From assembly GCA_008501765.1 (NCBI GenBank), contig QQUE01000018.1, positions 62,001-126,000 on the forward strand: a DNA stretch of 64,000 nucleotides. Direction: 5' to 3'. The DNA comes from Calditrichota bacterium (lineage in GTDB: Bacteria; Zhuqueibacterota; Zhuqueibacteria; Zhuqueibacterales; Geothermadaptataceae). Shown here in pieces: positions 1-64,000 of this stretch. The position numbers and the translations under genes are program-made. Every line of letters starts with the position of its first letter. Positions within the stretch are counted from its first letter, which is position 1. The notes beneath the pieces were generated by a model, which worked only from the letters and a program-made list of their open reading frames with translations, was not told where the DNA came from and searched no databases.

Positions 1-1153
1 TTTCCTGATATTTTACAAAGGATTCAAATCCATTGGGCGTTTTGTATTTATCAGTCTCGTTTTCTTCCATTTCGAGAATGACAAGATCGCCCCAATCGCC
101 ATAAGAATTGGTAAATCCCCAGGCTACTTCGCTGTTGCTTCCGGTTACTACAAATGGGAGACCGGGGAGAGTGACGCCGGTAATTCGGCGATTTTTAACG
201 CCTTCGATATTAAAAGAAGCACGGTACCAGGTGTTGGGAATGCTCACCATCAAGTGCATGTCGTTGCAAACAATTGCGCTGCCACTCTCTGAATGCGCTC
301 CGGAAACTACCCAGTTGTTGCTACCCAATGCGCCACGCAATTCTTCGGTGAAATCGAGAAAGAAATTTTCAAATTGCGCTGTTTTGGTACCATCTTTTTT
401 GTGGGTTGCTTCACTTTCTTCGTAATATTTTCCAGGCGCAGGCAGGGGTGGTTTGGGAAAAGTGGTGCCATCGATTGCCGCATCCCATATTGTTCCTGCA
501 GGGGTTAAGAAGTCAAAAAGTGACGGCGGCAGTAAATCATGCATGAGACCAAGATTGGACTCTCCCATACCATCGGGACTTTGCAGGGTAAAATACATCG
601 CATAAACACATAAAAACGAATCTTCCATGCGCCATGCCACCGGAGCCTGCCCCAGAAAAATGTATTCAAATGGATTGGCGTCGAGTTGGGCTAATCCTTC
701 GTTGACCCCATTTTTGTAGGCTGTGAGGAGAGCTTTGTGAGTTTCACTTAATGAATTTACTGATTTTTGCGAACGGCTTCGAAATCGATGAATGCGTGAC
801 TCGCGGTCAATTTTTGTTGCCGCTGCACCAAAAAGTTCAGCCAACTCACCAGCGCCGCGCCGGCGTAGCAAATCCATTTGAAAAAAACGTTCCTGGGCAT
901 GAACGAAACCTGTGGCATAGGCGATATCTGTCCGGCTTGTGCTGCTGATTGTGGGCACACCGAGCGCATCCCGTTCTATTGTGACCGGGGTTGAAATACC
1001 TGTGAACGATAATTCCCCTTCCAAAATTGGCAGGCTTTGGCGAATTTTGTTGTAGGAATAAAATCCGATAACGACGGCAAGCACGACAAGCAGTAAAAAT
1101 ATACGTGTTATCCATTTAAACGCACTGCTTTTACCTGATTGATTCTGTGGCAT
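1..1153 (-). CDS. Penicillin acylase-family N-terminal nucleophile hydrolase (3' end outside window)
   Basis: The reading frame is open from the ATG at 1153 to the left edge, giving 384 codons with no stop. An AGGAGAG ribosome site lies just upstream. Residues 14-33 form one hydrophobic segment, a signal anchor or signal peptide. The start of the mature region reads ERDALGVPTI and then FVHAQERFFQMDLL, which is typical of the alpha subunit of penicillin/acyl-homoserine lactone acylases. Ser278 in the motif ALGSNNWVVSG (plus-strand 320-322) matches the autocatalytic nucleophile that begins the beta subunit, and it is followed by SESGSAIVCNDMHL and PGLPFVVTGSNSEVAWGFTN. The family hydrolyses amide bonds of N-acyl compounds in the periplasm after self-cleavage. 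The natural substrate cannot be told from sequence. The rest of the beta subunit lies beyond the window. Confidence 0.93.
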   Translation of the reverse strand, partial: MPQNQSGKSSAFKWITRIFLLLVVLAVVIGFYSYNKIRQSLPILEGELSFTGISTPVTIERDALGVPTISSTSRTDIAYATGFVHAQERFFQMDLLRRRGAGELAELFGAAATKIDRESRIHRFRSRSQKSVNSLSETHKALLTAYKNGVNEGLAQLDANPFEYIFLGQAPVAWRMEDSFLCVYAMYFTLQSPDGMGESNLGLMHDLLPPSLFDFLTPAGTIWDAAIDGTTFPKPPLPAPGKYYEESEATHKKDGTKTAQFENFFLDFTEELRGALGSNNWVVSGAHSESGSAIVCNDMHLMVSIPNTWYRASFNIEGVKNRRITGVTLPGLPFVVTGSNSEVAWGFTNSYGDWGDLVILEMEENETDKYKTPNGFESFVKYQE

Positions 1154-1449
1154 TTTTCTCTCTCCTGTTATTTATTTAGAGCCTGAATTTGTTTGCGTGA
1201 AGATTACTCCCGTGTGCCGTGGTTTAATAAATTATTTTTCATACAATTTGACGATTAAATGTCGGAGGTATTAAATCCGCAAATATAAACTATTTAAATA
1301 AAACACTTTCCCAATTGAAAAACATAAGTATTTGCATTTGATTTAAAAAATGAAAAATGACCAAATATAAGAATTTACAGGTAATTACGAAATTTCGGGG
1401 GGACTTGCAGTTCGCGTTGTGGTGGGTTTTGCTACTTTTTGCTACAGAT

Positions 1450-2589
1450 TTATTTTTTTTGCGTAGCCTGTTCCTTTTTCCACGCCTGGGCTAAAGTCCG
1501 CAATTTGGCATCCGCATGGGAGAAAAACATTTTATAGGATTCACAGAAATAGTTGAGCTCAGAATCGGGCCGGGAAATAGTTCGATCTTTTGGGCAGCCA
1601 CCGCGGCATCGAATTCGCCATTGGCAGGTCCGGCACTCGGTCGGCAACACCGATTTGATTTTCCCAAATCCAGTTTGTTTTTCAGAATTGAGCATCTCGA
1701 CAATTTTATTTTCTTTGATATTGCCCAGTTTCCAGTTTGGTTCGACGTAAAAATCGCAGGAATACACATCACCGTTGTGTTCGATAACAACATAAACGCC
1801 ACATTCGTGAGCTAAAGTACATTGCGGTGCAGCCAATCCGACATAACTGTGGAAAACAGAATCGAAAAAACGTATTGAGCTCGTTGCCCGGATTCCGTCA
1901 AAATCTGCCAGCCATAAATCGAATAGTTTGGTGAGAAATGAGCCATATTGTTCAGGGGTGACAGAATAAGGAGCCGGAGTCGATTTGTCATCATTTTCCG
2001 CTTCCAGGCAGGGAATGAATTGCATGAAAGTTAAGTTGAGCGATTTGTGATAGGTGTAAATTTCCTCAGGAAATTGCGCAGAATAACTGTTCAATACCGT
2101 TAATGCATTGACTTCCACGCCTGAGTTGATGAGCCGCCTGGCGGTATCTTGCACTTTGCTCCAGCTTCCCTGCCCACCTTTTAGCAAACGGTATTTGTCA
2201 TGAATATGCTCGGGGCCATCCAGCGAAAGACCGACGAGAAAATTGTATTTTTTGAAGAAAGCGGCCCAGTTGTCATCGATTAGCGTGCCGTTCGTTTGCA
2301 GGCCGTTGCCAACCGATTGATTGCGGCCGTACATTTGTTGAAATGCCACCGCTTTCTCAAAAAAGGGGAGTCCCATCAGGGTTGGCTCGCCCCCTTGCCA
2401 GGCAAATGAAACATACGAGCCGGCTTGCTGCATAATCTGCCGTACCATTTCTTTCAGGGTTGCCTCGCTCATGCGGTGCTTTCCTGTGGGAAACAGCGCA
2501 TCTTTTTCGAGATAAAAACAATACGTGCAGTCGAGATTGCAGTCCGGGCCGGCTGGTTTTATCAAAACGGATGATAGCGGTTTGAGCAT
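1450..2589 (-). CDS. Radical SAM/SPASM anaerobic sulfatase-maturase family protein (anSME-like)
   Basis: The 379-residue protein has the radical-SAM cluster motif CNLDCTYC (Cys17, Cys21, Cys24). Its C-terminal SPASM cysteine set includes Cys319, Cys322, Cys328, Cys332 and Cys349 (CRTCQWRIRC...RGGCPKDR), which would hold auxiliary iron-sulfur clusters. Family members convert a Cys or Ser of sulfatases to formylglycine, using S-adenosylmethionine, in the cytoplasm. Length and motif order match anSME/AslB-type enzymes. No sulfatase is encoded in this window, so the substrate is unknown. Other SPASM peptide maturases share this layout, so the precise reaction is inferred. The gene lies 296 bases upstream of the acylase gene on the same strand and 64 bases downstream of the membrane protein gene, so co-transcription is uncertain. 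Confidence 0.88.
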   Translation of the reverse strand: MLKPLSSVLIKPAGPDCNLDCTYCFYLEKDALFPTGKHRMSEATLKEMVRQIMQQAGSYVSFAWQGGEPTLMGLPFFEKAVAFQQMYGRNQSVGNGLQTNGTLIDDNWAAFFKKYNFLVGLSLDGPEHIHDKYRLLKGGQGSWSKVQDTARRLINSGVEVNALTVLNSYSAQFPEEIYTYHKSLNLTFMQFIPCLEAENDDKSTPAPYSVTPEQYGSFLTKLFDLWLADFDGIRATSSIRFFDSVFHSYVGLAAPQCTLAHECGVYVVIEHNGDVYSCDFYVEPNWKLGNIKENKIVEMLNSEKQTGFGKIKSVLPTECRTCQWRIRCRGGCPKDRTISRPDSELNYFCESYKMFFSHADAKLRTLAQAWKKEQATQKK

Positions 2590-2653
2590 AAATTAACTTC
2601 CATTTTTGTGGCCAAATATTGGAACGGGCTTTGACCCAAGCAGAAGCAGGACC

Positions 2654-3943
2654 TTAAAATCTTTCGTGATATCCTGCCAGACCATCATGCATATTTATGG
2701 AAATTAATGTAATAATTATTAATACAATTCCAATTAGTGTCAGTAAAATTGCCCAGGTTTTCCATGATTCATCCGAGCTGACCGGTGCATCGTCCGACGA
2801 TTTTTGCCGCTGTCCCCAAATCCAAATAATCAAAGCAATCAGGAGAATCGGAAAATAGAGAGTGTCGGAATATTTTAGCTCGAATCCTTTATAAAACAAT
2901 CCGTTACGAATGAACCCAAAAAAGGTATAGTAAAACGAATAAGCAAAAAGTGACACTGGAATTAATCGGTCAACCAGATTGCTCGCGCCCAATTGTGCCC
3001 GTTTCCACATGAAAATTCCAGTGCTGGTGAAAATGGCGATTGTTATAATTCCAAACCAAAGCTGAGTTGCAGCAAAGTTGCCCGTATCAACCACTCCCCA
3101 GGTTGGGGCCATTTTGGTAAAATATTCGATTTTCATTGCTTCGATGAAATTGATCAGCGGAATCAAGAATATAACAAGAAATAATGCGTACCAGTTGCTC
3201 GTCTTTGATGGCATCGCTTTCTCCGGCCAATCTTGGGTGGCAACCGCATAAGCCAAACCGAGTCCACCGCAAAATCCGAGGGTAAATTCCATGACGTTCC
3301 ACCAGTTGTAACTTGTACCGGTCGTCGCCCCAAAAGTCTGGATAAAATTGCCAAATGCGAAACCAAAGCCAGCTCCCAAGGCTGAATATCCGGCAACTCT
3401 CAGCGCTTTGCCATAACCTTCGCGGTATAAATACCAGCCGAGAGCGAGGGAGGCTCCCATGGCTCCGGCCCACATTTCTGAGCGTGGCGGCGTCATATTC
3501 CAGCCGAGTTGGAAAATAAAAAGTCCGTAAAACAAAAATCCACCGATGACCATTTCGGTGATTAATTTCGGCCAGTCCGGGCGTTTTTTATCGCTGGTTT
3601 CAAGGCCGAGACCGAAGAGACCACCGCCCATAAATCCGTACAATCCGCCGATGATGGCTAACATGGTATATCCGTACAAAACGTTGCCAAAACCAACGCC
3701 GCGGCAATAACCGATGACAATACCATAACTGGCCATACCCGCGACCGCCCATCCGAGCGCGCCAAGTGCTGTGAGAACTGGCGCACGCTGCAGCCAGTCT
3801 TCTCGTTTTGAAGTCGCCAGAACAGCCAGCGCTGCCATCGCACCGGCCCAGGAAGCGCCCCATTCATGGCCAAAATGCCCTCGAATTGCCCAGCCCAGCC
3901 CGAGGATGAGCGCTGTAATCCACATCATTTTCCCTTTCGACAT
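2654..3943 (-). CDS. Polytopic membrane protein of unknown function
   Basis: The 429-residue protein is very hydrophobic, with about 12 predicted membrane spans (for example residues 7-21, 27-44, 55-75, 84-113, 250-268, 362-380 and 393-415). The first loop carries the striking polar motif WAIRGHFGHEWGA near residues 18-30. Charged and histidine residues in such a place often line a substrate or metal site, but I do not recognise the family and assign no function. A GGAGGA ribosome site sits 4-5 bases before the ATG. The preceding gene, an exported esterase, ends only 10 bases upstream, so the two are almost certainly co-transcribed and may act on the same substrate at the membrane. Its C-terminus ends in a short tail after the last span. 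Confidence 0.85.
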   Translation of the reverse strand: MSKGKMMWITALILGLGWAIRGHFGHEWGASWAGAMAALAVLATSKREDWLQRAPVLTALGALGWAVAGMASYGIVIGYCRGVGFGNVLYGYTMLAIIGGLYGFMGGGLFGLGLETSDKKRPDWPKLITEMVIGGFLFYGLFIFQLGWNMTPPRSEMWAGAMGASLALGWYLYREGYGKALRVAGYSALGAGFGFAFGNFIQTFGATTGTSYNWWNVMEFTLGFCGGLGLAYAVATQDWPEKAMPSKTSNWYALFLVIFLIPLINFIEAMKIEYFTKMAPTWGVVDTGNFAATQLWFGIITIAIFTSTGIFMWKRAQLGASNLVDRLIPVSLFAYSFYYTFFGFIRNGLFYKGFELKYSDTLYFPILLIALIIWIWGQRQKSSDDAPVSSDESWKTWAILLTLIGIVLIIITLISINMHDGLAGYHERF

Positions 3944-3953
3944 CCTTCCTCCT

Positions 3954-4931
3954 TCATTTATTCAGTGGAATATATTTTTCCAAAAATTGTGTCATCGTAA
4001 ATTGGCAATATTCGTTGATCGGCTCCGCCAGGTCCATTGTGTGCGGCCAGCCTTCAAGCCGGTGATATTCGCTTGTGATGCCGAAAGAATTGAGCTTGGA
4101 ATGCAACGAATCCGACTGAGAAACTGGTACGAGATCATCGAGCGTGCCATGAAAAATTAGTGTTGGCGGATCATCCGCGGAAATGTAGCTGAGCGGGGAA
4201 GCTGTTGCAAATAACGCTGGATTATCTGCGTATTTCATGCCAAGAAAATTGTTTGTTGATGTATGCGTTCGGGCGTATTCTGTCGTCAGGTTTGTCGGTC
4301 CATACAAGTTGATTACGGCCTGAACGCGTCCACTTGTTTTACCAGTCTCACAGCCAATATTGAATTGGGGAACATCTGCGGCGTAGCCAATCATTGAAGC
4401 GAGATAGCCCCCTGCGGAACCGCCGATAACAGCAATTTTATCGGGATCGATGTGGTAGGAATCTGCATTTTTTCGCAGCCAGCGCACGGCACAAATCACA
4501 TCTTCGACTGCGTCAGGAAATGTTGATTGCGGGAGCAGCCGGTATGAAATTGTCGCCGTCACGTATCCGCGACCAGCAAAATCGAGAAGGTACTTCAGGT
4601 AATCTTCCCTTTTTCCTTTGCGCCAGCCGCCGCCGTGGATAAAAATTAGTAGTGGCGCTTTGCCAGTAATCTGCTTTTTATAATACAGATCCAACTTCAA
4701 TGATTTGCCATCGATATTTTTATATTCGATAGCTTTGTATTCCTGCAACTCCGGTGGCACGGGTGGATTTGTATCTACCAGTTTTAAAAAACCAAGGACG
4801 TAAGCTGCTTTTAGAAATGTGTCGTTGAAATAGCCGGCGGGCGGATTCTTATCTCCAACATGCCACTCATTTGCACATGAAAAAATGAGCATGGCGAGGA
4901 GGACGAGTAAAACAATATTTTTAGTTTTCAT
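3954..4931 (-). CDS. Alpha/beta-hydrolase lipoprotein (esterase, BD-FAE/HSL-like)
   Basis: The 325-residue protein begins with a lipoprotein signal peptide (lipobox LIFSC, Cys19), so it should be anchored in an envelope membrane. The hydrolase core shows the oxyanion motif HGGGW at residues 99-103, the nucleophile elbow GGSAGG with Ser172, a likely acid at Asp265/Asp266 (HGTLDDLVP) and catalytic His297 (GWPHTMD). This layout matches carboxylesterases of the hormone-sensitive-lipase and feruloyl-esterase-like groups. These cleave carboxylic esters, often acyl groups on carbohydrates or small lipids. The substrate is not predictable. It is the first gene of a two-gene unit with the polytopic membrane protein 10 bases downstream. 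Confidence 0.9.
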   Translation of the reverse strand: MKTKNIVLLVLLAMLIFSCANEWHVGDKNPPAGYFNDTFLKAAYVLGFLKLVDTNPPVPPELQEYKAIEYKNIDGKSLKLDLYYKKQITGKAPLLIFIHGGGWRKGKREDYLKYLLDFAGRGYVTATISYRLLPQSTFPDAVEDVICAVRWLRKNADSYHIDPDKIAVIGGSAGGYLASMIGYAADVPQFNIGCETGKTSGRVQAVINLYGPTNLTTEYARTHTSTNNFLGMKYADNPALFATASPLSYISADDPPTLIFHGTLDDLVPVSQSDSLHSKLNSFGITSEYHRLEGWPHTMDLAEPINEYCQFTMTQFLEKYIPLNK

Positions 4932-5128
4932 AAATAAATGAAACTGATTTCAATAATCTAAAGCAACTAAAAGTCAGCTCAGGTGTGTAAAAGAATGTAA
5001 TTCCCAGCAGGGCTATAAAAGTGTTTTAATTTCAAATTAAAATTTTATCTTTTCTGAAACCGCTTCCATTTTTATCGACTGCGGGACAGTTAATGGCGAA
5101 ATGTTGGCATTATTTACGGTTCGAAGCT

Positions 5129-5449
5129 TCAGGGCTGCCAGCAAAACTGCTTCAGATCAATGATATCATTGTCATTGAAAAGGACGCCTTCATCCTGCAG
5201 CAGCACTTTCTGCAATTGGTATTTGCCATTGTGCGGCAATGAGATGGTGCCCCTGCTGTTGATCACGCGATGCCATGGAAGATTTGGCGTGTTTGTTTGG
5301 TTTAATATCCAGCCGACGTGACGAGCGCGGCCCGGAAATCCGGCGAGCGCTGCAATTTGGCCGTATGTGGCTACTTTTCCTTCGGGAATTTGCATGATTA
5401 TGTCGATGACTTTTTTGTGCATGGTAAAAATAAAATAACAATCGTTCAA
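5129..5449 (-). CDS. Alkyltransferase-like protein (ATL, MGMT DNA-binding domain)
   Basis: The protein has 106 residues from the first ATG. A second ATG at 5422, which starts at MHKKVID, gives 97 residues and is equally likely, since neither has a clear ribosome site. The sequence follows the O6-alkylguanine-DNA alkyltransferase C-terminal domain: GKVATYGQIAALAG, then RHVGWIL, then PWHRVINSRG. The active-site PCHR of true alkyltransferases is PWHR here. In known ATL proteins, this Cys-to-Trp change abolishes alkyl transfer. ATLs instead bind and flip O6-alkylguanine and hand the lesion to nucleotide excision repair. The gene stands alone, facing away from the GH13 gene. Confidence 0.9.
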   Translation of the reverse strand: MNDCYFIFTMHKKVIDIIMQIPEGKVATYGQIAALAGFPGRARHVGWILNQTNTPNLPWHRVINSRGTISLPHNGKYQLQKVLLQDEGVLFNDNDIIDLKQFCWQP

Positions 5450-5560
5450 TAAGTTACAAGTAACAGTTCAGTGTTTCGTTGTGGATACTTTGAAGATTTG
5501 CAAGCGATAAACCCATATCGGAATTTTATTTCATCAACAAAATCGATAATATACACTGAG

Positions 5561-5592
5561 TATAATACAATTATAATAGCTTCGATCAGGAG
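5561..5592 (+). promoter_or_regulatory. Candidate promoter -10 boxes and ribosome site of the GH13 gene
   Basis: Two perfect TATAAT hexamers occur at 5561-5566 and 5572-5577, directly upstream of an AGGAG ribosome site at 5588-5592 and the ATG at 5599. No convincing -35 hexamer is seen at normal spacing for either. This is a sequence-only call. Confidence 0.35.
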
Positions 5593-5598
5593 TTTGAA

Positions 5599-8496
5599 AT
5601 GCGTTCATTAATTACAACAATTTTTCTATTTTTCAGTTTGAATTATTCCATTCTTTCGCAGGTTGTGACCTCGATTCCACAGTTTCCAACAGTGAATGAT
5701 TCCATAATTTTTCTATTTCATTCTGATGAAGGCGACCGCGGATTAATGGGATACACAGGCGATGTTTATGTTCACACAGGAATTTCTACAGCAAATGCCG
5801 ACTGGCAATATGTAATTGGCGCTTGGGGGCAGACGAACCAACCGAAACTCGAAAATATCGGCACAGATTTGTGGCAGCTTACAATTGGGGATATTTATGA
5901 ATTTTATGGTGCACCTCGATCAGAAACAATAACTGCAATTTCCTTCGTTTTTCGCAGCCCCCAGGGCGAACCCAGCGGCCGTGATGTTGGTGGGGCGGAC
6001 ATTTTTTACGATCTGTTTGAGCCCGGATTGAGCCTTTCGCTGGCCTCGCCGCAACTTTATGAAGATTTTGGCGATCCCGATCGGGCGCCGGTATTTGTGG
6101 GCATCGAAGATACCGTTCATTTTAAAGCGTATGGAGTTGCCATCGGGACGCAAGTCGCTGAAATGTCAATCGAAATTGACGGCAATATAATCGAACAAAC
6201 GACCGCGGATTCGATATTGTTTGATTTTATTGCGGCGGATTATGCCCGTGTCCTGCACCGGGTGAAAATTGTGACCAGCGATACGACCAATAAAGCCGAT
6301 AGCCTGACGGTTGCCATTTTAATCAAGCCGGAGAGTGTGACAGCTTCAATTCCCGGTGATGTCATCGATGGTATAAATCTGAGATCTACTTCTGTTGTTT
6401 TATCCTTATTCGCGCCGTATAAAGATTTTGTCTACGTTATTGGTGATTTTAATGATTGGAAAATCTCTGACGCGTACATTATGAAGCGCAATCCGACGTC
6501 GCCGGATCAGGCACGTTTCTGGCTTGAAATTGAAAATCTCGATCCAGATACCGAATACGCTTTTCAATATTACGTCGATGGCGAAATTCGCGTTGCAGAT
6601 CCTTATACAGAAAAAGTTCTCGATCCCGAAAATGACAAATTTATCAGCGCCGCGACCTATTCCAACTTGAAACCATATCCGCACAATAAAACGAAAAACA
6701 TAGTTTCGACTTTTACAATAAATAAAGAAGAATACGTTTGGCAAACGACTGATTTCACGATGCCCGAAAAAACGGACCTGGTGATTTATGAGTTAATGAT
6801 GCGCGATTTTATCGCCAAGCACGATTTCGCAACATTGATCGACACGCTGGATTATTTACAGAATCTGGGTGTCAATGCCATCGAATTAATGCCGGTGAGT
6901 GAATTTGAAAAGTATGGTGATGGCGAGTGGGGATGGGGCTATAATCCTTCGTTTTATTTTGCCGTTGAGAAATACTTCGGCCCGGCTGAAGATTTAAAAC
7001 AGCTCATCGATGCAGCGCACGGCCGCGGGATGGCAGTTATTTTAGATCTGGTGCTGAATCACTCCTACGACCAATCCCCTTTGGTGCAGCTTTACATCAA
7101 TGAGATGTATCTAAATCCCTGGCACAATCAAACATCGCCACACACTGATTTCTATTGGGGGCGCGATTTTGACCATGAGAGTCTGGCGACGCAAAATTTT
7201 ATTGACCGCGTAAATGCCTTCTGGATTAATGAATTTAAGTTTGATGGCTTCCGTTTCGATTTCACCCGCGGATTCACCAATAAATCCGGTAGTAGCGGGC
7301 CATACGATGCATCACGAATAGCCATTTTGAAAAGAATGGCCGATCAAATTTGGCAGGAAAACAGCGCTGCTATTTTAATTTTGGAGCATTTGGTTGATGA
7401 CAACAACGAAATAAAAGAACTTGCCGATTATGGCATGTTGATGTGGGGAAATGCCAATCATAATTATAATGAAGCGACTATGGGTTACAATACAGATGGG
7501 AAATCCGATTTTTCCTGGACATCCTATAAAAATCTTGGTTACCAATACCCGCATCTCGTTTCATACATGGAAAGCCACGATGAAGAAAGATTGATGTACA
7601 AAAATTTACGCTGGGGAAATAGCAGCGGGACTTATACAACCAAAGATTTGAACACGGCTCTTGACCGTATGAAGTTGGCTGCTGCCTTTTTCTTCACTAT
7701 TCCGGGTCCGAAAATGCTCTGGCAGTTCGGTGAACTTGGTTATGATTATTCGAAATTTTATGATCCAAAGACGAATTCTGTGCCTGAACCTTATGGGACA
7801 GACTATGCCAAGCTCGATCCAAAACCTATCCGCTGGGATTATTTTCAAAATGAGTGGCGCCGCGATGTCTACAACGTTTGGGCGGCGCTGGCAAAATTAA
7901 AGCAGCATAATGCATTTCGTTCCACCGATTTCACAATCAGCGCTAATTCTGCCCTTAAACGCATTAAAATCAATCATAGCAGCATGGATGTTTTTGTGAT
8001 TGGCAATTTTGATGTCCGGGAAATGCAGGCTGCAGCCGGGTTTCAACACACGGGAATATGGTACGATTTTTTTACTGGCGACAGTGTGAACGTGCTCGAC
8101 ACAGCGATGAATATGACATTAACTCCCGGAGAGTTTCATCTCTACACGACTGTGCTGCAGCCGGTACCAGAAACCAAGCTGGCCACCAGTATTACTGAAG
8201 AAACAGTTGCTATCAATCTCGATTTTCAATTACTGCAGAACTACCCGAATCCATTTAATCCGGAGACAATGATTCCTTTTTCGATTCGTGAAAAAAGTGA
8301 AGTTACATTAAAAGTATTCGATCTTCTCGGTCGGGAGGTGAGAACCTTGGCCAATGCATCCTTTACACCGGGAAACTATGAAATTAAATGGGACGGGCGG
8401 GATAACGCGGGTTTACAAGTTGCTGGTGGCGTATATTTCGTACGTATCCTTGCAGGGAAATTTACGGCAGTGAGAAAAACTGTGCTACTGCGATGA
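5599..8496 (+). CDS. Secreted GH13 alpha-amylase-family enzyme with T9SS-like C-terminal sorting domain
   Basis: The 965-residue protein has a signal peptide (cleavage near residue 20), an N-terminal beta-sandwich region and then a CBM48/isoamylase-N-like segment around residues 255-350 (VYVIGDFNDWK...FQYYVDGEIRVADPYT). The GH13 barrel follows from about residue 390. Catalytic residues are visible: nucleophile Asp554 in FDGFRFDF, acid/base Glu596 in LILEHL and Asp661 in SHDEE. Region I is DLVLNHSY. The C-terminus from Asn881 (NYPNPFNPET) is an FlgD-like/Por sorting domain that would target the enzyme to the type IX secretion system and the cell surface. The likely role is hydrolysis or branching of alpha-glucans outside the cell. 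It has its own promoter-like region and no co-directional neighbour. Confidence 0.95.
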   Translation: MRSLITTIFLFFSLNYSILSQVVTSIPQFPTVNDSIIFLFHSDEGDRGLMGYTGDVYVHTGISTANADWQYVIGAWGQTNQPKLENIGTDLWQLTIGDIYEFYGAPRSETITAISFVFRSPQGEPSGRDVGGADIFYDLFEPGLSLSLASPQLYEDFGDPDRAPVFVGIEDTVHFKAYGVAIGTQVAEMSIEIDGNIIEQTTADSILFDFIAADYARVLHRVKIVTSDTTNKADSLTVAILIKPESVTASIPGDVIDGINLRSTSVVLSLFAPYKDFVYVIGDFNDWKISDAYIMKRNPTSPDQARFWLEIENLDPDTEYAFQYYVDGEIRVADPYTEKVLDPENDKFISAATYSNLKPYPHNKTKNIVSTFTINKEEYVWQTTDFTMPEKTDLVIYELMMRDFIAKHDFATLIDTLDYLQNLGVNAIELMPVSEFEKYGDGEWGWGYNPSFYFAVEKYFGPAEDLKQLIDAAHGRGMAVILDLVLNHSYDQSPLVQLYINEMYLNPWHNQTSPHTDFYWGRDFDHESLATQNFIDRVNAFWINEFKFDGFRFDFTRGFTNKSGSSGPYDASRIAILKRMADQIWQENSAAILILEHLVDDNNEIKELADYGMLMWGNANHNYNEATMGYNTDGKSDFSWTSYKNLGYQYPHLVSYMESHDEERLMYKNLRWGNSSGTYTTKDLNTALDRMKLAAAFFFTIPGPKMLWQFGELGYDYSKFYDPKTNSVPEPYGTDYAKLDPKPIRWDYFQNEWRRDVYNVWAALAKLKQHNAFRSTDFTISANSALKRIKINHSSMDVFVIGNFDVREMQAAAGFQHTGIWYDFFTGDSVNVLDTAMNMTLTPGEFHLYTTVLQPVPETKLATSITEETVAINLDFQLLQNYPNPFNPETMIPFSIREKSEVTLKVFDLLGREVRTLANASFTPGNYEIKWDGRDNAGLQVAGGVYFVRILAGKFTAVRKTVLLR

Positions 8497-8539
8497 GATC
8501 GGTTCTTTTGCCGATATTATCGCTATTTGAGTTTGAATT

Positions 8540-8563
8540 TTCCATCACTCCTGAGTGGTGGAA
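8540..8563. terminator. Possible bidirectional stem-loop after the GH13 gene
   Basis: An 11-base inverted repeat with one G-U pair (TTCCATCACTC and GAGTGGTGGAA, two-base loop) lies between the convergent ends of the GH13 gene (8496) and the DUF3592-like gene (8618). It lacks a good U-tract on the plus strand. On the minus strand it is followed by AAAATT only. Terminator function is therefore a guess from its position. Confidence 0.35.
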
Positions 8564-8617
8564 TCACTACTATTAAAAATTACTGACAGTAATAATCTAA
8601 TCCATCATCATTTTCCA

Positions 8618-9481
8618 TCAAAATAACCAAGTATAAACCACATATAAAGTTACCACCGGTATTACAAGCACTACAATATTCATCAACAAATTAGCATCTT
8701 TATCGCGCTCAAACTTTCCTGATGAATTGAGCACAGCATCACCTGGCAGTGAATCGATCAATTTGGCATGCTGCGGATTTTCTGGATTATAGAGCAATCT
8801 TTCCTGTGCTTCGTCTTCCAGTTTTTGCGGATTGGCCGTGTCCTCAGTGATTTTGATGCGCTTCATTGTTTCTGTTGTGAATTCAAAGGTCAAGCGTTCC
8901 AATGGTACCTCGTTTACCGTGATATTGGAAATCCCTTTTTTAATTAATGTTCCCAATGCAGGTTTGCCATTTTTGAGGAGAAATATCGTTTTACGGGCAC
9001 GTAGAATTCCAGCCAGGATTATCAGAAAACCGATGAGCGGGAAAATGAGAATGAACAGAATTCCTGCTCCAAAAAGCGAATAACGGAGCCCGGAAATGCG
9101 CGAATATTCGGGATTTGTGAACGAAAATTCCACATCGACTTTCGCGCCAACTTCATAAAATTCTCCCGTAAAGTAGGAGCGACCGTTGTATTCCCTGCCT
9201 GCGGATTCGAAAAGATAATCCATTTGCATAACCTCAACATCACCTTCTGAAGCCGAGCTCTCGCTCACTTTAACAACCAATCCTTCTGCATGGTCGAGTG
9301 TCCCGGAAAAATAATACATCGACTTAAATACTCCGTCGACACTGAAAGCCCAGCAAATGAGAATGCCAAAAAGGAAAACCGCCCAGCCAATCTGATTTAG
9401 CAACCCTCCAAAAAATATTTTTGATTTTACAAGGAGTGGAATTTTTCGTGGGGGTGTGGCAAGTGTGAAAGTTGTTTCCAT
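8618..9481 (-). CDS. DUF3592-like membrane protein
   Basis: The start chosen is the ATG at 9481, because it has an excellent AGGAGGT ribosome site four bases upstream. An upstream start at 9544 in the same frame has none. The 287-residue product has a membrane span near residue 33-50, an extracytoplasmic beta-rich domain (DYLFESAGREYNGRSYF), a long hydrophobic hairpin around 125-160, a second beta domain and a last span at the C-terminus. This alternation of spans and small beta domains resembles DUF3592 proteins, whose function is unknown. It lies 95 bases downstream of the VIT1-type gene on the same strand and may belong to that operon. Confidence 0.75.
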   Translation of the reverse strand: METTFTLATPPRKIPLLVKSKIFFGGLLNQIGWAVFLFGILICWAFSVDGVFKSMYYFSGTLDHAEGLVVKVSESSASEGDVEVMQMDYLFESAGREYNGRSYFTGEFYEVGAKVDVEFSFTNPEYSRISGLRYSLFGAGILFILIFPLIGFLIILAGILRARKTIFLLKNGKPALGTLIKKGISNITVNEVPLERLTFEFTTETMKRIKITEDTANPQKLEDEAQERLLYNPENPQHAKLIDSLPGDAVLNSSGKFERDKDANLLMNIVVLVIPVVTLYVVYTWLF

Positions 9482-9576
9482 GACACCTCCTCTTTCTGGT
9501 ACAAGTGCCACGCACTTCCAAACCGGTGGCACTTCGAAGCTCACATTTTTTTAGATTAATTTTTGGTACTACTTTA

Positions 9577-10452
9577 TTATATATCCACGTCAATAAAATT
9601 CTTAATCAGCAAACCCGCCAAAAAGCTGAGCACAGCTACCGAAACCGAGATCACGACCATTTCCAAAAATCTTCTCCAGAAGTTTAAACTTTTTGCGGTT
9701 GTGATATAAAAAGTGTAGGCAAAAATAATCAGAATGCCAGTGGCCAGCATTACGGCAAAAGAGAGGAAGATATTGGCAAAAATAAAATAGGGTGCTATGA
9801 GCAATGCAACGGTGATGATGTAGGCAAAACCGGTATACAATGCTGATTTTAGCGGCTCTTCGCCACCTTCTTCCGGAGCATTTTCTTTGGAAGACAAATA
9901 CCCTGATGCAGCCATCGACAGGGAAGCGGCAAAGCCGGTTAACAAGCCGGTTAAAGCTACCAACTGGCTATTTTGCAGCGCGAAAGTTAATCCTGCGAGC
10001 GCGCCCGTTAATTCAACAAGCGCATCATTTAATCCCAAAACCATGGCGCCGGCGTATTCCAAACGTTCTTCCTGCAAAATGCCCAACAATTCTTTTTCGT
10101 GGCGATGTTCATCCAGTGCCAGTTGTTCCAATTGGTCATATTCACCCGATAGAGTGGCGTAGGCTTTGTTTGCCAATTCTTCGCCGCGTTCCATTAATTT
10201 CAGGCCGAATGAAAGTCCCAAAAGGTGGGCAATAATTGTGTACCAATAGATTTTAAGCCGACTGGGTTTGACAGATTCACCGGTTATTTTTTCCAGTAAT
10301 TTGAAATGCTCATATTCGTCTTGAGCTATTTTTTGCAAAATTCCTTTGTTATGTTCGTCCTTTGTGAGCCGCGTCAACTTCTGGTAAACATTGTATTCGG
10401 TTATTTCATTTTTTTGCATATTGAGTAGAATTGCACGCGTTTTTTTATCCAT
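9577..10452 (-). CDS. Ferritin-like/VIT1-CCC1 family metal transporter
   Basis: The 291-residue protein joins two modules. Residues 1-135 form a helical rubrerythrin-like domain with metal-ligand-type residues (NEITEYNVY, DEYEHFKLLE, DEHRHEKELL), spaced as in di-iron ferritin-like proteins. Residues 136-291 form a VIT1/CCC1 membrane domain with the family signature GLNDALVELTGALAGLTFA and about five spans. Related rubrerythrin-VIT1 proteins (MbfA type) export iron or manganese and protect against peroxide stress; that role is inferred here. The gene starts 10 bases after the E2 stop codon, so it is likely co-transcribed with the dehydrogenase operon. Confidence 0.88.
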   Translation of the reverse strand: MDKKTRAILLNMQKNEITEYNVYQKLTRLTKDEHNKGILQKIAQDEYEHFKLLEKITGESVKPSRLKIYWYTIIAHLLGLSFGLKLMERGEELANKAYATLSGEYDQLEQLALDEHRHEKELLGILQEERLEYAGAMVLGLNDALVELTGALAGLTFALQNSQLVALTGLLTGFAASLSMAASGYLSSKENAPEEGGEEPLKSALYTGFAYIITVALLIAPYFIFANIFLSFAVMLATGILIIFAYTFYITTAKSLNFWRRFLEMVVISVSVAVLSFLAGLLIKNFIDVDI

Positions 10453-10462
10453 TATAGCCCCG

Positions 10463-11743
10463 TCAAAGCGTTATTAATAATTTATGCATATTGCCAATGA
10501 GTTCTAAAAAATAAGTCAGAAAGGAGGCCGCTGGCGCGCCATCAACGACGCGGTGATCGCAAGTCATGGAAACAGGCAGCACAAGCCCCGGTACGACTTC
10601 ATCGTTTTTGTCGACCACCGGAATTTTATGGATGCGGCCAAATCCCAGAATTGCCACTTGCGGTGCTAAAATCATCGGTCGACCGTAGACGCCGCCAAAT
10701 GAACCATAATTAGTAATCGAAATTGTGCCACCGCGCAGGTCGTCCAGCTTTAAAAGACGTCTTTTCGCCCGGTCGACCAGTTCGATCATTTCCTCGTTAA
10801 TCTCAACGATTGATTTTGTCTGAATTTTTTTGATTACCGGAACCATCAATCCGTCGTCCGTGTCAACAGCAATACCAATATTTATATCTTTGTGAAGCAT
10901 TGTTTCGTTTTTTTGCCGATCAAATGTCGCATTCAAAATGGGGTATTTCTTTAAAGCCGCGGCCATGGCTTTCATAAAAAATGGCTGAAAGCTGATGCGC
11001 TGATCGTGCTCTTCTTTTAGACTTTTGCGGTAGTTGGCCAGATCACCAATGGTGGTGAAATCCTGGATGAGAAAAGCCGGGATCGCATGGCTTTTTTCCA
11101 TATTTTCGGCGATCGTTTTTCGCATCGTCGAAAATTCGATCGTCTGACTCTCGCCTGTTGGGGGAAGTGGCGGAATTATGGCGGGCGGGGCGACTTTCAT
11201 TGAACTATCTGTTTGCACGGTGCCTTCACTTTTTACATAGTGCAGAATATCATTTTTCATCACCCGTCCGGATGGCCCGGTTCCCTGAATTTGTGAAATA
11301 TCCAGGTTAAAATCAGCGGCCATTTTTCGCGCAACCGGTGTTGCGAGCACTTTTTTCGTTTCTGAAGCAGAATGAGAATTGAAGGACGATTGATCGGCCC
11401 GGCCCTCATTTCCAGCCGGCATAATGGTTTCACCTGGCCCCTCAATTTCACCAACGACTGAGCCGGCTTCCTCGATAAATTCGGTTTCGTGCACTTCGAC
11501 CTTTTCGTTCACTTCCAGGTAAGCCAGTGTTGCACCGACAGTAATTTCTTCACCTTCATTGGCGCCATATTTTTGCAAAATCCCATCTTTGGGCGCAGGA
11601 ATATCAGCGACAACTTTATCGGTTTCTACGACAGCAATTATATCTCCAGCTTCGACTTTATCGCCTTTTTTGTGGGTTAATTTTAAAATCTTCCCCTCAT
11701 GGATGCCTTCCCCGATGTCAGGAAATTTAAATTCATAAATCAT
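10463..11743 (-). CDS. Dihydrolipoamide acyltransferase (E2) of a 2-oxoacid dehydrogenase complex
   Basis: The 426-residue E2 has one lipoyl domain (residues 1-78, lipoyl Lys43 in ETDKVVAD), a peripheral-subunit-binding domain at about 133-168 (ATPVARKMAADF...GRVMKNDIL) and the inner-core catalytic domain ending with the active-site motif DHRVVDG (His397). It transfers an acyl group from the lipoyl arm to CoA. A GGAG ribosome site lies six bases before the ATG, and the E1 beta stop is 14 bases upstream. With a single lipoyl domain and this E1 pair, the complex could act on pyruvate or branched-chain 2-oxoacids; the sequence does not settle which. No E3 (dihydrolipoamide dehydrogenase) gene lies nearby. 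Confidence 0.93.
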   Translation of the reverse strand: MIYEFKFPDIGEGIHEGKILKLTHKKGDKVEAGDIIAVVETDKVVADIPAPKDGILQKYGANEGEEITVGATLAYLEVNEKVEVHETEFIEEAGSVVGEIEGPGETIMPAGNEGRADQSSFNSHSASETKKVLATPVARKMAADFNLDISQIQGTGPSGRVMKNDILHYVKSEGTVQTDSSMKVAPPAIIPPLPPTGESQTIEFSTMRKTIAENMEKSHAIPAFLIQDFTTIGDLANYRKSLKEEHDQRISFQPFFMKAMAAALKKYPILNATFDRQKNETMLHKDINIGIAVDTDDGLMVPVIKKIQTKSIVEINEEMIELVDRAKRRLLKLDDLRGGTISITNYGSFGGVYGRPMILAPQVAILGFGRIHKIPVVDKNDEVVPGLVLPVSMTCDHRVVDGAPAASFLTYFLELIGNMHKLLITL

Positions 11744-11757
11744 ATTTTCTCCACATA

Positions 11758-12741
11758 TTATGGTTGATAGCGAATGACTTCTGTCGCTCTTTTAACAATG
11801 TGAGCCGTATGAATCATATAATGGTGTTCCGCGCTTGGCAGTGGAAATATTGTATCGGCTCCGGTCAATCGTGTTGGTGGGGCTTCCAGGTATTCAAAAG
11901 CGTCTTTTGAAACCATTGCAATGATTTCCGCAGCAACACCAAAGGACCGCGGCCCCTCGTGCACAACCAGCAAACGGCCGGTTTTTTTGACGGATTCGAG
12001 AATAGTCGATTTGTCGTAGGGATAAATCGTGCGCAAATCGATGAGCTCAACTGAAATACCTTCTTTTTGCAATAGCGCAGTGGCTTCCTTTGCTTCTTTC
12101 ATCTGCGAACCGTAAGAAATCAAGGTCAATTGCGTGCCCGGCTGCACGATCGCTGCTTTGCCGATTGGAATTGTGTAGGCATCTTCGGGGACTTCTTGTT
12201 TAAAGGCGCGATACAATCGTTTTGGCTCCATAAAAATGACCGGATCCTCATCGCGAATGGCGGAAATCAGAAGCCCTTTGGTATCATAAGGCGTCGATGG
12301 AATAACAACTTTGATTCCCGGAATATGGCCAAACAACGCTTCCATACTTTCAGAATGCAGCTCCAGCGCCCGGATGCCTCCGCTGTAGGGCATGCGAATT
12401 ACCATCGGCGCGGTGAGAGCGCCGCGGGTGCGGTTCCGCATTCGTGAAACGTGGGTAATTATTTGATTAAATGCCGGATAAACAAAACCACTAAACTGGA
12501 TTTCCACAACCGGCCGGAGCCCGCCCATGGCCATTCCCAGAGCCGTACCGACGATGGCATTTTCAGCAAGAGGGGAGTCAAAACAGCGTTTTTCGCCATA
12601 TTTTTTTTGCAGATTGACCGTGGCACGGAAAACGCCACCTTCAACACCGACATCCTCGCCAAAAGTGACAATGTTTTTATCGTTCTGCATTTCCGTCATC
12701 AGGGCATCGTTGACGGCTGAAATTATTGTGAGTGCTTGCAT
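11758..12741 (-). CDS. 2-oxoacid dehydrogenase E1 component, beta subunit
   Basis: The 327-residue protein matches transketolase-like E1 beta subunits over its whole length: FGEDVGVEGGVFRAT near the start, ENAIVGTALGMAMGG, and the C-terminal half LISYGSQ...IDLRTIYPYD. With E1 alpha it forms the heterotetramer that decarboxylates the 2-oxoacid using thiamine diphosphate. Its ATG overlaps the E1 alpha stop codon by one base (TAATG), and a GGAGG ribosome site lies within the end of E1 alpha, pointing to translational coupling and equal subunit supply. Confidence 0.94.
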   Translation of the reverse strand: MQALTIISAVNDALMTEMQNDKNIVTFGEDVGVEGGVFRATVNLQKKYGEKRCFDSPLAENAIVGTALGMAMGGLRPVVEIQFSGFVYPAFNQIITHVSRMRNRTRGALTAPMVIRMPYSGGIRALELHSESMEALFGHIPGIKVVIPSTPYDTKGLLISAIRDEDPVIFMEPKRLYRAFKQEVPEDAYTIPIGKAAIVQPGTQLTLISYGSQMKEAKEATALLQKEGISVELIDLRTIYPYDKSTILESVKKTGRLLVVHEGPRSFGVAAEIIAMVSKDAFEYLEAPPTRLTGADTIFPLPSAEHHYMIHTAHIVKRATEVIRYQP

Positions 12742-13826
12742 TATTTCAATCCTCCTTCCAGCTCTCGCCTCTGCTCGAGTTGCTCTTCCAGAATTGGAGG
12801 AATATTCTTGAATGTGTATCGAAAAGTGTTGTCCAGGCTTTCTTTTTGAAAATTGTCAGCCTCTTCAAAAGCCGCATGTGCCTGTTTTTTCGCTTCTTTT
12901 TTCAGGGTTACGATTTGCTGCTCAGTAATAAGCTTGTTATTCAAAACGTATTTTTCCAGGCGGATCAGCGGATCTTTCTTTATCCAGTCTGCAACTTCCT
13001 GATCCTCGCGGTAGCGGGTGGGGTCATCGGCTGTTGTGTGGGCCCCGAGGCGGTAAGTAAATCCTTCAATCAATGTCGGACCGTTGCCTTTGCGAGCGTG
13101 ATTCGCTGCTAATTTCGTGGCGGCATACACAGCAAAAACATCGTTGCCGTCAACCTGGACACCCTCAAAACCATAGCCAAAAGCTTTTTCGGCAATCGTC
13201 GTGCTCGCCGTTTGATGGTGCCGCGGCACGGAGATAGCGTACTGATTGTTTTGAACGTAAAAAATGACTGGCGCATTCCACACTCCGGCAAAGTTCAGTG
13301 ATTCGTGAAAATCTCCGACGGAAGTGCCACCGTCACCATTAAAAACGATTGTAATATTATCCGTGCCTTTGTATTGCTCGGCATAGGCAAGGCCAACGGC
13401 ATGCGGCAGTTGTGAAGATATCGGAACTGATATGGGTAGAACATGGTATTTTTCTGGTTCATAAAAACTGCCCATTTCGTTGCCGAGAAAATAGAGGTAG
13501 TGCTGCGTCAGCGGCACGCCACGTATCAATAAGCCACCAAGCTCACGAAAAGCCTGCACAAACCAATCTTCATTTTTGACAGCCATAAGTGAGCCAATAC
13601 TGTTGGCCTCTTGTCCTTTTACCGGTGGATATGTCGGCATGCGTCCCTGGCGATTCAAACTGACCGCCCAATCATCGGCTTCGCGGGTTATCACCATTAT
13701 TTTAAATGCATGCAAAGCTTGTTTGTTGGTCAACATCGGCAGCTTTGGTAAATCAGAATTGATCTGGCCGTCTTCATTTAAAATTTGCAGCCTCTTGCCC
13801 TCACGAGGGTCAAAATTTTCAAACAT
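12741..13826 (-). CDS. 2-oxoacid dehydrogenase E1 component, alpha subunit
   Basis: The 361-residue protein carries the thiamine-diphosphate motif beginning GDGGTSVGDF (Gly164-Asp165-Gly166) and ending with Asn193-Asn194. Other family blocks are LNRQGRMPTYPPVKGQEA and YRLGAHTTADDPTRYR. The sequence style resembles Bacillus-type PdhA as well as branched-chain E1 alpha. It is the first gene of the E1 alpha-E1 beta-E2 operon, with an AGGAG ribosome site five bases before the ATG. The 321-base gap upstream holds repeat elements rather than a recognisable promoter. Together with the lipoate ligase upstream, the locus covers assembly and lipoylation of the complex. Confidence 0.94.
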   Translation of the reverse strand: MFENFDPREGKRLQILNEDGQINSDLPKLPMLTNKQALHAFKIMVITREADDWAVSLNRQGRMPTYPPVKGQEANSIGSLMAVKNEDWFVQAFRELGGLLIRGVPLTQHYLYFLGNEMGSFYEPEKYHVLPISVPISSQLPHAVGLAYAEQYKGTDNITIVFNGDGGTSVGDFHESLNFAGVWNAPVIFYVQNNQYAISVPRHHQTASTTIAEKAFGYGFEGVQVDGNDVFAVYAATKLAANHARKGNGPTLIEGFTYRLGAHTTADDPTRYREDQEVADWIKKDPLIRLEKYVLNNKLITEQQIVTLKKEAKKQAHAAFEEADNFQKESLDNTFRYTFKNIPPILEEQLEQRRELEGGLK

Positions 13827-13872
13827 AATTCTCCTGTTTTCCTGAAACCTTAATTTTTGTTCTATTTAGTCT

Positions 13873-13938
13873 AAACAGTTCATAATCTGGTTAAAATGTG
13901 CCTGACACTTATCTATCCATTTTAAAAATACCTATATT
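13873..13938. repeat. Truncated family A repeat (half element A4)
   Basis: This stretch holds the left half of the family A repeat (GTTCAT near the end, then ATGTGCCTGACACTT) but no matching right arm. The right side abuts element B1, so A4 seems to have been cut when B1 arrived or by deletion. Confidence 0.5.
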
Positions 13939-13940
13939 TC

Positions 13941-14149
13941 ACCTATTGTGCAAAATAACATGTTTCTCCGTATTATCTATCTTTTCAACTTCGTTTGTCA
14001 CTCCGGTTTGCGTTTTATGCAATACCGGAGACTCCGGTGCTGGAGCTTGACTTCGTGATATCCCGGTATTTCACGTTGTGAAAACCGGGATGACTTGTAC
14101 ACGAGTCTGTTATTATTCAGTGTGAGCATACTATTTTGCACAATAGGTT
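13941..14149. repeat. Family B inverted-repeat element B1 (MITE-like)
   Basis: Terminal inverted repeats ACCTATTGTGCAAAATA and TATTTTGCACAATAGGTT bound about 209 bases. The core contains a second palindrome built from CGGTTT...GCAATACCGG and CCCGGTATTTCACG...AAACCGGGATGAC. The right terminus runs into the lplA stop codon (14148-14150). No coding capacity is seen. Similar ends and cores occur at 22.8, 39.7-40.1 and 53.5 kb. Confidence 0.75.
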
Positions 14150-14852
14150 AATTTAAGTAAAACTCGAGGTGCTCCGGATCAGAAATAAAAATTGTCTTTT
14201 TTGGTTTTAATAAAATTTTTGCATTCTCAACCAATTTTACTTTAATATTATCGATCGTAACGGGGTAAATTTCAGCAAGATTTATCACCGGATCCCGCTC
14301 ACTTTTTACCAGTTTTTTACTGTCAGCAGGGTATTGCGGATTCCAATTAATGCAATTTTGAAGATTTTCCAATTTTGAATTGACCAGCAACGATGCATGG
14401 TAAAGAAATTTGCCCTGAGTCATCGAAACAGCTGATCCGAGCAGTTTCTTGTCCTGAAAATAAATGGCGTTACGTTTACTCACTACAAAATCAGCATCAT
14501 TTTGCCGGATCGTATCACAGATTAATTCGGTAATCAGGGTACTCACTTTTGCATTCTCATGGCCAGGTAATGGATTCGTACCAGACTTAATGAATGAAAT
14601 ATTCAAATTCCCTTCATCGTGATAAACTGTACCGCCCCCGGTATTGCGGTAAAAAAAGGGGATCGATTTATTTTGCAAAAATTCCTGATTAATTTCGAAC
14701 TCATGTTTTTGAAATTTCCCCAGGATTACAGCGGCGCTGTTCATCCAAAAACGAATCCCGTAATAGCCATCCTTGAGGTGTAAAAGGTCATCTTCCAGCC
14801 CCAAATTGATTTTGGCATCATGCCCGGGTAGATCGATAATCAACAGCTTCAT
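14148..14852 (-). CDS. lplA: Lipoate-protein ligase A family
   Basis: The 234-residue protein has the ligase signature YRNTGGGTVYHDEGNLNIS (from residue 68) and a lysine pair at 135-136 in DKKLLGSAVS, the position of the catalytic lysine. The family activates lipoate or octanoate with ATP and attaches it to the lipoyl lysine of E2 and related proteins, or acts as an octanoyltransferase. It lies three bases after the MsrB-MsrA gene and upstream of the E1-E2 operon, a sensible setting for lipoylating the E2 encoded 2.4 kb downstream. Its stop codon falls at the edge of repeat B1. Confidence 0.9.
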   Translation of the reverse strand: MKLLIIDLPGHDAKINLGLEDDLLHLKDGYYGIRFWMNSAAVILGKFQKHEFEINQEFLQNKSIPFFYRNTGGGTVYHDEGNLNISFIKSGTNPLPGHENAKVSTLITELICDTIRQNDADFVVSKRNAIYFQDKKLLGSAVSMTQGKFLYHASLLVNSKLENLQNCINWNPQYPADSKKLVKSERDPVINLAEIYPVTIDNIKVKLVENAKILLKPKKTIFISDPEHLEFYLN

Positions 14853-14855
14853 TTG

Positions 14856-15722
14856 TTAAAATCGTTTTGTATAAAAATGGCAGTAGGGGGTGGTTGCCGT
14901 TTTTTTGTAGTAATCCTGATGATAATCCTCTGCCGGCCAAAACTTCTTTGCTGAGTTCAATTCCGTCACCACGGCGATGTCTTTTTTTTGCAAAATATCG
15001 ATTAACTGTGCAGCAATTTGCTCTTGATTTTCCCCGGTAAAAAAAATAGCAGACTTGTACTGCGGACCGATATCCGGGCCTTGCCGGTCAAGTTGACCTG
15101 GGTCGTGAATCTCAAAAAACAGGCGCGCAAGAATCTCAAAACTGGTTACATCCGGATCAAAAATAACCTCAACCGTCTCGATGTGGCCGGTTGTTTTTGA
15201 ACAAACTTCCTCGTAAGTCGGATTGTCTTTGTTGCCACCCATGTAACCCGATCGCGTTGAAATAACGCCGCTGGCCTTTTGAAAGTAAAATTCGAGTCCC
15301 CAAAAACAGCCGCCGGCAAAATATGCGGTTTCAGTTATTTTTTCATCTGGAGTTGCAGTGAACGAGAGCGAAATTAAATTGACACAATGCCGCGTGTTTT
15401 TTTCTGTAAATTGTTCACCGGTAAAAACATGCCCGAGGTGGCCTTTGCAAGCCGAACAGATAATTTCGGTTCGCCTGCCATCGGCATCGGGCACCCGCTC
15501 GACAGCACCGGTAATCTCGTCATCAAAACTTGGCCAGCCGCACCCGGAATCAAACTTTGAGCTTGAATTGTAAAGCGGCGTCTCGCATCGTTTACAAGTG
15601 TAGACACCAGCCTGAAAATGCGCGTTGAATTTTCCTGTCCCCGGCCGCTCGGTTCCTTTGCCAACGATGACGTGCTCTTCGGCCGGTGTGAGTTTATTTA
15701 GTTTTAGTTGATTTTTAGCCAC
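14856..15722 (-). CDS. msrAB: Bifunctional methionine sulfoxide reductase, MsrB-MsrA fusion
   Basis: The 288-residue protein is a fusion with MsrB first. MsrB (1-125) has zinc cysteines Cys43/Cys46 and Cys89/Cys92 and the catalytic cysteine Cys113 in RHCVN. MsrA (about 130-288) has GGCFWG with catalytic Cys139 and GYMGG. MsrA reduces the S form and MsrB the R form of methionine sulfoxide, repairing oxidised proteins with thioredoxin as donor. No signal peptide is seen, so it is cytoplasmic. The first codon of this frame is GTG with a distant GGGAG; the exact start is uncertain. It is followed after three bases by lplA. Confidence 0.94.
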   Translation of the reverse strand: MAKNQLKLNKLTPAEEHVIVGKGTERPGTGKFNAHFQAGVYTCKRCETPLYNSSSKFDSGCGWPSFDDEITGAVERVPDADGRRTEIICSACKGHLGHVFTGEQFTEKNTRHCVNLISLSFTATPDEKITETAYFAGGCFWGLEFYFQKASGVISTRSGYMGGNKDNPTYEEVCSKTTGHIETVEVIFDPDVTSFEILARLFFEIHDPGQLDRQGPDIGPQYKSAIFFTGENQEQIAAQLIDILQKKDIAVVTELNSAKKFWPAEDYHQDYYKKTATTPYCHFYTKRF

Positions 15723-15793
15723 GGGGAATTCAAACTCCCTGATTGGTTTAATATTTAAAAATTGAAATTGATTTATCAGAAATTAGTGCTATC

Positions 15794-15933
15794 CTGAATT
15801 ATTCATAAAGCGCAGTGGATGTGCCTGGCACTTAGTTGATTTTTATAAATATAACTAAGCACAGTTGCTTTTATGTGTTTTCGTAACTTGTAGAAATGCC
15901 AGGCACATTTTTTTCAGTTTATGAATAGATCAG
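15794..15933. repeat. Family A inverted-repeat element A1 (REP/MITE-like)
   Basis: The element is about 140 bases. Its outer inverted ends are CTGAATTATTCATAAA and TTTATGAATAGATCAG, and its inner arms are TGTGCCTGGCACTT and AAATGCCAGGCACA. It sits directly against the bcp stop codon (15935-15937) and upstream of the msr gene. A near-identical copy lies at 56389-56530. Confidence 0.8.
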
Positions 15934-15934
15934 C

Positions 15935-16399
15935 CTATAAATCTTCCAGCGATGCGAGAACTTTTTCCACATGCCCGGTGACGTTCACTTTTCTGAATGT
16001 CTCTTTAATTAACCCATCTTTGCCGATGACGAAAGTCGAGCGAATTATTCCAAAATAAGTTCGACCGTACATACTTTTCTCACCCCAGGCATCGTAAAGT
16101 TCAGCAACCTCATGCTCGGGATCGCTTAATAGGGTAAAATTCAGATTTTGTTTGCTGATAAATTTTTGATGCGATTTGATATTGTCAGGACTAATTCCCA
16201 AAACGACGGTATCTTTTTTTTGAATATTTTCCAGATTGTCGCGGAAAGAACAGGCTTCTTTTGTACAGCCGGGTGTATTGTCTTTTGGATAAAAGAAGAG
16301 CACTACGTTTGATTTGCCATAAAAACTTGACAGTTTAACGGTTTCGTTCTGATCGGAAAGAAGTGAAAAATCTATCGCTTTATCTCCAGAAGCAAGCAT
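15935..16399 (-). CDS. bcp: Thioredoxin-dependent peroxiredoxin (Bcp/PrxQ)
   Basis: The 154-residue protein shows the PrxQ signature FFYPKDNTPGCTKEAC, with peroxidatic Cys45 and resolving Cys50 five residues later as in the Bcp atypical two-cysteine group. It reduces hydrogen peroxide and organic hydroperoxides in the cytoplasm. An AAGGA ribosome site precedes the ATG. It sits among other redox genes (msrAB, superoxide reductase), but repeats separate it from both sides, so it is probably transcribed alone. Confidence 0.95.
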   Translation of the reverse strand: MLASGDKAIDFSLLSDQNETVKLSSFYGKSNVVLFFYPKDNTPGCTKEACSFRDNLENIQKKDTVVLGISPDNIKSHQKFISKQNLNFTLLSDPEHEVAELYDAWGEKSMYGRTYFGIIRSTFVIGKDGLIKETFRKVNVTGHVEKVLASLEDL

Positions 16400-16451
16400 G
16401 ATAATCCTTTGTTAAATTTATAATAACTGCATTTTTCTATAATTAACCTAC

Positions 16452-16616
16452 TGGTTTGTCTCGTCTTAATTTGTAGATTTGGAGTGCATTGCCTTCATGC
16501 AATGCACAGCAATCCATGATGGGATTGCACTCCGAGCACACCGATTTGGATCAAAGGCACTGTGTAATAAATATTTTCAACGCGGAAGCCATTCACAGGT
16601 TTAGACTTAACAAAAC
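16452..16616 (+). repeat. Family D repeat, copy D1
   Basis: About 165 bases, present again in inverted orientation at 21623-21787. Both begin TGGTTTGTC, carry GTAGATTTGGA, two small hairpins (GCATTG...CAATGC and CAATCC...GGATTG) closed by GGAGTG/CACTCC, and end near CACAGGTTTAGACTT. It fills the gap between bcp and the ZIP gene. No coding potential is seen. Confidence 0.8.
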
Positions 16617-16767
16617 ACTACGAATGATTTTAACAGGGTTTGCGCGAATCCTGAAAGCTTACAAAAGAAAAGCGGCATAAGATGACCGCTATTCTTTTAA
16701 ATAATAAATGTTGTTATGTATAACAATGTTGCGTTAGGCTTTTCTTCCAAATATATGCAAATCGAAA

Positions 16768-17580
16768 TTAGCCCAGAGCGACATCGAGAATCATCATCAC
16801 TAAAAAACCACCGATCGTTCCCAGCGTTGCAATATCGGTGTTACCGCCGCGTTGCGATTCTGGAATCAATTCCTCGACCACGACAAAAATCATCGCGCCA
16901 GCGGCAAAACTGAGCGCATACGGAAGAACCGGGCGCGCAATTAAAACAATTGCCGCTCCAAGTACACCGGCGATCGGTTCAACGACGCCGGAAAGCTGTC
17001 CATACCAGAAGCTTTTTAACCGCGACATCCCTTCCCGCCGTAGTGGCATCGAAACGGCCATACCTTCGGGGAAATTTTGCAGTCCAATCCCAATTCCGAG
17101 TGCGATTGCCCCGGTGAGCGTAGCCGCATCCAGGTTGGCTGCAACAGCACCGAAAGCAACCCCGACGGCGAGGCCTTCGGGAATGTTGTGCAGTGTTATC
17201 GCGGTAACCAGCAAAATACTGCGGTGCCAGTTGGTTTTTGGGCCTTCGCTTTCTTCAATTGGAAAACCAAGGTGCAAGTGAGGAATTAATTTGTCAACAA
17301 CGGATAAAAAGATGGCTCCAAGCGCAAATCCAACTGCAGCCGGAAACCAGTTTGGCAAAGATTGACCTTCAGACATTTCAATTGCCGGGGCTAATAGTGA
17401 CCAAAAACTGGCCGCGATCATCACACCGGCGGCAAATCCGAGAAAGCCATCAAGCAATTTACGGTTGATTGTTTTATGAAAAAAGACACCTGCTGAACCA
17501 AGTGCGGTCATAAACCAGGTGAATAAAGTAGCCAGCAAGGCTTGGACAACCGGATGAAGTCCTGCAAGATATTCCACCAT
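16768..17580 (-). CDS. ZIP-family divalent metal transporter
   Basis: The 270-residue membrane protein has about eight spans. It carries the two metal-site motifs of ZIP proteins: HNIPEG in span IV (His131, Asn132, Glu135) and QNFPEG in span V (Asn169, Glu172). A short cytoplasmic loop with histidines (KLIPHLHLGFP, near 98-106) sits before span IV. ZIP proteins import zinc, iron or manganese into the cytoplasm; the ion is not predictable. AAGGAA precedes the ATG. It follows the superoxide reductase gene by 19 bases on the same strand and is likely its operon partner, which would favour iron or another redox-linked metal. Confidence 0.93.
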   Translation of the reverse strand: MVEYLAGLHPVVQALLATLFTWFMTALGSAGVFFHKTINRKLLDGFLGFAAGVMIAASFWSLLAPAIEMSEGQSLPNWFPAAVGFALGAIFLSVVDKLIPHLHLGFPIEESEGPKTNWHRSILLVTAITLHNIPEGLAVGVAFGAVAANLDAATLTGAIALGIGIGLQNFPEGMAVSMPLRREGMSRLKSFWYGQLSGVVEPIAGVLGAAIVLIARPVLPYALSFAAGAMIFVVVEELIPESQRGGNTDIATLGTIGGFLVMMILDVALG

Positions 17581-17599
17581 TCTTTATAATTCCTTTCTG

Positions 17600-18013
17600 T
17601 TAAACTGTGACTTCAACAATCCATAAATCATGTTTATTGCAAAAACTTGTCGCATAAAGTGTTTTTACATTTGCAGGAATTTTGAATGTGGAAATGGCTT
17701 GTTCATCGGATGGGTAAAATGTTTTTTCGCCTACGACTTCTCCAGCGTCTGTCACCAGTGTGTGGCGTACGATGAAGTGTTGTTCTGACATGCCATGCAC
17801 AGTTTCCAGGGTGATATTACCATCTTTCATACTCACAAGCGGGGCATGGCTTTTTACTTTCTTCGACCATTTACCCGGATTTTCTTTGGTATAATAAATT
17901 CCCTTGGGCAAATCTTTTGGCGCTGATTTGCCGAATGCGCTGGTGAGTTGGCTGCCGGCAATTGCGGCTGGCAGTATGAGTGCTGTTTTTAATATATCTC
18001 TGCGATTTGTCAT
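17600..18013 (-). CDS. Superoxide reductase (neelaredoxin-type) with Tat signal
   Basis: The start chosen is the ATG at 18013, which has an AGGAG ribosome site, rather than the longer frame to 18166. The 137-residue product then begins with a twin-arginine signal (NRRDILKTALILPAAIAG). The mature domain has the ligands of a class II superoxide reductase iron centre: His56 in SHAP, His79 and His84 in EQHFIVRH, and Cys125 and His128 in FCNKHDLW. It would reduce superoxide to peroxide without making oxygen. A Tat signal implies export of the folded iron protein, unlike most neelaredoxins, which are cytoplasmic. The ZIP transporter gene follows 19 bases downstream. Confidence 0.9.
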   Translation of the reverse strand: MTNRRDILKTALILPAAIAGSQLTSAFGKSAPKDLPKGIYYTKENPGKWSKKVKSHAPLVSMKDGNITLETVHGMSEQHFIVRHTLVTDAGEVVGEKTFYPSDEQAISTFKIPANVKTLYATSFCNKHDLWIVEVTV

Positions 18014-18528
18014 TTGTAGCTCCTTTAAATAAGTTGGTCCAAATGATTTTTGGCCGTATTGGAATGTGTATTTTTTTGGGTGAAGCTGATGTTGAAAAAA
18101 ATGAAAGTGGGTGATTTTCATGATTGTAACAATTGCAAATATATAGTACTCATGCATTCCGATCAATAGAAAGTTTTTTTAACTACCTAATTTCGATCAC
18201 AAATAAATCATCCCTGATATTTTTGATGTTGCCGCAGTTTTTTGTAAGAATATGAATTGAAAGTAGAAAATTTATTTACAATTTTATTTAATTATTTTGA
18301 TAAATCCATCGTGGACTAAACAGACAGAAGATTCTATTCCAACGAATGGCAAGGATTGATTTAAACCACCTCGCAATGTAGCAATTCTATGGTGGATGGC
18401 CTCATATAATTTAGATAAAAGAGCGAAAAGGGGAGTCCATTTAATGAGGAATGGCGGGATGTAGAATGCCCACTTTAATTCGGAGCTCAGAGAATTTTAC
18501 AAAATTTCGGGCAACTTTGATAAACTTT
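18014..18528. other. 515-base intergenic region, no gene seen
   Basis: AT-rich spacer between the superoxide reductase start and the stop of the GCS2-CBS gene. I see no RNA gene, no long open frame and no member of the repeat families here. A weak CCACC/GGTGG inverted repeat near 18367-18395 is the only structure noted. Confidence 0.6.
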
Positions 18529-20475
18529 TTATTTAGGGGCGCTTTTATTAATGCCCGGTAAATCCTGACTTGGGGATTGCAAGAAATGAGCGCTTATTTC
18601 GAGAAAATCATGCTCGGTTACCAACCCAACCAGCAAGTTATTGTTGAGCACCGGGACACAGGACATATCGTTTTCCCGCATCAGGGTAACAGCTTCCAGT
18701 GTCGTCGTTTCCGGCGCCACGGCCCGCACATTTTTAACCATGATTGTTTTGACGGGTTTGTTGAGGAAACTGCGTCCTTCTTTTAGCTTGTCGAGCAAAC
18801 GAAAAACAGTGCGGAAACTCAGCATTCCAACCAGTTCGTGATTATTATTCTCAACCGGCACGTGATGAATGTTGCGCCATTCCATCAAATTGACGACGAG
18901 TTCGATACTGTCGTCTTCATTCACCGTAAAGAGATCGGTCACCATATATTGTTCAACCCGGTCAAAATACAATCGCCAGTCTTTTGTGTAAGACATTTTT
19001 GCCGGTTTCCAGGTATGCACCGGGTGGTTTTCTTTTTGATTTTTAGCGATTTCAAGGGTGATGACACTCAGGCACTTGTCGATATTTTCGCTTTCTTTGA
19101 GTTTCGTAAATGAATTGAGCATCCAGTCGGCACCTGTTTGATTGTGTTCAACCCGATCTTTAATCACACCGAGATAACGGGAAATATCGTTTTTCGCAAT
19201 ATCTACCGACTCAAGCCCGGATTGCGCCAAGGGGAGAAGCTCGTCAAGGATGAGGTTTTTCGCCGGAATTTTTTTGCCTTTAAACCAGGTAAACTGAGCT
19301 CCCAAACCTTCTCTGGCCGCCACGATGAGATTGCCTTTGGCATCGTCAAAACTGAGATTGGCAGGAATATCGGTATACGTTGCCGCCATTCCTTTGATCA
19401 ATCCCAACCAGAATGCTGCATTGGCAACTTCATCCACCGGGGTTGGGCCGGAAGGAAAAATCCGGTTTTCAATACGGTAGTGGGGCTTCCCATCGGTGAT
19501 TCCATAGCAAGGCCGGTTCCAACGGTAAACCGTGCTGTTATGGGTTTGCAAAGCTTTTAATTTGGGGATGCCACCATTTTTTAAAACTTCAAATGCATCT
19601 TCGTGATCGTCGATGCCAATCATCACACGGAATCGAGTGATGTCTTCCTTAAATAATTCGAGAGCCGATTCTTTGACCCAATCGGTACCAAAGCTGACGC
19701 GCGCCATGCCATGGCGCTGGTAGAGTGGATGCGAACGCGTATCAATGGATTGTTGAAATAAGGCAATTCGAGTTTCCTGCCATAATCGCTTGCCAAGAAA
19801 GATGGGTGAATTGGCGGCTGTGGAAATCATTGGCCCGGTGACCACCTGGGCTATGTTATAAAAATGGGCAAAGTCTTCCGGAGATACCTGAAAATGGACT
19901 TGAAAACTGGTATTTGCGGCTTCGAGCATTACATTGTCATGTTTGATGTATAGCTCATCGATTCCTTGCACATTGGATTCGAAATACTGTGAACCTCGCA
20001 GGCGGGAAATCGCCTCATTAAGTGCCATGTAGCGCGGCCGGGGCGTTAAATTTTCGAGAGTTAAGTCAGATTTTAAAAGGGTCGGCAAAATCCCGATGAG
20101 AATGACGTCTGCATCAAATTTCGCGGCGGCAGCGGCGGCTTGTTTTGTTAGCAACAACATCTGTTTTTCCAAAACCCGCAGGCTCCGGCCACGAAATGGC
20201 AGGGGATCGAGGTTGAATTCGAGGTTAAATACGCCGAGTTCCGTGGTGAACCGGTGATCGTTCAGGTTGTCGAGAATATCGAGGTTAAAGGGAGCCGGGC
20301 GCCCGAGTTTATCGATAATAACAAGTTCCTGCTCTGCGCCGATTCGCGATACACCGGATTCAAACATTCCTTTTTTCTGCATATATTCCAGCGCACGAAC
20401 ATCCTGAAGCAGATTGTTTTCAAATAGACGCAACTGACGTGGCCGCAATTCTGTAGATACACCTTGACGTCCCAT
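18529..20475 (-). CDS. GCS2-like glutamate-cysteine ligase domain fused to two CBS domains
   Basis: The 648-residue protein has an N-terminal region typical of the carboxylate-amine ligase/GCS2 family: RIGAEQELVIID (Glu48, Glu50 as expected metal or substrate ligands), TELGVFNLEFNLDPLPF, ANTSFQVHFQV and ENRIFPSGPTPVDE. The C-terminal 139 residues form a CBS pair (CBS1 about 510-560 with VTDLFTVNEDDSIELVV, CBS2 about 572-633 with VSCVPV-like MSCVPVLNNNLLVGLV). GCS2 members ligate an amino acid to glutamate or related carboxylates with ATP. CBS pairs bind adenosyl ligands (AMP, ATP, SAM), so the enzyme may sense energy state. The fusion is uncommon. AGGAAAAG precedes the ATG. The product could be gamma-glutamylcysteine, but that is not shown. 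Confidence 0.85.
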   Translation of the reverse strand: MGRQGVSTELRPRQLRLFENNLLQDVRALEYMQKKGMFESGVSRIGAEQELVIIDKLGRPAPFNLDILDNLNDHRFTTELGVFNLEFNLDPLPFRGRSLRVLEKQMLLLTKQAAAAAAKFDADVILIGILPTLLKSDLTLENLTPRPRYMALNEAISRLRGSQYFESNVQGIDELYIKHDNVMLEAANTSFQVHFQVSPEDFAHFYNIAQVVTGPMISTAANSPIFLGKRLWQETRIALFQQSIDTRSHPLYQRHGMARVSFGTDWVKESALELFKEDITRFRVMIGIDDHEDAFEVLKNGGIPKLKALQTHNSTVYRWNRPCYGITDGKPHYRIENRIFPSGPTPVDEVANAAFWLGLIKGMAATYTDIPANLSFDDAKGNLIVAAREGLGAQFTWFKGKKIPAKNLILDELLPLAQSGLESVDIAKNDISRYLGVIKDRVEHNQTGADWMLNSFTKLKESENIDKCLSVITLEIAKNQKENHPVHTWKPAKMSYTKDWRLYFDRVEQYMVTDLFTVNEDDSIELVVNLMEWRNIHHVPVENNNHELVGMLSFRTVFRLLDKLKEGRSFLNKPVKTIMVKNVRAVAPETTTLEAVTLMRENDMSCVPVLNNNLLVGLVTEHDFLEISAHFLQSPSQDLPGINKSAPK

Positions 20476-20845
20476 CTTTTCCTCACTCAGTTTTAGTCAG
20501 CTAATTTTTTTGAAATGGATTGCTTGTAAGTTGTTGCTGTTAAACCGACTGTAGGGTAACCGGTCTCGATTATTCCAGGTAGGATGCAGGATGATTGTTG
20601 TATTAAATCCGGGCTGAAATCTTTTTCCGTGCTGGAGCCGGAACGTATGGGAATGGTCATTGAATAAATATTTTCCACTACATTTTATTTACTTAATGTA
20701 AAGAACTGAAAAATATTATTTATTGCAAGAAAATTAGTTATTGAACTTATTTTATGATACGATACAATTTTTATTCACCAGCACCACGGGACAATTATTA
20801 GCTGTTTTTTGGGATAAATCCCTGCTTCCGGTTTTTCAGTCGCGA
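20476..20845. other. 370-base intergenic region, no convincing gene
   Basis: Between phoU (stop at 20846) and the GCS2-CBS start. It holds only a 61-codon minus-strand frame without ribosome site or homology. The AT-rich stretch 20680-20780 could carry the GCS2-CBS promoter, but no clear boxes are visible. Confidence 0.5.
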
Positions 20846-21511
20846 TTATTTTAACGGCGGCTGCGGATGTTTAATCAATTTAGCATCTACCATAAAAACA
20901 ACCTCCTCGGCCAGGTTTGTCGAGAGATCACCAACGCGTTCTAAGTTTTTTGCCACCATAATCAGGGCCAGCGCACGATTGATGGTTTTCGGATCGGAAG
21001 CAAGGTAGGTCATCAGTTCTCTTATAATTTGCTGCTCGAGCGCATTGACCTGTGCATCCATTTCGATGACTTTTTTTGCCTCGTCGCTGTTGTTGTGAAT
21101 GAAAGCATCGATGGCTTTTTTCATCATATCCATGGCAATTGACGCCATTCTCGGAATATCAATCAGCGGTTTTAATTCGGGCTCCTGCACTAAAATCAAG
21201 GTTTTTTCAGCGATATTCACCGCATGATCGCCAATGCGTTCGAGGTCGTTGTTGATTTTCATCGCGGCGGTTATCAGCCGCAAATCACCGGCAACGGGGT
21301 TTTTTAGTGCCATTTGATCGAGGCACATGTTGTCAATTTTCAATTCTTGCTGATTGATATGAATATCATCCGCAATAATTTTTTTTGCAAGCATGGGATC
21401 GCGATCTTTTAATGAGGCCACGGAACCGCAAATTGCTTGTTCTGTGAGTGAGGCCATGAGTAATAATTCATCTCTAATGGCGTGTAATTCATCTTCGAAT
21501 TTTCTATGCAT
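20846..21511 (-). CDS. phoU: Phosphate-specific transport accessory protein PhoU
   Basis: The 221-residue all-helical protein shows the two PhoU repeats, each with the metal-binding pattern ExxxD: NDLERIGDHAVNIAE in the first half and KNLERVGDLSTNLAEE in the second. PhoU links the Pst transporter to PhoR and represses the Pho regulon when phosphate is plentiful. AAGGAAC precedes the ATG. It is the last gene of the pho/pst series, but repeat D2 lies between it and pstB (333-base gap), so expression from the pst operon would have to pass through that element. Confidence 0.95.
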   Translation of the reverse strand: MHRKFEDELHAIRDELLLMASLTEQAICGSVASLKDRDPMLAKKIIADDIHINQQELKIDNMCLDQMALKNPVAGDLRLITAAMKINNDLERIGDHAVNIAEKTLILVQEPELKPLIDIPRMASIAMDMMKKAIDAFIHNNSDEAKKVIEMDAQVNALEQQIIRELMTYLASDPKTINRALALIMVAKNLERVGDLSTNLAEEVVFMVDAKLIKHPQPPLK

Positions 21512-21622
21512 TTTAGTTCCTTAAGTTTTCCTGTGAGATTATTGGAAGAGCAGAAAAGCAGTGACAGACGCAGGCTGTAGTGAGCCGTGCCTGATAACAG
21601 GCAGAATGTTCAGCTAAGACCA

Positions 21623-21787
21623 ATGGACTGTCAAGTCTAAACCTGTGAACAGCTATCCGTGTTGAAAATAATTATTACACCATGCCTTTAATCCAATTCG
21701 GTGCGCTCTGAGTGCAATCCCTTCATGGATTGTGCATTGCATAAAGGCAATGCATTCCAAATCTACAAATCAAGACGTGACAAACCA
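21623..21787 (-). repeat. Family D repeat, copy D2 (inverted relative to D1)
   Basis: Reverse complement of the 165-base unit at 16452-16616, with scattered substitutions. The identity is clear across the ends TGGTTTGTC and CACAGGTTTAGACTT and both inner hairpins. It lies between pstB and phoU, so it interrupts the phosphate operon. Confidence 0.8.
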
Positions 21788-21844
21788 CGTGCTTATTTCA
21801 TCGCCAACAATTATATATTTTTCTGCGATTCAAATCTCACCAAG

Positions 21845-22714
21845 TTATCCGAATCGACCAGTAATATATTCTTCTGTGAGTTTTTCTGTTGGGTTGGTGA
21901 AAATCTTTTTCGTTATATCATACTCAATTAACTTTCCCAACCATAAAAAAGCGGTTTTATCAGAAACTCGCCCGGCTTGTTGCATGCTGTGCGTTACAAT
22001 AACGATAGTATAATTCTTCTTTAATTCAAGCATCAATTCTTCAATTTTTGCCGTTGCAATTGGGTCGAGTGCGGAACATGGTTCGTCCATTAAAATGACT
22101 TCAGGTTCGATTGCAATTGCGCGGGCGATGCACAGACGCTGCTGCTGCCCACCGGAGAGACCAAGTGCGTTTGACTGCAATCTGTCTTTGACCTCATCCC
22201 AAATGGCCGCTTTTTGTAGACTTTGCTCTACGGTGTGGTCGAGATATTCCTTGTCCCGAATGCCAACTATCCGCAATCCATAGGCGATATTTTCATAAAT
22301 TGACTTGGGAAATGGGTTCGATTTTTGAAAAACCATGCCGATTTTTCGCCGTAAGTTGATAACATCGATATCTTTATCATTGATATCTTTGCCATCAAAT
22401 TTAATACTGCCTTCAACTCGCGAGCCATCAACAAGGTCATTCATACGGTTGATGCAGCGAATTAAGGTCGATTTTCCACAACCTGAAGGCCCGATAAACG
22501 CAGTTATTTGATGCGCCGGTATATCGAGAGAAATATTGTCGATGGCTTTCGTATCTCCATAGTAGAAATTGACATTTTCCATCGAAATGGCTCCATGGAG
22601 TTTCATGTTTTCAACCGGATTTGTCGTTAAGCTTTGTGCCATATGATTAGGTTTCCCGTCTGATTCTGTTGGTTCATTTTTTTTCTGAACCGGGTCTGCT
22701 GTATTAGTGGACAT
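21845..22714 (-). CDS. pstB: Phosphate ABC transporter ATP-binding protein PstB
   Basis: The 289-residue protein has Walker [10 protein letters not shown] (from Gly75), signature LSGGQQQRL and Walker B VILMDEP followed by CSALDP. The family-specific text [21 protein letters not shown] precedes Walker A. It powers phosphate import through PstC-PstA. The first 40 residues are a polar extension (several Pro, Glu, Lys) not typical of PstB. The true start could be the Met at residue 45, but the first ATG has AGGA upstream. Element B2 separates it from pstA, leaving a 219-base gap in an otherwise compact operon. Confidence 0.95.
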
Positions 22715-22754
22715 TATGGAATCCTGTATCTCAAAATTAAAATAAACATTATAT

Positions 22755-22931
22755 TAATCCGTTGTGCAAAATTAAAGAAATCTACTTAAAATTTCCAATT
22801 TTTGTCATCCCCGAATGCTTTTATCGGGGATCCAGTGCATGTACAATTATGGATTCCCGCTAAATGCTTGCGGGAATGACAGGTCGAGGAGACGAAAAGA
22901 GTAATTAAAATCAATTTTGCACAACGAGTTA
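22755..22931. repeat. Family B inverted-repeat element B2, between pstA and pstB
   Basis: Ends TAATCCGTTGTGCAAAATTA and CAATTTTGCACAACGAGTTA flank about 177 bases. The core pairs TCATCCCCGAATGC/GGGGATCC with ATTCCCGC/GCGGGAATGAC. It ends three bases before the pstA stop. It shares the left 25 bases with B3 at 53.5 kb almost exactly. Confidence 0.75.
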
Positions 22932-22933
22932 TA

Positions 22934-24577
22934 TTATAAATTAGTTACGGCAAAACGCTGCTGCAGTCGTTTTCTTAAGAAAACAGCAGATAGATTCAAT
23001 GTAACAACAATAAAGATAAGCAATAAGGTTGTCGCATAAACCATCGGTAATGCCGCTTCAACATTGGGTGATTGAAATCCAACATCATAAATATGAAACC
23101 CGAGATGCATGAATTTTCGCTCGAGGTGGATATAGGGAAAATAGCCATCGATCGGTAACGATGGAGCCAATTTTACCACGCCTGTGACCATGAGTGGAGC
23201 GACTTCACCTGCTGCGCGGGCAACTGCCAAAATGAGTCCGGTAAAGATTGATGGTGATGCACTGGGCAAAATAACACGCCATAAGGTTTCAAATTTTGTC
23301 GCCCCAAGAGCGAGGGAACCCTCTCGCACTGAACTTGGAACAGCCGCTAATCCTTCTTCAGCTGTGACAATGACGACCGGCACCGTAAGCAGAGCCAGGG
23401 TCAGGGAAGCCCAGAGAATTCCACCCGTTCCGTAAGTAGGATTTGGCAACGATTCCGAAAAAAACAATTGGTCGATACTGCCACCAATAATATAGACAAA
23501 AAATCCCAATCCAAAAATACCATAAACAATGGAAGGCACGCCGGCAAGATTGTTTACTGCAATACGCAGCAAGCGGACGAAAATACCCTGCTTTGCATAT
23601 TCATGCAGGTAAATGGCGGCCAAAACTCCGAGTGGCACAACGGCCAGGCTCATTATAAAAACCATCATGACTGTTCCGAAAATGGCCGGTAAAACACCGC
23701 CTTCCATATTCGCTTCGCGAGGGGAATCGCTGAGAAATTCCCATAACCGGGCGAGATAAATTCCTGTTTTCTCAAAAACGTTCATTTCATTGGGCTGGAA
23801 CCAGCGAACAACGTCGGCGAGACGAACGATCCGGCTTTCCCCGGATGCGGCCAACATTTCCAATTTGTACTGATCGACTTCTTCCCGCAAAGTAATCAGT
23901 CGCGATTCTGTTTCTGCAAATTGTGTTTGCAGCTCGTCCAAGTCGCCGGAAAGTTTCGCTAAATGAAGCTCCTCAGCAGCCGACAAGTCTGCCTTTATCT
24001 GCAACCGTTTTTGTTGCAGTTGCAGCGCGTGCGTTTTGTACGAAATGTCTTCAATTTCCACTTTTTCTATGTGATGAATCTGGTCGAGGACAAGGTTTAC
24101 TTCCGACAGATATGTCGATAAAACAGCCTTGATCTGCACGGCGCCGCTCGCTACAGTTGCATCATTGAAAGTGAGTTTTTGCGCAAATCCATAGAACTGG
24201 CCCCAGGCCATTCTTTCCAGAAAAAGGGCGGAGTCGGGCTCTGTCGTGGATTCGATATCGCTCTCGTCTATCCATTTGAAATCGAGGCCGTAGATATCGC
24301 GGTTGGCGATTTTAAGCCGCAGGCGCTGCGCTTCTTCCGTTTTTGAATCTGAATTGACCGCGTCTTTTTCCCAGACTTCGCCTAAATAAACTTCACCGTT
24401 TTTCAAATTAAACTGCTGCAAGTTGGATGGCCAGAAAATACCAAATCCATTGATGAATATGAGCAAGAGCAATCCAGCGATCATTATCAAGCCGAAAGTC
24501 GTGCTCAAAGCGGTGAGCCAAATCCAGACGCCGCCACTGCCTTGTTTCCGTTTAAATTCTTTCTTATAATTTGCCAT
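22934..24577 (-). CDS. pstA: Phosphate ABC transporter permease PstA with large coiled-coil insert
   Basis: The ATG at 24577 (MANYKKEFKR) is preferred over the longer frame to 24613; it overlaps the end of pstC by 14 bases. The 547-residue product is much longer than the usual 280-300. One span near the N-terminus is followed by an extracytoplasmic region of about 230 residues, with a helical coiled-coil stretch (LAKLSGDLDELQTQFAETE), before the permease domain from about residue 290. The EAA loop is visible as REGSLALGATKFETLWRVIL. With PstC it forms the phosphate channel. The long exported loop matches similarly enlarged PstA/PstC pairs of some Gram-negative bacteria. Confidence 0.93.
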   Translation of the reverse strand: MANYKKEFKRKQGSGGVWIWLTALSTTFGLIMIAGLLLLIFINGFGIFWPSNLQQFNLKNGEVYLGEVWEKDAVNSDSKTEEAQRLRLKIANRDIYGLDFKWIDESDIESTTEPDSALFLERMAWGQFYGFAQKLTFNDATVASGAVQIKAVLSTYLSEVNLVLDQIHHIEKVEIEDISYKTHALQLQQKRLQIKADLSAAEELHLAKLSGDLDELQTQFAETESRLITLREEVDQYKLEMLAASGESRIVRLADVVRWFQPNEMNVFEKTGIYLARLWEFLSDSPREANMEGGVLPAIFGTVMMVFIMSLAVVPLGVLAAIYLHEYAKQGIFVRLLRIAVNNLAGVPSIVYGIFGLGFFVYIIGGSIDQLFFSESLPNPTYGTGGILWASLTLALLTVPVVIVTAEEGLAAVPSSVREGSLALGATKFETLWRVILPSASPSIFTGLILAVARAAGEVAPLMVTGVVKLAPSLPIDGYFPYIHLERKFMHLGFHIYDVGFQSPNVEAALPMVYATTLLLIFIVVTLNLSAVFLRKRLQQRFAVTNL

Positions 24578-26855
24578 ATTTTTTCTGCACTCGCTGTCGC
24601 ACGAGTTCAGCACCTGTGTTTACAATAAAAGTCATCCCGAATAGTAATAATGCAGCAAAAAATAGTGTCCGGAAAAGCGTTCCACCCATGGGGGCTTCCG
24701 GAATTTCCACGGCAATATTAGCTGAAAGCGTCCGAAATCCATTAAAAATATTCCAATCCATAACCGGTGTATTTCCTGTGGCCATGAGCACGATCATCGT
24801 TTCTCCGACAGCCCTGCCAAGTCCGATCATTGCAGCGGAGAATATGCCCGGGCTCGCCGTTGGCAAAACGATATACCAGGCGGTTTGCCAGGGAGTTGCG
24901 CCCAATGCCAGCGAAGCTGCCGAAAGGCTACGGGGCACATTCGAAAGGGCATCTTCGGCAATGGTGAAAATAATCGGAATTACCGCAAATCCCATGACCA
25001 GACCAACGACGAAAGCGTTGCGTTGATCGTAGCTGACCTGTGCTGTTGAATTTAACCAGTGTTGAAAATCGCCGGCAAACAGGCTGGATTCCAGAAAATG
25101 ACTGCCGGTGATGCATAAATATCCTGTGAGAAGTACCAGTGGCGCTAAAATAAACGTTTCACTGCCTGCCGGAAAACTGCGTTGAAAAGAATCGGGTAAT
25201 TTTCGCCATAAAAAGCTGAAGAATACCGCCACCGCTGGTACGAGTATCATGGCAGCGATCACACCCGGCAGGATAGGTTGAATGCGCGGTGCTAACCACA
25301 ATCCGCCAATAAATCCGATAACAACGCTGGGTAATGCCGCCATAATTTCCATCGAAGGTTTGACAAAATTTTTAACCGACCAGTGCATAAATTGCGACAC
25401 ATAAATCGCGGAAAGTATGGCGATTGGTAAGGCAAAAAGTAATGCGTAAAATGTGCCTTTAAAGGTTCCAAAAATGAGCGGTATCAAACTGAGTTTGGGC
25501 TCAAAATCATCAGAGCCGCCGCTCGATTGCCAGATATATTCCGGTTTCGAGTAACCCTCATACCAAATTTTGCTAAAAAATGAACTGAAACTGGCTTCCG
25601 GATGCGGATTGTCCATCGGCAAATGGAAGATAGAATTTTTGCTGTCAACGATGAGAATGCCGGTATTTTTAGGCGTCATCGTGAGCAGTTTTAATGGATT
25701 CGGGCTGATTTTATCTTGCCACAGCAGGCGCTCATTCGTCGCGTGTTGAATCGACAAAACGCCGTCTTCGCTGCCTGCTAAAAATGTCCGGTTGCGCTGG
25801 GAAGAAGAAAAGCTGATAATCGGGCTCGCATGCTTGGTAAACGTATGCGCTTTGCGCAATTTTCGTGGGCCGGAACCATCGGGATCAAACGCTTCAAACC
25901 AGATTGATAAATCTCCGGACTGGGTTCCGACAACCAGTGATCGTTGTCCGAGCAGAAAACCAAGCACGGTAATTTGGCGCTCACTCGCCTGAATCGCATC
26001 AACAAGGTCTGGCGTGGTCAAATCGTCAATTTTATATTTCAATATCTGCCCGTTTTCCAGGCTGATAAATATGCTTAATCCCCCTTCTCCAAATTGAATG
26101 TGCTGCGGCTTTGCGGGAAGATCATCGATTAAGCCATAGCTTTCGGTTTCTTCGCCCTCGTCGAAAAATGAATCCTCCGATTCGTGCTTGCCATAAAAGA
26201 GAATATGACCTGCTTCTGAAATAGCTGCCACAATTAGCCCGCCTTCCTCAGTCGGGCCTACGGCTATTTCATTTAAATGCTCCCCATTTGCAGAAATGGC
26301 AATCGGATCCGTTATATCGACAGTTGGGTGATACGATCTTTGGCCGTCGTTATAGCGGGTGTTAAAATGGATCGAATAGTGAAAAACCCGGCCTTGATTG
26401 GTGCCGATGGCAAAACTTTGGGCATTGTTCGCCCGCCATGAGCTGGTAATTTTTTCATCGTTATCGAATGCAAGATTCGCACCGGCCAGCTGTTCATTTA
26501 CCTCAAAATTATAAAAAGTTATGGCTCCATCTGAAGTGAGAATGTGGGCTACTTTTTCATATTCGTCGGCACTGATAGCGATTATATTTTTGTTGGCTTT
26601 TGCCATATTTTCGGGCGTGATCTCTTGGAGCTGGCCTACTTTCGTGTCCTGCCAGAGCGGCCAAATCACGATGATGAAAAGCAAAAGCAAACCAGCGACA
26701 CTGGCGATAATTAAACTGCCGCCGGCATGCACGATCCATTTGGCAATTTGGTCCATTACTTTTCGTTTGCGCCAACGTCGTGCTGATTGTTTGCCGGTTG
26801 GTTTTTTGGATTTCTGCGGTGCCATTTTTTGCCGCGCAGATTCAGTATTTTGCAT
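24564..26855 (-). CDS. pstC: Phosphate ABC transporter permease PstC with large periplasmic domain
   Basis: The 763-residue protein is more than twice the length of E. coli PstC. After a basic, proline-rich N-terminus and a span at about 44-70 there is a periplasmic region of some 380 residues. It contains repeated beta-strand units such as AHILTSDGAITFYNF, FAIGTNQGRVFHYSI and SLVVGTQSGDLSIWF, which look like WD40/propeller blades. The permease domain follows from about residue 455, with the EAA loop ASLALGATPWQTAWYIVL. The propeller-like part could bind PstS or a partner; this is inference. The gene overlaps pstA by 14 bases. Confidence 0.93.
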   Translation of the reverse strand: MQNTESARQKMAPQKSKKPTGKQSARRWRKRKVMDQIAKWIVHAGGSLIIASVAGLLLLFIIVIWPLWQDTKVGQLQEITPENMAKANKNIIAISADEYEKVAHILTSDGAITFYNFEVNEQLAGANLAFDNDEKITSSWRANNAQSFAIGTNQGRVFHYSIHFNTRYNDGQRSYHPTVDITDPIAISANGEHLNEIAVGPTEEGGLIVAAISEAGHILFYGKHESEDSFFDEGEETESYGLIDDLPAKPQHIQFGEGGLSIFISLENGQILKYKIDDLTTPDLVDAIQASERQITVLGFLLGQRSLVVGTQSGDLSIWFEAFDPDGSGPRKLRKAHTFTKHASPIISFSSSQRNRTFLAGSEDGVLSIQHATNERLLWQDKISPNPLKLLTMTPKNTGILIVDSKNSIFHLPMDNPHPEASFSSFFSKIWYEGYSKPEYIWQSSGGSDDFEPKLSLIPLIFGTFKGTFYALLFALPIAILSAIYVSQFMHWSVKNFVKPSMEIMAALPSVVIGFIGGLWLAPRIQPILPGVIAAMILVPAVAVFFSFLWRKLPDSFQRSFPAGSETFILAPLVLLTGYLCITGSHFLESSLFAGDFQHWLNSTAQVSYDQRNAFVVGLVMGFAVIPIIFTIAEDALSNVPRSLSAASLALGATPWQTAWYIVLPTASPGIFSAAMIGLGRAVGETMIVLMATGNTPVMDWNIFNGFRTLSANIAVEIPEAPMGGTLFRTLFFAALLLFGMTFIVNTGAELVRQRVQKKYGKL

Positions 26856-26986
26856 TCTTGTTTTCCACTTGCAATTGGTATTCGTACCCGGTGCTCGCTG
26901 CCTTTTCTATTTTAATATCTGCTATAGCTTCTTTCAAGTTTAAAAATGTGCGTGGTTCACTTTTATTATTTAGAGCATAAGCTCGT

Positions 26987-27008
26987 AGTTCAGAGCGCGC
27001 TCTGAACT
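26987..27008. promoter_or_regulatory. 22-base perfect palindrome in the pstS-pstC gap
   Basis: A perfect 22-base palindrome (core GAGCGCGCTC, arms starting AGTTCA) lies in the 370-base gap between pstS and pstC. A third copy of the arm, GCTCTGAAC, follows at 27027-27035. In the transcript it would form a strong hairpin, which could set the ratio of PstS to the membrane subunits by partial termination or by protecting the pstS 3' end. It could also be an operator. No U-tract follows on the minus strand. Confidence 0.5.
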
Positions 27009-27225
27009 CACATATTTGCCGACTGAGCAGGCTCTGAACGACAAACTTTTTTGCCCAATTAAAAAATGAATGCATCACTAAGCGCAACACACAAAATTAA
27101 GCTTGAAGCTCCACTAGAAAAAGGAGACATGAATTCTGGAATTGCAAGAAAGGTGATTGCACCGGATACATCAACATCCGCACCCGGCCAGACACTTTTG
27201 TTGCAATTAACTTGCTTTAATTTAG

Positions 27226-28197
27226 CTACTGCAGTGCGCTCAACTCATCCTGAATAATTTTTGCCGATAAAGGCATATAGCCATCTTTGACGACAATTTC
27301 TTGCCCTTGCTTGCTGAGTACAAACTTCAAAAATTCATGGGTCAACGGGGAAAGATTTTTGCCCGGCGTTTTGTTGACGTACAAATAAAGGAAACGTGCC
27401 AAAGGATATTTTTTCGCCATGACATTTTCTATTTCCGGTCCAAATGCCGGCTCTCCGGTTTTTTTGGATAAAGCAATGGCGCGTACACCGGAAGTGATGT
27501 AACCAATACCCGAATAGCCGATTCCAAATTTGTCTTCGGTTATACCCTGAACAACAGAAGCAGAACCGGGCTGCTCTTTCACGGTGTTTTTGTAATCCCC
27601 TTTGAAAAGCGCTGTTTTCTTGAAGTATCCGTAGGTTCCGGAAGCAGAGTTACGGCCATATAGGCTGATGGGTTTTTGTGCCCAAATACCGGTGAGCCCG
27701 GCTTGTCCCCAATTTTGAATATCTTCAGTGTGATTTCCACGGCGCGTCTTGGAAAAAATGGCGTCAACGTGCTGCAGCGAAAGACTTTTGATCGGGTTGT
27801 CTTTGTTGACATAAACGGCCAGTGCGTCGATGGAGGTTTTAATTGCCGTTGGTTTATAGCCAAATTTTTTCTCAAACTTGTCGACTTCTTCGTTTTTCAT
27901 GGCGCGTGACATCGGGCCAAACTGCGACGTGCCCGCAATGAGCGCAGGCGGCGCGGTGCTGCTGCCTTTGCCTTCAACCTGAACTTTGACGCCGGGGTGA
28001 AATTTGGCAAAAGCTTCTGCCCAAAGCGTCATCAAATTGTTCATCGTATCGGATCCGATACTGTTGATTGTTCCGGAAACAGTACCGGTTTTTTTGTATA
28101 CGGGCAGTTTCTCGTCACCACGGGGAGCCGCAAAAATGGAAGCGGCAAATAGGAGTGAAGCGCTGAAAATAGTAATAATTATTTTTGTTTTCATCAT
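27226..28197 (-). CDS. pstS: Phosphate ABC transporter substrate-binding protein PstS
   Basis: The 323-residue protein has a signal peptide (MMKTKIIITIFSASLLFAAS, cleavage near AAP). Phosphate-binding motifs typical of PstS follow: GSDTMNNLM, GKGSSTAPPALIAGTSQFGPMSR and GRNSASGTYGYF. It captures phosphate in the periplasm and delivers it to PstC-PstA. It has no lipobox, so it is soluble. The porin gene ends 78 bases upstream and pstC begins 370 bases downstream. Confidence 0.95.
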   Translation of the reverse strand: MMKTKIIITIFSASLLFAASIFAAPRGDEKLPVYKKTGTVSGTINSIGSDTMNNLMTLWAEAFAKFHPGVKVQVEGKGSSTAPPALIAGTSQFGPMSRAMKNEEVDKFEKKFGYKPTAIKTSIDALAVYVNKDNPIKSLSLQHVDAIFSKTRRGNHTEDIQNWGQAGLTGIWAQKPISLYGRNSASGTYGYFKKTALFKGDYKNTVKEQPGSASVVQGITEDKFGIGYSGIGYITSGVRAIALSKKTGEPAFGPEIENVMAKKYPLARFLYLYVNKTPGKNLSPLTHEFLKFVLSKQGQEIVVKDGYMPLSAKIIQDELSALQ

Positions 28198-28275
28198 TTT
28201 TCCCTACCAGAAATTATGAAATGTAATTGGTTTGCTCAAAGGACGTGTGCCCTGTGAGAAAATTTGATTTAAATA

Positions 28276-29397
28276 TTAAAAATTAAATGTGAGTTGCGAT
28301 CTTACTTTAAAGTCGGATTCCGCGTCATCAGCGGCATAATTTGTAATTTCACCATTCACCTGCAAGCGTGATTTTTTGCCGAAATAAAAGATCGGACCAA
28401 AGCGAATACCAACCTCTTCATCTTTTTCAACATCCGTGTTGGGTTCGATATTGTATATTCCCGCTGCAAAACCGATTTTATCCATTCCAGCAAGATTTTC
28501 GCTGGCCTCGGCGAATTTTGTTAGCCATTGACCGGTCACGTCATACAATCTGAAACTCACCGCTTCATTGTTTGAAGAAAACACCTTGTCGATGGACCCA
28601 AAGGCAACATTCCCTTCGATAGTCAAGTCGGAGTTTTCACTCAAATCGAGCTCCAGCCCCACATCAGGTGTAACGACTGAAACCGTGCCGGTAGCATCGT
28701 TGTTGCCAATTTTCGTCCCGAGGTTGTTGAGCGCTGCTGAAACTCCAAATTCGATATTTTTTGAAACCGGGTATGTGATGCGACCTGTGATGAGTTTGCC
28801 GTTATTAATAAATTCAAATTTATTGACTGAATTTACTTTTTCCTCTCCGGCATCCTCTCGACCGGCAGCACCGGCGCCGTTGGAATAGTTCACCGCGAAT
28901 TCTACCTTGTCTGCGATTTCTCCGCCAAACTCAACCCCTATTTGCCGGGAGGACAGGTTCCAGTCGACTAAAAATTCCGCTGCTTCACTGCGCTCAACCA
29001 ACATAAGTTTGCTTGAAGATCGCAGTTCTTCGCGCCAGACAGGCACTTTAAATTGGCCGAAACGCATATACGTATTGCCGCCAAATTTCATTTTTCCTTC
29101 GGCGTCTTTCAATTTTGGTGAGTTATCGCGCACCTCGATTTGAAATTTTGTGCTGATAAATTTGGTGAGCTTGGCTTTTACCTGAAAACGGCCGCGACGA
29201 ATACGAAATCCATTTGTCGTTTTTATTTCATTGTCTTCGGCTTTTGTATCTACTTCGTGTTGAAGCTGGACACGGCCGGAGACTGTCCATGACTTGGCAT
29301 TTGCAAGATTTAGGTCCTGTGCTGAAACCGCAGCCGAGACGAGCAGGGCAGTGATAAACACTGCACCCAGTGTTGTAGCAAATTTGGTAATTGTCAT
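28276..29397 (-). CDS. Phosphate-selective porin (OprP/OprO-like)
   Basis: The start chosen is the ATG at 29397 (AGGAAG ribosome site), giving 373 residues and a good signal peptide ending ALLVSAAVSAQ. The longer frame to 29466 lacks support. The mature protein has alternating beta strands and ends in aromatic QLTFNF, as outer-membrane barrels do. Blocks such as FRIRRGRFQVKAKLTKFISTK (arginine- and lysine-rich), MRFGQFKVPVWREELRSSS and SRQIGVEFGG match phosphate-selective porins. It probably lets phosphate or other anions into the periplasm. Its place between phoR and pstS supports that role. Confidence 0.9.
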   Translation of the reverse strand: MTITKFATTLGAVFITALLVSAAVSAQDLNLANAKSWTVSGRVQLQHEVDTKAEDNEIKTTNGFRIRRGRFQVKAKLTKFISTKFQIEVRDNSPKLKDAEGKMKFGGNTYMRFGQFKVPVWREELRSSSKLMLVERSEAAEFLVDWNLSSRQIGVEFGGEIADKVEFAVNYSNGAGAAGREDAGEEKVNSVNKFEFINNGKLITGRITYPVSKNIEFGVSAALNNLGTKIGNNDATGTVSVVTPDVGLELDLSENSDLTIEGNVAFGSIDKVFSSNNEAVSFRLYDVTGQWLTKFAEASENLAGMDKIGFAAGIYNIEPNTDVEKDEEVGIRFGPIFYFGKKSRLQVNGEITNYAADDAESDFKVRSQLTFNF

Positions 29398-29459
29398 CCG
29401 AATTCTTCCTGTTTTTTCGTTTTGTGAACACCAATTTAACTCAGGTGTATCGTAGTGAT

Positions 29460-29510
29460 GGGCCAAGATAATCGCTTCATATTATTAGAATATTAAGTCA
29501 ATATTATGAA
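29460..29510 (-). promoter_or_regulatory. Candidate control region upstream of the porin-pst genes
   Basis: Upstream of the porin start the minus strand carries two TTRAC-type units (TTAACA and TTGACT) 17 bases apart in a very AT-rich stretch. Pho boxes of other bacteria are built from such repeats, and the adjacent genes are Pho genes. The match is loose, and no consensus for this lineage is known to me. Confidence 0.25.
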
Positions 29511-29660
29511 ATTGTTAAGAAGAATGACCCCGATCAGACTGATAAAGTGCATAGGTTTTGCCCGCAGTTTGTAGAGAACAAAGGCAGCTAAAATTCCAAT
29601 TCGATTCTGATTTAAATCAAACCCAAATTTTGAACTTGGTAGGGAAAGAATTTGAGTAAG

Positions 29661-29685
29661 AGTAATCCGTTGTGCAAAATAGAGT
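29661..29685. repeat. Solitary end of a family B element (B4)
   Basis: AGTAATCCGTTGTGCAAAAT matches the left terminus of family B, but I find no matching right terminus before phoR. It is a remnant. Confidence 0.5.
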
Positions 29686-29852
29686 TTTTACGCGGTATAA
29701 TGACGAATAAATCGACAATGGATTCGGGCTGATCGAACTATGCTTAACGGGTTATGAGTACATGCCGCCTATCAGGCTAATTATCAAGATGAAATGATTT
29801 CTTTTTCTTGTCTTTCTCCTTTTTAAATTGACCAGTTACATATCTTATTTTG

Positions 29853-30046
29853 ACGTGAGTTTGACATCAGGAAATTGCACTGATACGTCTCGTCATCCCG
29901 GTTTTTGCAGTGCAAAATACCGGGATCTCAAACGATTAATCCGTACATAGGTTAAAGTGCTTTGCAGGGAGATCCCGGCATCTCGTTGGCACTCGAGCCG
30001 GGATGACTTGTTTCGTATTTAATTTGTGCTTACATCAAACTTACGT
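29853..30046. repeat. Family C element C1 with a family B-like core
   Basis: Ends ACGTGAGTTTGACATCAG and TTACATCAAACTTACGT bound about 194 bases. The core holds GTCATCCCGG...AATACCGGGATCTC and GATCCCGGCATC...GCCGGGATGAC, the same hairpin theme as family B. So the ends are of one family and the core of another. It abuts the phoR stop codon (30051). Confidence 0.7.
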
Positions 30047-30050
30047 TAAA

Positions 30051-31502
30051 TTATGGCATCATTTTTAATAAAAAACTAAAAGTGGATCCGTTTTGTGGTT
30101 CGCTCTGCACAGTGATCGCGCTATCATGGGCGTCGATAATGTGTTTGACGATTGCCAACCCCAAGCCTGTGCCACCAACATCGCGGGAGCGCTGCACGTC
30201 AACGCGGTAAAAGCGCTCAAACAGCCGGGAGTGGTGTTCTTGGGCGATCCCCACGCCCGTATCCTGCACCAAAATTCGGGCTTTTCCCAATTTGGTATCG
30301 TAGCGCACATCAACACGGCCGGTCTTTTTATTGTATTTAATTGCATTGCCAATAAGATTGGCCATAGCCTGATTCAGCCGTTGTTTATCGCCCAAAACCT
30401 GCTTGTTTTTCATCGAGGAATTAAAGTGCAGATTCAGCTCGACTCCGGATTTCTGTGCCTTCCCTTCGAATTCCGAAACGATGGTTTTCAGCCATTCATG
30501 CAAGTTAAAATAGCGAAAACTCATTTTCATCTCTCCAGACTCAATGCGGGAAATATCGATCAAATCGGTGAGGAGAATATTCAGCCTTTCAGCTTGATTG
30601 AAGGCTTTTTCGATAAAAAGGCGCTGCTTTTTTTCATCTTTGATTTTGCTATCGAGCCATGTTTCCAAATAGCCTTGCAGAGTAAAGATCGGTGTGCGCA
30701 ATTCGTGGGAAACATTGCCGAGAAACTGACTGCGAACTTTTTGCAGCCGATCCTTTTCTATCACATCCGAGCGCAATTTATTTAACATTTCATCCAAAAC
30801 ACTGCCTAATCGCCCAATTTCGTCGTTGTTGTTGTAATCAAAAGCCGTGTCAAGACTGCCCTGTTTGATTTTTTCCGCTGTGCGTGTGAGTTTAATAATG
30901 GGATCGGTGATGCGTCTTGAGAAGTAAAAACTGATCCCGGCCACAACGACAAAGGCGATAAATCCACCAATTAATATTTTTCGTAAAACTGCCGTCATCA
31001 TTTGGTCGATTTCAATGAGCGGAATCGACAGCCGAACAATCTGTGCACCCGCTATATTCTGCGGTGTTTTCCCGGCGTTTAAAATTTTTCTTGCCATGTA
31101 GTAGAAACCGGTATTTAAAGTTTGGCTCAGCCGTTCATCGTGTCCGATGCCCTGAACCTGCGCTCGTTTGACCTCCGGCCGGTCTGCATGATTTTCCAGA
31201 AATTGCAACGAATCTTCGGGCACCTGCGAATCAAAGAGGACGATCCCACTCTCGTCAATAATCGTTATTCGAAAGCGGCTGGCAGCGGCATAACCCGTTA
31301 AGTAGCCATAAATCCTCGGCGACGCAGGCGGATATTTGAGAATATACGCTATCTCGTCAATCTGAATTTCCATTTGATTGCTCAATTGGGCTCGAAAATA
31401 TTTTTGCAGTTCGACTGTCGATATTAGGCCGGCACCAAGAGTGACGATGGTTATGAGCACAAGAAAATTCACAAAAAGTTTTTGGCGGATGGAATTGAGC
31501 AT
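30051..31502 (-). CDS. phoR: Phosphate regulon sensor histidine kinase PhoR
   Basis: The 483-residue kinase has a span at 10-30, a periplasmic sensor of about 140 residues, a second span at 173-194, HAMP (195-248), a dimerisation domain with phospho-acceptor His266 in GNVSHELRTP, and a HATPase domain with N box NLIGNAIKYN and G boxes DTGVGIA and GGTGLGLAIV. Unlike E. coli PhoR it has a real periplasmic domain and no PAS domain, as in the PhoR/PnpS group of other phyla. It signals to PhoB, whose gene ends 79 bases upstream. Confidence 0.92.
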   Translation of the reverse strand: MLNSIRQKLFVNFLVLITIVTLGAGLISTVELQKYFRAQLSNQMEIQIDEIAYILKYPPASPRIYGYLTGYAAASRFRITIIDESGIVLFDSQVPEDSLQFLENHADRPEVKRAQVQGIGHDERLSQTLNTGFYYMARKILNAGKTPQNIAGAQIVRLSIPLIEIDQMMTAVLRKILIGGFIAFVVVAGISFYFSRRITDPIIKLTRTAEKIKQGSLDTAFDYNNNDEIGRLGSVLDEMLNKLRSDVIEKDRLQKVRSQFLGNVSHELRTPIFTLQGYLETWLDSKIKDEKKQRLFIEKAFNQAERLNILLTDLIDISRIESGEMKMSFRYFNLHEWLKTIVSEFEGKAQKSGVELNLHFNSSMKNKQVLGDKQRLNQAMANLIGNAIKYNKKTGRVDVRYDTKLGKARILVQDTGVGIAQEHHSRLFERFYRVDVQRSRDVGGTGLGLAIVKHIIDAHDSAITVQSEPQNGSTFSFLLKMMP

Positions 31503-31581
31503 TTTTAAGAATTAGCCAGATTTTTAATTAGGGCCTGAAATGTTTGTGAGAGGTTGTTCTACTTTTAAATTTGCGCTTAGC

Positions 31582-32268
31582 TCAGGTTTTGAGCCGGTAA
31601 CCCACACCTTTGATCGTCTCGATTAAACCGTCACCCGAAACGCCCAATTTTTCACGAATTTTCCGGATATGCACATCGATCGTCCTGTCGATGACGACGA
31701 TATCTTCGCCCCAAATGGCGTTGAGCAATATTTCACGGGTTATCACCCGGCCGGGCCTTTGAGCCAGAAACAGCAGAATTTCAAATTCTTTTCGCGTGAG
31801 ATGAACCGGTTGGCCCGATGTTTTTACCTGATAATTTAACGGTTCTATTTCGATAGCACCAAAACTCAGAATCGTGGAATCAATTGCTTCCTGGTTTGGT
31901 GACTTGCGCAATATAGCTTTTATACGCGCAATCAAAGCTCGCATCCGAATCGGTTTGACGATGTAATCATCGGCGCCTAATTCAAGACCCAAAACTTCAT
32001 CAAATTCGCTGTCTTTAGCGGTTAAAAAAATGACAGCGATATTTTCAGTCAACGGATTTTTGCGAATTTCACGGATTATTTCGCGACCGTCTTTTCCCGG
32101 AAGCATGATGTCGAGCAGAATCAGGTCCGGTTTTTCAGATTCCGCTAATGCGAGCGCATCAGTGCCGTTTGCGGCGCTGGACACGCGGTAGCCTTCGTTT
32201 TCCAAATTAAAAGAAAGAAGGTCAATGATATCCGGCTCATCATCAATGATGAGAATTTTTTTGGCCAT
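31582..32268 (-). CDS. phoB: Phosphate regulon response regulator PhoB
   Basis: The 228-residue OmpR-class regulator has a receiver with acidic pair Asp9/Asp10 and phospho-acceptor Asp53 (LILLDIMLPGKDG), then a winged-helix domain with the PhoB-like text HLTRKEFEILLFLAQRPGRVITREILLNAIWG and RTIDVHIRKIREKLG. It should activate the pst/porin genes downstream under phosphate starvation. It is the first gene of the pho series. Element C2 occupies the gap upstream. Confidence 0.94.
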   Translation of the reverse strand: MAKKILIIDDEPDIIDLLSFNLENEGYRVSSAANGTDALALAESEKPDLILLDIMLPGKDGREIIREIRKNPLTENIAVIFLTAKDSEFDEVLGLELGADDYIVKPIRMRALIARIKAILRKSPNQEAIDSTILSFGAIEIEPLNYQVKTSGQPVHLTRKEFEILLFLAQRPGRVITREILLNAIWGEDIVVIDRTIDVHIRKIREKLGVSGDGLIETIKGVGYRLKT

Positions 32269-32477
32269 AGATATTTTGCTGCAAAGTTGGATTCGTCAAA
32301 TGTATAAATTGTGAATTTAATCGGGCAAATTTAATAAAAATCCCCGGTATAACCAATATTTTAATCTGTGATAGTGAAATAGTGATGATCCAAACTGGAT
32401 TGGCTGGATTTTGGGTTGTAGCAGGAATTTAAACTGTTGATCTGGCATTTGCAGGTGTGAAATAAGTTATAAATTAG

Positions 32478-32640
32478 CGTGAGTTCGATTTAAGAAGAAT
32501 TGGGACAAAACGAATTAATTATAGGATATAGTCCGAAGGCGTCCCGCCGAGGATAACACACGAAACGCTCGGCGAGACGCCTTCGCTCTATTTTAATTAT
32601 TCTTGGTAAAGAATGTTACAGTTTACATCGAACTTACGTT
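32478..32640 (+). repeat. Family C element C2
   Basis: About 163 bases with inverted ends CGTGAGTTCGATTTAAG and TTTACATCGAACTTACG. It has an internal GC hairpin (GAAGGCGTCCCGCCGAG with CTCGGCGAGACGCCTTC). It is about 90% identical to C3 at 33649-33810 and in the same orientation; together they bracket the LuxR-type regulator gene. Confidence 0.8.
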
Positions 32641-32676
32641 AAATTAGCGCCGCATTGGAAAATGAAGATATTCAAA

Positions 32677-33336
32677 TTATACCAGTTTTTCTGTGAGCGC
32701 TTTGGCAACGGCTTCGGATTTCGAGTTCACTTCCAGTTTTTTATAGATATTTTTGATATGAAAATGCACGGTCCCTTCACTGACGAATAAAGCCGCAGCA
32801 ATCATTTTATAGGTTTTTCCCTCGCATAAATTGGCGAGAACTTGTTTTTCACGGTCGGTGAGTGAGACTTTGGGTGAGACGTGAAATGAGTTGACAACCA
32901 TGCGTGCAATTTTTGAACTCATCGGTGCGCCGCCGCGATAACAATCGTGGATTGATTCAAGGATTTCCCCGGAGGGCGTATCTTTCACCAGATAACCGGA
33001 AGCGCCGGCGCAAAGGGCATCGAAAACAAGGTCGCGGTCTTCGTGAATTGTCAGAATTAAAAAGTCAATTTCCGGATTCTCCGAGCGTATTTTGCGCATG
33101 CCATCGATGCCATTCATGCCCGGGAGAGTGATGTCGAGCAGGACGATGTCGGGTGGATTTTCCAATGTTCCTTTTATGGCTGTTTCAGCGTTCGAATATG
33201 AGCTGATGCATTTGAGTCCGGGTGTGCCGTTAATTAAAATCGCTAAACTTTCCCGAATAATAGCGTCATCTTCAACGATCGAAATCTCAATCGTGCCGGC
33301 GACTGACGTGGCCGCATTGTGCTTGTTTTTTGCCAA
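32677..33336 (-). CDS. NarL/FixJ-family response regulator (LuxR HTH)
   Basis: The 219-residue protein has a receiver (acidic pair Glu22-Asp23-Asp24, phospho-acceptor Asp68 in IVLLDITLPGMNG) and a LuxR helix-turn-helix at about 155-215 (LTDREKQVLANLCEG, VSEGTVHFHIKNIYKKL). The frame contains no upstream ATG before a stop, so a TTG at 33336 appears to be the start. It lies 593 bases downstream of the propeller sensor, whose DesK-like histidine domain is the usual partner of this regulator class. Repeats C2 and C3 flank it as a cassette. Confidence 0.9.
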   Translation of the reverse strand: MAKNKHNAATSVAGTIEISIVEDDAIIRESLAILINGTPGLKCISSYSNAETAIKGTLENPPDIVLLDITLPGMNGIDGMRKIRSENPEIDFLILTIHEDRDLVFDALCAGASGYLVKDTPSGEILESIHDCYRGGAPMSSKIARMVVNSFHVSPKVSLTDREKQVLANLCEGKTYKMIAAALFVSEGTVHFHIKNIYKKLEVNSKSEAVAKALTEKLV

Positions 33337-33371
33337 ATTTTGCCATCCATACTTTTAGTCTGGTTATTTCT

Positions 33372-33510
33372 CACGCCGAATCGCAAAGAAAAGATTTAAA
33401 GATATAAAAAACAAAACTCTGCGAGCGCAGCGAATCTGCGTGAGGTGCTTTTTAAAACAACTTTATTTTTTTCATCAATCTACTCTGGTTATCCAAATAA
33501 GTCAGCAAAC
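33372..33510 (-). repeat. Family E repeat, copy E1
   Basis: This stretch contains AAAGATTTAAAGATATAAAA, then AACAAAACTCTGCG, GTGCTTTTTAAAACAACTTT and TCATCAATCTAC. Reverse-complement versions of these blocks occur in two separated pieces at 56531-56570 and 56890-56950. It ends with TCTGGTTATCCAAATAAG, related to the family F terminus. Confidence 0.6.
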
Positions 33511-33648
33511 TTAAAACTAGGAATAATAGAAAATTGTCCGCTAATTAGGCAAATATTACTAATAAAAATTATTAGAAATTCAGGCTCGTTTACTCCAAAA
33601 AAATATGCGTGTAAATTGGAGTGATTCGTAGTTTGGCTTTATTAAATA

Positions 33649-33810
33649 ACGTGAGCTCGATGTAAGAAAATTGGGACAAAACGAATTAATTATAGGATAT
33701 AGTCCGAAGGCGTCCCGCCGAGGATAACGCACGAATCGCTCGGCGAGACGCCTTCGCTCTATAATAATTATGCTTGGTAAAGAATGTTACAGCTTATATC
33801 GAACTCACGT
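33649..33810 (+). repeat. Family C element C3
   Basis: 162 bases with near-perfect inverted ends ACGTGAGCTCGATGTAAG and CTTATATCGAACTCACGT (the plus-strand right end begins AGCTTATATC). The same GC hairpin as C2 is present. It lies just upstream of the regulator gene and downstream of the propeller sensor gene. Confidence 0.8.
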
Positions 33811-33929
33811 ATGTTAAGCATGTTCTATAAAAAATTTATAAATAATTCAGGGTAGAAAATCTGATAAAAGCAGCTTTCCATCGGGTCTTATTATTTGAAT
33901 ATAAGAAAACGGATGCTCGTTTACAATGT

Positions 33930-36900
33930 TCAACTTGCCACATTGTTTTTATCAGGAATGGCGCCGGCGAGTACAATTCGCATTCCATCAGCAGTCAGAC
34001 TTGCATCCAGTTTTGCGGTAATTTTATCAGCACGCTTTTGCATCATAACTTGCAAATTATTGAAAAACTCGTCCTGTGCTTCCGTGGGCCGGCCATCCGT
34101 TTCAATCTCAATTTTATAGTTAAAGCCAGTTAAATAGATGCGAAAAGTTACATTTTCGCAGGTAACATATTTTTGCAAACCACTGATAGCTTCTTTGAAA
34201 ATATAGGTAAATTGGCGCCGCCACTGCATTGGCAACCGCACAGTTTTCATCTTTTCCTCGAGCCCATCAACCCAGAAACCAATATTTTTTTTATTAAAAA
34301 AGTGATCCCCATAATCTTTCATATAAAAAGCGAAATCGAAAAAGGAATCAACGTCTGGATCCAGTGTCCAAATAAAATTTCGCATTCCGCTGGACAGGTT
34401 GCGGGAGATTTCTGCCATCGTATCGAGATAGGGTGATACCTGCTCGGGATTTTTTAATATCCCCCTTTTAATGAGTTCGATATAAAGTGTAATCCCGGAG
34501 AGTTTGTGCCCAAATTCATCATGAAAATCTTCAGCAACCTGTTTGCGTACACGCTCGTTTTCGGCGTGGCGGATGCGCTCCAGGTCAATTTGGCGGCGAA
34601 CTTTTTGCCGTACACGCCGGTTGTGCGAAATCACCACGGCTCCGACGATCGATAGAATTGTCACAAAATAAAACCAGTTTTTTTTATAAAATGGGGGCGT
34701 AACGATCAGTGCAGTTGAAGTTGCTGATTCATTCCAGATTCCATCGCTATTGCTGCCCTGCACCATAAAAGTGTACTCTCCAGGATCAAGGTTGGTGAAA
34801 CTGGCAAAACGGCGATTTGAATTAACACGCAACCATTCTTTATCGAAGCCTTCGAGTTTATATTTGTACTTGTTGGCAGGGGGATTTGTATAATCCAGCG
34901 CTGAAAAATGAAAGGTAAAAAAATTATCATTGTGGGACAGCTTTATATTTTTCGGATCAAACGGAACTGGTTTATTATAAATTGTAAATGCTGTTAAAAC
35001 AACAGGTGGGATATGCTCGTTATTGAGAATATTTTTGGGATGAAATTCATCGAACCCGTTAATGCCGCCAAAAAACATGGTACCGTCGCTGATTTTTAGC
35101 GCCGCGCCACCGCTGTATTCCCGGCCTTGCAAACCATGACTGACACCGTAGGCCATGAATTTGTTTTTCGATCGGTAATATTTGTAAATTCCGTTATTTG
35201 TACTCAACCACAGGTTCTTGTCACTGTCTTCGAGAATACCGTAAACTGTTTTGTCGGTTAAACCTTCTTTTTCGCCAAATATTTTGAATTGACGGTCGCC
35301 GCGTTCAAATTTATTCAGACCTCCGCCGTCGGTGCCAACCCACAACAATCCATCTGAATCCAGCAGGATTGCAAGTACGCGATTATCAGAAAGGCTGTTC
35401 GGATTTGATGCCTCATTGTGGTAACGGTTGATTTCTCCGGTTTTCAAGTTCAGCGAGGCCAGACCTCCACCGTAAGTACCAATCCATAATAGGCCGGCAT
35501 TGTTATAACTCAGGGTATAAACGAGGTCATCGGGAATGGAGTTCTCATCTTCGGGATTAAACCTGAATTGGGTGAAGGCATCGCTGGCGCGGTCGTATTT
35601 ATTCAGGCCACCACCAAATGTGCAAACCCAGAGCGTGCTGTCCGGTGTTTCGTAAAGTGATCTTATCTGGTTTTGGCTCAAACTGTGGCTGTCATCCGGA
35701 TTATTGCGGTAGGTTTGGAACTGAATTTCCAGGGGTGTGTTCATCAAAGATTTGTGGGATTTTACACCTTTTTTCGCTGCTTTTCCCGGCTGCCGGTTAA
35801 TTGGCACGCGCGAACGGTTCAGGCCTTCGCTGAAAGTTCCGACCCACAAATATCCATAGGAATCGCACAATATTGAGCGAATGTGATTTTGTGATAGGCA
35901 ATATTTATCATCGGGATTGTGAGTGAAATGCTCGTATTTTCCGGTATGACGATCAAAGCGGTTTAATCCTCCTTCAAATGTGCCAACCCAAACATGGCGG
36001 CCGTTGGATAATTTATCCTCCCCAAAAGCATAAATAATATTGTCGTTGAGTGAAGTTGGATCATCCACATTCGTTTTGCGGTGGATGAATTTTTTTAGAT
36101 TGGGAACAAATTTATTTATTCCCTGCCCGAGTAAAGTGCCAATCCATAAAACGCCGCCATCGTCTTCATGCAGCGCGGTGATATTGTTATCGCTTATAGA
36201 AAAAGGATCGTTCGGGTCATTTTGATAGGAGATAAATTTTCCTGATTGCGGCTCAAAACGATTTAGACCTCCACCGAAAGTCCCGATCCACAGGGCCTGG
36301 TTTTGCCCTTCGCAGATGGAAAGAATATTGTCATTACTCAGGCTGAATTTATCGGTGCTTTCATGCCGGTAATGCTGAAAATGAATCGGCTGGTATGCAT
36401 AGGTTGACTCACCACGCGTGCTCTTGATTATTCGATTGAGTCCGCCCAAAAAGGTTCCAACCCAAATATTGTTTTGCGAATCCTGAAACAAGGTCGATAC
36501 CCGGTCATCACTTAAACTTCTCCGGTTTTTTGGCGTGTGCCGGAAGTGGGAAAACCGGACATTATTTTTATTCGATGAAGGGTATGATTTAAATTCCTTA
36601 AAAATATCAACTTTGGTGTCATAGCGATTCAAACCACCGCCAAATGTTCCCACCCACATAAAATTATTGTTATCGCAAATCAAGCTGGAAACACGGTTTG
36701 AACTCAGGGCGTTGGGTTCGTCTTTTCTATACTGCACATAAACAAATTCTTCCTTCTTTTTGTTAAATATAGCAATGCCGGAACCCCAGGTTGCCAGCCA
36801 TAAATTTCCAGGGGCATCCTCGGCAATGGCTGTAATTGTATTTCTTGAGTAAAAGGCAAAGGTTGCGGGGTATTCGGTTGGAACAACCGCCTCATCTTGC

Positions 36901-37337
36901 GTGAAGAGTTCAGGTGGATCGATTATAAAATTTGTAAAGCTGTGTGATTTTCTGTTATAGCGAGCTAAAACACCAATTGAGGTTCCAAACCATAAGTTTT
37001 CGTCGGCGTCTTCGAAAATGGCATGTGTCCTGGGATCGCCGATCGAGGTTGTATCGTTGTGCTCTTTTTTGTGGATGAGAAAATCGTAGCCATCGAACCG
37101 GTTGGTTCCGTGTGCGGTAGCAAACCACATGAATCCCTGGCTATCCTGGTGAATATCGTGAATGGTTGAAACCGATAAACCCTGCTGCAACGAAATTTGT
37201 TGAAATTGTGCCTGCGTTGAATTTGAGGTGGTGCCGGCGGCTAATTTTACGGAGAGATTGGGCAGCACGGTTATGATTGCAATTGATATGAAAAAAGGTG
37301 TTTTGCGATTCGTCAACTTTTTCAACATTGGCAGCAT
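33930..37337 (-). CDS. Reg_prop double-propeller sensor with DesK-type histidine domain and degenerate ATPase
   Basis: The 1135-residue protein has an N-terminal signal/anchor and then about 14 propeller units of the type LWVGTFGGGLNRYD, enough for two seven-bladed propellers (about 45-770). A Y_Y_Y domain follows (YKLEGFDKEWLRV), then one span near 880-900 and a HisKA_3 domain with His939 in EDFHDEFGHKLSG. The last 140 residues align with a HATPase domain, but the N box reads FKEAISGLQKY (usual Asn and His replaced) and the DxGxG box is replaced by IETDGRPTEA near 1079. Propellers of this class sense glycans in Bacteroidetes. Kinase activity is doubtful here; it may work as a phosphatase, or with a partner kinase. 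No strong ribosome site is seen. Confidence 0.88.
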   Translation of the reverse strand: MLPMLKKLTNRKTPFFISIAIITVLPNLSVKLAAGTTSNSTQAQFQQISLQQGLSVSTIHDIHQDSQGFMWFATAHGTNRFDGYDFLIHKKEHNDTTSIGDPRTHAIFEDADENLWFGTSIGVLARYNRKSHSFTNFIIDPPELFTQDEAVVPTEYPATFAFYSRNTITAIAEDAPGNLWLATWGSGIAIFNKKKEEFVYVQYRKDEPNALSSNRVSSLICDNNNFMWVGTFGGGLNRYDTKVDIFKEFKSYPSSNKNNVRFSHFRHTPKNRRSLSDDRVSTLFQDSQNNIWVGTFLGGLNRIIKSTRGESTYAYQPIHFQHYRHESTDKFSLSNDNILSICEGQNQALWIGTFGGGLNRFEPQSGKFISYQNDPNDPFSISDNNITALHEDDGGVLWIGTLLGQGINKFVPNLKKFIHRKTNVDDPTSLNDNIIYAFGEDKLSNGRHVWVGTFEGGLNRFDRHTGKYEHFTHNPDDKYCLSQNHIRSILCDSYGYLWVGTFSEGLNRSRVPINRQPGKAAKKGVKSHKSLMNTPLEIQFQTYRNNPDDSHSLSQNQIRSLYETPDSTLWVCTFGGGLNKYDRASDAFTQFRFNPEDENSIPDDLVYTLSYNNAGLLWIGTYGGGLASLNLKTGEINRYHNEASNPNSLSDNRVLAILLDSDGLLWVGTDGGGLNKFERGDRQFKIFGEKEGLTDKTVYGILEDSDKNLWLSTNNGIYKYYRSKNKFMAYGVSHGLQGREYSGGAALKISDGTMFFGGINGFDEFHPKNILNNEHIPPVVLTAFTIYNKPVPFDPKNIKLSHNDNFFTFHFSALDYTNPPANKYKYKLEGFDKEWLRVNSNRRFASFTNLDPGEYTFMVQGSNSDGIWNESATSTALIVTPPFYKKNWFYFVTILSIVGAVVISHNRRVRQKVRRQIDLERIRHAENERVRKQVAEDFHDEFGHKLSGITLYIELIKRGILKNPEQVSPYLDTMAEISRNLSSGMRNFIWTLDPDVDSFFDFAFYMKDYGDHFFNKKNIGFWVDGLEEKMKTVRLPMQWRRQFTYIFKEAISGLQKYVTCENVTFRIYLTGFNYKIEIETDGRPTEAQDEFFNNLQVMMQKRADKITAKLDASLTADGMRIVLAGAIPDKNNVAS

Positions 37338-37463
37338 TCGGTAATGATTTTTTCAGCGATTTTTTTGCAAGAATGCATCATCCTGATGTGTAAAAGTTGA
37401 TAGACGCTTATGGTGCACAGTTGTTGCAATTATACGGGGAGAAAAGTGCTGTGAGCAAGGAAA

Positions 37464-38327
37464 TTATTTTAATGCTGTTTGTATTTTAAGCTCGCCGATA
37501 GCAAATTTCGCATATTTGTCTTTCCACTCAGGCAATTGGTGATTTACCATGGTCACTGCAACAAAATAATGTTTGTCGCCAATCTCAATTATTTCCGCTC
37601 CACGGCCCCGAATCTGTCCTTGATATAATTTTTCGCCAGTCCTGTTGTGCAAAGAATAGCGCGAATATTCACCCCCGTAGCGCCCCGTCGATATGAAAAA
37701 TGGCAGCGGATCCAGATTATAATGTTTGGTGTAAGGACGCAGCAGAGAATCGGTAATAACGAATTTCCCGGGCTGCACGGTTAGGGAAAAGGTATTCGCT
37801 AAATTCAGGCTTGCCAAATTTTCTTTGGTTACATAGCCATGATTAAATGAAACACTATCATTTCCCGCATAAACCTGAAATAGGTCCCCGGCTTTTTTCA
37901 CCTTGAGCTGGCTTTTAGACCAGATTTCAGGATCGGGTAATTTGATAGCTCCGGCGCCTTCTACGATGACTTCCAATGGCATGCCGCGGCTGTCGACAGC
38001 AAACCACAGTGTATTGTTGGGGGGTGGATTCCACGCAACTTCGGTTTGCAGGCGGCTGTCGATAAACCAGATCGTGCCAATCAAAAAGGCACCGGTCCCG
38101 GCAATTTTCCAGGCTCGAATCTGAAAAGACGTTTCTCCAATTCCGCCTAAAAAACGGTAAACGAGCGCCGCAAGCCCCAATCCTAAAAAGGTGGCAACCA
38201 CCGTCCCCGTACCAGGCGCTTTGCTGAATAAAAAAAGGAGAACAGCCAGCAACAAACTGAAGGTTATGGTGGTGAGAATGACTTTATCCTCAAACGTATT
38301 TCTTGTTTTTTCGTTTTCATCGACCAC
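37464..38327 (-). CDS. Membrane protein of unknown function
   Basis: The frame can start at TTG 38348, but GTG at 38327 has AAAGGA eight bases upstream and is preferred (287 residues). There are three hydrophobic segments in the first 100 residues (TTITFSLLLAVLLFLF, VVATFLGLGLAALVYRF, IAGTGAFLIGTIWFI). A soluble, beta-rich domain of about 190 residues without obvious catalytic motifs follows. I do not recognise the family. It stands 126 bases upstream of the propeller sensor on the same strand and 40 bases after the flavin-reductase-like gene, so it may be in one transcript with either. Confidence 0.7.
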   Translation of the reverse strand: MVDENEKTRNTFEDKVILTTITFSLLLAVLLFLFSKAPGTGTVVATFLGLGLAALVYRFLGGIGETSFQIRAWKIAGTGAFLIGTIWFIDSRLQTEVAWNPPPNNTLWFAVDSRGMPLEVIVEGAGAIKLPDPEIWSKSQLKVKKAGDLFQVYAGNDSVSFNHGYVTKENLASLNLANTFSLTVQPGKFVITDSLLRPYTKHYNLDPLPFFISTGRYGGEYSRYSLHNRTGEKLYQGQIRGRGAEIIEIGDKHYFVAVTMVNHQLPEWKDKYAKFAIGELKIQTALK

Positions 38328-38388
38328 TGTTATTATCCTTTCAATCAAGTCTGTTGTTTGAAATGCACTTCGTGCGGATTGCTTTTTT

Positions 38389-38988
38389 TTAGGCGGAAAT
38401 CAGGTCGCCAAGACCGCAGTAATAGGGCCCCGCAAGCCGGGCAAGGGGTTGCAGTTTTTCTACATTGATGCGGTAATTTTCAATGATATCATCAGCGATG
38501 TGAAACATCACCACTTCGCCGATAACCAGAAAGCTGCCACCCGCTTCTTTGCGGCCAACAGGAACGACTTGCAGGAGTTTGCATTCAAAATTAATCGGCG
38601 ATTCTTTGATACGCGGGGGCGCAACCCGCTCGCTTGGTATTGGAGTAAAACCTGAAACTTCGAATTCATCGACTTCCGGCGGGTAATCTGTTGCACAGGC
38701 ACTCATGGCAGCAAGGAGGGGCACAGTGGTCATATTTATTACGAATTCCCGTGTTTCTTCGATATTCATCAGGGTGTCTTTTTTAAGTGTGCCTTTGGCT
38801 TTTCGCGCCGGAGAAAAGCAGATGGTCGGGGGATTGGAAGAAATCCCGGTAAAAAAAGAAAATGGGGCGATATTGCAGACACCATCTTCACTTATTGTCG
38901 AAACGATTGCGATTGGGCGCGGCAAAATCGATCCCGTGAGAAGTTTGTAATTTTCTTTCACCGAAAGTTTGGTTGGGTCAATTATCAT
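38389..38988 (-). CDS. Flavin reductase-like FMN-binding split-barrel protein
   Basis: The 199-residue protein has the family pattern SILPRPIAIVSTISEDGVCNIAPFSFF, then PPTICFSP and TREFVINM, which form the FMN-binding split barrel. Members reduce flavins with NAD(P)H or bind FMN in oxidoreductases; some are partners of monooxygenases. No partner oxygenase is nearby. AGGATATATC precedes the ATG. It may be the first gene of a short operon with the unknown membrane protein. Confidence 0.88.
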   Translation of the reverse strand: MIIDPTKLSVKENYKLLTGSILPRPIAIVSTISEDGVCNIAPFSFFTGISSNPPTICFSPARKAKGTLKKDTLMNIEETREFVINMTTVPLLAAMSACATDYPPEVDEFEVSGFTPIPSERVAPPRIKESPINFECKLLQVVPVGRKEAGGSFLVIGEVVMFHIADDIIENYRINVEKLQPLARLAGPYYCGLGDLISA

Positions 38989-39080
38989 GATATATCCTGT
39001 GTTTTTTTGAGTTTATAATAAATTATAATTGAAATGATGGCGCGGGCAGAAATTGTAATTGATTGCTATAAAATAGAAAA

Positions 39081-39515
39081 TTATATCTTCGATGTCATCT
39101 CTATTTTTTGAATAAAGTCGGAAATAGCCGCTTTGATTTCTTCGAGTCCGGAATAATAATGCACGGTAAATTTCTCGTTTCCGGCCAGCATCGCTGATAA
39201 CATATTCGGATTCTGTTTGTTAAATAAACACAAAACCGGTTTGCCGATCATTTCTGCACGCCCCAGTTCGTAGCCCACGCCCAGCGATGGTGTCGTTACT
39301 TCAGCGATCACAGCATCCGCTTGCCCCAGCATGGCAATATCACGTTCGAAAATCGTCGCGTCACTTAAACCTGCTTCCCCGGTTTGCGAAAGCTCGGCTG
39401 CACCAATATGCTCGGTTAAAACGTGCGCTTTTGTTTGCAAAAAAGCAATCACCTCTGCGTATAATTTTTGATTTTGCCGTCCCCCACGAATCGAAGCTGC
39501 AAAATATATTTGCAT
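39081..39515 (-). CDS. DNPH1/Rcl-like 2'-deoxynucleoside 5'-phosphate N-hydrolase
   Basis: The 144-residue protein starts with MQIYFAASIRGGRQ, the phosphate-binding signature of the DNPH1 (Rcl) branch of nucleoside 2-deoxyribosyltransferases. It continues with IFERDIAMLGQADAVIAEVT and SLGVGYELGRAEMIGKPVLC, which carry the catalytic Glu region. The family cleaves the N-glycosidic bond of deoxynucleoside 5'-monophosphates and is thought to clean up damaged nucleotides. AAGGAC precedes the ATG. It is monocistronic by spacing. Confidence 0.88.
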   Translation of the reverse strand: MQIYFAASIRGGRQNQKLYAEVIAFLQTKAHVLTEHIGAAELSQTGEAGLSDATIFERDIAMLGQADAVIAEVTTPSLGVGYELGRAEMIGKPVLCLFNKQNPNMLSAMLAGNEKFTVHYYSGLEEIKAAISDFIQKIEMTSKI

Positions 39516-39727
39516 ACTTGTCCTTGTTTTCGTTTTTCATCGATATCAAAAGATTTATATAAAGCTTAAAAAACAAACTGCTGAATATTATTTGCATTTC
39601 TACATGAATATCATTTTTATCAGCACTTCTTTTTCGAAGATTTTTGCTGATTTATGATTTATGGGAACCGGCTATTGAATGAGCACCATCTGTGTGAAAA
39701 ATGTGAAGAAAAACTGAAACTTAATAT

Positions 39728-40080
39728 AATCCGTTAGCAAATTGATCTGCACATTCATTAACTGCTGCGAATGTGCCTGGCACTTATTCGAGCCTGTTAA
39801 AAAATATCAACAGTTCATTTATTTGTTAATTTTAAAAGAATCGACCAAGTGCCAGGCACATAATTTATAATTTATGAATATGGTAAGTTGAATGATTTTT
39901 AAATTTTTTTTTCAGGCTCATTTATCCACCCGGTTTACGTTTTTTGCAATACCGGGGTCTCCTTGAATTTAAGCTAAATCTCCGGATATCCCAGTATTTC
40001 ATGCTATGAAAGACAGGATGACACCCACACAACCTAATTCTTCTTTAGGCCGCGCATTCTATTTTGCACAACGTGTTTAA
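39728..40080. repeat. Family B element B5 carrying a nested family A element
   Basis: The left end ATAATCCGTTAGCAAATT is a worn family B terminus, and the right end TATTTTGCACAACGTG is intact. Between them lie element A3 (39753-39880) and a B-type core with GCAATACCGGGGTCTCC and CCCAGTATTTCATG...AGGATGAC (39935-40025). The arrangement suggests that A inserted into B. Confidence 0.6.
39753..39880. repeat. Family A inverted-repeat element A3
   Basis: Arms ATGTGCCTGGCACTTATTCG and CGACCAAGTGCCAGGCACAT, with outer ATTCATTA and TTATGAAT. The loop differs completely from A1 and A2, so only the arms are conserved. Confidence 0.7.
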
Positions 40081-40293
40081 TATAACAACATTATATTATT
40101 ATTATTTGCAATTTTTCTCTTAAAGGATTAGTTTGATACATTCTAAATTCAATTTAGTGCGGATTAACCGGAGTCAGACCTTAAAAACCCGTGATTTCGG
40201 GCGCAATTGAATTAATCTCAACGTCACCAAAGCACGAACAGTTTGATTAGATTAGAAAACAGAATGGTTTAATAATCCCATATCGGAGTGGAT

Positions 40294-42267
40294 ATGATTA
40301 TCAGAAATGGATTCATTCTCCAGTTTTTTTTGTATCTGGCGATTGCTACTCTCTCGGCGCAGCCCGTAATTTTTGAAAATCCTCTCAGCCCGCGCATCGC
40401 GAATTATGATATCGATGTAGAACTCGATACCTCAAACCGAATGCTGCATGGCCGTGAAACGCTTACCTGGTTTAATAAAACGGACACACCTGTGCAGGAT
40501 TTGCATTTTCATCTTTACCTGAATGCGTTTCGCAATAGTCAGTCTACTTTTATGATCGAATCCGGCGGCCGTCACCGCAGCAATTTGATCGACAAAGACG
40601 GATGGGGGTACATCGACATTGATAGCATTACTATCGACGGCAGCGATGTGTCGGAATACATCGAGTTTTTACAACCGGATACGGATCATCCCCATGATAA
40701 AACTGTCTGTCGCATCCCGCTTTTTCATATTTTAAAACCAGGGCAATCTGTCAATATTGAGATTGAATTCACAGCCAAATTACCAACACCGCCTTTTGCC
40801 AGAACAGGCGCAAAAGCGGAGTATTTTTTCGCTGGTCAGTGGTTTCCAAAAATCGGCGTATTTGAAAATGGCGTTTGGAACTGCCACCAGTTTCATGTCA
40901 ATACAGAGTTTTACGCGGATTTCGGTGTTTATGACGTTCGGATAAATGTGCCCGCGGGTAATATTGTCGGAGCAACCGGCCTGGAAGTGGAAATTATCGA
41001 AAATGAAAACGGCACAGCGACCCACGTTTACCATGCCGAAGATGTGCATGATTTCGCCTGGACAACCAGCCCGAATTTCGTTGAATTTCGTGGCCGGGAA
41101 CAGGATGTCGATATCCGGGTATTGATGCAATCGGATATGGCCTATCAGGGGGAGCGACATCTGGAAGCCGCCAAATTTTCTGTCCGCTATTTTCAGGATT
41201 GGTATGGGGACTACCCTTTTCCGAACTTGACTGTCGTCGATCCCAGACGCGGCGCATTCGGCTCCGGTGGGATGGAGTATCCGACGTTGATAACTGCCGG
41301 AACTATCTACGGACTGCCGGCTGGAGTTTATTTACCGGAATTGGTTATTTTACATGAATTTGGCCATAATTACTGGTACCACCTGCTCGCCTCAAATGAG
41401 TTTGAAGAAGCCTGGCTGGATGAAGGAATTAATAGCTATACCGAGGCCAAGATTATGGATCATATTTTTAATGATGCCGGGGCTATAAATATGGGCGCTG
41501 TGCAACTCTCCAATAAACAATTTCATCGCTTGCGTTATCTGTTTTTTGCCGACTATGATCCGATGCTAAAACATGGCTGGAAGTATTACAGTGGTAGCAG
41601 TTATGGCGCAAATTCTTACTCGAGGCCGGCGGTTATACTTTTGACGCTCGATAATTATCTTGGCGCCGATGTCATGCGCAATGCGATGCAGGAATATGTG
41701 AAAGAATGGAGTTTTAAACATCCGAAAACTAATGATTTTATTAATGTTATAAGCCGGGTTGCCGGACAAGATTTAAACTGGTACTTTGATCAGATTTTAT
41801 ACTCAAATGCTACGCTTGATTACAGTGTTGCCAGCATCTACTCCAGAGAAGTTAAGAAAAATAGAGGTGTTGATTTTGATGATCTCGAAGAAAATGCAAC
41901 TTCGGATAGTTTGGAAGTGAAAGAAATTAAGCAGTATGAAAGTGGGATCGGCGTTCGCCGGCTGGGAGAATTTATTTTCCCGGTTGAGATCGAACTAACT
42001 TTTGCAGACGGGGAGAAAATACGTGAGAAATGGGATGGCAAAGATTTGTGGAAAAGATATAAATATGTCCGAGAGAGCAAGCTCATTTCCGCCACGGTGG
42101 ATCCGGAACAAAAAATATTAATCGATATGAATTTTAGCAACAACAGCCGTACTCTCAGCTCCAAAGATCATGGGCTAAAAAAGGTCGCAATTCGTATGCT
42201 CTTCTGGCTGCAATCTTTCCTGGAAATGCCGGAGCTGTTAATCTTTCCGTTCAGTTTGTCCAGATGA
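40294..42267 (+). CDS. Exported M1-family zinc metallopeptidase
   Basis: The ATG at 40294 has GGAG six bases upstream and is preferred over GTG at 40288, giving 657 residues. A signal peptide (ending TLSAQ) precedes a beta-rich N-domain and the gluzincin domain. The zinc motif HEFGH (His354, Glu355, His358) and the third ligand Glu377, exactly 18 residues further in EEAWLDEG, are present. The substrate motif GGMEYPTLI stands for the usual GAMEN, a common form in non-aminopeptidase M1 proteins. It likely trims peptides outside the cytoplasm. A membrane protein gene follows 71 bases downstream. Confidence 0.92.
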   Translation: MIIRNGFILQFFLYLAIATLSAQPVIFENPLSPRIANYDIDVELDTSNRMLHGRETLTWFNKTDTPVQDLHFHLYLNAFRNSQSTFMIESGGRHRSNLIDKDGWGYIDIDSITIDGSDVSEYIEFLQPDTDHPHDKTVCRIPLFHILKPGQSVNIEIEFTAKLPTPPFARTGAKAEYFFAGQWFPKIGVFENGVWNCHQFHVNTEFYADFGVYDVRINVPAGNIVGATGLEVEIIENENGTATHVYHAEDVHDFAWTTSPNFVEFRGREQDVDIRVLMQSDMAYQGERHLEAAKFSVRYFQDWYGDYPFPNLTVVDPRRGAFGSGGMEYPTLITAGTIYGLPAGVYLPELVILHEFGHNYWYHLLASNEFEEAWLDEGINSYTEAKIMDHIFNDAGAINMGAVQLSNKQFHRLRYLFFADYDPMLKHGWKYYSGSSYGANSYSRPAVILLTLDNYLGADVMRNAMQEYVKEWSFKHPKTNDFINVISRVAGQDLNWYFDQILYSNATLDYSVASIYSREVKKNRGVDFDDLEENATSDSLEVKEIKQYESGIGVRRLGEFIFPVEIELTFADGEKIREKWDGKDLWKRYKYVRESKLISATVDPEQKILIDMNFSNNSRTLSSKDHGLKKVAIRMLFWLQSFLEMPELLIFPFSLSR

Positions 42268-42338
42268 GGTTCTATTAGTTTTGAAGATGTATTTTGCGTT
42301 GAATGTTCAGAAATCCGGAAATTATCAGGAGTAAAAAA

Positions 42339-43262
42339 ATGATAGATTATATAAAACAAGCTGGAACGATACGCTGTAAAAACAAACGGTTGATTTTGTT
42401 TTATTTTGCCGCAAGTTTGTTGCTTTCCTTAATCGTTGTTATGCCCTTGCGAAGTTTTATGAGTCGATTTTTAGGTTCAAGCCTGATGCGTTCCCGCCTT
42501 GAAAGCGGTATCGATGTTGATTTTTTGATCGAATTTTGGTTTCATTCTCCGGGATTTACCGCGGTTTTAGTCCCTTTATTATTATTGGTTTTCGTTTCTT
42601 ATTTGTGCATCAATCTCGTTTTTTCAGCAGGAACCATCGGCTTGTTTTTGCAAGATAAGGCTTACGAATCTTCGTTTTTTTGGGGAATTGGCGGGAGTTA
42701 TTTCTGGCGATTCCTGCGCATTACACTGTGGAGCGCCCTGCTTTTTATCATTTTGATGGCACTATCAGTTTTACTCGGAAATTTACGCCAGTACTTTCAT
42801 GGCGATGATCCTCTGGCAAATATTTCTTTTTATTGGCGATGGGCACGAATAGCATTCCGTTTTCTATGTTTCGGGTATGTGATGATGGTCATCGATTACG
42901 CCCGAATTTTTACGGTGCAAACAGATGAAAAACGAATGTACCGCGCTGTTCTGCATGGGATGTATTTTGTGTTGCGAAATTTTAGCCGCACAGTTCCGTT
43001 GGCGTTATTTTATTTAATTTGCGGATTGCTCTTGTTTGCAATCTATTACTACGCATCTCCTTTAATCGCCTATCGGACGGGCTTCCTGGCGGTGCTCATA
43101 TTGTTTCTTATTCAGCAGAGTTTCATTTTTCTCCGTATGGTGCTTAAAGTGAGCTTAATGGCAAGTGAAGTATTGCTGTATAAAGATTGCTCCGAGCGCC
43201 TTATGCAGAAAAAATATGCGAAAAACATCGAGTTACGCCCCGTTGTCCCTCCGTCACTTTAA
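42339..43262 (+). CDS. Six-span membrane protein of unknown function
   Basis: The ATG at 42339 has AGGAG seven bases upstream; the longer frame to 42303 lacks support. The 307-residue product has about six spans (around 22-45, 80-105, 130-155, 175-195, 220-245 and 255-285 of the chosen frame) and short loops. The C-terminal tail is basic. I do not recognise a family. It follows the M1 peptidase on the same strand and is probably co-transcribed with it, and it ends at a good terminator. Confidence 0.8.
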   Translation: MIDYIKQAGTIRCKNKRLILFYFAASLLLSLIVVMPLRSFMSRFLGSSLMRSRLESGIDVDFLIEFWFHSPGFTAVLVPLLLLVFVSYLCINLVFSAGTIGLFLQDKAYESSFFWGIGGSYFWRFLRITLWSALLFIILMALSVLLGNLRQYFHGDDPLANISFYWRWARIAFRFLCFGYVMMVIDYARIFTVQTDEKRMYRAVLHGMYFVLRNFSRTVPLALFYLICGLLLFAIYYYASPLIAYRTGFLAVLILFLIQQSFIFLRMVLKVSLMASEVLLYKDCSERLMQKKYAKNIELRPVVPPSL

Positions 43263-43281
43263 TTGAAATTATTAGTGCGCT

Positions 43282-43314
43282 AAAGCACAGGTATTTTCCC
43301 ATTACCTGTGCTTT
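43282..43314 (+). terminator. Rho-independent-type terminator after the six-span protein gene
   Basis: A perfect 12-base stem, AAAGCACAGGTA with TACCTGTGCTTT and a nine-base loop, starts 20 bases after the stop codon and is followed by a short T-rich run. It closes the M1 peptidase/membrane protein unit. Confidence 0.8.
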
Positions 43315-43689
43315 CTTGTTCCGGCCTTATTTAACTCCACAGAATGTTCCACTCCTGATACCACTGACTGCCAATTCGAATAACTATCGAAATAATAATA
43401 ATTTTTATAAATATTAATTATGTAATGCTGAAACTATCCCAGGTTTGCTAAATTAATCAAATGGAACAAACTATTATAATTCAATTTTCTGGACTTTTAT
43501 TTATTCCAATCCAATCGGATTGTGTTATTTGATGTCGATTGAAAATAACATTATTTCGTTATAAACTTCAGATGATAAACAGTGCTTCACCAATTTTGTA
43601 ACTCCTTATATAAAAAGAGTTGGCAGGCGGAAAATGTGCAGCAGATTTAGAAAAATTTGAGAGAATGTAATATTTTTGGGATTTTTACT

Positions 43690-43866
43690 TATAAAATTTG
43701 ACTAATAAGGGTAATGATTTATTGAGGCCATCTGTCCGGATTTCCGGTTTGCATCGGGTGTCCTGTCCATTTTTTCTCCCGAAAATATCATCAGGCACCG
43801 GATTCAGGGGGGATATCCGGTGCCTGATTTATGAAAGCTGAATCGCAATTTGTTCAGCTTTTTTTA
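43690..43866 (+). ncRNA. Candidate small RNA or leader ending in two strong hairpins
   Basis: The 679-base gap 43263-43941 has no open frame of note. Near its right end a perfect 14-base stem (ATCAGGCACCGGAT with ATCCGGTGCCTGAT, 43790s-43832) is followed at once by a second stem, AAAGCTGAA with TTCAGCTTT and a run of seven T on the plus strand. The nearest plus-strand gene ended over 500 bases earlier and already has a terminator, so a separate short plus-strand transcript is the simplest explanation. A TTGACT hexamer lies near 43697, without a clear -10 box. The start boundary given is a guess. Confidence 0.35.
43835..43866 (+). terminator. Strong intrinsic terminator (plus strand)
   Basis: A nine-base stem AAAGCTGAA/TTCAGCTTT with a nine-to-ten-base loop runs straight into TTTTTTT. 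On the minus strand, after the PAP2 gene, the same hairpin has only a three-base U-tract, so its main direction is plus. Confidence 0.75.
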
Positions 43867-43941
43867 TTTGCAACGCTCATTTATTCCAGAAATCAATATT
43901 GGGAACCTGCACATTGTGGAGGTAAAGGTGGTTAGATTATT

Positions 43942-44787
43942 TTAAAAATGAATCACGAAACCTAATTTATTTTTGGCTAAATAAGGTGTGAATGTGCTTG
44001 CAGAAACCTGCGACCTGTTTCGATTCACCAATTTTTTCGCCACCCAATGTCCCAATGCCCCCCCGATAATTACATCAGAAAGCCAGTGTTTTCTATCATC
44101 CATACGCTGAAGCGCAACCGAGGCTGCGAGCGCGTAAGCCGGATACTTTATATATTTCTGCGGATATTGTTGGGCCAGCACTGTCATGGCGGCAAATGCG
44201 CTGGATGTATGACCCGAGGGCATGGAATAGAATCGTTCCTTATCGGCTTTGGAATAAAACGATTTATAAAAACGGGCCCCTTTATCATTGTAAGGCCGCG
44301 CCCGGCCAATCGAAATCTTCCCCAATCGCGTCAAGAGTGCGGTTATCAGGTAGGACTCCGTCAGTAGAAATGAAGTTTGCAGCATTTTTTTATCCCGCAG
44401 AAAAATCCCTCCGGTAGCAAACATTCCAATCAGCGCCGTTGAAAAGACTTGTGGCCCCATTCTGTCGTAAAATTGCCCCGGGGGCAGCAAGTGTTTTGTG
44501 TGCCGAATATAAAAATCGTCGCCTTCCAAAGTAAAATCTTTATCTATCTGCTCGTCGGTGCCGAAAACAAGTCCTGCATTCACAGCGGCAAATGCTGTAA
44601 AAAGCAGCGCGTCTTTTTTCGACATTTTAAATGGTGCTGTGCCGATATCAGCAAAGTCGGAAAAAATCGTTTTGCCGATATTTTTTACTGAATTCTCATC
44701 ACTTTGCCCGGAAATAGACTGCGCATTCATCGCAGTAAAAAATAATAAAATCAGGCACAGGGAAATAATGATTGTCCGGATTTTCAT
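43942..44787 (-). CDS. PAP2-family phosphatase (membrane lipid phosphatase-like)
   Basis: The ATG at 44787 gives 281 residues with a signal sequence (IIISLCLILLFFTAMNAQ); the longer frame to 44832 adds an unlikely polar leader. The three PAP2 motifs are present: K157...R164-P165 (KISIGRARP), PSGH at 190-193 with catalytic His193, and R228...His234...Asp238 (RMDDRKHWLSD). The family removes phosphate from lipid phosphates or undecaprenyl diphosphate on the periplasmic side. It is the last gene of a five-gene minus-strand run that also holds a second PAP2 protein. Confidence 0.9.
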   Translation of the reverse strand: MKIRTIIISLCLILLFFTAMNAQSISGQSDENSVKNIGKTIFSDFADIGTAPFKMSKKDALLFTAFAAVNAGLVFGTDEQIDKDFTLEGDDFYIRHTKHLLPPGQFYDRMGPQVFSTALIGMFATGGIFLRDKKMLQTSFLLTESYLITALLTRLGKISIGRARPYNDKGARFYKSFYSKADKERFYSMPSGHTSSAFAAMTVLAQQYPQKYIKYPAYALAASVALQRMDDRKHWLSDVIIGGALGHWVAKKLVNRNRSQVSASTFTPYLAKNKLGFVIHF

Positions 44788-44828
44788 TTGGTGTGTTTCC
44801 TTATTTTCATTTGAGCTGATGCCTGAAC

Positions 44829-45569
44829 TCAATTTTTTGTCGTTTGAAGGATTGAGGTTTTCTTTTTAATAATTCGCACAACAAGATAAACGGCAACACT
44901 CACTCCAAAAAAGAATAACCAGCCCTGTCGCAGATACAAGCTATTATTTACCAGGCTGTCTTTGATTGCTTTTAATAAAGTTAAGGTCAGGGCAATTGCC
45001 CCGAACGTCGTATATTCCTGGCGGATAGCCTTTTTTAGCGCAAATTTTATTTCACTTTTCTTCCATTTCGATAACTTGGGAAAGATGGCCGGTGTATTTG
45101 TTGCCCAAAGTAAATAGGGGTAATTGAATTTTTTTCTCAAAAAGGCCTCCTCGGCAAACATAATTCTTTCATAGTACAACCAAAAGCAGACGACGCCGAT
45201 GATCAAAAGCCACACAACTTGTAGAAATAACAGACATGCAAAAAAGATAATAAAATTGCCGAGATAAAGCGGATGCCTGCCGATCGAATAAATACCGGTC
45301 GTATTGAGTGAGGTGGCGACTTGATTTCGCGTATTTCTGCCTGAGGTACCTTGTGCAGCCTGCCCGACGGTGATGATTCGAACAGCTAATCCCGTCGTTG
45401 CCAGGAATAGAGAAAGCAATTCGGTCATCTGCATGAGAATTGGACTTTTGAGCTGACTAATATCCCTGGCGGCCAATAAAATGAATCCGACAAATAGAAG
45501 CGGCATATAACTTCTATAAGTGAAAAGGAATTTGCCTGAGTTTTCAAATTGATCTTTTAACGTCATCAT
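44829..45569 (-). CDS. Isoprenylcysteine carboxyl methyltransferase (ICMT/PEMT)-like membrane protein
   Basis: The 246-residue protein has about six membrane segments and the family motif SIGRHPLYLGNF (residues about 97-108). It continues with the SAM-site region YYERIMFAEEAFLRKKFNYPYLLW, where the paired Glu residues are conserved. Such enzymes methylate phospholipids, isoprenoid carboxyls or other lipids in the membrane using SAM. It starts three bases after one PAP2 gene and ends 41 bases before another. That order suggests linked processing of a lipid or polyprenyl carrier; the substrate is unknown. Confidence 0.83.
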   Translation of the reverse strand: MMTLKDQFENSGKFLFTYRSYMPLLFVGFILLAARDISQLKSPILMQMTELLSLFLATTGLAVRIITVGQAAQGTSGRNTRNQVATSLNTTGIYSIGRHPLYLGNFIIFFACLLFLQVVWLLIIGVVCFWLYYERIMFAEEAFLRKKFNYPYLLWATNTPAIFPKLSKWKKSEIKFALKKAIRQEYTTFGAIALTLTLLKAIKDSLVNNSLYLRQGWLFFFGVSVAVYLVVRIIKKKTSILQTTKN

Positions 45570-45572
45570 TAT

Positions 45573-46238
45573 TTACCAGTTTAACTTCAGGTTTAGCCCC
45601 AGATTTTTATCCAAATAAACTGGACTTATTTTCGCTTTTTCATGCAATTGCAGGGCTCCCCAGTGTGGCAGCAGCAATCCGAGACCGGCACCGCGGAAAA
45701 CATCGCCGTTGTGATGTTTTTTGCTTTTGATACGACTCCAGCCAACGAAACCAGCAGCGAGAAATGCCGGGATACCAAATTTTTGACCATAGCGTTTCAT
45801 CAAAAATGTCGCCCCGAAAGTTGCTGCCGACGTATGGCCCGAAATAAAAGAGTAGGAATCGCTGCCATCCGGGCGAATGACAGGGATGCCTATTTTGCCG
45901 ACGTATGTGAGAAAAATAGTTGAGGCGAAAGTTTGCAAAAATTGGGCTCGACCATCGCTGTCATCGAAAACAAAGGTCGCGCCGAATGCGGCCACTGGCA
46001 GGGCGATTTGCAGGTAATCTCCGGTTTTGGCACTAGTTTTCCCGGTCTGGGCAAGCGTTGGCTGCACGTGCGTTGTAAGAAAAAATGCCAAAATGCACTT
46101 GAGATAAAATGTGCTTCCGCATTTGAATACTTTCACGTTGTTCTGTTGGTTTGTTTTTTTAGAATCCACTGGTGGAATTTTCCTTTCAGTTGTATTTTTT
46201 CTATCGAGCGCATAACCGGTTAAACCGGGGTGCATCAC
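45573..46238 (-). CDS. Divergent PAP2-family phosphatase
   Basis: The frame is 221 residues from GTG 46238 (next codon ATG). The PAP2 motifs are complete though the protein is short: Lys115...Arg122-Pro123, SGHT with His135, and Arg169...His175...Asp179 (SRIKSKKHHNGD). A hydrophobic signal-like segment occurs only at residues 47-64, so the true start is probably one of the internal GTG codons (near Val24 or Val35). The GTG at Val24 has AAGGA 11 bases before it. A strong hairpin lies right upstream of the annotated start. It ends in a beta-strand-like tail (GLNLKLNW) that resembles an outer-membrane signature. Confidence 0.8.
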   Translation of the reverse strand: MMHPGLTGYALDRKNTTERKIPPVDSKKTNQQNNVKVFKCGSTFYLKCILAFFLTTHVQPTLAQTGKTSAKTGDYLQIALPVAAFGATFVFDDSDGRAQFLQTFASTIFLTYVGKIGIPVIRPDGSDSYSFISGHTSAATFGATFLMKRYGQKFGIPAFLAAGFVGWSRIKSKKHHNGDVFRGAGLGLLLPHWGALQLHEKAKISPVYLDKNLGLNLKLNW

Positions 46239-46245
46239 TCCCGGG

Positions 46246-46277
46246 ATCTCACCCTGCCGGGTAGAGGCAGGGGAGAT
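46246..46277. repeat. GC-rich hairpin upstream of the PAP2 gene
   Basis: ATCTCACCCTGCC pairs with GGCAGGGGAGAT with one bulge and a seven-base loop, between the beta-barrel gene stop (46314) and the PAP2 start. It may be a REP-like element or an intercistronic hairpin. No U-tract follows on the minus strand. Confidence 0.45.
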
Positions 46278-46313
46278 TCCAGGGGGAGAGGAGAGTGATG
46301 ATTTTTTCTATAT

Positions 46314-47201
46314 TCAGAGCCTGAAAAGCAATCCAAACTCCGGGGCGTAATCCGTCGCTTTTGAACTGACTCCAAAAGCATTATTGATTCGCAAAAACAT
46401 TTTTGAGGTTAGTTTAAATTGTAGGTCCGTGATTAAATCAACTTCAGTTTGCAGCCCTTCAACACCGAGATAGAGCTGAAAGTTGTCTGATATTCGCTTG
46501 AGATATTCGACCGCATACTCACTCAAATCCGTCTTTTTTTCGCCGGCATCATATTCCACCGCTGCGCGAAAAATCATTGTTCCCCAGGCAAAACCTTTGA
46601 TCAGTCCTTGTCCCAGTTTGAACTCCCAATTCTGAGTCCCAATCAATTTTTTATCCTGTTGCAAAGGGAAAACGGTTTCGTAATAACTAAAAATTTCTGG
46701 TCGTTTGGCGGTTTCTCGCGACCAGCGCCAGCGAATCTGTCCTTCGACGTCGCCTAAACCGGATTCGCGGATTTGCTCGGGCATGTCCGAATCATCTCTT
46801 TTTGATTTATATTGCGTTGCCGAGATAGCAGCCATCTCAAATTCAACAGCAAGGCGGTCTGTAATTCCCCAGGCGAAAAACAGCAGAGCTTCGTTGGCGC
46901 GGTATCTTGCACTAAAATCTTTTGTACCTGAATAGCCAAATTCACTGGGGGTGTATTCCGCATCCTGATCGTAGTAATATTCGTAAAATGGATAAAAAAT
47001 GAATTCTCCTTTTTGGATGAAATTGCCGAAAATGGACGTTGGCAGACCCTGACCACGATCTTGCAGGAAGAACGGTCTTTTATCCTGTGAATAAATGCAA
47101 CTGGTCGTAAGCAGGAAAAAACTAATTATCCGAATGATTGTTCTTGTGAATTTTCCGCAGCCTTTTCCTGTCGTTGTTTTGGATTGGTTCATATTATTCA
47201 T
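46314..47201 (-). CDS. Exported beta-barrel-type protein of unknown function
   Basis: The 295-residue protein has a late signal sequence (TIIRIISFFLLTTSCIYSQ, about 20-38) after a polar leader. The mature part has alternating strands: GEFIFYPFYEYYYD, RYRANEALLFFAWGITDRLAVEFEM and GDVEGQIRWRWS. It ends with FGLLFRL, whose aromatic/hydrophobic close suits an outer-membrane barrel. It resembles transporter-like proteins of the phenol meta-pathway type only in general style. Its ATG overlaps the PepSY lipoprotein gene by eight bases (GGATGAATAA), so the two are translationally coupled. Confidence 0.78.
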   Translation of the reverse strand: MNNMNQSKTTTGKGCGKFTRTIIRIISFFLLTTSCIYSQDKRPFFLQDRGQGLPTSIFGNFIQKGEFIFYPFYEYYYDQDAEYTPSEFGYSGTKDFSARYRANEALLFFAWGITDRLAVEFEMAAISATQYKSKRDDSDMPEQIRESGLGDVEGQIRWRWSRETAKRPEIFSYYETVFPLQQDKKLIGTQNWEFKLGQGLIKGFAWGTMIFRAAVEYDAGEKKTDLSEYAVEYLKRISDNFQLYLGVEGLQTEVDLITDLQFKLTSKMFLRINNAFGVSSKATDYAPEFGLLFRL

Positions 47202-47691
47202 CCGGATCGATTTTCTCTTTTTTAATCACCGATCCTGCAGGAGAAAGCTTAATTTCCCAGTGCTGGCTTTGATTTTTATCCAACCCTTTTACCTCGAAAA
47301 AGTGTTTTTCATTTTCATCCACTTTCTCTGCGGTGTTAATTTTAAATCCCGGAATTTCATTTTCTAAAGCCTTTTTGATGTTCTCCGGAAGTTGAGATGG
47401 ATCAACCATTTCTTCAATTGCGTAGACGGTGCCATCGGGTTGATAGACTGCATCGATTTTCCGACCTTCAAATTCAAATGAAATTTCATAATATTTATGG
47501 TTGTCCTTAATTTCTTCAGCGTATTCAAACACAATGGCTGTGGGATAGGTTTTGTTGAAAACATATAAAACCACTTTTGGCATATCTTTTTCGTTGATCA
47601 CACGTTCCTGATCGGCAGGATTGCAGGCGAGAAAAATAAAGGCCAACAAAATCGAGCAGAACACGGATAAATTAACCGGTTTCATTTTCAT
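47194..47691 (-). CDS. PepSY-like lipoprotein
   Basis: The 165-residue protein has a lipoprotein signal (lipobox AFIFLAC; Cys23 from the first Met). Two PepSY-like units follow: KVVLYVFNKTYPTAIVFEYAEE...YYEISFEFEGRKIDAVYQPDG and NIKKALENEIPGFKINTAEK...HFFEVKG. Such small domains bind or inhibit periplasmic partners, and no enzyme activity is expected. The second ATG (47685) has better spacing to AAAGGA and may be the real start. It leads the run PepSY, barrel, PAP2, ICMT, PAP2. Confidence 0.82.
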   Translation of the reverse strand: MKMKPVNLSVFCSILLAFIFLACNPADQERVINEKDMPKVVLYVFNKTYPTAIVFEYAEEIKDNHKYYEISFEFEGRKIDAVYQPDGTVYAIEEMVDPSQLPENIKKALENEIPGFKINTAEKVDENEKHFFEVKGLDKNQSQHWEIKLSPAGSVIKKEKIDPDE

Positions 47692-48048
47692 TCCTTTAGT
47701 TTTGAAATAGTCCGAAAGTATTTCCGGATTAAAAACATCTTCTATTTTTCGCTCTGGCTTTCAACAGAACGATCCCGGAATATTCAAATATCATTCCAGT
47801 AATTTTTTCAACATGAAAAAGCAGGGCAAGTTTACTTTGGGATATAAATTGAGTATGCAATTTATGAGATAGCAGGAGAAGTGTCAGTTTCTTGACAGGC
47901 ATGGGTGCATCATAATTTGCCTAACTCATTGTTTTCTTTAACTTCGAAGAATTGACAAATAATTAGGATAGGCCGTTAAAATTTTGACAGCAAAAATCAA
48001 TAAGTGCTGAATCGGTTCTGCCAGGCTGGAACAATCCACTTTGAATCG
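47692..48048. other. 357-base intergenic region with a TGTCA/TGACA inverted repeat
   Basis: Between the barrel gene of the kinase operon and the PepSY lipoprotein gene. No gene is seen. TGTCAGTTTCTTGACA at 47882-47897 is a perfect inverted repeat with a six-base spacer, possibly an operator about 190 bases before the PepSY start. No convincing sigma-54 (GG-N10-GC) site was found on the minus strand. Confidence 0.4.
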
Positions 48049-49152
48049 TCAAAACTGAGCTGAGATTCCAGCTGCAATCGTATTCATTTGGTAGGTGAAC
48101 AAGCGCAGGTTTGTATCGTTGTCCTCATAAATATGTTGTAATTCGAAGGTGAATTTCGAACCCAATTTAACCTTAAAAGTATGGGATAAAAACAATAATT
48201 GGTCGTCTCTTTTAGGGCCGTCCGGCCGGATCGGCCAAAACTTGAATTCCTTATTGTAAATATTGTAGAACAACAACAACGAAAAACGAGGGGTAAGTTT
48301 CACCAATGAGGATAATGAAAACTGATTTTTAATGTAGCCAAAATCCGAGTCTTCAGCCAATAAATCATCATAGCTCTCATCGTTAATTCGTTGCCCTGTT
48401 TGTTCATTTTCGATTTCAGCCGGGAAATCATTTTCAAAACGATAGGCGAAAGTGGCAAATAAATTGCGGTTAAATATTTTGTCGAGCCGTGAAATAAATA
48501 TATACCGGTGCCCGTCAAGTTCGAGATTTAAATCAGCGGCCCTGCTGCCGGGATAGAGGTTGCCCTCGTGTTTGTTGTATTCCGTGTGCAGGCCGAGATT
48601 GGCTGATTTTGTCATCTGAATATTCAGCTTTGCGTAATAACGGCTACTTTTGTACTGTTGATAATCTGAGGCATCAAAATAATCTTTAGACCAGTTTTGG
48701 ATGCCAATATAAGCCCGGTTTTGTGGATTAATCGCGATGTTTAAATAGATATTGGCAATATTCCGAATATAGGAAAAATCCTCCGTCGATGAAAACCGTG
48801 CCCGCAGTTCATTGGAGACATGAAAGTGAATTTTCTCCGTCATGCTCTGCTGGAACTTTAGATTCCCCAAATGATCGTGGCGGCTGAATTTCTGGAACTC
48901 GTCATAACGATGATGCCTGAGCTCGTAAAACAAGTCCAACCGCGATTTTTTAAATAATTTTCTTTTGTTTTCGAGGCTGAAATAAAGATTGGTTCGATAA
49001 TCATCAATTTTTGTGGAATCACGCAATCGCAGAATATTGTTGCGGTATTCCTGCGATACTTTACCGAAAATCATGGTCGTCGACTTCTCCTGCGCAAAAC
49101 TACCAAGTGGGATGCAAATCAGGGCGATTAATTTAAATATTTTCCTGGTCAT
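48049..49152 (-). CDS. Predicted outer-membrane beta-barrel protein
   Basis: The ATG at 49152 has GCAGGA seven bases upstream; the frame could extend to 49167. The 367-residue product has a signal peptide ending GSFAQ. It then shows about 14-16 amphipathic strands such as TNLYFSLENKRKLFKK, RAYIGIQNWSKDYFD and KVKLGSKFTFELQHIYED. It closes with AAGISAQF, a terminal Phe as in BamA-inserted barrels. No family is recognised. It is the last gene of the operon kinase, sigma-54 activator, coiled-coil protein, barrel, and starts 18 bases after the coiled-coil gene stop. Confidence 0.8.
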   Translation of the reverse strand: MTRKIFKLIALICIPLGSFAQEKSTTMIFGKVSQEYRNNILRLRDSTKIDDYRTNLYFSLENKRKLFKKSRLDLFYELRHHRYDEFQKFSRHDHLGNLKFQQSMTEKIHFHVSNELRARFSSTEDFSYIRNIANIYLNIAINPQNRAYIGIQNWSKDYFDASDYQQYKSSRYYAKLNIQMTKSANLGLHTEYNKHEGNLYPGSRAADLNLELDGHRYIFISRLDKIFNRNLFATFAYRFENDFPAEIENEQTGQRINDESYDDLLAEDSDFGYIKNQFSLSSLVKLTPRFSLLLFYNIYNKEFKFWPIRPDGPKRDDQLLFLSHTFKVKLGSKFTFELQHIYEDNDTNLRLFTYQMNTIAAGISAQF

Positions 49153-49170
49153 CGATGTATCCTGCAATTA

Positions 49171-50064
49171 TTAATAATTTTCGAGTTTTTTCTTCCACGC
49201 TTGCGTAAAACGGCTGATCTTCTCATATAAATTGACAGAATTGAGCTTGTTCTCCGAAATCTGGCTTTTAATAATTTGAATTTCCCGCGCAAAGTTTTCT
49301 GACTGATCTTTCAGCTCTTCTAAGCGGTCGCGGTCAAAAATACCCTGCTCATCTTCCAAAGTACGGCTGAGATCGAGATAAAATACCAGCATCTCATTCT
49401 GCATTTTCTTGTCTTTTTCCAGCTCCCGCAGCCGCTCCTCATCCTGTAAAATTACCCGTTCCAACCTGGCTGCTTTATCTTTTAACAGTGTCGTTTTCAT
49501 CATGATTCTTTGCGGGGAATCGTTCGCTTCAATGGTGATATTTTGCCATTCACTGACATTAATTTTAATTGAATTTAACCGGCTGAAATAGCCCGACTTT
49601 TCCTTGCTCAGTCTTTGACTTGAATTTAGTGCGGCCTGATTTGGTGTTTTTGAATTGCTGGAACTCAAAAGACTTCGAATTTCAGTATCGAGAGTGGCTA
49701 TCATTTGTTTGTATAATTCCTGCAGATTGACCTTTATTTGGTTCACCCGTGCATCAAGAATTGAAATTTTATCTGCCAGCTCCCGCGATTTTTTCAAAGC
49801 GGCATTTAGCCTGAATTCCAACAGTGGTTGGCGCTGTTTTCCCAGTTCAATTTTGTATTCATTTATCTGCCCGTTAACTTCGCTAAATTTCAGCATCTGC
49901 GTCGAGCGAACCTGCTGCACAGAATCCAGAGACGCCTGCTGTCGCACAATTGCGATGCGCAAGCTATCCAGCGATTTGTTGACCGGATTGCCAAAAACGC
50001 ATTGCGCAAGCACAAACCAGGCGGAAAATGCAAAGAGGAGTTTCAGTTTATTCTGGAATTTCAT
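49171..50064 (-). CDS. Exported coiled-coil protein
   Basis: The 297-residue protein has a signal peptide (LLFAFSAWFVLAQCVFG). Almost all of the rest is heptad-rich helix, for example LDSLRIAIVRQQASLDSVQQ and LERVILQDEERLRELEKD. It has no enzymatic motif. Its ATG overlaps the stop of the sigma-54 activator by four bases (ATGA). Long periplasmic coiled coils next to a barrel protein can form envelope-spanning or adaptor structures. That is an idea from layout only. Confidence 0.8.
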   Translation of the reverse strand: MKFQNKLKLLFAFSAWFVLAQCVFGNPVNKSLDSLRIAIVRQQASLDSVQQVRSTQMLKFSEVNGQINEYKIELGKQRQPLLEFRLNAALKKSRELADKISILDARVNQIKVNLQELYKQMIATLDTEIRSLLSSSNSKTPNQAALNSSQRLSKEKSGYFSRLNSIKINVSEWQNITIEANDSPQRIMMKTTLLKDKAARLERVILQDEERLRELEKDKKMQNEMLVFYLDLSRTLEDEQGIFDRDRLEELKDQSENFAREIQIIKSQISENKLNSVNLYEKISRFTQAWKKKLENY

Positions 50065-51446
50065 TCAAATTTATACCTTAAAAAATCATATTTTTCCATT
50101 TTATAACGGAGGGTGGTTCTTTTAATATTGAGTTTTTCAGCAGCTTTTGAAATGTTTCCTTTGGTTTCCAGTAAGGCTTTAAAAATAAGTTTTTTCTCGT
50201 GTTCTTCCATGTTTTTGGTGAAATTTTCTTCGGTATGTTCTCCATCACCAATTTCGTCTTTCAGCCTGAAAATATGCTCCGGCAGGTCGTCGGTATCAAT
50301 TAAATTGTGTTGTGTTAAAACGATCGCCCGCTCGATGACATTTTCCAGTTCCCTGATATTGCCTGGCCAGGAATAATTCAGCAAACATTTGGTTACTTGC
50401 GGGGCGATGCCGTCAATTTTTTTTCCGGTTTCGCTGACGTATTTTTTGATAAAATGATCAATCAAATAGGGGATGTCCCCGGTGCGTTCCCGCAAAGGCG
50501 GTAAGTGAATACTGACAACATTCAGACGATAATAAAGGTCCTCGCGAAAGGCCTTTTTCTGAATTTGATCTGCGAGATCGAGATTCGTCGCTGTGATGAT
50601 GCGGGCTTTCATTTGCAGGTTTTCGGTTCCGCCGACTCGTTCAAATTCTTTCTCCTGCAGAACACGCAGAAGTTTCACCTGCAGCGCCGGAGCGATTTCA
50701 CCGATCTCATCTAAAAAAATTGTGCCGGATGCGGCGATTTCAAAACGTCCCGGTTTGCGTTTTATGGCGTTGGTGAAGGCGCCTTTCTCATGACCGAAAA
50801 GCTCACTTTCGAGCAGGTTTTCCGCCAATGCGGCGCAATTGACTTTGATGAACGGTTTTTCTTTTCGTGGACTGTTATTGTGAATTGCACGGGCGATCAA
50901 TTCTTTTCCAGTGCCACTTTCGCCAAGAATCAGGACCGGGGAAATGGCATCGGCCACCCGTTTAACCAGGCTGTATACTTCCTGCATCACCGGACTTTGA
51001 CCGACGATTTCGGAAAAATGTTGATGCACTTCTTCACGCAGGTATCTATTTTCAAGCTGCAATTCCTGATTATTTAAAGTTAATGTGCGCTGATTCAGCG
51101 CTTTTTCAAGTTTAACTTCGAGTTCATCCATCGAAACGGGTTTGGTCAAATAATCCAGCGCACCCCATTTCATCGCATCGACGGCATTTTGCACGGTGCC
51201 AAAAGCAGTCATAACGATCACCGGAACGTGGGCGTCAATTTCCCGCACTTGTTTGAGCAAATCAAGACCGGATTTTTTTGGCAATTTCATGTCGGTGATG
51301 ATGACGTCTATTGCAGAATTTTTAAACAATTTAAACGCATCTTCCGCATTGGCAGCAATAAGGGGCTGATGTTTTTGTCCGGCAACGATTTGTGCGACGG
51401 CATCTGTTGTGCTTTGGAGATCGTCGACAATGAGAATTTTAGCCAT
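50061..51446 (-). CDS. NtrC-family sigma-54-dependent response regulator with GAFTNA loop
   Basis: The 461-residue protein has a receiver (phospho-acceptor Asp52 in IITDMKLPKKSG), an AAA+ domain with Walker A GESGTGKE (from Gly175), Walker B TIFLDEIGE, and the sigma-54 contact loop at 222-227. That loop reads GAFTNA rather than the usual GAFTGA. A Fis-type helix-turn-helix ends the protein (NISKAAEKLNIKRTTLRYKM). It should activate sigma-54 promoters when phosphorylated by the kinase whose gene ends three bases upstream. It overlaps the next gene by four bases. Confidence 0.93.
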   Translation of the reverse strand: MAKILIVDDLQSTTDAVAQIVAGQKHQPLIAANAEDAFKLFKNSAIDVIITDMKLPKKSGLDLLKQVREIDAHVPVIVMTAFGTVQNAVDAMKWGALDYLTKPVSMDELEVKLEKALNQRTLTLNNQELQLENRYLREEVHQHFSEIVGQSPVMQEVYSLVKRVADAISPVLILGESGTGKELIARAIHNNSPRKEKPFIKVNCAALAENLLESELFGHEKGAFTNAIKRKPGRFEIAASGTIFLDEIGEIAPALQVKLLRVLQEKEFERVGGTENLQMKARIITATNLDLADQIQKKAFREDLYYRLNVVSIHLPPLRERTGDIPYLIDHFIKKYVSETGKKIDGIAPQVTKCLLNYSWPGNIRELENVIERAIVLTQHNLIDTDDLPEHIFRLKDEIGDGEHTEENFTKNMEEHEKKLIFKALLETKGNISKAAEKLNIKRTTLRYKMEKYDFLRYKFE

Positions 51447-51449
51447 ATT

Positions 51450-53321
51450 TTAAGCGTGCTCCATTGGCAATTTCACGGTTATTCGTGTACCTTTATTAAT
51501 TCTACTCTCAACAAAAATGGTGCCGTGATGGGCTTCAATGATATTTTTGACAATTGATAATCCAAGGCCGGTTCCCTGACTGCGCGTGGAAAAAAACGGA
51601 TTGAAGATTTTTTCACGATGCGAGGCAGCAATGCCACTACCGGTGTCAGTAATTTCGATTCCGAGTACCTTTTCATTTGTAAATTCGAGGGCGGACAATG
51701 TAAGTTTGCCATTGTCATTCATCGCTTGAATAGCGTTGAGAATAATATTGAGCATGGCCTGTTTCAATTGGCCGAAATCAGCAGATAAAGCGAGTTTGTC
51801 CTTGCCCAGGTTCATTCTCACTGCAATATTTTTTTCCTTGAGTGCCCCGGTCGCCAGAAAGAGTGCTTCCTGCAAAATATCACTAATCAGGACACGGCGT
51901 AATTCTAATTCCGGCTGTCGGGCGAATTTTAAAAAATTGGTAACGATAGCGTTGAGTGATTTAATTTCACTCTGAATTTTATCGATATTCTCATCTGGTG
52001 TGCTGTCCTCTTTTAATTGTCTTTTTAGAAGGCCCATGTAAAGTTCGATAGAATTCAGCGGGTTGCGGATTTCATGGGCAACGGCTGCCGAGAGCTCACC
52101 AAGATAGGCGAGACGCTCCTTCTCAATAATTTGGTTTTGCAGGTTTTTCACCACTGTCAGATCTGTCAAAACGATATTATAGCCAATCTTTTCATCATTT
52201 GCCGTGAGCAAATGTGAAAATTGAATGCCGACCGTTTTTGATGAATCCCGGAAATGAAGCTGATTTTCCATGTAAGAAAGGGCTTCTTTTTTTTCCAGAA
52301 GTCGTGATAATATCTTATTAAACGGGTGCAGTTCAGTGATGATATCTTGCCACTTTTTCCCTGTTTTATTAGCGTGATTTAAATTGAGAATTTTCTCGGT
52401 TTCGGGGTTGAAAACCGTAATCCTGCCTTGCAAATCGATGGTTAAAATACCGTTGGTAATACTCTGCAAAATATAATCGTTATACGATTGAATCGAGTCG
52501 GCCTTGGCTTCGGCAACGAAGCGCAGTTCCTGCAATTTTTCCTGCTGCGTCCGGATATTTTCCTGCATCGAATTAAATACAATTCCCAGGTAGCCAATTT
52601 CATCCCGGCTCTTGATTTTTACAGCCCGGCTTAAATCACCCTGACTCATTTTTTCCGAGGCAGCCACCAGCTTTGTAATTGGGTTCACAATGGATTTTGC
52701 CAGAAAAAAGCTGATGAAAATTGCAAAAAACAGGCTGATTGTATTTATAAAAAGAATGGAGTTTTTAATGTTATCGAGCACCTGCAAAAATTCCGGACTG
52801 GCGTCAACACAACAAATTGCGCTGACAATCCCATCTCTGGTTTTAAGCGGCGCAAAGGCTGATTTATAATATATGCCGTCACTGCCGCGGTAAAGCACCG
52901 AAAACCGGGATTGGCCATTTAAAGTCGCGTTCAATTCCAAAATGTGGCTCTGTAAATAAAGTACCGGAGCGGATATTGACGTTTGCCCTTGAGAATCGAC
53001 AATCATTTTAAATTCGGAATCGATGATGTAGCTGCGTTTCAGGTTGAAATCGTGCTGCAGGTTTTGCAGATTTTTTTGCACGGCGCCGTAGAATTCTCCG
53101 GCTTCATCACCGGGCTGCAAATAATCCAGTAAATCAGGCTCGATGGAGCCAGCGGCAAATTGCGCAATGCTGATGAGTTTTTTGCCCAATTCCTCATCCA
53201 GATAATGATTGGCGCTAAAGTAGAGGAACCAGCCCACCGAGTTGATGATTAAAACGACGAGTAAAACGATATAAATTGTTATTTTATATTGAAGCCGGTT
53301 TTTCGGGCGCAGATTCTCCAT
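51450..53321 (-). CDS. Membrane sensor histidine kinase (Cache-like, HAMP, PAS, HisKA)
   Basis: The ATG at 53321 is chosen; the longer frame begins with TTG at 53372. The 623-residue kinase has a span near 13-35, a periplasmic sensor of about 150 residues (SIEPDLLDYLQPGD...YIIDSEFKMIVDSQGQ, Cache-like), a second span near 190-210 and HAMP (SIVNPITKLVAASEKMSQG). PAS follows (GILTIDLQGRITVFNPETEK), then the dimerisation domain with His416 in AAVAHEIRNPLN. The HATPase domain is complete (NIILNAIQAMND, DTGSGIA, GTGLGLSIV). It is the NtrB/AtoS type that feeds NtrC-class regulators, and it heads the four-gene operon. Confidence 0.92.
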   Translation of the reverse strand: MENLRPKNRLQYKITIYIVLLVVLIINSVGWFLYFSANHYLDEELGKKLISIAQFAAGSIEPDLLDYLQPGDEAGEFYGAVQKNLQNLQHDFNLKRSYIIDSEFKMIVDSQGQTSISAPVLYLQSHILELNATLNGQSRFSVLYRGSDGIYYKSAFAPLKTRDGIVSAICCVDASPEFLQVLDNIKNSILFINTISLFFAIFISFFLAKSIVNPITKLVAASEKMSQGDLSRAVKIKSRDEIGYLGIVFNSMQENIRTQQEKLQELRFVAEAKADSIQSYNDYILQSITNGILTIDLQGRITVFNPETEKILNLNHANKTGKKWQDIITELHPFNKILSRLLEKKEALSYMENQLHFRDSSKTVGIQFSHLLTANDEKIGYNIVLTDLTVVKNLQNQIIEKERLAYLGELSAAVAHEIRNPLNSIELYMGLLKRQLKEDSTPDENIDKIQSEIKSLNAIVTNFLKFARQPELELRRVLISDILQEALFLATGALKEKNIAVRMNLGKDKLALSADFGQLKQAMLNIILNAIQAMNDNGKLTLSALEFTNEKVLGIEITDTGSGIAASHREKIFNPFFSTRSQGTGLGLSIVKNIIEAHHGTIFVESRINKGTRITVKLPMEHA

Positions 53322-53506
53322 GGTGTTCAATTTATGCAAATATCGTACTTTCGCAAGAATAATTACTGGCAAATGTGAATAAATATCAGCATATTTTTTT
53401 TGAAAACAATGAGATTAACGCGATAGAATGAACTCGAAATACGCCGTAAATTTAGCAAACGACGAGCCCGGAAATCAACGATCAAAAGTGCATTGAATAA
53501 TATTAA

Positions 53507-53724
53507 ATTACCCGTTGTGCAAAATTAAAGAAATTCACTGGGTACTTATCAACTTAGCCTCATTTGTCACCCCGGTTTGCGTTTTTTGCAATACCGGGGT
53601 CGCGTTCTGAGTTTGAGCAGAATTTCCGGAGATCCCGGTATTTCACGCTTTGAAAACCGGGATGACTCACAGATTAAATTGGCATCTTTAAGTACGAACG
53701 TTCAGTTTTGCACAATGGATTAAA
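53507..53724. repeat. Family B inverted-repeat element B3
   Basis: Ends TACCCGTTGTGCAAAATTAA and AGTTTTGCACAATGGATTAA flank about 218 bases. The core contains GTCACCCCGG...GCAATACCGGGGTC and GATCCCGGTATTTCACGC...AAACCGGGATGAC. It occupies the gap between the divergent kinase operon and the purine permease gene. Confidence 0.75.
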
Positions 53725-53759
53725 TCAGATTCATTAGGAAATTAAAAAAGGAGAATGCC

Positions 53760-55073
53760 GTGGGAAACTTTCTCTCTCAATATTTTGAATTTAAACGGCA
53801 CGGCACAACTTTCCGGCGGGAAATTGGGGCAGGTATTACAACTTTTCTCACAATGGCCTACATTATTATAGTCAATCCAAAAATTCTTGAAGCTGCCGGA
53901 ATCCCGTTTAACGCGTCGATGGTCGCCACAATTGTTACGGCTGCTTTTGGAACATTTCTCATGGGGTTTTATGCCAAAAGGCCTTTTGCCATTGCGCCAT
54001 ATATGGGTGAAAATGCCTTTATCGCGTATACGGTTGTCGTCGTTTTGGGATACACCTGGCAGATGGCCCTTGCTGCGATTTTTATCAGCGGCGTACTTTT
54101 TATAATTTTAACAGCTTTGAACTTACGCCAGTGGCTGGTCGATTCTGTTCCGCAAGGTTTGCGCTACAGCTTTTCGGTTGGGATTGGACTGTTTATGACT
54201 TTTATCGGATTAAACTCAACTGGAATTGTGATGCTCGGCGTGCCCGATGCACCGGTAAAAATTGGTGATGTGACCAGCATTCCGGTCGCTTTAGCGATTT
54301 TCGGATTTCTGTTGATCGCTATTTTGATGTTGCGCAAAGTGCCGGGCGCAATATTAATTGGAATTTTAACTACCACTGTTTTGGCGTTTATTTTCGGTGT
54401 CGCTCAGGTTCCCCAAAGTTGGATGAGTGCGCCACCGAGTCTTGAACCTACATTTTTACAACTTGATCTCACCGGCGTGCTGGATATCGGATTTGCCGCA
54501 GTGATTCTCACGGTTTTTATCATGGCGTTTGTCGATACCATGGGAACGCTCATTGGCGTTTCGTCGCGCGCCGGCTTTCTCGATGAAAAAGGCAATTTGC
54601 CTGAAATTGAAAAACCGATGATGGCCGATGCGCTGGCGACGACTTTCGCCGGGCTCGTCGGGACGACCACTTCAGGCGCCTATATCGAATCAGCCTCCGG
54701 AGTTGAGGCCGGTGGACGGACTGGTTTTACCGCAATAATTGTCGGTCTGCTCTTCTTGGTTGCGTTGTTTTTCGCACCATTTTTGACGGCTGTGCCACCA
54801 CAGGCATATGGCCCGGCCCTGATCGTTGTCGGTTTTCTCATGCTGCAGCCCATAAAAAAAATACAATTGGATGACCCGACAGAACTATTCCCGGCGCTGG
54901 CCGTCATCATTTTGATGAGTTTTACCTACAACATCGGCGTGGGAATTACCTCGGGATTTGTCCTCTATCCATTATTCAAATTGGCAGCCGGCAGGCACCG
55001 TGAAGTGAATTCGGGTTTGTGGGTACTCGCAGTTTTATCGTTGCTATTCTTTGTGTTTTATCCCTACAGTTAA
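53760..55073 (+). CDS. AzgA-type (NCS2) purine permease
   Basis: The start is GTG at 53760 with AAGGAG about eight bases upstream; an ATG five bases earlier is out of frame. The 437-residue protein has about 12-14 spans and the AzgA subfamily text: GAGITTFLTMAYIIIVNP, MGENAFIAYT, MAFVDTMGTLIGVSSRAGFLDE and TTSGAYIESASGVEAGGRTG. Members import guanine, hypoxanthine or adenine with protons. A small membrane protein gene follows 40 bases downstream. Confidence 0.93.
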   Translation: MGNFLSQYFEFKRHGTTFRREIGAGITTFLTMAYIIIVNPKILEAAGIPFNASMVATIVTAAFGTFLMGFYAKRPFAIAPYMGENAFIAYTVVVVLGYTWQMALAAIFISGVLFIILTALNLRQWLVDSVPQGLRYSFSVGIGLFMTFIGLNSTGIVMLGVPDAPVKIGDVTSIPVALAIFGFLLIAILMLRKVPGAILIGILTTTVLAFIFGVAQVPQSWMSAPPSLEPTFLQLDLTGVLDIGFAAVILTVFIMAFVDTMGTLIGVSSRAGFLDEKGNLPEIEKPMMADALATTFAGLVGTTTSGAYIESASGVEAGGRTGFTAIIVGLLFLVALFFAPFLTAVPPQAYGPALIVVGFLMLQPIKKIQLDDPTELFPALAVIILMSFTYNIGVGITSGFVLYPLFKLAAGRHREVNSGLWVLAVLSLLFFVFYPYS

Positions 55074-55113
55074 AGGATGCAAACATCCAAAAATTAACTC
55101 ATGGTGAGAAATT

Positions 55114-55461
55114 ATGAAAAAATCGTACAAAATCATTACCTATTTGATTATCGTGATTGGCTTTGTTCACATATCGGTAACACCTGCGATTTTCAATCAG
55201 TTCACAATGCAGGTCGGCTGGTTTATAGGCGTGGGTTTACTGGCATTTACGTTGGGTTTTCTGAATATTGCGAATTGGAGATCCAACGATGATTTGTTGA
55301 TCAGGAGACTGACGATTGGTGCAAATATGGCAACGGTTTTTTGGGGCGTTATGAATCTTTTCGTTGATAAAAGCCCACAAGGTTATTTAATCGTCGCCTT
55401 ATTCACCTATCTTGCATTGGCATCTTATGTTGTGGGTAAAGAATCCGCCCAGAAAAAATGA
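55114..55461 (+). CDS. Small four-span membrane protein
   Basis: The 115-residue protein has four hydrophobic segments (about 8-25, 33-52, 64-82 and 90-107) joined by short loops, and a Lys-rich tail (ESAQKK). No family is recognised with confidence. It lies 40 bases after the purine permease on the same strand, so it is likely co-transcribed. The ribosome site (GGTGAG) is modest. Confidence 0.72.
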   Translation: MKKSYKIITYLIIVIGFVHISVTPAIFNQFTMQVGWFIGVGLLAFTLGFLNIANWRSNDDLLIRRLTIGANMATVFWGVMNLFVDKSPQGYLIVALFTYLALASYVVGKESAQKK

Positions 55462-55487
55462 GAGAAGTTCGCTTGTCTGATTTTAAT

Positions 55488-56366
55488 TTACCCGGCCTGG
55501 ATATCCTGAAATCGCCATTCACACAATTGTTTGACCCGATTCAAAGTGTTGGCAGAAACGCGATCGTGCACCGATTCCCATAAACTGTTGATCCAGCTTT
55601 TGTGCGACCAGGATTCCCGACCGTAGAAGTTGAATCCTACAATCATGAAGAGTTGGGATTGTTCCTTTTCCTGCTGTGCACCAATCGAAGAGCGCACATA
55701 CATCGAAAATACACCGATTGGATATCCTCCACTACAGCGGTAGAGAAAATAACGGGCATTATCGACATCCGATTTTTCAGGCACCCGGACAATTTTCATC
55801 GCGGTGAGATCAAAGAGTGTCACGCCGAGGTAGTTGTATTTATGCAAAAGCGACTTCAGCGGATTTTTCAGATATCCAAACAAAAATATTTTGATGTTTT
55901 CCAGCCGCCCCTTGACCCTGAAAACTTTCGCGATATGGTTGGGCCAGCAGGTGGAATCGCCATTCCATTGCAGCAGGTCTTCAAAAACATAACTCGCCGG
56001 CGCATCAATACCAATTTTGTGGATATTCAGAATCGCGTATTTATTTACATCGATTCCCAGTCGTTGAATAATTCGCTGGCTGTAATTATGTCTCTCCGCA
56101 TCAGAGTGGAACCGAACAAGCGTCGGCTTGCGGGGTTTGTGGAGTAAAAAATACCGCGTGTCTGTAAAGATATTTTCACTTCGAGATGGGGGAGAATTGT
56201 CCCCGTGCTTTTTCTTTTTGCTGAAGTTCAAGGTTCCAATAGTTTTATTTGAGATGAGGCAGAATTGTTCTAAATATTTATCAGAATATGTGAGGATGGA
56301 TACGATAGCAGAAAAATAGTGAACAGGCAAGCAATATTCTTCGAATTTTGCACTTTTTTCGTACAT
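55488..56366 (-). CDS. Conserved-looking protein of unknown function
   Basis: The frame of 292 residues is convergent with the small membrane protein gene (26-base gap). No ribosome site is seen at the ATG, and the first 65 residues are low in order, so the true start is probably further in. The part from about residue 100 looks like a folded domain: LGIDVNKYAILNIHKIGIDAPASYVFEDLLQWNGD, then LFDLTAMKIVRVPEKSD and LFMIVGFNFYGRESWSHKSW. The phrase IDAPASYVFEDLLQW resembles the opening of START/SRPBCC-like domains, but this is weak. Element A2 lies just upstream. Confidence 0.55.
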   Translation of the reverse strand: MYEKSAKFEEYCLPVHYFSAIVSILTYSDKYLEQFCLISNKTIGTLNFSKKKKHGDNSPPSRSENIFTDTRYFLLHKPRKPTLVRFHSDAERHNYSQRIIQRLGIDVNKYAILNIHKIGIDAPASYVFEDLLQWNGDSTCWPNHIAKVFRVKGRLENIKIFLFGYLKNPLKSLLHKYNYLGVTLFDLTAMKIVRVPEKSDVDNARYFLYRCSGGYPIGVFSMYVRSSIGAQQEKEQSQLFMIVGFNFYGRESWSHKSWINSLWESVHDRVSANTLNRVKQLCEWRFQDIQAG

Positions 56367-56388
56367 ATTCTGATAAATTTATTTTTAG

Positions 56389-56530
56389 CCTGATTTATTC
56401 ATAAAGCGCAGTGGATGTGCCTGGCACTTAGTTGATTTTTATAAATTTAACTAAACAAAGTAGCTTTCAAGGGCTTTCATAACTTGTAGAAGTGCCAGGC
56501 AGATTTTTATCAGTTTATGAATAGACCAGG
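56389..56530. repeat. Family A inverted-repeat element A2
   Basis: 142 bases, nearly identical to A1: CCTGATTTATTCATAAAGCG at the left, TGTGCCTGGCACTTAGTTG, then AGAAGTGCCAGGCAGA and GTTTATGAATAGACCAGG at the right. Differences cluster in the loop. Confidence 0.8.
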
Positions 56531-56955
56531 GTAGATTGATGAAAAAACAAAGTTTATTTAAAAAAGCACCACTCTGGTTATCCAGTTAACTCAGCATTTC
56601 AACATCCTGTTAAAACAGAATGTTACTTATAGTGCTAATAAAATATCGTTTCAAGATATTTATAAAATAATGTCACCCCTCCGGGATTTAAATACTTGGT
56701 TTTTCGTTTTTTATAATCATGATATCCCTCCGGGATTAAAAAACTTGAAATGAGTTTAATTTGGCTTTGTAAACCCCGGAGGGGTGCAATGGTTATAACC
56801 CGGTGAACTCAAAAAAACCGAAGAACCCCGGAGGGGTGACATATTCACCACTTGCTGAGCTAACTGGATAGCCAGTAAGCACCACACTTAGAATTTTGTT
56901 TTTTATATCTTTAAATCTTTTCTTTGTAGACTTCGCGACTCTGTGTGAGAATTGA
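56531..56955. repeat. Composite repeat E2 interrupted by family F element
   Basis: 56531-56570 and 56890-56950 match, in reverse complement, two adjoining parts of E1 at 33.4 kb. Between them lies an F unit with ends CTCTGGTTATCCAGTTAACT and AGCTAACTGGATAGCCAGTA. Inside it are two pairs of inverted CCCCTCCGGGG-type boxes (near 56688, 56735, 56777 and 56826). The simplest reading is that F inserted into an E copy here. Confidence 0.65.
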
Positions 56956-57113
56956 TCAGATTAGAAATACGTAGTTCAATCTGATCTATTTGTAAAAGAT
57001 GCCAAAACAGAAATCCTGGCAAGTATTCGGATGAAGTAATCGAGTCAAAATAAGACTATTTTGACTCGATAGGAATCTGTATCGATATGTTGGAACTGCC
57101 GCGTAACTTTTTT

Positions 57114-57980
57114 TTATTTCAGAAAATTATAGGTAAGGCCGAGTGCAAAGGCTTGCTTGATTTGCCGTTTGCTGGAAATGTCCTTGTCATAAAACAGCTT
57201 AAAATTAAAATTCATGTTGATGTATTGGTTGATTTTGGTTGTCAGCACATTATCCCAGCTCACATCCGTTTCATCGAATGCCGCGAAAGCTGTGAAAAGC
57301 TCCAGTTTTGAGGCGAGCAAAGTGTTCTCAGCTACTTTCCAACTCAAATCAGTTACCGATTCAGCGCCGATCTCGCTGCGTGTGGTCTCGATTTCATCGG
57401 GGGTGTCGACATCGTCAGCGTAGGGAACCGGGTAGTCGCTGGTGATGGTTTGTTTGAGCGACAGTCCAGCACGTGTTTTAATTGTTTTGTTGGGTTTGTA
57501 GCCAATACCCAAACTTTCACGAAAATATCCGGGATCAAAAAAGGCCGATATTTGAGTCTTTGAATCATCGCCATAGACATAGCCGGCAGCGAACTGGGTT
57601 TCGCCGGTTGCCGCAATGTATGGATTGATCAAATCGTTTATTTTATATGTGAATACACTTTCAAGTTTGATCTCATCAATTGATTTACGGGCATCTTCTT
57701 CCCCTGTTTTGGTGGAACCATAAGTCAATTTTCCGGAATTCGCCCAGTTGGTTTTTTCCTGATCGTTGTTGAATTTGAAATTCAGATTCAGTTGCCATGC
57801 AAAAGAATTTTCCCCGCCTTGTGCCCAATTATCATATTTGTTTTGTGTTAAATTGAGCCCACCGACCATTTCTTTTTGCCAGCCATATTTGGGTTTTTCA
57901 ACGGGTTGTTCCTGGGCGAAAACCATGCTGCCCAACAACATTATGGATAGAATCGAAACTAAATATTTTTTTATTTTCAT
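57114..57980 (-). CDS. DUF3078-type outer-membrane protein
   Basis: The 288-residue protein has a signal peptide (ending GSMVFAQ). The DUF3078 hallmark NKYDNWAQGGENSFAWQLN lies near residues 47-65. Beta strands follow throughout, such as NLNFKFNND and NMNFNFKLFYD, and the end ALGLTYNFLK is a barrel-like close. The family is widespread in the FCB group and of unknown role. GAGG precedes the ATG. It lies 36 bases downstream of the mscS gene on the same strand. Confidence 0.85.
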   Translation of the reverse strand: MKIKKYLVSILSIMLLGSMVFAQEQPVEKPKYGWQKEMVGGLNLTQNKYDNWAQGGENSFAWQLNLNFKFNNDQEKTNWANSGKLTYGSTKTGEEDARKSIDEIKLESVFTYKINDLINPYIAATGETQFAAGYVYGDDSKTQISAFFDPGYFRESLGIGYKPNKTIKTRAGLSLKQTITSDYPVPYADDVDTPDEIETTRSEIGAESVTDLSWKVAENTLLASKLELFTAFAAFDETDVSWDNVLTTKINQYINMNFNFKLFYDKDISSKRQIKQAFALGLTYNFLK

Positions 57981-58016
57981 TGCTGCCTCGGTTATGATAG
58001 TTTTATAGTTATTGGA

Positions 58017-58832
58017 TTAATGTTTATAAACATGCACATCCTGCTGCGGGAAGGGAATGGAAAGGCCGGCTTTGTCAAACTCCAGTTTAACTTTTTCCTG
58101 CATATCAAAATAAATGCCCCAGTAATCGGCACTATTGCACCAGGCGCGAACCGTAAAATTAACGGAACTATCGGCCAATTCACCAACAACCACGAATGGT
58201 TCAGGATCTGCCAAAACGCGCTCATCTTTACTGAGCAGGTCAATCAACATACTTTTCGCTTTCGGTATATCATCCGCATAACCGATCCCAAAACTCATGT
58301 CAACGCGGCGTGTCGCTTCTGTTGAATAATTTGTAATGCTTGCATTACTCAATACACCATTCGGAATGATGATTGTCTTGTTATCCGGTGTTTTTAAAAC
58401 GGTGTTAAATACCTGAATCGCATGAGCTTTTCCGGTATAGCCCGCTGCTTCAATAACATCCCCAACTTTGTAAGGCTTAAATAATAGAATTAGTACACCG
58501 CCGGCAAAATTGGAAAGACTGCCTTGCAAAGCCAGACCAACGGCCAGACCCGCGGCTCCCAGAACGGCGATAAATGAAGTCATTTCGATGCCTATCATTC
58601 CAGCCACACTGATGAGCAACATGGCTTTAAGAAAAATCTGTCCAAGACTGACGAGAAATCGCCGCAATGATTCATCAGTTTGACTATGTTTCATGGTTTT
58701 GTCAACACCACGCATGACAATTTTGATGATCCAAAGACCGATAGTTAATGTTAGGATTGCGAGCACTAATTTGGGGCCATAAAGCATTGCCATCTCAATG
58801 GCCTGGTCTGTGTATGCCTGTAAATTATTCAT
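58017..58832 (-). CDS. mscS: Small-conductance mechanosensitive channel MscS
   Basis: The 271-residue length fits the compact MscS class. Three spans come first, and the pore helix reads VLGAAGLAVGLALQGSLSNFAGGVLILL. The beta domain motif follows (FKPYKVGDVIEAAGYTGKA, IIIPNGVLSNASITNYS). The channel releases solutes on osmotic downshock. An AGGAGGT ribosome site lies upstream of the ATG. A hairpin is found 33 bases upstream of the gene. Confidence 0.94.
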   Translation of the reverse strand: MNNLQAYTDQAIEMAMLYGPKLVLAILTLTIGLWIIKIVMRGVDKTMKHSQTDESLRRFLVSLGQIFLKAMLLISVAGMIGIEMTSFIAVLGAAGLAVGLALQGSLSNFAGGVLILLFKPYKVGDVIEAAGYTGKAHAIQVFNTVLKTPDNKTIIIPNGVLSNASITNYSTEATRRVDMSFGIGYADDIPKAKSMLIDLLSKDERVLADPEPFVVVGELADSSVNFTVRAWCNSADYWGIYFDMQEKVKLEFDKAGLSIPFPQQDVHVYKH

Positions 58833-58864
58833 TCCTTTTACCTCCTGTTTAAGGTATTATTAAT

Positions 58865-58900
58865 TAACTGGATCGCGTTTATTTGCAACCCGATCCAGTT
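58865..58900. terminator. Inverted repeat upstream of mscS
   Basis: AACTGGATCG pairs perfectly with CGATCCAGTT across a 16-base loop. It could be a leader hairpin of mscS or a plus-strand terminator. There is no gene on the plus strand just before it, so its use is unclear. Confidence 0.4.
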
Positions 58901-59659
58901 CTCATTTGATTGCAGTGTTTTAAGTGGGGATGGTAAAGTGTGATTTTCGAATTGGTCGTAATTAGCAATGTTACTCAATGAGAAATGGCATTTGGATTGG
59001 AATAACTGCGGTGCCGTTTGGAGTAAAATGTCCTATCATTTATGTGCGTTTAGCCCACAAATTTTTCTCTGCAAAGTAATATTGTTAATCGAAATGTATT
59101 TAACCCGTTTAAAAATAACATCCTATTTGTAAAAAACAACCTGCTAAAAATAATATTTGTTCAGAAAATGTCAACTAAAAACCGACTGCGCAGCTCAAAT
59201 AAATCCATTTTATCGAATAAAAAAGAAACATTAAGTTTGGAGTTGGACATAATAATAGAGCGGGCTTCGCAACCATCATCGTAAATTTCACTCCGGTTAT
59301 TTCTGTTATATAAATTTTAATCCTCCGAAGTTAGGTTGTATTTTTGTTGCTGAAATGCACATAAAGATGGCGTCACGAAAACGAACCCTCCTTTTTCCTT
59401 GCATTCATGGGCAATGGCGTCTATATTTTGTACTGCAAAAATTAAAATAATATGGAGCTGCCATCCCGCGACCCTTGCTATTTAATCTGCATTTTGTTTA
59501 CTCACGTAAATATTCCAAGTAATTCATCCAAGAAATAATCAGATTTTACAATTTTGACGGTTCACCGCTTTATCATTCCTGCGCACTTTTAAGGCCGGAG
59601 GGTATACTTCAATATTATTCAATTTTAGCGACTTTTTTTATTAAATTATGGAGCGTTAA
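58901..59659. other. 759-base intergenic region, nothing recognised
   Basis: Long gap between divergent mscS and uppP. I see no open frame above 60 codons, no RNA gene and no copy of the repeat families found elsewhere. It should hold the promoters of both genes. It is one of the few large gaps in the window without a repeat element. Confidence 0.5.
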
Positions 59660-60475
59660 GTGTCAATATTACAAGCTATTATTCTTGGATTAGTTCAAGG
59701 GCTTACAGAATTTTTACCGGTATCAAGTTCCGGTCACCTGACTTTGGGTAAAGCTGTTTTAGGTGTTTCGCAGGAAGGCATTCTTTTTGAAGTCGTAGTG
59801 CATTTGGGAACTTTTTTCGCCGTCATTTCTGCTTTTCGCCAGGACGTGTTGTGGCTATTTAAGGGATTGCTCGGCCTCATGCCAAACAAGAAAAGAGTCA
59901 CCGATCCCTCACAGGAAGCCGCCTTGCGCTATATTGCTTTCATTATTTGGGCAACCATTCCCGCCGTTTTGATTGGATTGTTTTTTAAAGACTGGGTTGA
60001 AGATGCATTCACCGATCCACTGCTTGCGGCCTATTTGCTCATCGTAACCGGATTTATTCTGTTGTTATCACGCCTGGGCCTGCGTTCCAGCGGCGAAATG
60101 ACTTTTAAAAGAAGTTTGATTATGGGAATTTCACAGGCGTTTGCGATTTTACCGGGCATTTCACGCAGCGGAACGACGATATCGATGGGCATGCTGGCCG
60201 GCGTCAACAGGGAGGAAGCCGCCCGGTTTTCATTTCTCATGGCATTGCCCGCCATTGGTGGCGCCTTTGTTTTGCAGCTCAAAGATCTTGCAGATTCGCC
60301 GATGGATTCCAGCCTCGTTGGCCCGTTGGTGGCTGGGTTTGTCGTATCGTATATTTCAGGTTTATTTGCAATTAAAGTTTTGATGTCAATCGTTAAAAAA
60401 GGGCGATTCGACTATTTCGCATGGTATTGCTTTGCAATTGGCATAATCGGTATTTATTTTATAAAGTTTGCATAG
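59660..60475 (+). CDS. uppP: Undecaprenyl-diphosphate phosphatase UppP (BacA)
   Basis: The start is GTG with GGAG six bases upstream. The 271-residue membrane protein has the two UppP motifs: GLVQGLTEFLPVSSSGHL near the start and ILPGISRSGTTISMG in the second half. It recycles the lipid carrier for cell-wall and glycan synthesis by removing a phosphate from undecaprenyl diphosphate, and its loss of function is linked to bacitracin sensitivity. An 8-base tandem repeat begins four bases after the stop. Confidence 0.95.
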   Translation: MSILQAIILGLVQGLTEFLPVSSSGHLTLGKAVLGVSQEGILFEVVVHLGTFFAVISAFRQDVLWLFKGLLGLMPNKKRVTDPSQEAALRYIAFIIWATIPAVLIGLFFKDWVEDAFTDPLLAAYLLIVTGFILLLSRLGLRSSGEMTFKRSLIMGISQAFAILPGISRSGTTISMGMLAGVNREEAARFSFLMALPAIGGAFVLQLKDLADSPMDSSLVGPLVAGFVVSYISGLFAIKVLMSIVKKGRFDYFAWYCFAIGIIGIYFIKFA

Positions 60476-60478
60476 ACT

Positions 60479-60534
60479 ACGTTCAAACGTTCAAACGTTC
60501 AAACGTTCAAACGTTCAGACGTTCAAACGTTCAA
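60479..60534 (+). repeat. 8-base tandem repeat (seven units of ACGTTCAA)
   Basis: Seven head-to-tail copies of ACGTTCAA, one with a final G (fifth unit), fill the space between the uppP stop and the GGAGG ribosome site of the NSS transporter gene. The unit number may vary by slippage, changing spacing but not the reading frame of either gene. Confidence 0.9.
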
Positions 60535-60545
60535 CTGGAGGTGAG

Positions 60546-62012
60546 ATGGAGAAAACGCGGGAGTTATTTTCTTCACGGTGGACTTTGGTAATTGCGGCGC
60601 TGGGCATGGCGATCGGGACCGGAAACTTGTGGCGTTTTCCACGGATCGCAGCACAAAATGGCGGTGGGGCATTTCTCATCCCATGGTTGATTTTTTTATT
60701 TTTATGGTCAATCCCGTTGCTGATGACAGAATTTGCCATTGGCAAAAAAACGCGCCTCGGCCCCGGCGCAGCTTTTGGCAAGCTTATCGGGAAAAAGTAT
60801 GCGTGGATGGGCGCGTTTGTCGCTTTTTGCACCATCGCCATCATGTTTTATTATTCCGTTGTTGCCGGCTGGTGCATGAAATACACCTGGGCCGCAGCAA
60901 CAGGTGAACTGGCAGAAATTAAAGGCACCGAATATTGGGCTTCGTTTTCGGCGCAGCCAGAGCAGACTTTGTTATTCCATTTTTTAGCGATTTCTTTTTC
61001 AGCGCTTATAATAGTTCGCGGCATAAAAGGCGGAATCGAAAAAGCGACGAAACTGCTCATTCCCGGCCTGTTTTTTCTGCTCATCGCCGGCGTTATAAAA
61101 GTTTTAACATTGCCAAATGCTTTTCAGGGCCTTGAGTTCTTTTTCAAGCCGGACTGGTCTGCTCTCGGCCATTACAAAGTATGGCTCGAAGGTTTGTCGC
61201 AATCGGCGTGGTCAACCGGAGCTGGGTGGGGGCTGGTGATGACTTATGCAGTTTACATGCGGGAAAAAGAAGACATCGCGCTGAATTCGTGTATCGCGGG
61301 ATTTGGCAATAACAGCGCCTCAATTTTAGCTGGCATCGTTATTTTTCCCGCGGTTTTTGCACTGGCGCCATTGCTTGGTTTGACGCCACAAGAAGTGCTC
61401 GCCGACACCGGCCCGGCTTCCACAGGACTGACTTTCATCTGGATACCAGAGTTGTTTCGCACCCTGCCGATGCCCCGCGTTTTTATGACAGGATTTTTTC
61501 TCGCGCTGACGATCGCAGCCGTGAGCAGTCTCATCGCCATGCTCGAACTGGCGGTGCGAACATTAATTGATCTGGGGTGGACACGAAAAAAAGCCACTTT
61601 TTTTGCCTGGGCCGCCGGATTTATTTTAGGCGCACCGTCGGCGATAAATCTCACATTTTTTCAAAATCAGGATTGGGTCTGGGGTGTCGGGCTTTTGGTG
61701 AGCGGATTTTTTGTCGCTTTCGCTGCCCGAAAAGCCGGAATAAGCCAATTTCGCAAAAAATTCGTCAATACAGAAGGCAATGATTTGCACGTGGGGAAAT
61801 GGTACGACTTTATTGTCGCCTATTTAATCCCCATCGAATTTGCCGTTCTCATCGTTTGGTGGTTTTATCAGGCGATAACCTCCTACCACCCAGATTCCTG
61901 GTGGGATCCGTTACAACCATTCAGTGTCGGGACCTGTATCGCGCAGTGGGGTGGTGTGATTCTTTTATTTGTGATATTTAATAATAAAATGTACCGTAAA
62001 TCTCATACTTAA
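60546..62012 (+). CDS. Sodium-dependent NSS/SNF-family transporter
   Basis: The ATG at 60546 follows GGAGGTGAG directly; the longer frame from 60468 only translates the tandem repeat. The 488-residue protein has 11-12 spans and the NSS sodium-site motif GMAIGTGNLWRFPRIAAQNG at its start, as in LeuT and MetP. Members import amino acids or related amines with sodium. A 34-residue membrane protein follows, typical of the methionine/alanine-import subgroup, which supports an amino-acid substrate. Confidence 0.93.
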   Translation: MEKTRELFSSRWTLVIAALGMAIGTGNLWRFPRIAAQNGGGAFLIPWLIFLFLWSIPLLMTEFAIGKKTRLGPGAAFGKLIGKKYAWMGAFVAFCTIAIMFYYSVVAGWCMKYTWAAATGELAEIKGTEYWASFSAQPEQTLLFHFLAISFSALIIVRGIKGGIEKATKLLIPGLFFLLIAGVIKVLTLPNAFQGLEFFFKPDWSALGHYKVWLEGLSQSAWSTGAGWGLVMTYAVYMREKEDIALNSCIAGFGNNSASILAGIVIFPAVFALAPLLGLTPQEVLADTGPASTGLTFIWIPELFRTLPMPRVFMTGFFLALTIAAVSSLIAMLELAVRTLIDLGWTRKKATFFAWAAGFILGAPSAINLTFFQNQDWVWGVGLLVSGFFVAFAARKAGISQFRKKFVNTEGNDLHVGKWYDFIVAYLIPIEFAVLIVWWFYQAITSYHPDSWWDPLQPFSVGTCIAQWGGVILLFVIFNNKMYRKSHT

Positions 62013-62025
62013 TAGGAGTTGAGTT

Positions 62026-62130
62026 ATGTCGTTCAGTGCAATTATAACCATGCTCGTAGTTTTGGGATTCACCTGGGGCGCATTCATTTTCAGTATCTTA
62101 TTGGCTGTGAAAAAAGAGAAGCTTAAATAA
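62026..62130 (+). CDS. MetS-like small subunit of an NSS transporter (34 residues)
   Basis: A short gene with a TAGGAG ribosome site seven to eight bases before its ATG, 13 bases after the transporter stop. The product has one hydrophobic span (ITMLVVLGFTWGAFIFSILL) and a basic tail KKEKLK. Small proteins of this shape, with TWG in the span, accompany MetP/AlsT-type NSS transporters and are needed for activity in the Corynebacterium methionine system. Here the role is inferred from size, sequence and position. It ends two bases before the holA start. Confidence 0.8.
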   Translation: MSFSAIITMLVVLGFTWGAFIFSILLAVKKEKLK

Positions 62131-62132
62131 AA

Positions 62133-63161
62133 ATGGCTGTCATGCAAATTGAAAAAATGAAATCAGCAACAGACCTGCCCGCTGTTATTTTTCTCGCTGG
62201 AGCAGAGAATTATTTGATCGATAAATATACCGAGAAAATAATCTCTATCGGCGTGCCCACCGATTTACGCGAGTTTAATCTCGATCTGCTTTACGGCACC
62301 GACGTCAACGCACGGCGGGTAATCGATATCGCCAGCTCTTACCCGATGATGGCCGAAAAACGTTTGGTCATTATTCGCGATTTCAATAAAATGACGCCAA
62401 CCGATCAGAAATTGATCGTCGAATATGCTGAAAAACCCAACAAATCAACAACTCTTGTTTTAATTGCGCGCACCGCTGATTTACGCTCAAAAGCCTTAAA
62501 AGATTTGCAAAAATTAGCGGCCTTTGTTTCTTGCAAAACGCTTTATGAAAACCAGGTTGTGCAATGGATTGAAAAAGAAATTAAGTCACTGGGTTATCAC
62601 ATCAATCCGGATGCTTCGGCTTTTCTCGCGCTTCAGGTGGGCACGAATTTGCAGGAGTTAAAAAATGAAATCGATAAAATAACCCTATTCCTCGGCGATG
62701 AGAAAAACATCACCCAGGAAGTTGTTGCTGAAGTTGCAGGTGTACGCAAGGAACACACAATTTTTGCTTTGCAAAATGCCCTGGGCCGCCGTGATTTGAA
62801 GCAAAGCCTGTTGATTTATCACAATATAAAATTCAGCCAATCCAACCTCGGAATTATTGCGCAGTTGTCACGTTTTTTTACCAATATTTTAATTGCCACC
62901 GGTTTTGATACCAGCCGCCAAAGCACAGCAGAACTTGCCAAAAAAACACGGATGTCTTCTTATTTTGTCAATGACTTGCATAAATTCAAACGTCAGTATT
63001 CTGCCGAGGAATTGCTATCAGCACTTGAAAATATCCGCCACATCGATTATATTCTCAAACTTTTCCCTGTTAATCCAGAATCAATCATGGAGATGCTATT
63101 TGTCCAAATTGTTAAAGGTTATCCTGCAGAGCGTTTGCCGTACGCAGGAAAAATATCTTAA
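62133..63161 (+). CDS. holA: DNA polymerase III delta subunit
   Basis: The 342-residue protein follows HolA over its whole length: VIFLAGAENYLIDKYTEKII at the N-terminus (the degenerate P-loop region), TTLVLIARTADLRSKALKDL, QVVQWIEKEIKSLGYHINPDA, and the C-terminal collar segment. Delta opens the sliding clamp within the clamp loader. Either the first ATG or the one nine bases later could be used. It is probably transcribed with the upstream transporter genes, although the functions are unrelated. Confidence 0.93.
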   Translation: MAVMQIEKMKSATDLPAVIFLAGAENYLIDKYTEKIISIGVPTDLREFNLDLLYGTDVNARRVIDIASSYPMMAEKRLVIIRDFNKMTPTDQKLIVEYAEKPNKSTTLVLIARTADLRSKALKDLQKLAAFVSCKTLYENQVVQWIEKEIKSLGYHINPDASAFLALQVGTNLQELKNEIDKITLFLGDEKNITQEVVAEVAGVRKEHTIFALQNALGRRDLKQSLLIYHNIKFSQSNLGIIAQLSRFFTNILIATGFDTSRQSTAELAKKTRMSSYFVNDLHKFKRQYSAEELLSALENIRHIDYILKLFPVNPESIMEMLFVQIVKGYPAERLPYAGKIS

Positions 63162-63211
63162 TTTTTCAGGAACTTTTAATAAACACGTATGTTCAATTCA
63201 AAGGAAATTGA

Positions 63212-63799
63212 ATGGAAGGACAAAAACTGAGCAAGGGAAATACGCCCACCGACGAGGATTTGATCACGCGATTCCAGCAGGGCGATATTTATGCTTTTGA
63301 TCTCATAGTCAAACGATATAAACAGCAACTGCTTAATTTTGTTTTTAGATTCTTAAATAACCGGGAACAGGCTGAGGATGTTGTACAGGAAACATTTTTG
63401 CGCGTTTACCGCAAACGTCACGCCTATAAACAGGTTGCGAAATTTTCAACCTGGATTTATACAATCGCCGGCAATCTGGCTCGTACAGAATTACGCAAGC
63501 GCAAGCGGAGAAAGCTTTTTTCTCTCAGCGATATCGGCATGGAAGAAAAAGACTACGAAATCGCCAGTGATGAATTTAATCCCGAAAAATATACAAATAC
63601 CGTCATGTACGAAGCAATCATCCAGCGGGAAATTGATAGCCTTTCGGCAAAATTTCGTGAAGTCATTGTTTTGCGCGATATTCAGGGATTAGCTTATGAA
63701 GAAATTGCCGAAATTATCAATGTACCTTTGGGCACAGTAAAATCGCGCGTCAACAGGGCGCGTCTGCGATTGCAGGAAAAGTTAAAAAAGCAATTATAA
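63212..63799 (+). CDS. ECF-family RNA polymerase sigma factor
   Basis: The 195-residue protein has sigma region 2 (about 20-90: YAFDLIVKRYKQQLLNFVFR, AEDVVQETFLRVY, FSTWIYTIAGNLARTELRKR) and region 4 (about 135-190: LSAKFREVIVLRDIQGLAYEEI, GTVKSRVNRARLRL). It lacks regions 1 and 3, as ECF sigmas do. It likely controls an envelope or stress response. The gene that starts 129 bases downstream looks like its anti-sigma partner. Confidence 0.95.
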   Translation: MEGQKLSKGNTPTDEDLITRFQQGDIYAFDLIVKRYKQQLLNFVFRFLNNREQAEDVVQETFLRVYRKRHAYKQVAKFSTWIYTIAGNLARTELRKRKRRKLFSLSDIGMEEKDYEIASDEFNPEKYTNTVMYEAIIQREIDSLSAKFREVIVLRDIQGLAYEEIAEIINVPLGTVKSRVNRARLRLQEKLKKQL

Positions 63800-63927
63800 C
63801 AGGTTTCATTTGCACCAGGATTTGTGACGAAGTTTTTAACAGCCGGATTGAACCTGCACATAAATTAACGGAACCCGCCTCGGCGGAAGGAGAATAACGC
63901 AAACATTTGCTACGGACACCAATTATT

Positions 63928-64000
63928 ATGCAAAAACCTCGTAATTATTCTGAATGGTATTCCCGGTATCTAGAGGGTGAATTAAGTGCCGGTGAAAAAC
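63928..64000 (+). CDS. Start of a probable anti-sigma factor gene (cut by window end)
   Basis: Only 24 codons are visible, beginning MQKPRNYSEWYSRYLEGELS. The phrase YLEGELSAGEK matches the opening of zf-HC2-type anti-sigma factors, although the usual His and Cys ligands are not in the visible part. The position straight after an ECF sigma gene supports this. An AAGGAG stretch lies about 40 bases upstream, so the exact start is open. Confidence 0.6.
   Translation, partial: MQKPRNYSEWYSRYLEGELSAGEK

Follow-up and report, generated by a model that had tools for sequence, protein, structure and literature searches.

A propeller-type HisKA_3 sensor with a degenerate ATP site, probably a natural pseudo-histidine kinase, beside its NarL-type regulator

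Introduction

What becomes of a two-component sensor that keeps its phospho-acceptor histidine and its adjacent regulator when the residues that bind ATP in its relatives are gone? The question is raised by a gene of a Calditrichota bacterium (contig QQUE01000018.1), found in a window of 64,000 nucleotides, the whole stretch of DNA that was analysed.

Pseudo-histidine kinases are histidine kinase homologues whose sequences show the loss of at least one kinase function (PMC12632262), and the same source, citing Collins and Childers 2021, already treats them as a recognised kind. DivL (PMC4211667) has been studied, as has an evolved variant of ChrS (PMC9491836); functional neighbours include the phosphatase-only DrBphP (PMC8292422) and the split kinases (PMC3591291). 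Natural examples in which the phospho-histidine is kept, the ATP site is lost and the protein's own regulator adjoins are rarely documented, and no propeller-type HisKA_3 pseudokinase was found described in the literature searched, which was covered in part.

Results

The sensor gene (33930..37337, minus strand, as are all features of the protein given below) encodes 1135 residues, in agreement with the original prediction. The order of domains is a 14-unit propeller, a Y_Y_Y domain, a transmembrane segment and HisKA_3. The double beta-propeller region (residues 40-780; 34998..37220) consists of Reg_prop units (PF07494, 192 bits in 11 stretches); Pfam scores 11 of them, and the 14 previously proposed can be counted by eye in the translation as W-x-G-T-like units. 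The Y_Y_Y domain (PF07495, 73.5 bits) occupies residues 815-879 (34701..34895) and the HisKA_3 DHp domain, delimited from Pfam and the alignment, residues 925-1000 (34338..34565), with the PF07730 match itself at residues 931-996 (39.4 bits against a cut-off of 24). All three families score above their Pfam cut-offs. The CA (ATP-binding) domain (residues 1008-1128; 33954..34316) has a predicted fold and has lost its nucleotide-binding residues.

The DHp domain has retained 20 of 22 conserved positions in the alignment (918-1000). The phospho-acceptor His939 (codon at 34521..34523) lies at the exact position, in the good context that had been claimed for it (DFHDEFGHKL), and the DHp part of the HPK7 signature, a HisKA_3 domain with an H-D acceptor histidine, is present. 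Downstream, D940-x-x-x-H944 is kept at the position of the D-x-x-x-Q/H motif. As intact homologues carry HDELGQ or HDELGH at this motif, with His common among them at its second position, H944 is an accepted residue at the site. The sequence features of a HisKA_3 transmitter phosphatase, namely D-x-x-x-Q/H beside the histidine and a partner with an intact receiver, are both found.

No HATPase domain was detected by Pfam in the whole protein, and residues 1008-1135 alone yielded no hit to any Pfam family at E<=10, whereas the corresponding C-terminal region of two intact homologues matches HATPase_c with 38.8 and 41.9 bits. Four positions are 100% conserved in about 44 intact homologues, and three of them have changed: Asn1053 of the N box is Gly, Asp1080 of the G1 box is Thr and Gly1095 of the G2 box is Leu, while Gly1082 is kept. 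Further changes relative to these homologues are Gly1084 to Pro, Gly1093 to Asn and Thr1119 to Met. The degenerate N box reads FKEAISGLQKY (residues 1047-1057; 34167..34199), without its asparagine, as first noted. The G1 box reads IETDGRPTEA (residues 1078-1087; 34077..34106), and here the claim that DxGxG had been replaced holds for Asp1080 and Gly1084 and not for the Gly of D-x-G, which remains. The Asp of TDG (D1081) occupies the second, D/N-variable position and is not the invariant Asp. In all, four nucleotide boxes are lost (N, DxGxG, GxGL and GT), and the HATPase_c part of the HPK7 signature, which these boxes make up, is missing. The GxGL and GT losses are additional to the two boxes originally reported.

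Within the domain, Glu1049, Lys1056, Gly1082, Arg1102 and Ala1103 are kept, as are 16 of 19 hydrophobic core positions, but no more than 10 of 18 identity-conserved positions in the alignment. A search for alternative ATP ligands gave no Asn or Asp at neighbouring aligned positions other than the variable-position D1081. A frameshift or a wrong start was rejected as the cause of the divergence, the gene being a single open frame that aligns end to end. In GHKL kinases lacking the residues concerned, binding of ATP-Mg and autophosphorylation are not expected. The sensor is predicted from its residue losses to lack productive ATP binding and autophosphorylation. In CrdS, the N-box mutant N482K is kinase-deficient (PMC3510030).

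An AlphaFold2 model comprises a DHp domain and a GHKL-like CA fold, with a mean pLDDT of 85 and values mostly of 88-97 in CA; because intact relatives dominate its alignment, the model is taken as supportive only. The best solved structural match of the predicted core is DesK, to which the sequence by itself matches in the DHp domain alone (residues 4-72 of the fragment compared).

Relatives were gathered from the relatives of the genome itself, from a pattern search of 84,980 species and from the phylum; they are Calditrichota/KSB1-type MAGs and Bacteroidota. It had been asked whether the same residues are lost in all close homologues, and the reverse was found: nearly all are intact, the homologues of the same class and of the Bacteroidota keeping the ATP-site residues. 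The nearest orthologue (L097/L010) is 48% identical over the C-terminus and fully intact. Among about 120 related C-terminal domains, some of them fetched twice, both Asn and Asp are lost in only one other, so the double loss in the sensor is not due to chance. That other (L083/L044; contig C90 of genome G013; FKESMDYLARQP, LSYAAANLNG) is a sensor-less protein from another family of the same order, and apart from it no orthologue sharing the loss was found in the class and phylum genomes examined or by the pattern in 84,980 species.

The gene for L083 (JAKEEU010000314.1, 7589-8440) has an intact H box and has lost the N, D and G boxes; the whole propeller is absent, with no remnant upstream, and an intact LuxR-type regulator lies 3' at 8722-9345. 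The AlphaFold model of L083 shows the same fold, which is weak evidence given the intact relatives in its alignment. A second protein of that genome (L055, G013:C95) is partly degraded, its N-box Glu being Ala (KE to KA) and its GxGL being GPDW, which suggests an intermediate stage of ATP-site loss. The tree of the response regulators groups L083 with L055 (97% support) and not with the sensor studied here, so independent losses in the sensor and L083 are more likely than a common origin, although the tree of the sensors is weakly supported. It is a doubtful generalisation, and would need the ATP site to have been lost more than once in the propeller sensor kinase family while phospho-His, docking surface and regulator were kept, that such losses recurrently yield signal-gated phosphatases or phospho-acceptors.

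The partner is a NarL/LuxR-type response regulator (32677..33336, minus strand), the cognate partner of the family, whose receiver has its acidic pair, phospho-Asp, Thr and Lys all present. In 45 of 51 homologous loci the regulator directly follows the kinase on the same strand, which supports the proposed link between the sensor and the LuxR regulator next door. The intervening gap is 594 bp here, longer than at the other compared loci, and holds a MITE-like repeat; no known RNA element was identified in it and no terminator was found by scan.

This exact protein occurs in a single genome, and rates were taken from branch lengths. On a fixed tree its terminal branch measures 2.1 substitutions per site in CA (bootstrap 1.55-2.95), compared with values of 0.87 for the propeller, 0.88 for DHp and 0.67 for Y_Y_Y; CA alone is thus about 2.5 times faster, other members of the tree showing mostly similar rates across domains. 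The excess over the expected branch corresponds to roughly 80-250 amino-acid changes, and the 128 codons of the open CA frame contain neither a stop nor a frameshift. A neutral simulation of substitutions alone left 4.5% of frames free of stops at 60 missense changes and 0.6% at 100. For about 80 substitutions, the lowest estimate of the excess, it puts a stop in more than 95% of cases. Simple neutral decay of the sensor is unlikely because the acceleration is limited to CA, the 128-codon frame is open and 16 of 19 core positions are kept. The original prediction had likewise judged that the protein was not simply decayed, and the confined acceleration, the open frame and a loss specific to this sensor agree with it. 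GC3 is 0.40 in the CA stretch versus 0.46-0.48 in the rest of the gene, which hints at relaxation.

The locus is collinear in the sister species (G001) for an M1 peptidase, a nucleoside deoxyribosyltransferase-like gene, a flavin reductase, u294, phoB, phoR and a porin, with the u294-phoB interval measuring 300 bp there and 5.2 kb here, where it contains the sensor, the regulator and two repeats (32273..37488). Since the pair is missing from the sister-species locus and the sensor from all of the six other family genomes (0/6), it was either gained here or lost in relatives. The repeat in the sensor-regulator gap (172 bp; 33638..33810, no strand assigned) has a second copy 3' of the regulator gene (32467..32639, likewise without strand), 92% identical. 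It is bounded by terminal inverted repeats (ACGTGAGTTCGAT ... ATCGAACTCACGT), folds into a hairpin of very high stability (RNA z-score -8.7) and has no match in Rfam. The contigs of the genome carry at least 40 copies that are 93-96% identical (40 scored of 146 first-look candidates), so the repeat has spread recently.

Discussion

The sensor is probably a natural HisKA_3 pseudo-histidine kinase, judged by its sequence, that arose from a propeller/Y_Y_Y/HisKA_3 kinase paired with the adjacent NarL-type regulator; at the sequence level that marks the kind, its whole nucleotide site is lost. As to its function, a phosphatase, a scaffold and a phosphate receiver are not separated by sequence alone. 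The reading that ranks first, and is held tentatively, is that the sensor acts on the regulator as a signal-gated phosphatase or serves as its docking partner. The missing HATPase match, the acceleration of CA alone, the DHp domain with 20/22 positions, the CA core with 16/19 and the intact regulator point this way, and the open frame, the kept CA core and the conserved pairing are arguments for retention of a sensor that may still be integrated in signalling.

The sensor would still dimerise and dock its regulator, and a signal at the propeller could alter the DHp-CA geometry and switch the protein between docking states. The most likely net output would be removal of phosphate from the regulator, or its sequestration, with acetyl phosphate or a different kinase as the source of that phosphate. 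The CA domain may persist as a folded structural element that imposes a phosphatase-competent conformation, as in the 'butterfly' state of DesK. HisKA_3 phosphatases need the D and Q of D-x-x-x-Q and not His (PMC3510030, PMC5231405, PMC12632262), and in NtrB and EnvZ the DHp domain alone is a phosphatase whose activity the CA domain raises (PMC3510030); a retained, ATP-less CA domain fits this behaviour.

Several observations count against the phosphatase reading. A ChrS with a frameshifted CA domain has lost phosphatase action (PMC9491836), DivL has neither kinase nor phosphatase activity (PMC4211667) and the DrBphP phosphatase needs ATP (PMC8292422). The retention of His939 also counts against a pure HisKA_3 phosphatase, which has no need of it.

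Next in rank, and unlikely, is early decay, in which kinase function was lost recently after acquisition of the cassette and the gene itself is now being lost, its frame open for lack of time. The absence of the cassette from the sister species and the family, which would make it dispensable in the lineage, is in keeping with this, as are the mobile repeat between sensor and regulator, the lowered GC3 of CA, and L083, the second ATP-site-less homologue, which is also without its whole sensor region. It is opposed by the excess of some 80-250 CA substitutions that left all 128 codons free of stops and frameshifts, by the normal rates of DHp and propeller, by the kept hydrophobic core and by the intact regulator.

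Ranked after decay, and also unlikely, is a role as phosphate receiver or heterodimer, with another kinase phosphorylating His939 in trans or an active dimer partner steering phosphate to the regulator. His939 and the whole DHp domain are kept, more than a pure phosphatase requires, and precedents are the split kinases CheA3/CheA4 (PMC3591291) and the ChrS pseudokinase, where ChrA is phosphorylated only by the paralogue HrrS and native ChrS-HrrS heterodimers occur (PMC9491836). The genome does contain one intact paralogue (C3:153387-153992), whose own regulator is 50% identical to that of the sensor. However, there are just two other HisKA_3 proteins in the genome, both distant; the DHp domain of the paralogue is 30% identical to that of the sensor, and the helix after His reads SRLSKIASSGL in the paralogue versus TLYIELIKRGI in the sensor, the latter resembling the sensor's own orthologues. 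The distance of both proteins and the different DHp interface of the paralogue weaken the receiver role.

A reader of the DivL type, in which a dead core senses the phosphorylated regulator and relays by protein contact as neither kinase nor phosphatase, is improbable. DivL has kept its fold and detects DivK~P, with ATP binding about 19-fold weaker than in most kinases (PMC4211667), and the parts kept in DivL are also kept here, but DivL has lost the His whereas the sensor retains it with the D-x-x-x-H pair, and no second kinase was found whose link to the sensor-regulator pair is conserved. That the protein has kept its kinase activity, with ATP and magnesium held by other residues, is very improbable: Glu1049, Lys1056, Gly1082 and Arg1102 are kept and a GHKL-like fold is predicted, but the Asn, the Asp, three box glycines and the GT Thr are gone, the only neighbouring Asn or Asp is the variable D1081, and there is no HATPase match.

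Among known systems, the CA-frameshift variant of ChrS from Corynebacterium glutamicum (PMC9491836) is similar in being a regulator-paired kinase with the His kept, a dead CA and an intact paralogous pair in the genome; that variant arose by frameshift in the laboratory and has a truncated CA, whereas the present sensor is natural and full-length, with propeller input and a CA domain that looks folded and is dead in its residues. DivL of Caulobacter (PMC4211667) shares a kept kinase core fold, and is itself a poor nucleotide binder that has been repurposed, but it has Tyr for His and PAS sensors, acts on CckA and is without phosphatase action. In place of the PAS domains, Tyr and alphaproteobacterial CckA of the DivL family, the sensor has a propeller, His and Calditrichota-type relatives. 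DesK-DesR and NarX have in common with it a HisKA_3 DHp domain, a NarL-type regulator and the D-x-x-x-Q/H motif; DesK differs in binding ATP and autophosphorylating, with its own N, D and G residues present. Closest are the propeller/Y_Y_Y/HisKA_3-LuxR pairs of Calditrichota/KSB1 and Bacteroidota (L097, L048, L050, L053 and others), with the same architecture and gene order. Their DHp domains are 42-54% identical in the closest ones, and the regulators beside the closest orthologous, intact kinases 62-64% identical to the one here; unlike in the sensor, all ATP-site boxes are intact in them.

If the sensor works as a dedicated phosphatase or as a receiver of phosphate, a two-component pair would have been inverted or rewired by the loss of a single activity. 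The protein offers a clean test of whether nucleotide in CA is needed for HisKA_3 phosphatase action. The regulator also has an altered DNA-recognition helix (32680-32867), reading EGTVHFHIKNIYKK versus EETVRRHIKNIYKK in most relatives, which hints at a changed DNA target.

Follow-up and report, generated by a model that had tools for sequence, protein, structure and literature searches.

An LmtA-like methyltransferase gene between two PAP2 phosphatase genes in a Calditrichota bacterium and its possible part in lipid A phosphate remodelling

In a 64,000-nucleotide stretch of DNA from a Calditrichota bacterium (here called the window), a methyltransferase gene lies between two PAP2 phosphatase genes and is led by genes for a PepSY-like lipoprotein and a beta-barrel. 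The question raised by this locus is whether the five proteins act in one pathway, and on which lipid.

Gene layout and upstream genes

The five open reading frames noticed in an earlier sequence-only reading were confirmed as co-directional on the minus strand, spanning 43942-47691 (Table 1). Their coordinates agree with the claimed order on that strand (PepSY, barrel, PAP2-B, methyltransferase, PAP2-A), with the 8-base overlap and with the 3-base gap. For PAP2-A, the ATG at 44787 is more likely the start than the TTG at 44832, judging from an upstream AAGGA and the signal-peptide-like start. From this ATG the gene begins 41 bases behind the methyltransferase gene.

Table 1. Features of the five-gene string and of the genes upstream of it, in window positions
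Feature	Position	Strand	Remarks
Sensor histidine kinase	51450..53372	-	HAMP, PAS, HisKA, HATPase
NtrC-type response regulator	50061..51446	-	Receiver, sigma-54 activation domain, Fis-type HTH
COIL, coiled-coil-like protein of upstream row	49171..50064	-	No Pfam family above its cut-off
BAR2, second barrel-like protein, of upstream row	48049..49167	-	Judged barrel-like by eye; Pfam gave no family
PepSY-like lipoprotein	47194..47691	-	Lipobox-like ...IFLAC, by eye
Outer-membrane beta-barrel, ~12 strands	46314..47201	-	Overlaps PepSY gene by 8 bases
Intergenic hairpin, long imperfect palindrome	46239..46313	-	Barrel/PAP2-B spacer
PAP2-B, LpxE-like membrane PAP2 phosphatase	45573..46238	-	True start may be GTG 46169, AAAGGA upstream
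LmtA-family methyltransferase (ICMT of the sequence-only reading), predicted lipid A 1-phosphate methyltransferase	44829..45569	-	3-base gap to PAP2-B
PAP2-A phosphatase	43942..44787	-	ATG start, signal-peptide-like; complete PAP2 motifs; TTG ORF reaches 44832

Two further features had not been mentioned in that reading. The spacer between the barrel and PAP2-B genes, of at least 75 bases, holds a strong hairpin (-32.9 kcal/mol) without a U-run. The hairpin is a possible attenuator or processing site, and it may split the gene string into two transcripts. A repeated mobile element was rejected as an explanation of the spacer, which is single copy in the genome. In addition, a row encoding the kinase, the NtrC-type regulator, COIL and BAR2 (48049-53372) lies directly upstream of the five genes and was kept in three genomes among those read (G002, G068 and G042). 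Since the regulator is of the NtrC type, a sigma-54 promoter was sought before the PepSY gene; the window contained 7 matches, fewer than the 11.4 expected, and all of them lay more than 5 kb away from the genes. In the window, 21 sigma-70-like sites (14.5 expected, sd 3.9) and 9 terminator-like sites (7.0 expected, sd 2.6) were counted, both little above chance.

The lipoprotein matched PepSY_like (PF11396) with 23.8 bits (E 6e-5), below the cut-off of 28.3, and a relative in locus L266 passed that cut-off with 43.6 bits. Relatives of the lipoprotein adjoin regulator/kinase pairs or stand directly behind PAP2-A, and it is probably a periplasmic accessory of a sensor pathway. The barrel, which was detected in eight of 82 phylum genomes, that of the window among them, gave no family in a Pfam search. 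Its nearest folds are the outer-membrane channels FapF and COG4313, whose 12-strand fold it may share, with 10-13% identity and a TM of 0.5-0.6 from a model of pLDDT 66. The barrel had been proposed as lipid exit or receptor, and nothing was found that ties it to lipid export. A role as lipid A deacylase found no support either; neither LpxR nor PagL was among the 50 matches listed, which excludes nothing.

The methyltransferase and the two phosphatases

In a profile search, the best model for the methyltransferase was LmtA (TIGR04571; 189 bits, E 1e-55), which was matched over its full length (residues 2-242 of 246 against model positions 1-248 of 252) at a score below the curated cut-off of 325 bits. 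Likeness to Leptospira LmtA was judged through this model rather than by direct alignment with a Leptospira sequence. The prenylcysteine carboxyl methyltransferase model (NF040696) gave only 32.2 bits and its cut-off of 160 was not reached. Pfam PEMT and ICMT domains were detected (E 1e-9 and 5e-6). The ICMT-like designation of the sequence-only reading is corrected to LmtA-like. When the 82 genomes of the phylum were scanned with the LmtA model, seven scored 187-248 bits, none reaching 325, and the next score was 88. This gap indicates that the LmtA-like proteins form a family separate from other ICMT relatives. From its sequence we predict a lipid A 1-phosphate methyltransferase, the LmtA-like identity making lipid A, not polyprenyl phosphate, the likeliest methyl acceptor.

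LpxK is encoded in the window's own genome (E 1e-86), so with LpxK as the sole marker used, the host should make lipid A. LmtA-family proteins were detected in 23 of 388 sampled genomes. LpxK was present in 21 of these and in 277 of the 365 others, a difference that was not significant (p 0.12), and co-occurrence of LmtA with LpxK was rejected as proof of the substrate. An LmtA genome of 97% completeness (G125) had no LpxK match.

Both phosphatases matched Pfam PAP2 above its cut-off (E 1e-18 and 1e-8). Full catalytic triads had been claimed for both, and the three motifs are indeed present in each: KISIGRARP, PSGH and R-x5-H-x3-D in PAP2-A, where QR replaces SR, and KIGIPVIRP, ISGH (instead of PSGH) and SR-x5-H-x3-D in PAP2-B. 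Apart from these two replacements, both carry the signature of the LPT branch (KX6RP, PSGH and SRX5HX3D in membrane helices). The structure model of PAP2-B is helical, with six helices, and its nearest solved fold is Aquifex LpxE (6ebu; Z 16.0, rmsd 2.5, 134 aligned, 21% identity). YodM follows at Z 14.8, 1.2 units lower, so structural similarity by itself is not specific to LpxE. LpxE (PRK09597) was also the best NCBIfam model for PAP2-B (25.7 bits, far below the cut-off of 177), and the orthologues in L092 and L143, the two that were tested, likewise had LpxE as best model. PAP2-A matched LpxF (NF045633) with 18.4 bits (E 0.0016), the cut-off of 400 bits not being reached, and matched the undecaprenyl diphosphatase SepP better (E 2e-7), far below the SepP cut-off. 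PAP2-A occurred in five of the eight genomes sampled from one family of the phylum (f7), all eight of which lack LpxK, and the closest relative of PAP2-B in the phylum belongs to the same family (G028), where it follows DgkA. Therefore, lipid A made by way of LpxK cannot be a general requirement of these PAP2s.

Conservation of the gene set and neighbours of LmtA

A neighbourhood check in relatives, as the sequence-only reading had proposed, found the full set in none of the other genomes examined. Since there was no second case in 82 phylum genomes, 388 sampled genomes and 80 named loci, a conserved five-gene operon was rejected; an LmtA ORF passed the ORF rule in 75 of the named loci, and as many of the 80 are short contigs, a complete set could have been truncated there. 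Smaller pieces recur, namely barrel with PAP2-A, PAP2-A with PepSY, PAP2-B with LmtA, and PAP2 with two-component genes. In L227, PAP2-B forms a tandem with a PAP2-A-like gene, the barrel-PAP2-B pair occurs without PepSY in G002, and PAP2-A stands without the other members in G001.

A total of 95 LmtA loci were used for neighbour counts, after six of 101 without an LmtA ORF by the ORF rule (L100, L131, L141, L144, L149 and L240) were dropped; L229 was excluded, its LmtA being identical to that of L074. PAP2 adjoins LmtA in five of the 95 (L092, L134 on both sides, L116, L137 and L150). In L092 (Marinimicrobia), PAP2-B lies 67 bases before LmtA in the order of the window. The PAP2 in L116 matches the model of lipid A phosphatase (E 1e-21) and that of LpxF (E 3e-10), in both cases below the cut-off. 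A PAP2 neighbour was found in none of the six other LmtA carriers of the phylum, two of which are on contigs shorter than 6 kb, and by a motif test in none of 16 further loci. With a PAP2 profile whose training set was free of LmtA loci, PAP2 genes made up 5 of 175 LmtA neighbours and 5 of 866 genes lying farther away (p 0.016). When the threshold was tightened, 4 of the 175 neighbours remained (p 0.049). By Pfam, run on 168 of the 175, PAP2 was counted in six, against at most one of 140 controls taken from the 681 farther genes of up to 900 residues (p 0.03-0.13); PAP2 lies outside the 25 families listed for the control, so its count there is 0 or 1. The enrichment is modest and only suggestive.

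In the LmtA tree, which has unsettled bootstrap and includes no Leptospira sequence, four PAP2-neighboured loci branched at three places and the window at a fourth, the L116 protein being too short for inclusion. The LmtAs of the phylum were patchily distributed, over five places of the tree. LmtA was missing from all 14 remaining genomes of the order, of which two belong to the same genus and four are less than 85% complete. Named records of many phyla hold LmtA relatives, with Rhodopirellula rubra CECT 8075 and Bythopirellula polymerisocia Pla144 among the strains. In three Nitrospirota loci (L080, L103 and L114), whose LmtAs form one clade, LmtA lies behind MsbA on the same strand; TIGR02203 was the best model of these MsbAs, at 527-551 bits, below its cut-off of 602.

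Proposed lipid phosphate remodelling and known systems

We give about even chances to the reading that the cluster remodels lipid phosphates, most likely of lipid A, and is joined to a two-component-regulated envelope locus. This reading is supported by the full-length LmtA match, LpxK in the genome, MsbA and PAP2 as neighbours of LmtA and the LpxE-like PAP2-B; against it are the LmtA and PAP2 scores below model cut-offs, the uniqueness of the full set and the PAP2s in the LpxK-less family. The families agree with the earlier idea that a lipid phosphate is dephosphorylated and methylated, but favour lipid A over a polyprenyl phosphate as acceptor, the enzyme being LmtA-like, and speak against methylation at the outer leaflet. 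ICMT-type enzymes use cytosolic SAM, which places methylation on the cytoplasmic face of the inner membrane.

By family, the LmtA-like enzyme would methylate the 1-phosphate of Kdo2-lipid A with SAM on the cytoplasmic side, and MsbA would then flip the lipid A. At the periplasmic face, PAP2-B and possibly PAP2-A would hydrolyse unmethylated phosphomonoesters. Their substrates would be lipid A, at its 1- or 4'-phosphate, and probably undecaprenyl diphosphate as well. A methyl phosphodiester is no substrate for a phosphomonoesterase, so a given phosphate would be either methylated or removed; alternatively, methylation would protect the 1-phosphate while a different one is lost, which would yield a monophosphoryl, methylated lipid A like that of Leptospira. 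Either outcome would lower the negative charge. More tentatively, there might be a regulated 'methylate or remove' switch, in which LmtA caps the lipid A 1-phosphate and the LpxE-like PAP2 removes the uncapped one; methylated lipid A would then occur in many non-spirochaete phyla and be two-component-inducible.

Alternatively, the PAP2s may be general stress-regulated phosphatases of undecaprenyl diphosphate recycling or phosphatidylglycerol synthesis, with LmtA acting on lipid A independently and the adjacency loosely selected or accidental. Their relatives in LpxK-less genomes, the DgkA gene before one of these, and the closer match of PAP2-A to SepP than to LpxF are consistent with this, as is LpxE itself, for which the available portion of PMC6581854 gives undecaprenyl diphosphate and phosphatidylglycerol phosphate as substrates. 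We consider it unlikely, however, given the PAP2 neighbours of five other LmtA loci, four of them at three places of the tree, the lipid A phosphatase/LpxF type of the one in L116, and LpxE as best model for PAP2-B and its tested orthologues. That the methyl group goes to another lipid, as the sequence-only reading suggested, appears improbable; such an acceptor might be polyprenyl phosphate, a prenylated product or the headgroup of a phospholipid. The PEMT and ICMT domains, the near-complete LmtA genome without LpxK and the LmtA score below cut-off point that way, but the match to LmtA far exceeds that to prenylcysteine methyltransferase, a clear gap separates the family from other ICMT relatives, and MsbA in the Nitrospirota clade and LpxK in nearly all LmtA genomes favour lipid A.

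It is very improbable that the string is a chance one without a common pathway, made of an older envelope locus (barrel, PepSY and PAP2-A) that later gained PAP2-B and LmtA. Such an origin would suit the patchy LmtA, the unique five-gene set, the partial sets in G002 and G001 and the other LmtA carriers of the phylum, which have no PAP2 neighbour; the tight spacing of the overlap and of the 3-base and 41-base gaps, together with the repeated PAP2-LmtA, PAP2-B/PAP2-A and PAP2-A/PepSY pairings, argues against it.

In the available portion of PMC10248169 (2023), Leptospira is given as the only organism with a described methylated lipid A phosphate, and a limited literature search found no title on LmtA outside this genus. 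The spread of the LmtA family over phyla, in some cases beside MsbA or a lipid A phosphatase-like PAP2, suggests from sequence that this rare outer-membrane decoration may extend beyond Leptospira, where methylated lipid A is worth testing. The resistance of methyl phosphodiesters offers an idea of why LmtA would be kept beside phosphatases.

The claim that no described system has this set holds for the full set, but relatives of its methyltransferase and of its phosphatases (LmtA, LpxE and LpxF) are described. The methyltransferase shares with Leptospira LmtA the full-length model match and the PEMT/ICMT C-terminal domain, and differs in its score below the cut-off and in the two flanking PAP2 genes. 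PAP2-B has the KX6RP, SGH and SRX5HX3D motifs, the six helices and the nearest fold of the lipid A 1-phosphatase LpxE, whereas its ISGH, an extra C-terminal hairpin and the low identity set it apart. PAP2-A shares PAP2 motifs and weak matches with the lipid A 4'-phosphatase LpxF and with SepP, and is distinguished by its signal-peptide-like start and its occurrence in LpxK-less genomes. Neither eptA nor dgkA was among the annotated neighbours at 40-53 kb of the window. As described in the available portions of PMC7559476 and PMC12064563, eptA/mcr loci carry PAP2, dgkA, pepSY and two-component genes, and resemble the window in theme, an enzyme altering lipid A phosphates (a predicted one here) being surrounded by a sensor pair, PAP2 and PepSY; the window has a methyltransferase in place of the phosphoethanolamine transferase, and a kinase with an NtrC-type regulator.

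Gene string and junctions

The five genes were confirmed on the minus strand in the order given by the sequence-only reading, namely PepSY, barrel, PAP2-B, methyltransferase and PAP2-A. The PepSY and barrel genes overlapped by 8 bases, PAP2-B and the methyltransferase were separated by 3 bases, and 41 bases lay between the methyltransferase and the likely ATG of PAP2-A. The spacing between barrel and PAP2-B was 75 bases, or larger with PAP2-B starting at GTG 46169. The hairpin located there may split the string into two transcripts. A second gene row ended 357 bases ahead of the PepSY start. Another two-component protein of the window was followed by a LuxR-type regulator on the same strand.

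Features of the window
Feature	Coordinates	Strand	Remarks
PepSY-like lipoprotein	47194-47691	minus	
Outer-membrane beta-barrel	46314-47201	minus	
Hairpin	46239-46313		between barrel and PAP2-B; strong, single-copy, without U-run
PAP2-B	45573-46238	minus	
Methyltransferase	44829-45569	minus	
PAP2-A	43942-44787	minus	
Kinase, NtrC-type regulator, coiled-coil protein, second barrel	48049-53372		row ahead of PepSY
Two-component protein	33930-37337		1135 residues; Reg_prop, Y_Y_Y, HisKA_3
LuxR-type regulator	32677-33336		

Family and distribution of the methyltransferase

The methyltransferase contained PEMT and ICMT domains (Pfam). It matched LmtA, the Leptospira lipid A 1-phosphate methyltransferase, over its full length with 189 bits, below the curated cut-off of 325 bits for formal membership, while a prenylcysteine methyltransferase model gave 32 bits (NCBIfam). 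LmtA scores of 187-248 bits, all below the cut-off, occurred in seven of the 82 genomes of the phylum and the next score was 88, a gap that sets these proteins apart as an LmtA-like family of their own. At least 558 confirmed relatives were identified in named genomes, some of which may belong to other ICMT families. The best 80 of these were taken further and came from Nitrospirota, Omnitrophota, Planctomycetota, Bacteroidota, Hydrogenedentota, Thermodesulfobacteriota and others. Among 388 sampled genomes, 23 matched at E 1e-35 or better, including that of the window.

In a tree of 92 rows, the seven LmtA carriers of the phylum fell at five places, and the window's methyltransferase grouped with two Pirellulaceae on long branches. 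LmtA was not found in the 14 other genomes of the window's order. Horizontal gain and many losses both agree with the scattered tree and this absence. In locus L237 (G218:C40), two LmtA paralogues (73320-74054 and 76658-77389) shared a strand, with a large opposite-strand gene between them that appeared by eye to be an oxidoreductase.

PAP2 phosphatases and recurring neighborhoods

The three PAP2 motifs were kept in both phosphatases. The PAP2-B model (pLDDT 74) displayed six helices and a C-terminal hairpin, and its best solved structure was Aquifex LpxE (Z 16.0, rmsd 2.5, 134 aligned, 21% identity), followed by YodM (Z 14.8). LpxE was also the best NCBIfam model for PAP2-B (E 8e-6) and matched its orthologues in loci L092 (8e-9) and L143 (1e-7), all far below the cut-off. 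PAP2-A matched SepP (2e-7) and LpxF (0.0016) in NCBIfam, and its relatives (E 1e-15 or better) were found in 25 of the 82 genomes of the phylum.

Of 95 LmtA loci, five carried PAP2 genes, six in total, directly beside LmtA: L092, L116, L134 (one on each side), L137 and L150. In L092 (Marinimicrobia), PAP2-B was followed by LmtA after a 67-base gap. L137 and L150 were sisters in the LmtA tree, L092 and L134 stood apart, and L116 was left out as too short. None of the six other LmtA carriers of the phylum was among these loci, and no PAP2 neighbor was found in further unnamed LmtA loci. At a loose threshold, PAP2 accounted for 5/175 neighbors versus 5/866 farther genes (p 0.016); at a stricter one, for 4/175 versus 5/866 (p 0.049). 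In L134 (7618-10617), a divergent PAP2 lay on one side of LmtA and a DedA/VTT-PAP2 fusion on the other; the DedA portion of the fusion matched undecaprenyl phosphate transporter models below their cut-offs. In L143 (7613-12697 and 18555-19912), LmtA lay between two opposite-strand two-component gene pairs, and a PAP2-B orthologue (50% identity) adjoined a third regulator 8.8 kb away.

The sequence-only reading had proposed a neighborhood search as a check; the full five-gene set was seen in no other genome examined, and only pieces recurred. L227 had PAP2-B in tandem with a gene resembling PAP2-A (24% identity). A contig of G002, which belongs to the same genus, carried the whole row from kinase through regulator and coil to second barrel, followed by the barrel gene; it broke off early in PAP2-B and had no PepSY. 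Barrel and PAP2-A lay on the same strand within 9 kb in four of the eight barrel genomes (the window's, G010, G011 and G013); G002 and G014 ended in short contigs, G009 had PAP2-A elsewhere, and G054 gave no PAP2-A match. PepSY directly followed PAP2-A in G012 and G028. The seven other barrel genomes gave no PepSY relatives (E 0.001), making the window's genome the only one in which PepSY and barrel were seen to overlap. Four of the 13 PAP2-A loci read (L266, L271, L279 and L280) had two-component genes on the PAP2-A strand, at most three genes away, and PAP2-B orthologues in L143 and L226 also lay beside two-component genes. In L279 and L280 (PAP2-A identity only about 30%), the neighbor was the same kinase-NtrC-coil row as in the window; there, a PAP2 gene directly preceded the kinase, with RND-efflux-pump-like genes upstream.

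The barrel model (about 12 strands, pLDDT 66) was closest to FapF and the COG4313 channel (TM 0.5-0.6), and in G010 the neighbors of the barrel included an ABC-2 permease, a BOF protein and a cytochrome c. Nothing linked it to lipids, for which it had been proposed as exit or receptor.

Lipid A phosphates and known systems

Lipid A is the likely substrate of the LmtA-like methyltransferase. LpxK, a marker for lipid A synthesis, was present in the window's genome and in 21 of 23 LmtA genomes versus 277 of 365 others (p 0.12); the two LmtA genomes without it were G307 (68% complete) and G125 (97% complete). MsbA was directly in front of LmtA in three related Nitrospirota loci (L080, L103 and L114), which formed one clade. 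In family f7 of the window's class, none of the eight sampled genomes (G019, G024, G028, G031, G034, G037, G040 and G043) gave an LpxK match, compared with 69 of 74 with LpxK elsewhere in the phylum. Possibly lipid A was lost or the kinase replaced in f7. PAP2-A relatives occurred in five of the eight, and G028 encoded PAP2-B's nearest relative in the phylum, placed behind DgkA; lipid A therefore need not be the substrate of these PAP2s in all hosts. Undecaprenyl diphosphate and phosphatidylglycerol phosphate are further reported substrates of LpxE (passages of PMC6581854).

Among joint functions, the remodelling of phosphates on lipid A is the most likely one. The LmtA-like methyltransferase would cap a phosphate with methyl on the inner side, and PAP2 would trim phosphates on the outer side. 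A methylated phosphate is a diester, and since phosphomonoesterases leave it uncut, the pairing of the two activities would be meaningful. The proposed pathway of lipid or polyprenyl phosphate dephosphorylation and methylation held in part and became more specific. The arrangement is consistent with an envelope locus of older origin, made up of two-component genes, PAP2-A, PepSY and barrel, that here also contains PAP2-B and the methyltransferase.

In Leptospira, lipid A has a single, methylated phosphate at the 1-position, and passages of one article state that this is described in no other species (PMC10248169). What is new is the likely spread of LmtA chemistry beyond Leptospira and the LmtA-PAP2 gene pairing; they do not amount to a new kind of system. 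As far as excerpts of two studies describe them, eptA/mcr loci combine PAP2, dgkA, pepSY and two-component genes, a similar theme, whereas in the window a methyltransferase replaces the phosphoethanolamine transferase (PMC7559476, PMC12064563).
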